Below are positions 1 through 13,570 of a DNA stretch of 13,570 nt, piece after piece. Below the pieces are notes generated by a model, which did no database searches, was not told the DNA's origin, and was given only the letters and a program-made list of their open reading frames with translations. A program made the translations under genes and the position numbers. Within the stretch, counting starts at the first letter, position 1; each line of letters begins with the position of its first letter. The stretch spans positions 1-13,570 of the forward strand of contig DAOVTR010000009.1 in assembly GCA_030633015.1 (NCBI GenBank), written 5' to 3'. This DNA is from Bdellovibrionales bacterium. Its GTDB lineage: Bacteria; Bdellovibrionota; Bacteriovoracia; Bacteriovoracales; Bacteriovoracaceae.

Positions 1-75
1 AATTTATCAGAAATCGTAATTACTTATAGTGAAGCAATTCAAAACTTAAAACAATATGGATTTAAAGGGTTTTGA
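1..75 (+). CDS. C-terminal end of an unidentified gene (5' end outside window)
   Basis: Frame 1 is open from the window edge for 24 codons and stops at TGA 73-75; the last residues read EAIQNLKQYGFKGF. Composition and frame look coding, but 24 residues are too few to name a family. It sits 15 nt upstream of the next gene, on the same strand and in the same reading frame, so the two are probably co-transcribed. Confidence 0.45.
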   Translation, partial: NLSEIVITYSEAIQNLKQYGFKGF

Positions 76-90
76 ATTGCAGTAAGTGTT

Positions 91-933
91 GTGAAAGCTG
101 AGAACCAAACGAAGGTAGCATTTGAAAAATTTAGTGCACTTAAAGACGGAGGTGCTCTTAGCGCTATTGATCTTCAAAAAGAGAATAAAAATTTAGCGAA
201 GAATACTTTTGAAGAGCTGACTTCTAAAGGAAAATTAGTTTGGTTCGATCTCGAGGGGGAAGCTCAGTTTGTTTCAAAAGATCAAATAAATAAAATGTTT
301 GATACTGAGAATATGGAGCTTATTGTAATTGATGGGAAACTTGGCCCAGTACTTTATCAGACAGGGTGGTTTTATCCTAAGGTTCGTGGGGTAATTGAAT
401 ATAGTTACACTTTAGAGGGAAAAACTTATAAAAAGTTATATAAAAAAATAAGAACCCTTTTTAGGCAAGGCCATAGCGTAACTTTTAATAAAGATATTGA
501 TCAATGTTTAGAGAAAGTTATAAGTCAGAGGAGAAAAGGTCAACCAGAAGGTAGTTCAAGATATAAAAATGAGAATTTAGTTAATGGATTAAAAGAGAGT
601 TTTGCAAAAGGTAGCGCATTTTCAATTGAAGTTTGGGATTCTAGCGGGAAACTTGTTGGTGGATCGATTGGTAATCGAGATGGTAATCTTTTTAGTCCAG
701 ACACAGTATTTTATGATCATATTGATTTTGCAAAAATTGCAGTAGTTGCTCTAATCGATAGATTGAAAAAATCAGGAATAGATGTTGTCGATGCAGGGAT
801 GGTCACACCATTTACTGCTGCTTTAAAAGGCCAATATGTTACAACTGAATATTTTGAGCAGCTTAGAAAAACAATTCCTGCAGATGTGGAGGTGGATCTT
901 AATACTCCATGGAAGCCAGAAATGAATGATTAA
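91..933 (+). CDS. Divergent leucyl/phenylalanyl-tRNA-protein transferase (Aat) family protein
   Basis: True Aat enzymes are cytoplasmic and move Leu or Phe from tRNA to proteins with N-terminal Arg/Lys, marking them for ClpS/ClpAP. The C-terminal half aligns by eye with Aat: PKVRGVI (residues 96-102, like PDPRAVL), VTFNKDIDQCLEKVI (130-144), a SIEVWD...LVGGSIG core (178-194), and GNLFSPDTVF through SGIDVVDAG (198-236). Several key residues differ. The GESMF glutamate (E. coli E156, from memory) is D204, the LIDCQ motif keeps its Asp (D234) but has Gly236 for Gln, and the AHS histidine is absent. Residues 1-70 match the family only weakly. The start is GTG with no clear Shine-Dalgarno; the next in-frame ATG, near 296, would remove too much. 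The 3' end shares TTAA with the convergent thioesterase gene. It may be a paralogue with altered activity, and tRNA-dependent transfer is not assured. Confidence 0.7.
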   Translation: MKAENQTKVAFEKFSALKDGGALSAIDLQKENKNLAKNTFEELTSKGKLVWFDLEGEAQFVSKDQINKMFDTENMELIVIDGKLGPVLYQTGWFYPKVRGVIEYSYTLEGKTYKKLYKKIRTLFRQGHSVTFNKDIDQCLEKVISQRRKGQPEGSSRYKNENLVNGLKESFAKGSAFSIEVWDSSGKLVGGSIGNRDGNLFSPDTVFYDHIDFAKIAVVALIDRLKKSGIDVVDAGMVTPFTAALKGQYVTTEYFEQLRKTIPADVEVDLNTPWKPEMND

Positions 934-1325
934 TTTTTAAGAATATGTCTTTCTAGTTCGACTCTAATCTCTTGTGGAATTTCTGCACTTTTATTTTTCT
1001 CGTAGTCAAAATAAACCATAGTACATAGACCTTTTGCCTTAATCTCTCCCTCTACAATAATATTTTGAACAATACCCATTGATGATCTTCCAAGTTTGTT
1101 AAATTCAGTTTGGATCTCAATTTTATCAACGTATTCAATCTGTTTAAGATAATCAATTTCAATTCTAGCAATAATAAGATTCCATTTTTTTATATCAAGA
1201 GTAGGATTAAACAGTTCAAATATGGGCCTTCTCGCATCTTCATACCACTCTGCTACGACCGTATTATTCACATGTCCTAGAGCATCAGTATCATTAAATC
1301 TTGGATTTATTTTTAAACTAAACAT
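930..1325 (-). CDS. Acyl-CoA thioesterase, 4HBT/hotdog fold
   Basis: A single-domain hotdog protein of 131 residues, the usual size for YbgC/FadM-type acyl-CoA thioesterases, which hydrolyse acyl-CoA to free acid and CoA in the cytoplasm. The N-terminal RFNDTDALGHVNN (residues 9-21) is the characteristic catalytic loop with conserved Asp and GHVNN. WYEDARRPIF follows on the long central helix, and the strand IARIEIDYLKQIEYVDKIEI is typical of the family. The substrate cannot be read from the sequence. The start lies 5 nt after the stop of the upstream metallopeptidase gene and has no obvious Shine-Dalgarno, so translation probably depends on coupling. The stop codon overlaps the convergent Aat-like gene by 4 bp. 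Confidence 0.85.
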   Translation of the reverse strand: MFSLKINPRFNDTDALGHVNNTVVAEWYEDARRPIFELFNPTLDIKKWNLIIARIEIDYLKQIEYVDKIEIQTEFNKLGRSSMGIVQNIIVEGEIKAKGLCTMVYFDYEKNKSAEIPQEIRVELERHILKN

Positions 1326-1330
1326 CTGAA

Positions 1331-2200
1331 TTAAGGTCTATACCAACAAAGAGGACGATTACCAATCAAGTCTCCATTAGCTCGCGAACAGCTATTTTCA
1401 CTAGGGTCTAATGTGCTTGGAGAGTAGGGATCAATATTACAAAGGGTTCCTTGAAAATAACTATCAAGTCTACACTGTAGTGATGGATAACTCTCTTTAG
1501 TTGAAATAACAATTTCCTGATCGGGAGTAGAAAAATTAACCGAATTAGGATCTCTGTCCATTAAATCAGACATCAAATTAATTAGATGAGTTGAGGCAAT
1601 CCCAGATCTAAGGCATACTTGAAAATCTTGGTAGTTATTATACGCATTGTTACATTGGTCAACGAGATAAGGATCAGTAGTTGATTCGTCAATTTTAACA
1701 TTTTCATTTTTTATAACTCGCTTAAAACATTTTTGGGCAGCAAAATAGTCAGCTTGCCCTTCAGTCGCGGCCCAATCAACGGAACTAGAAATGTCCATAA
1801 GTGGTGAACCACCAAGTTGATGGCCCATCTCATGACAAAAAACCATAATTAGAGCATCTCTAGTCACGGCCCCATGCCTAGCTAGTCCTCCGTAAACTTT
1901 TATATAGTAAGTACTTCCTTTTCGATATGCCATCGCATTAACTTTTCCGCTATACCAACTTGTTTTTATTTTAAGTTTTGCATCTTGTTTTGTTACGTCG
2001 CCTCTATATTCATTTTCTATCTTTTGAGCAATAGCTTTAAACTGATCATTTGAAATATTATTTCTGCTCTTATTAGTAGGAGGAATATTAAGATCATTTT
2101 CAGGAAGAAAACTTACCTCACCATTAGCATTTATATAATTAGCAAATGTAGGCATGGTAAAAAGAGTACATATTGTTACGAGTAAGAAGACTTTTTTCAT
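1331..2200 (-). CDS. Secreted zinc metallopeptidase (HExxH, gluzincin-like)
   Basis: The protein has 289 residues. A Sec signal peptide spans residues 1-20 (MKK, a hydrophobic core, then PTFA|N). The zinc motif HEMGH is at 123-127, followed by an EGQAD segment (147-151) whose Glu is the likely third zinc ligand, as in gluzincins. The active-site region CHEMGHQLGGSP...WAATEGQADYFAAQKC resembles a secreted peptidase type I recall from Bdellovibrionota. Cysteines are frequent in the last third, suggesting disulfides in an exported protein. The start is the ATG at 2198-2200, preceded by AGGGG at 5-nt spacing and directly followed by the signal peptide. A longer frame from TTG 2248 has no support. 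The ribosome binding site lies in a long hairpin (2202-2257). The gene follows the lipoprotein gene and is probably co-transcribed with the thioesterase gene. The protein substrate is unknown. Confidence 0.82.
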   Translation of the reverse strand: MKKVFLLVTICTLFTMPTFANYINANGEVSFLPENDLNIPPTNKSRNNISNDQFKAIAQKIENEYRGDVTKQDAKLKIKTSWYSGKVNAMAYRKGSTYYIKVYGGLARHGAVTRDALIMVFCHEMGHQLGGSPLMDISSSVDWAATEGQADYFAAQKCFKRVIKNENVKIDESTTDPYLVDQCNNAYNNYQDFQVCLRSGIASTHLINLMSDLMDRDPNSVNFSTPDQEIVISTKESYPSLQCRLDSYFQGTLCNIDPYSPSTLDPSENSCSRANGDLIGNRPLCWYRP

Positions 2201-2201
2201 A

Positions 2202-2257
2202 AAAACCCCTGATAAATTTGTGATTCTTTGTAACAATAAATTTATCAATGGGGTTTT
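2202..2257 (-). promoter_or_regulatory. Long inverted repeat that sequesters the peptidase ribosome binding site
   Basis: AAAACCCC at 2202-2209 plus TGATAAATTT at 2210-2219 pair with AAATTTATCA at 2238-2247 plus GGGGTTTT at 2250-2257. This gives 18 base pairs, a 2-nt bulge (2248-2249) and an 18-nt loop. In the minus-strand mRNA the 3' arm contains the whole AGGGG Shine-Dalgarno, and the stem ends 1 nt before the ATG. The stem followed by five U residues also resembles a terminator for the upstream lipoprotein gene. Both readings imply regulated expression of the peptidase; which one applies is inference. Confidence 0.6.
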
Positions 2258-2290
2258 AAAAAAAGCTTACATCGTCTTACATATGATGTA
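2258..2290 (-). terminator. Possible weak terminator after the lipoprotein gene
   Basis: On the minus strand TACATC (2290-2285) can pair with GATGTA (2273-2268), and AGC plus seven T residues (2264-2258) follow. The stem is only 6 bp with an 11-nt loop. The same stretch carries a CTTACAT direct repeat (2266-2272 and 2276-2282) and TACAT-ATG-ATGTA (2278-2290), so it may instead be a protein-binding site. Confidence 0.25.
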
Positions 2291-2310
2291 GTCAGCTAAA
2301 ATGGATAGTA

Positions 2311-3030
2311 CTACTCATCTTCACATTTTCCTAGATAGTCGCCAGCATGCTGTCTTAACTGAGCTTTTGCTCCCTGCTTTGAAATACGGAGAGTATGGTA
2401 ATTACATGGATTTCCTTTAGGAACATGGCACATGAAAATTTTGTCCTTATTAAGATCCATTCTTCCACAAGCATCCAAATGGTCCATGGGGTTTTTCGCT
2501 AGATGTTGTTCAACTTCACTATCTAGAAGTAGAAGCGTTCTTCCTCTCTCTTGATTATTTTCAAAATGACACATTAATCGCATTCTATATTGTCTTTGAA
2601 ATCTGTTTTGTTTTCTATTTTCACAAGCATTTGTATTGTCTATGTTACTACTATCATTTGGCCCATCAGCAACTTGCTCGCCTTCACCTTCAGAACCTTC
2701 TCCGCCTTCGACAACTTGCTCGCCTTCACCTTCAGAACCTTCTCCGCCTTCGACAACTTGCTCGCCTTCACCTTCAGAACCTTCTCCGTCTTCATTATTT
2801 ATAATACATTCTCCAGGATAATCACTTGGATTTGAAGATAGAAATTCATCAAATTCTATTCCATCTAAAAGGATGATTGTTTCTTGTACAACCTGTCCAT
2901 CTACGTTGGTTACATGACAAACACTAAAATCAAACTGAGTTGTTAGATTAGATTCTAAAACAAAAAAGCCCTGCTCTTCATCGCAAGAGATAAGGGAGAT
3001 TAAAAGTGTTGCCATAATTAAAATTTTCAT
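2311..3030 (-). CDS. Lipoprotein with three Cys-His...Cys modules and an acidic Gly/Glu repeat linker
   Basis: This 239-residue exported protein begins with a lipoprotein signal ending LISC (Cys16, then Asp17). Three related modules follow. Module 1 (about 36-75) has VCHV...PGEC, module 2 (about 152-188) has MCHF...LDAC, and module 3 (about 199-236) has MCHVPKGNP...HAGDYLGKC. Module 3 matches a short motif common in secreted bacterial proteins, of the form ICHxPPGNP...HxGDxLGxC. The modules keep Cys-His at the start and Cys 34-37 residues later. Modules 1 and 2 are separated by a GEGSEGEGEQVVEG repeat (about 82-123, nearly three 14-residue copies), which should be disordered and strongly acidic. 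The start has GGAG at a suitable distance. It is the first gene of a minus-strand group with the peptidase. The function is unknown; a surface-exposed or metal- or ligand-binding role is only a guess. Confidence 0.78.
   Translation of the reverse strand: MKILIMATLLISLISCDEEQGFFVLESNLTTQFDFSVCHVTNVDGQVVQETIILLDGIEFDEFLSSNPSDYPGECIINNEDGEGSEGEGEQVVEGGEGSEGEGEQVVEGGEGSEGEGEQVADGPNDSSNIDNTNACENRKQNRFQRQYRMRLMCHFENNQERGRTLLLLDSEVEQHLAKNPMDHLDACGRMDLNKDKIFMCHVPKGNPCNYHTLRISKQGAKAQLRQHAGDYLGKCEDE
2671..2788 (-). repeat. 42-nt tandem repeat (minisatellite), about 2.8 copies
   Basis: The unit beginning AACTTGCTCGCC starts at 2671, 2713 and 2755. The first two copies look identical and the third is truncated and slightly diverged. 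Each unit encodes 14 residues, so gain or loss of a unit keeps the lipoprotein frame open. Near-identity suggests recent expansion. Confidence 0.92.
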
Positions 3031-3115
3031 AAAAGCTCCAAGTTGATTAAAATTATTTCTAAACTAATGTTACTACTTGGTAGTATCGGAATAAATAAAT
3101 AAATCTATCTAGTTA

Positions 3116-3129
3116 AAATCATATGATTT
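3116..3129. promoter_or_regulatory. 14-bp perfect palindrome between the lipoprotein gene and modA
   Basis: AAATCATATGATTT reads the same on both strands. It lies in the 211-bp gap (3031-3241) between the divergent lipoprotein gene and modA, so a dimeric regulator could act on either. The same gap holds TACTAC-TTG-GTAGTA (3071-3085) and a GGAATAAATAA direct repeat (3088 and 3158). I saw no convincing ModE-type box and no strong -35/-10 pair there. Confidence 0.3.
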
Positions 3130-3241
3130 ACACTGAATTTAAGTGCCAATATTTTGTGGAATAAATAATATTTTAGGTAGTTGTTAAGGATATTATTTGG
3201 ATTTTATTGAGAAGAGATGATAGATATAAATCGGTGATATT

Positions 3242-3976
3242 TTGAAACTTAGTTCCATATTTATTCTTTTTTATGCTTTTATTTTAAATAGTTATGCAGA
3301 TACTATCAATATTGCTGTTGCTACCAATTTTGCACCAGCTGCAAAGGAAATAGTTAAACTATTTGAATTAAAGACAAATCATAAGGCAAAATTGATATTT
3401 GCATCTTCAGGCATTCATTATGCTCAAATAATAAATGGAGCACCGTTTGATCTTTTTCTATCAGCAGACAGTAAAAGACCACAGATGCTTGAGCAGGAAG
3501 ATTTAATTGTAAAGGGTAGTCGCTTTATATATGCAGTGGGAAAAGTAGTACTTTGGAGTAAATCTTTGAATTTATCCGTTATAAAAGACGATATTTTAAG
3601 CAGTAAAACTTTAAAAAAAATTGCAATAGCAAATCCCAAACTTGCACCATATGGATTGGCCGCGAGACAATTTTTGGAATCAAAAAAGTTATATAGAAAA
3701 TTGCAAACTAAAATGGTGGTAGCTGCAACCATTGGCCAGTGTTTTCAATTCGTACATAGTGAAAATGTTGATTTAGGCATTGTTGCAAAATCTCAGGTCA
3801 TAATGCAACAAAGTCCCCATGAATTTTATTGGGAAATACCGCAAATCTTCTATGATAAAATAATTCAAGAGGCAGTACTATTAAATAGCAAAAAAGCCGT
3901 AAAAGAATTTGCCAATTTTTTAAAAAAAGATATTGTTAAAAAAATAATTTTAAAACATGGATATGAAGTTTTATAA
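3242..3976 (+). CDS. modA: Molybdate/tungstate ABC transporter, periplasmic binding protein ModA
   Basis: ModA captures molybdate or tungstate in the periplasm and delivers it to ModBC. The 244-residue protein has a signal peptide (1-19, ending SYA|D). INIAVATNFAPAAKEIV (22-38) has the Thr-Asn pair seen in some ModA oxyanion sites. ASSGIHYAQI (54-63) holds the next binding Ser, FDLFLSAD (69-76) is typical, APYGLAA (135-141) includes the Tyr position, and DLGIVAKSQV (177-186) supplies the Val position. The start is TTG, with GGTGA 4 nt upstream. No other start precedes the signal peptide, and an upstream ATG in this frame stops at once. modB begins 13 nt after the stop. Molybdate cannot be told from tungstate by sequence alone. 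Confidence 0.93.
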   Translation: MKLSSIFILFYAFILNSYADTINIAVATNFAPAAKEIVKLFELKTNHKAKLIFASSGIHYAQIINGAPFDLFLSADSKRPQMLEQEDLIVKGSRFIYAVGKVVLWSKSLNLSVIKDDILSSKTLKKIAIANPKLAPYGLAARQFLESKKLYRKLQTKMVVAATIGQCFQFVHSENVDLGIVAKSQVIMQQSPHEFYWEIPQIFYDKIIQEAVLLNSKKAVKEFANFLKKDIVKKIILKHGYEVL

Positions 3977-3989
3977 ATAAAGGGAATTA

Positions 3990-4664
3990 ATGGATCTTTT
4001 TAACAGTAATGATTTAACAGCGATCTTCGTAACATTGAAGTTAGCGAGCATTACAACTTTTTTTTTGCTGTTACTTGGAACTCCAATTGCTTGGTGGCTT
4101 TCAAAAAGTTCTTCTAAGTTTAAAATTATAATTGAATCTTTAGTTGCTCTCCCACTTATACTTCCTCCTACCGTTTTAGGGTTTTATTTTTTAATTTTTC
4201 TTGGTAAAAATGGTCCTCTTCATATTTTGGGAATTGATTCCCTGGCGTTTAGTTTTGTCGGGCTAGTTATTGGATCATTTTTTTATTCCCTTCCTTTTGT
4301 TGTTAGACCCTTGCAGGAGACTTTTATTTTGATTGGACAAAAACCACTTGAGGTAGCTTATACTCTGAGAGCTAGTCCCATTGATAGTTTTTTTAATGTC
4401 ATACTGCCTCTTTCTAAGCCTGGTTTTATAACAGCCACCGTATTGGGTTTTGCCCACACCGTTGGGGAATTTGGTGTAGTATTGATGATTGGAGGAAATA
4501 TTCCTGGAAAAACTCAAGTTATTTCAATTGCAATATTTGATTATGTAGAGTCTATGGACTACGGCAAGGCCCATTTGATTTCAGCTAGCTTACTGCTGTT
4601 TTCGTTTTTACTTCTTTTTTTAGTTTTTAATTTAAATAAGAAAAGCAAAAAGAGGTTGCAGTGA
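3990..4664 (+). CDS. modB: Molybdate ABC transporter permease ModB
   Basis: An inner-membrane permease of 224 residues, normal for ModB, which forms the dimeric translocation pore. It has about five hydrophobic segments, at roughly 10-37, 48-71, 86-104, 146-168 and 195-214. Between the last two pairs lies the EAA loop, EVAYTLRASP...LPLSKPG (121-145), which docks on the ATPase. GEFGVVLMIGGNIPGKT (159-175) is strongly characteristic of ModB/CysT-type permeases. The ATG follows AGGGA at 4-nt spacing. The end overlaps the modC start by 4 bp, which indicates translational coupling in a modABC operon. Confidence 0.95.
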   Translation: MDLFNSNDLTAIFVTLKLASITTFFLLLLGTPIAWWLSKSSSKFKIIIESLVALPLILPPTVLGFYFLIFLGKNGPLHILGIDSLAFSFVGLVIGSFFYSLPFVVRPLQETFILIGQKPLEVAYTLRASPIDSFFNVILPLSKPGFITATVLGFAHTVGEFGVVLMIGGNIPGKTQVISIAIFDYVESMDYGKAHLISASLLLFSFLLLFLVFNLNKKSKKRLQ

Positions 4665-5731
4665 ATATCGAGATTAAATTTGACCATCAAAAGGAAGATT
4701 TCAATCTTAATGTGGATTTCAAAATGCCGAATAAGGGAATCTCTGCAATATTTGGTCCTTCAGGATGTGGCAAAACCACGCTTATGAGGTTGATTGCAGG
4801 ATTGGATTATTGTAAAAATGGTCGTTGTAAAATAGGAGATCTTATTTGGCAAAATGAATCTAAATTTATTTATCCATACAAACGGGATTTGGGATACGTC
4901 TTTCAAGAGCCGAGTTTATTTGAGCATCTTAATGTATTGAAAAATTTGGAATTTGCTTTAAATAGAGTTAAATTTACTAATTCAAAATTGAGCTTAGAAT
5001 ATGTTATTGATCTGTTAGGTATAAGTGATCTTTTAACTCGATTTGACCATGGCTTATCTGGCGGGGAAAGACAGAGGGTTGCAATGGCCCGAGCAATTTT
5101 ATCTTCACCTAAAATTCTTTTAATGGATGAGCCATTGGCGGCCCTTGATATGGAGAGTAAAGATGAAATTTTTCCATTTTTATATAAAATAGGAAGTGAT
5201 CTGGAAATTCCCATTTTATATGTCAGCCATAGTATTGAGGAAATATCTAGACTTGCTGATCATTTAGTATTGATGGATAAAGGTAGAATCGTTGCGCAAG
5301 ATACAGTTGAAAATTTACTTACTGATTTAAGTCAGCCTTTGGCATCTACTGACAGGGCGGCGGCCTTAGTTTATGGGAAGGTCGTAGGACAAGATCATAA
5401 TAATTATCTATCAGAAATTGAATTTGCAGGAGGAGTTTTTCAAGTTCCAGAACTGTCACATGAAATTGGTTCAAAAGTTAGGCTACGAGTACTTGCAAGA
5501 GATGTAAGTATTGCATTGGAATATCTTTCTGATTCAAGTATTTTAAATATTTTTCAAGGTGAAATTATAGAAATTGTTGGTAGTGGCCTGGCCCAAAAAA
5601 TTATTAAGGTAAATGTTAAAGAAGTTATTTTTATTTCTAGAATAACAAAAAAATCGTCTGAGAAGTTGAATCTTTTTATAGGTAAGAGTATCTTTATACA
5701 GGTTAAGAGTATAACTCTTTTAAGTAATTAG
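4661..5731 (+). CDS. modC: Molybdate ABC transporter ATP-binding protein ModC
   Basis: The cytoplasmic ATPase that powers ModB. In order it shows Walker A GPSGCGKT (32-39), Q-loop FQEP (Gln82), signature LSGGERQR (132-139), Walker B ILLMDE (152-157), D-loop ALD and switch His190 in YVSHS. After about residue 235 come the regulatory TOBE/Mop regions typical of ModC, ending near ILNIFQGEIIEIV and IFIQVKSITLL. Its length of 356 residues is normal. The start is GTG with AGAGG 5 nt upstream, overlapping modB by 4 bp. All catalytic motifs are intact, so the importer looks functional. Confidence 0.95.
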   Translation: MNIEIKFDHQKEDFNLNVDFKMPNKGISAIFGPSGCGKTTLMRLIAGLDYCKNGRCKIGDLIWQNESKFIYPYKRDLGYVFQEPSLFEHLNVLKNLEFALNRVKFTNSKLSLEYVIDLLGISDLLTRFDHGLSGGERQRVAMARAILSSPKILLMDEPLAALDMESKDEIFPFLYKIGSDLEIPILYVSHSIEEISRLADHLVLMDKGRIVAQDTVENLLTDLSQPLASTDRAAALVYGKVVGQDHNNYLSEIEFAGGVFQVPELSHEIGSKVRLRVLARDVSIALEYLSDSSILNIFQGEIIEIVGSGLAQKIIKVNVKEVIFISRITKKSSEKLNLFIGKSIFIQVKSITLLSN

Positions 5732-5750
5732 TATAAAAACTGGAGAGATA

Positions 5751-6362
5751 ATGGATATTTCAAATTATAAAAAACTTTTAGTACATCAAACATTTGAGGC
5801 CTTTGAGCTTTTGGGATTTGAAACTAGAAATAAGTATCAGGTGCTAGATGAAAATCAAAATCAGATTGCCTTTGCAGCTGAGCAGCAGAAGGGCCTGATG
5901 GGATTTATCGCCAGAAGTTTTTTAGGACACTGGAGAAAATTTGATATTAAATTTTTTGATATGAGCAAATCTCAATTTATGTCTGCCCATCATCCATTTC
6001 GATTTTTTTTCCAACGACTAGAAGTTAAAAATAACTCAGGCCAACTAATAGGAGCTTTACAACAAAGATTTTCAATATTTTCAAAAAAATTTGATCTTTT
6101 AGATGGTAGGGGAAGAAGAGTAATGAAAATGCGCTCACCCATTTGGAAGATTTGGACTTTTCCTTTTTATATTAACGATAGAGAGGTTGGAAGAATTGAA
6201 AAGAAATGGTCTGGGATTATGTCAGAGGCCTTTACTGATAAAGATAAATTTTTAATAAATTATGCTAGTAGTTCTATAACTGAAGAGCAAAAAATGGTAA
6301 TTTTGGCTTCTGCTGTATTTATTGATCTTCAATATTTTGAAAAGAAGGCCGGAAATAATTAA
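5751..6362 (+). CDS. Scramblase / LURP-one-related family protein
   Basis: The 203-residue protein resembles the phospholipid scramblase/LURP-one (tubby-like) fold. Matching segments are ELLGFETRNKYQVLDENQN (19-37), an RFSIFSKKFDLLDGRG strand pair near 105-120, KMRSPIWKIWTFPFYIN (about 125-141), and RIEKKWSGIMSEAFTDKDKF (about 147-166). A final helix ends ASAVFIDLQYFEKK, the position of the C-terminal hydrophobic helix in eukaryotic scramblases. A calcium-loop type acidic motif is not obvious, so lipid scrambling is not assured; bacterial members are largely uncharacterised. The ATG follows GGAGAG. It starts 19 nt after modC, so it is likely carried on the mod transcript, although a functional link to molybdate is unknown. 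Confidence 0.75.
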   Translation: MDISNYKKLLVHQTFEAFELLGFETRNKYQVLDENQNQIAFAAEQQKGLMGFIARSFLGHWRKFDIKFFDMSKSQFMSAHHPFRFFFQRLEVKNNSGQLIGALQQRFSIFSKKFDLLDGRGRRVMKMRSPIWKIWTFPFYINDREVGRIEKKWSGIMSEAFTDKDKFLINYASSSITEEQKMVILASAVFIDLQYFEKKAGNN

Positions 6363-6410
6363 CCTTACTATGCGTAGCGCAAGATTATTATAGTTAGGGT
6401 TTAATTTGTT
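6361..6410 (+). terminator. Probable terminator after the mod/scramblase operon
   Basis: AACCTTACTAT (6361-6371) pairs with ATAGTTAGGGTT (6390-6401). The stem has 11 bp with one G-U pair and one bulge, and TAATTTGTTT follows. It begins at the stop codon of the scramblase-like gene. The stem is imperfect and the T-tract broken, so termination may be partial. Confidence 0.45.
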
Positions 6411-6438
6411 TGCAATATTAGCGGTTATATGGGATAAA
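6410..6438 (+). promoter_or_regulatory. Possible sigma-70-type promoter for the CarD-RRM-S21 operon
   Basis: TTGCAA (6410-6415) and GATAAA (6433-6438) are 17 bp apart, each matching 4 of 6 consensus bases. They lie 85 nt before the chosen start and just after the upstream terminator-like hairpin, which is where a promoter is expected. Confidence 0.28.
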
Positions 6439-6523
6439 AACCAAGTAATTGCCTCTTATGTTATAAATCTCTCGCGTGTTTAGCAGATATTTTCATAAAT
6501 TGGTACTAAGGAAAATAGCTACT

Positions 6524-7000
6524 ATGTCTAGATTCGCAAATACTGATAATTTAATTATTTCATCTAATTTAGGTCTAGGCGAGCTCTTAGGAACAGAACA
6601 AATTGGTGGTGACGAATTTTATATTGTTCAGTCAGTAGATAGTAGCGTTAAGGCGTATTATCCAATAACTGAAAAAGAGCAGTTTAGAAAAATATCTAGT
6701 ACCGATGAAATTGATAAAATTATTGATCAGCTTTTAGATAATATTGCAATTAAAAGTTATGAATCAAAAAAAGATAGAATTACTTTTTTCAAAGAAGAGT
6801 CCCAAATTCAAAATATTCAGAACTTATCTCTTTTAATAAGAGAACTTTATGATCTTAGTGATAGGGGAACAATTGAGGATAAGATTTTAGATAATCTTAT
6901 TGATTCTCTTGCTTTAGAATTGTCAGTAATAAAAGATATTGAGCATGTAAATGCAAAGGATATAGTAAGTAAACAACTCAAAAGGAGAAATGATGAGTAA
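6524..7000 (+). CDS. CarD-family transcription regulator
   Basis: CarD-type proteins bind RNA polymerase beta through an N-terminal RID Tudor-like domain and stabilise open promoter complexes, notably at rRNA promoters. Residues 1-60 fit the RID: GLGELLGTEQIGGDEFYIVQ (about 17-36) corresponds to the HGVGxI...FYVI segment, and YYPITEKEQFRKISSTDE to the MVPV...LR.I.S.EE strand and helix. Residues 70-150 form the helical part, with LSLLIRELYDLSDRG and LIDSLALELSVIKDI resembling the family's DNA-contact helices. At 158 residues it is the short CarD form. I chose ATG 6524 (MSRFANTDN) over GTG 6476: the first sits after AAGGA, and the extra 16 residues fall before the domain. The 3' end overlaps the RRM gene. 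Confidence 0.78.
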   Translation: MSRFANTDNLIISSNLGLGELLGTEQIGGDEFYIVQSVDSSVKAYYPITEKEQFRKISSTDEIDKIIDQLLDNIAIKSYESKKDRITFFKEESQIQNIQNLSLLIRELYDLSDRGTIEDKILDNLIDSLALELSVIKDIEHVNAKDIVSKQLKRRNDE

Positions 7001-7301
7001 TAAACTTTATGTTGGTAACATCTCTTTTCAAACAAAAGAAGAGAACTTGGAAGAGCTATTTGGTGAATTTGGTAAAGTTAATTCTGTAAAAATTATTACA
7101 GATAGAGAGACTGGACGAAGCAGAGGATTTGGTTTTGTTGAAATGGAAACTTCAGAAGAAGCAGAAGAAGTAATTTCAAATCTTAATGGAAAAGAAGTTG
7201 ATGGCAGAACTTTAAAAATCAATGTAGCACAAGACAAAAATGCTGGCGGCGGCGGCGGCGGTGGCGGAAGAGATAGAAATAATAGCAATAGAAGGTGGTA
7301 A
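6993..7301 (+). CDS. RNA-binding protein, single RRM with Gly-rich tail
   Basis: The protein has 102 residues and a single RRM. RNP2 is LYVGNI near the N-terminus and RNP1 is RGFGFVEM in the middle, both with the aromatic residues that stack on RNA. A short basic, Gly-rich tail (eight consecutive Gly, then RDRNNSNRRW) follows. This is the architecture of cyanobacterial cold-induced Rbp proteins and related bacterial glycine-rich RRM proteins, thought to act as RNA chaperones. Two ATG codons are adjacent (6990, 6993). I chose 6993 because AGGAG at 6983-6987 gives 5-nt spacing instead of 2. It overlaps the CarD-family gene by 8 bp and precedes rpsU by 6 nt, a pairing known from cyanobacteria. 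Confidence 0.92.
   Translation: MSNKLYVGNISFQTKEENLEELFGEFGKVNSVKIITDRETGRSRGFGFVEMETSEEAEEVISNLNGKEVDGRTLKINVAQDKNAGGGGGGGGRDRNNSNRRW
7245..7268 (+). repeat. GGC triplet tract encoding poly-Gly
   Basis: Five GGC triplets, then GGT, GGC and GGA, encode the eight glycines of the RRM tail. The tract is strikingly GC-rich within AT-rich DNA. Slippage would change the tail by whole glycines without a frameshift. Confidence 0.9.
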
Positions 7302-7307
7302 TCTGAG

Positions 7308-7523
7308 ATGGCAACTATCCAAGTTGAAATTAAAGATGGCGATAACCTAAACTGGGCCCTGAAAAAGTTTAAAAGACAATGCGATGCATATGGTCTTTTA
7401 AAGGAATATAGAAAAAGGAAAGCTCATAGGAAACCGTCTGTTAGAGAAAAAGAAAAAACTGAATCAGCTCTTAAAAGAAGAAGAAAAGAGAGTCTGCGTT
7501 CTAGAAGTTATTCTAAGATCTAA
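7308..7523 (+). CDS. rpsU: 30S ribosomal protein bS21
   Basis: The 71-residue basic protein matches bS21. Residues 1-32 include MATIQVEIKDGDNLNWALKK and the RQCDAYGLLKEYRKRKAHRKPS core, followed by a Lys/Arg-rich helix (KTESALKRRRKESLRSRS). bS21 is a late-assembly 30S protein near the anti-Shine-Dalgarno region and helps initiation on natural mRNAs. The only SD-like sequence, AAGGTGG (7292-7298), lies in the last codons of the RRM gene, so translation is probably coupled to it. The UTR between the genes is 6 nt. Confidence 0.96.
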   Translation: MATIQVEIKDGDNLNWALKKFKRQCDAYGLLKEYRKRKAHRKPSVREKEKTESALKRRRKESLRSRSYSKI

Positions 7524-7546
7524 ATATTTCTTTACATATATATATT

Positions 7547-7575
7547 AAGGCTTGATAACATCAGGCCTTCTCTTC
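7547..7575 (+). terminator. Terminator-like hairpin after rpsU
   Basis: AAGGCTTGAT (7547-7556) pairs with ATCAGGCCTT (7560-7569) through 10 bp including one wobble pair, with a 3-nt loop. CTCTTCATATT follows, so the T-tract is weak. It lies between rpsU and the next gene and may terminate partially. Confidence 0.55.
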
Positions 7576-7604
7576 ATATTAATTATTTAAGAGGAGTAGT
7601 TCTT

Positions 7605-8228
7605 ATGTCTAAGGTTCTAACTATTTTACTTATTTTAGTTATTTCATCATGTTCATTTGCACCTGTAACAAATACTAAGACTGCCAGATCAATTGGGGAT
7701 GGTAACTATGAGATGACTGCAGGTCTTTCACCGGCTGCTAGTTTTGCTATGGGAGTTGGTGTTTCAGATAATTTTGATCTAGGGCTCACTATTGAACAAC
7801 AGCTTTTGCCTTTACTTGGAATATGGGGAAAGTATTCATTATTTAATAATAATAATGACAATGCCATCTCTCTTGCCGCTTATGGAGGTGTTTTTTTTGG
7901 AGAAAACGTTGTTGATACCTATGGAAGTTTTGCAGGTCCAGTCTTAAGTTATAAGTATGGATGGTTTGAGGTTTATACTTCAATTATTTATAATATTGTT
8001 CGTTGGGAAGATGGAGAGCTTGATTTCGAAGGTGATGATGATTCTTTTTTAGATGGTATCTCTTGGAATGGGGATTCAGTTAGTTATTTGCAATTTACGT
8101 TTGGAATTAATTTATGGTTTTCTGACAGCTTTGGACTTGCTGTAAGTGGAAAACACTTTATGGCCATTGGCAGTGAATCTCAAGGATTCGGTACTATGCC
8201 AGGTGTAGAGCTTATCTGGAGATTTTAG
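7605..8228 (+). CDS. Lipoprotein with predicted outer-membrane beta-barrel-like body
   Basis: The 207-residue protein has a lipoprotein signal ending VISSC (Cys16, followed by Ser, compatible with outer-membrane sorting). The rest is rich in alternating hydrophobic/polar beta segments such as YEMTAGLSPAASFAMGVGV, FDLGLTIEQQLLPLLGIWG, AISLAAYGGVFFG and YLQFTFGINLWF, and it ends in an aromatic (WRF), as outer-membrane barrels do. I do not recognise a named family. The spacing of about eight to ten strands suggests a small barrel or a barrel-like adhesin/channel, which is inference. The ATG follows AGGAG. It lies between the rpsU hairpin and the sigma-54-type promoter of the next lipoprotein gene. 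Confidence 0.7.
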   Translation: MSKVLTILLILVISSCSFAPVTNTKTARSIGDGNYEMTAGLSPAASFAMGVGVSDNFDLGLTIEQQLLPLLGIWGKYSLFNNNNDNAISLAAYGGVFFGENVVDTYGSFAGPVLSYKYGWFEVYTSIIYNIVRWEDGELDFEGDDDSFLDGISWNGDSVSYLQFTFGINLWFSDSFGLAVSGKHFMAIGSESQGFGTMPGVELIWRF

Positions 8229-8336
8229 TTAAAAGTTTTGTTAGTTTGGCACCACTTATTAATGTCATATCGACACCAAAATCAAAATGATACTATTTAG
8301 CCATGCATCAAGTGCTTAATAATAAAACCTAATGGT

Positions 8337-8353
8337 TTGGCATAGTTATTGCT
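8337..8353 (+). promoter_or_regulatory. Sigma-54 (-24/-12) promoter
   Basis: TTGGCATAGTTATTGCT fits YTGGCACGRNNNTTGCW with two mismatches. The essential GG (8339-8340) and GC (8351-8352) are intact and correctly spaced 12 nt apart. Transcription would start near 8364, about 27 nt before the lipoprotein ATG at 8391. An upstream half match, TTGGCACC near 8245, lacks the -12 GC. Confidence 0.6.
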
Positions 8354-8390
8354 TCTACTAGTTTATCACGGATTTTTATAGGGGGATAAT

Positions 8391-9194
8391 ATGAAAAATC
8401 AACATCATGGGATAGGTGTACTTGTACGGTCAGTTTTATTAGTGCTTTTGGTATTAGTTTTAGCTTCTTGCGAGGACAGTGTTACTGGAAATTTAAATGT
8501 TAATGAGGGATTAAATTTTAATGGTGAAAGACACAACAAAGATATTTTTGTTGAAAGGGGTAATCACAGTGCTACTGCTGTTTATCAACAATTTGGAGAT
8601 CGAAAAAAATTAGTTTTAAAAGTTAAAAGGGCCCATCGGGACGGCTATAAAAATATAGTATTTAAAATCTCTGATAACGTAAGACTGCCTAGAAACAATG
8701 GTCAAATGTTTATTCCTGCATATGAAAATGGACAGGATTATGACCTTGTTGGAAATATAAAAACAAATATTAAAAATGGATCAGTTCAATACTCTTCTGA
8801 AAGTTGTAGTTGGACAACTTATCGTACAAGATGTCGTACTGTTTGTAACAATACGTATTCTAAAGAGGACGACGATTCTATTTTAACCGAAACAGAGCTT
8901 GGAAGACGACCTGGAAATGATCGTGATCTAAAACCTAGACAGCCTAAAAAACCAAAACAGCCTAGAAAGCCAAGACCTACTCCAAAACCAAGACGACCTA
9001 TTTGTAGACAAGTTTGTAGAGAGGTACCAGTTACTCATTATGGATATAAAAATGTAAGTTATCACTATGTTCATAAAACTAAAAACTTTAGATTTAGATT
9101 AATTGAACAAGGTGATGATAAGGCAGCTGCAGTATTTAAAGGAAGTAAAGAAAACAGTCAAATGGTCTACGGACATCGTGGAGTTTGTCGATAG
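8391..9194 (+). CDS. Lipoprotein with Pro/Arg/Lys-rich linker and Cys-rich segments
   Basis: A 267-residue exported protein. The signal is basic (HH, R) then Leu/Val-rich and ends VLASC (Cys27, then Glu). Residues 45-135 look like beta structure. C139, C148 and C152 lie in SCSWTTYRTRCRTVC; a basic Pro-rich linker follows (about 180-203: KPRQPKKPKQ, then PRKPRPTPKP). C205 and C209 (ICRQVC) precede YGYKNVSYHYVHKTKNFRF, and C266 is near the end. Six cysteines outside the lipobox could form three disulfides. The Cys...CRxxC plus YGYxxVxYHY pattern resembles secreted proteins I associate with Bacteriovorax-like bacteria, without a named function. The ATG follows GGGGGAT. A sigma-54-type promoter precedes it and a strong terminator follows, so it is probably monocistronic and activator-controlled. 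Confidence 0.75.
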   Translation: MKNQHHGIGVLVRSVLLVLLVLVLASCEDSVTGNLNVNEGLNFNGERHNKDIFVERGNHSATAVYQQFGDRKKLVLKVKRAHRDGYKNIVFKISDNVRLPRNNGQMFIPAYENGQDYDLVGNIKTNIKNGSVQYSSESCSWTTYRTRCRTVCNNTYSKEDDDSILTETELGRRPGNDRDLKPRQPKKPKQPRKPRPTPKPRRPICRQVCREVPVTHYGYKNVSYHYVHKTKNFRFRLIEQGDDKAAAVFKGSKENSQMVYGHRGVCR

Positions 9195-9218
9195 TAATTT
9201 AAAAAATTAATTAATATT

Positions 9219-9245
9219 AAGGCCCTTTTATAGGGCCTTTTTTTT
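9219..9245 (+). terminator. Strong intrinsic terminator
   Basis: AAGGCCCT (9219-9226) and AGGGCCTT (9232-9239) form an 8-bp stem with a 5-nt loop, and the T-run continues to 9245 (8 T in all). It ends the lipoprotein transcript. It also lies just past the stop of the convergent DUF523-DUF1722 gene and may act weakly from that side. Confidence 0.93.
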
Positions 9246-9246
9246 A

Positions 9247-10191
9247 TTAGAAAGATAAGTTATTAAAAAAGATATAAAAAGGCTCCTCTGAAAAGAAAGT
9301 CTGGTTGTTTAATTCTTTTAGATTATATTTTTTTGTAATTGATTTAATGTAGGTAAGACACGGGTTAAATCGGTTTGAACTATTATGGTATTTTTCCATG
9401 AGTAGATTAATTTTATTATATTCATTTTTTGTAATAGTCGTCTTTAAGGAGTGTTGAATCTGTTTTAACGTTTTTATGTTTTTTGCATGAGTTCGCTTAA
9501 GTGTATATGTTTTTAATAAAATTTTAAAATATAGATTTAATGTCTGTTCAATATTAGATTCGCTTAATGAATCAACTGTTTTTTCAAGTTTCTTATAATT
9601 TGTAATACTGTATGACATTAAAAAAAGCTTGTTACTATTATGAAATGAAATAAGTTTTTGATTAGTTGGATTTTTAATTAAGATTTTCCAAAGGTCAAAA
9701 ATATATATGCGGCTAAAAAATTGTAATTTTGAATTATCATCTTGTAGATCTTTTTCTTCAACTAAAATAAGTGATGAGAAATTAACTTTAAGCATTTGAG
9801 AAAAAATACCAGATCCAACTGATTGTATTTTGTTTTTTTTAAGTATTTTGGTGCTTGTAACGCCACAGCTTGGAGATTTGCTTTTTAATATAAATCCTGC
9901 AAGATTAAGTTTTTGTATTTGTTTGGATTTTGTATTAAGCCACTGGTTCATTTTAGGGGTTAAGTCTACATTGGTGAAATTTGTAATTAGTTTTAATTTT
10001 TTTGCACTACCTTCAAGATGTATTGGCTCTCTTGGAGTACTTAAGCCACAATCTACCTCAGGACACATATCTATAAGTTTAGCGTATTTAGAAAGGTTCT
10101 TTTTAAAAAAAGAATCCATTTTATGGGATCCATCATATCTTACTTCTTCGCCAAGAAGGCAACGACTAATACCAATTTTTATTGTATTCAT
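9247..10191 (-). CDS. DUF523-DUF1722 fusion protein (TudS-like desulfidase domain + YbgA-like domain)
   Basis: The N-terminal domain (1-150) is DUF523: SRCLLGEEVRYDG (Cys11), CPEVDCGLSTPREP (Cys43, Cys48) and KSKSPSCG (Cys109). The DUF523 protein TudS is a 2-thiouracil desulfurase that uses an Fe-S cluster held by three conserved cysteines, so cluster binding is likely here. The C-terminal domain (about 178-295, starting ISFHNSNKLFLMSYS) is DUF1722, as in YbgA. The fusion itself is common. The overall role is uncertain; thiolated-pyrimidine salvage or detoxification is inference. Its 314 residues are full length. Sampled lines of this gene show about 22-25% G+C, below the neighbouring transporter gene. 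No Shine-Dalgarno precedes the ATG, and a good promoter ends 7 nt before it, so the mRNA looks leaderless. Confidence 0.85.
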   Translation of the reverse strand: MNTIKIGISRCLLGEEVRYDGSHKMDSFFKKNLSKYAKLIDMCPEVDCGLSTPREPIHLEGSAKKLKLITNFTNVDLTPKMNQWLNTKSKQIQKLNLAGFILKSKSPSCGVTSTKILKKNKIQSVGSGIFSQMLKVNFSSLILVEEKDLQDDNSKLQFFSRIYIFDLWKILIKNPTNQKLISFHNSNKLFLMSYSITNYKKLEKTVDSLSESNIEQTLNLYFKILLKTYTLKRTHAKNIKTLKQIQHSLKTTITKNEYNKINLLMEKYHNSSNRFNPCLTYIKSITKKYNLKELNNQTFFSEEPFYIFFNNLSF

Positions 10192-10198
10192 GAAGTGT

Positions 10199-10226
10199 AA
10201 TATAAACCAAAAGAAAAAATTGTAAA
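10199..10226 (-). promoter_or_regulatory. Sigma-70-type promoter for the DUF523-DUF1722 gene, giving a leaderless mRNA
   Basis: On the minus strand TTTACA (10226-10221) and TATATT (10204-10199) each match 5 of 6 consensus bases with a 16-bp spacer. The ATG begins at 10191, 7 nt after the -10 box, about where transcription should start. Confidence 0.55.
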
Positions 10227-10239
10227 GTATAAGTTAAAA

Positions 10240-10686
10240 CTATTTTTTCGTTCGAATTGTAAGTACAGGAATTGTAGAGTTTCTTATTACTCTTTCGGCA
10301 GTGCTTCCAATTATTGCATGAGTGAAACCAGTAATTCCATGAGCACCCATAATAATTAAATCTGCATTTACCTGCTTTGCAACATTCAGAATTTCTTTAA
10401 AAGGTTTTCCTGCGGATATAATTATTTGATGATCGAAATCAACAAATGATTTTTGACAAAAGTTTGTCATATCTTCATGGGCAGTTTCGATCATTTTCTT
10501 TTCTAGTATTTCAAAAACGTCTTGTTGCATGAATTTTTTTTGTGTGTCATAGGCACTGGTTCCAATAGAATGAAAAGAGATAAGTTTTGCTCCTGTAAGC
10601 TCTACTAAATATTTTGCGTGAGCACATGCAGGCTGTGAGCAATCAGAAAAATCAGTAGCATATAAAATTGTTTTTATTGGAATCAT
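10240..10686 (-). CDS. Universal stress protein, UspA family
   Basis: The 148-residue single-domain Usp has the usual start ILYATDFSDCS (Asp12) and the ATP-binding signature GAHGITGFTHAIIGS (114-128: G, two residues, G, nine residues, GS), followed by RVIRNSTIPVLTI. It is therefore expected to bind ATP. Its ATG overlaps the TRAP permease stop (ATGA at 10686-10683), with AAGGATGG upstream inside the permease gene, so the two are translationally coupled. A UspA protein encoded with a TRAP transporter is known: TeaD in Halomonas elongata binds ATP and modulates ectoine uptake by TeaABC. A similar regulatory role is likely but inferred. Cysteines at 16, 21 and 77 are more than usual for the family. 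Confidence 0.93.
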   Translation of the reverse strand: MIPIKTILYATDFSDCSQPACAHAKYLVELTGAKLISFHSIGTSAYDTQKKFMQQDVFEILEKKMIETAHEDMTNFCQKSFVDFDHQIIISAGKPFKEILNVAKQVNADLIIMGAHGITGFTHAIIGSTAERVIRNSTIPVLTIRTKK

Positions 10687-12839
10687 ACGGCCATCCTTTT
10701 AATGGTAAATTTTTGATTCATATAAACCATCGTTGTTAAAATTAATCCTGCAATTGTTAATAAAAATCCTGGCCAATAAAAAAGTAAAGTGGCAGCGACA
10801 AGAGTAAGCCATTCAATAATAGTATGTTTTTTTATAAAATATAATAAAGTAATGGATGAAAAGGTTATGGTGCCGAGTGCAGTACCAACGACTACGTTTA
10901 TAATCTCAAAAACAGTTCCATCCATTAAAATAGCAGGAACGTATGCAAATAAAATAGGCATAACATATAAAAGTTTTGCAAATTTAAATGATGTCCATCC
11001 TGTTTTCCATGGATCTGCGCCAGCAATGGCAGCACCTGCGTAAGCGGCAACGCAAACTGGAGGGGTAATATTTGAGTCTTGGCTAAACCAATAAACAATC
11101 ATATGGGCCGCAATAAGTGGAACTCCCATGTCAACAAGTGGTGGAACGGCCAAAACGGCAGTAATTAGATAGGCGGCAGTAACAGGAACACCCATACCTA
11201 AAACTAGCGAAGCTAATGCAACCAACAGTACGGCCGAGAGAATATTTCCACTTGAAAGAGAGATGATTATATCTGAAAATTTAAGTCCAATTCCTGTAAG
11301 TGAAATGGTACCAACAATAATTCCAATAACTCCGAGAGTAGCTCCAATAATTAGAGTATTGTGAGCACCGGTCTGAATGGCGTCCCAGATTTCTTTAAAA
11401 CCCATTCTTGTTTCGGCCCTAAACCAGCTTATAACAACACAAGTGATGGTTGCCCAAAAGGCTGAATAACCTGGGGAGCGTCCTAAAATCATGAGCACAG
11501 TAATAATGACTAGAGGAAGAGAAAAATACCAATCATTTTTTAGAACATCTTTCCAGTATGGAACTTCAGATTGGTCAATACCTTTGATTTTATTTTTTTT
11601 GGCTTCAAAATGAATCATCCAAAACACAGAGAAAAAATACATTAAAGCTGGAATGATTGCAATGGCCATAATATATGAATATGGCTTTCCAGTAAGCTCG
11701 GCCATTAGAAATCCTCCGGCTCCCATAATTGGAGGAAGAAACATTCCACCAATAGAAGCAGCAGGCTCAATGGCGCCAGCAACATGGGGTCTAAACCCTG
11801 CTTTTTTCATTAAAGGTATTGTAAATGCTCCCGTGGAAACAGTATTTGCAATGGCACTGCCTGACACAGAACCGAAAATTGCTGACGCGAAAACTGCAAC
11901 TTTGGCAGGGCCACCAGTACTTTTTCCAGCAATTGCCAGTGGTAGATTAATAAAAAATTTACCTGCACCAGATTTATGTAAAAATGCTCCAAAAAATATA
12001 AATAGAATTACATAAGTCGCAAGGACGTTTGCCATTATGCCGAAAATACCATTAGTTGTTAAAAAGAGAGCAACGGCCAGTCTTTGAATACCAAATCCTC
12101 GATGAGCAATGATTTCTGGAAAATATGGCCCTAAATATGCGTATAAAATCATGAAAATTCCAATGAGTGTCATTGACCATCCGAGAACTCTACGGCAAAT
12201 TTCCACGGCCATAATCAAGCCGACCATACTAACTAGGGCATCGAGATCATTTTCTGCTCCGGCCCTAAAGTTTAAATTTTCAAATTCTTTAATCCAGTAG
12301 TAAATAGCAGACATGGAAATTATTGCAAATAAAACATCTGAAAAAGTTGGATTTTTAGGCCACCTTTTTTCAGATAATTTATCAACATAATATATTAATC
12401 CAGCAAGAGCAATTGCACCTAAATAAATTGGATAAAATTCTATCATGGTACTAAAGGCAGCACTTAAACCTAGTTCATCATAAACTGAAGAAATATTTGA
12501 AAACTTTTCATTAAAAACGGCACTACTTTTAAAGTACAAGATAATGGAAAGAGTACTACTTACAATGGTTCCTATAATAAGAGAGTGAATAATCTTATAT
12601 ATTTTACTGCCGGCGGGATAAAGAAGAAAAATCATGGCAAAGGTTAAAAAGACATATACTCCACGATGCATCTGAGTTGAAACAGTAGATAGTCCTGCAG
12701 TGTATAGGTAAAATATAACCATGGTTGCAGCAAATAAAGCGATAATATAGTGCCATAGACCAGTTGGTTTTCTGTAAGATTTGGCATCTTTTTCTAATAT
12801 CTCTTTTAATTTTTCATCTTTTTTTTCTAAATCATTCAT
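10683..12839 (-). CDS. TRAP transporter fused permease (DctQ-DctM, 4TM/12TM type, TAXI system)
   Basis: The 718-residue inner-membrane protein fuses the small (DctQ-like, N-terminal helices to about 160) and large (DctM-like, about 200-650) TRAP permease subunits, as in TAXI-type systems. Diagnostic segments are GSVSGSAIANTVSTGAFTIP (323-342), KKAGFRPHVAGAIEPAASIGG, FLPPIMGAGGFLMAE near 367-381 and, later, SQDSNITPPVCVAAYAGAA. A final hydrophobic region of about four helices ends the protein. It uses an ion gradient with a periplasmic binding protein to import organic solutes; the substrate is unknown. I chose ATG 12839 (MNDLEKK), which has a GAGA-type SD. ATG 12851 has none, and TTG 12872 lies inside a terminator stem. 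The gene follows the TAXI gene and overlaps usp by 4 bp. Confidence 0.92.
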   Translation of the reverse strand: MNDLEKKDEKLKEILEKDAKSYRKPTGLWHYIIALFAATMVIFYLYTAGLSTVSTQMHRGVYVFLTFAMIFLLYPAGSKIYKIIHSLIIGTIVSSTLSIILYFKSSAVFNEKFSNISSVYDELGLSAAFSTMIEFYPIYLGAIALAGLIYYVDKLSEKRWPKNPTFSDVLFAIISMSAIYYWIKEFENLNFRAGAENDLDALVSMVGLIMAVEICRRVLGWSMTLIGIFMILYAYLGPYFPEIIAHRGFGIQRLAVALFLTTNGIFGIMANVLATYVILFIFFGAFLHKSGAGKFFINLPLAIAGKSTGGPAKVAVFASAIFGSVSGSAIANTVSTGAFTIPLMKKAGFRPHVAGAIEPAASIGGMFLPPIMGAGGFLMAELTGKPYSYIMAIAIIPALMYFFSVFWMIHFEAKKNKIKGIDQSEVPYWKDVLKNDWYFSLPLVIITVLMILGRSPGYSAFWATITCVVISWFRAETRMGFKEIWDAIQTGAHNTLIIGATLGVIGIIVGTISLTGIGLKFSDIIISLSSGNILSAVLLVALASLVLGMGVPVTAAYLITAVLAVPPLVDMGVPLIAAHMIVYWFSQDSNITPPVCVAAYAGAAIAGADPWKTGWTSFKFAKLLYVMPILFAYVPAILMDGTVFEIINVVVGTALGTITFSSITLLYFIKKHTIIEWLTLVAATLLFYWPGFLLTIAGLILTTMVYMNQKFTIKRMAV

Positions 12840-12857
12840 GTTTGTTCTCATTTTTTT

Positions 12858-12890
12858 AAAAAAAAGGGCCAAGATAGACTTGGCCCTTTT
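12858..12890 (-). terminator. Intrinsic terminator/attenuator between binding-protein and permease genes
   Basis: AAAAGGGCCAAG (12862-12873 on +) pairs with CTTGGCCCTTTT (12879-12890), a perfect 12-bp stem with a 5-nt loop. On the minus strand eight T residues follow (12865-12858). It lies after the TAXI stop and 19 nt before the permease ATG, so partial read-through would lower permease relative to binding protein. Confidence 0.88.
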
Positions 12891-12905
12891 GGTGTGTTGT
12901 AAAAG

Positions 12906-13565
12906 TTATTTAACTTTTAGACCTTTTTCTGCCCAAAATTTCTTTGCTCCACTATGAACAGGAGTAACGATACCGGAAAGAGCACCTTTAACACTCATTG
13001 CCTTTGCAGTACTTTTAACCTTGATCATATATGAAAGTCCTTCTTTAGAGAAAATATTCTTTAATGAATTATAAACTATATCAGATTTAACATGCTTTCC
13101 AGCAACCCAAAGAGCTGAGTCTTGAAAAGTCTTTACTGGATTTTTTTGTCCTCTATAAGTTTTAGCAGGAATATCTAATTTTGTGTAAAATGGATAATCT
13201 CTGAAAAAACCAGCTTTATTTCCTGCTTCAACAATATCTAAGATTGTAACTTTATTGCTTGAAGAAGCTTGAATAACTGCTGCATTTGGATAACCTGCAA
13301 ATACCCACATGGCATCAATAAGTCTATCACTCAAAGCTGAAGCAGCTTTTGAATAACCAATAAATTCAACTTTCATTTGATCCCATAGACCAAGTGAAGT
13401 AAAAAATCTTTGAGCAGATCCGGCAGCGCCAGAACCAGCTCCTCCAACAGCAACTCTTTTTCCTTTTAAGTCAGAAACTTTTTTAATTCCGACATCGTAA
13501 AAATCTTTAGCAATGCTTTTACCAACACCGGGAATTATTTGTAGATCTTTAAGTTGATTTGTCAT
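12906..13565 (-). CDS. TAXI-family TRAP binding protein, C-terminal part, with a helix-hairpin-helix N-terminus (chimera)
   Basis: Residues 26-219 match the second part of TAXI binding proteins: GIKKVSDLKGKRVAVGGAGS (26-45), MKVEFIGYSKAASALSDRLI, WVFAGYPNAAV, DYPFYTKLDIPAKTYRGQ and VHSGAKKFWAEKG. These periplasmic proteins feed solute to the TRAP permease, here encoded next downstream. A complete TAXI protein has about 320 residues and a signal peptide. Here the signal and first lobe are absent, and residues 4-25 read QLKDLQIIPGVGKSIAKDFY followed by DV. That is a helix-hairpin-helix sequence like cytoplasmic Cdd1/'pathogenicity locus' proteins. The switch falls in GIKKVSDLKGK (13458-13490), which suits both families. 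The frame stays open to the window edge (GAT before the ATG). As it stands the product is unlikely to be exported. It is a recombinant remnant or an assembly join. Confidence 0.75.
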   Translation of the reverse strand: MTNQLKDLQIIPGVGKSIAKDFYDVGIKKVSDLKGKRVAVGGAGSGAAGSAQRFFTSLGLWDQMKVEFIGYSKAASALSDRLIDAMWVFAGYPNAAVIQASSSNKVTILDIVEAGNKAGFFRDYPFYTKLDIPAKTYRGQKNPVKTFQDSALWVAGKHVKSDIVYNSLKNIFSKEGLSYMIKVKSTAKAMSVKGALSGIVTPVHSGAKKFWAEKGLKVK

Positions 13566-13570
13566 ATCAT

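Follow-up and report, generated by a model that had tools for sequence, protein, structure and literature searches.

At one end of the window, the whole 13,570-nt stretch of DNA that was analysed here, a minus-strand frame opens like a Cdd1-type protein and continues as a TAXI binding protein. The frame is most likely a chimeric read or a misassembly at the tip of a contig, made outside the cell, and as such an ordinary occurrence and not a new protein. A chimeric read, arising by template switching during amplification, or a misjoin during assembly would have fused a Cdd1 gene's 5' part with the middle of a TAXI gene; the joining point would be the stretch coding for VSDLKGK, which by chance would lie in the same frame in both genes, and the assembly would have gone on in the wrong locus for about 100 nt and then stopped. 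The true TAXI gene of the organism would be of full length and ordinary, heading an operon of TAXI protein and fused permease. That sequencing reads would fail to back the join is our inference, and the laboratory or software step that made it is likewise presumed. The relevant features are:

10683 to 12872, minus strand: TRAP transporter fused permease, the partner of the TAXI gene (TIGR02123, 624.9 bits, cut-off 320.65)
12862 to 12890, minus strand: hairpin between the TAXI stop codon and the permease, followed by a T run on the minus strand (fold of minus-strand positions 12845-12900, -19.2 kcal/mol, z -4.81)
12906 to 13457, minus strand: C-terminal part of a TAXI binding protein, R38 to stop (TIGR02122 positions 130-320 of 320; 191 of 194 residues as in P0001 residues 125-318)
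13455 to 13475, minus strand: join interval, in which DLKGK (13458-13472) fits both families (residue counts in 51 Cdd1 and 119 TAXI relatives, and alignments)
13476 to 13565, minus strand: Cdd1-type (helix-hairpin-helix) N-terminus, M2 to V31 (PF11731 positions 3-37 of 86; best relative P0121, with 86% identity across 90% of the 40 query residues)
13566 to 13570, no strand: probable contig tip, 5 nt past the Cdd1-like start codon (P0172 on a 13570-base contig)

Parts of two families in one frame

The frame spans positions 12906-13565 (219 amino acids), ends with the TAA stop codon at 12906-12908 and remains open up to 13568, which gives 220 residues; residue numbers used here follow this 220-residue open translation (D1, M2 and so on). 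In Pfam, residues 4-38 match positions 3-37 of the 86-position helix-hairpin-helix family Cdd1 (PF11731) with 29.8 bits at a cut-off of 25.5, and the 37-residue piece alone scores 33.7 bits; the whole domain is not reached, profile positions 38-86 being missing. Residues 25-216 correspond to positions 100-289 of 289 of the Pfam family NMT1_3 (PF16868; 134.1 bits), and the NCBIfam model TRAP_TAXI (TIGR02122) is matched at positions 130-320 of 320 with 143.6 bits (cut-off 84.35). Judged by these scores, the Cdd1 half and the TAXI half both lie above chance, and the original prediction, which had described a helix-hairpin-helix start running unbroken into a TAXI binding protein, is borne out by all three profiles. 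The TAXI part comprises the last 60% of such a protein. According to the available text of PMC12344293, TAXI binding proteins have around 300 to 350 amino acids and two alpha/beta domains, a size that the frame, with TIGR02122 positions 130-320 only, does not reach. An N-terminal export or lipoprotein signal is absent, as judged from the family match and by eye; the Cdd1 match stands in its place, and the loss of the signal peptide had been predicted correctly.

The fused TRAP membrane component adjoins the TAXI part, which supports the assignment of the latter to the TAXI family. A pattern scan listed the hairpin between the two genes on the plus strand only; its position is as if it lowered expression of the permease relative to the binding protein, which would be its presumed role. 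The listed TTG start codon of the permease at 12872 lies inside the hairpin, and by eye the ATG at 12851 seems the likelier start.

Relatives of the two halves

The closest relative of the TAXI part is P0001, a full-length TAXI protein of 318 amino acids with a hydrophobic, signal-like N-terminus, which is encoded on an ENA contig of 7,921 bp and known here as protein only. Its residues 125-318 align with the window frame at 191 of 194 identical positions, including all 181 from A40 on. The sole differences, K30/T, S32/A and V39/I (window/P0001), all fall among the first 13 of the 194 residues, at the join, and residues 1-124 of P0001 have no counterpart in the frame. A search with the whole frame returned 832 proteins, and the query cover of each of the 120 listed did not exceed 89%. 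The search with residues 1-40, whose range is limited to proteins of about 36 to 115 amino acids, found 51 proteins, all of which have a listed Cdd1 domain; P0121 was the best match (86% identity). This protein of 49 amino acids, encoded on an ENA contig of 1,541 bp, looks by eye as if it were internally shortened between two similar stretches starting with D-P, and the shortening resembles a deletion at a short repeat.

No second example of the combination was found. When a Cdd1 profile made from 50 of the 51 relatives was run against the TAXI proteins listed, 120 in number, no match was significant (best E value 0.12), and Cdd1 and TAXI did not occur in one open reading frame in any of the 84 fetched loci, 80 of which carry a TAXI frame, so that the window frame is the sole example. 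It had been proposed that close relatives whose TAXI protein naturally carries this N-terminus would speak against a join; there are none among these proteins and loci, and a natural family of Cdd1-TAXI fusions was rejected on the same grounds. In the loci L001 and L006, the TAXI gene is of full length and is followed by the fused permease. Among genome contigs, the best 80 of 171 relatives of P0001 are at most 72% identical, and they therefore provide no native DNA with which the join could be compared. In viral contigs, the exact 36-nt junction pattern had no match and P0001 had no relative; both results were expected and carry little weight.

A Cdd1 gene is present in two of nine TAXI-bearing genomes. 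In both, a 200-nt piece of the Cdd1 gene is absent from the TAXI locus, the loci covering only part of the contigs or genomes; Cdd1 and TAXI genes are thus not known to be neighbours. A simple deletion that fused adjacent Cdd1 and TAXI genes was rejected because the piece is missing from the TAXI locus in both genomes.

The join lies around DLKGK

The join can be confined to 21 nt by the residues on either side of DLKGK. S32 (13473-13475) is Cdd1-like, since serine occupies this position in 49 of 51 Cdd1 relatives and in only 13 of 119 TAXI relatives, and R38 (13455-13457) is TAXI-like, arginine being found here in 114 of 119 TAXI relatives; the join therefore lies within 13455-13475. DLKGK itself is present in 22 of the 51 Cdd1 relatives, where it is followed by D, N, S or I in 21 cases and by R in one, and the Cdd1 relatives have VSDLKGK in common with the frame and diverge thereafter. 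That the junction block suits both families, as originally suggested, is thus confirmed for DLKGK at 13458-13472. Two neighbouring positions do not discriminate between the families: K30 is lysine in 61 of 119 TAXI and 16 of 51 Cdd1 relatives, and at V39, where P0001 has isoleucine, valine prevails among the TAXI relatives (85 of 119). K30, S32 and V39 are found together in two of the 119 TAXI relatives, and the Cdd1 origin of the N-terminus rests on the residues upstream of K30. A repeat search of the region comprising permease and TAXI gene revealed nothing at the join. When the window is compared codon by codon, in the best case, with a gene that could encode P0001, 3 of 51 nt differ across the join and the longest uninterrupted run is 20 nt.

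Recombination within the cell between a Cdd1 and a TAXI gene at the shared stretch could have replaced the 5' end of the TAXI gene. What remained, perhaps in part of the population, would be a remnant neither exported nor functional and a transporter deprived of its receptor. Such a recombinant allele is considered unlikely, although several points speak for it. The two parts are joined in frame at shared sequence; chance alone keeps the frame in one case out of three, which counts against an artefact. The Cdd1-like tail has a G+C content of 0.292, within one standard deviation of that of the window (0.332, standard deviation 0.061 in 113-nt windows), and may consequently come from the same genome, as it also would after genuine recombination. 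P0121, with its apparent shortening between short similar stretches, itself suggests, by eye, that such genes may rearrange. However, the join lies at a probable contig tip, an intact and near-identical P0001 exists, no second example occurs in the loci and proteins searched, and the two genes are not known to be adjacent in the two of nine genomes with Cdd1.

Position of the join at the probable contig tip

The window encodes an Aat-like protein, P0172, and the one contig listed for this protein has 13570 bases, a length equal to that of the window. The original prediction did not mention that the frame reaches a probable contig tip. The window is very probably the whole contig of 13,570 bp, presumably from a metagenome, which would place the join (13455-13475) at 95-115 nt from the tip, about the length of one short read; the chance that a uniformly placed join falls that near an end is 1.7%. 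Together with the intact counterpart P0001, identical at 191 of 194 positions, this location matches what is expected of a chimera at a contig end. A contig can also end close to a join that only some members of a population carry, which counts against an artefact.

The kind of artefact is narrowed by the length of the shared run. The smallest k-mer in a commonly used assembler set is 21 (PMC8172020, in the part available), and the best-case run of 20 nt is shorter; a pure graph misjoin would thus be hard to obtain. The run length is more easily reconciled with a chimeric read, or with a real join. In single-cell contigs, chimeric reads joined non-contiguous regions, and the authors suggest, in the accessible portion of PMC2731171, that annotation may reveal some of them. 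The original prediction had offered recombination or an assembly join at shared sequence and had ranked a functional fusion last. This ranking is supported, and the artefact is the favoured of the two: the probable tip is near, P0001 is intact and near-identical, and a second example was not found among the proteins and loci searched.

Near the other contig end (window positions 1-933), an in-frame TGA at 73-75 may have truncated the plus-strand frame 91-933, which resembles a Leu/Phe-tRNA transferase. The frame read across this codon scores 66 against P0175, the best of 200 shuffles reaching 54; with the other five of the six relatives tried, it does not exceed the shuffles.

A functional fusion is very unlikely

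It could also be imagined that the frame encodes a functional Cdd1-TAXI fusion that acts as a cytoplasmic sensor or regulator and carries a helix-hairpin-helix head on a TAXI ligand-binding part; we regard this as extremely improbable. A real, expressed fusion generated by recombination at the coding stretch that the two unrelated families share, in which a binding-protein domain 2 would lie in the cytoplasm with a helix-hairpin-helix head, is just as hard to credit. The architecture can be assessed with the solved structure of VcGluP (8S4J), in which, according to the part of PMC11574862 available, domain 1 comprises residues 29-115 and 268-328, the hinge residues 116-131 and 255-267, and domain 2 residues 132-254. 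When P0001 is aligned to chain 8s4j, with the first chain residue taken to be 29, the TAXI part of the window starts near VcGluP residue 136. The window keeps nearly all of domain 2 together with the second segments of the hinge and of domain 1; the first segments of both are missing, as is the export signal. The predicted absence of the first lobe holds in part: the first segment of domain 1 is gone, but the second is kept.

The frame is open, and the two parts meet near a domain boundary, window residue 27 corresponding to about VcGluP 136 on this inferred numbering and domain 2 beginning at 132. A TAXI protein with additional N-terminal domains is also known, BP0403 of Bordetella pertussis, described in the available sections of PMC12344293; in BP0403, however, the binding-protein domain is intact and a lipoprotein signal is present. 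In the window, just 35 of 86 Cdd1 positions are present; domain 1 has lost its first segment and the hinge its first strand, the second segments being retained. No homologue of the same architecture exists among the 120 listed TAXI proteins or in the 84 loci, and the term helix-hairpin-helix is absent from the 8 papers listed, out of 11 that matched a literature search on TAXI proteins, TRAP transporters, this motif and fusions. A structure model based on a 65-row alignment has a mean pLDDT of 72.5 and a pTM of 0.49, with a pLDDT of about 52 for residues 1-20, and a single-sequence model is poor (pLDDT 41.6). A working receptor in the cytoplasm is very unlikely to result from a frame with no export signal, an incomplete domain 1, one hinge strand too few and nothing to match Cdd1 positions 38-86.

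Other features of the window

A tandem array at 2670-2793 consists of 3.0 copies of 42-nt units that are 98% alike. It lies within the minus-strand frame 2311-3030, whose product, a small Cys-rich protein, thereby contains a repetitive stretch rich in Glu and Gly. Three consecutive plus-strand frames at 3242-5731 are what we take to be a molybdate-type ABC transporter, comprising a binding protein, a permease and an ATPase.

Significance and comparison with known systems

With a chimera at the contig end as the preferred explanation, the frame has little significance for biology, and its value is a lesson in method: an in-frame 'fusion' whose extra domain lies around one read length from a contig tip, and for which an intact near-identical protein exists, should be presumed to be an artefact unless reads show otherwise. 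If the join were real, it would show that unrelated families can recombine where they have a short stretch of coding sequence in common.

Of the chimeric contigs described for metagenome and single-cell assemblies, those in the available part of PMC8172020 likewise join unrelated loci at a contig end, and those in the accessible text of PMC2731171 likewise join unrelated loci; both studies rested on reads and references, whereas the join in the window is known from the sequence alone. With the Cdd1 family PF11731, the frame shares the first 35 or so residues and differs in lacking profile positions 38-86. BP0403 resembles the frame in having a TAXI domain with added N-terminal sequence, but, unlike the frame, it has a lipoprotein signal and its binding-protein domain is complete (PMC12344293, available sections). 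Compared with the TAXI TRAP family (TIGR02122, PF16868), of which P0001 is the nearest member and VcGluP a solved one, the window lacks the export signal, the first segment of domain 1 and the first hinge strand and carries a Cdd1-type N-terminus instead; in common with the family, it has the last 194 residues, domain 2, the second segments of the hinge and of domain 1, and a fused TRAP permease downstream.
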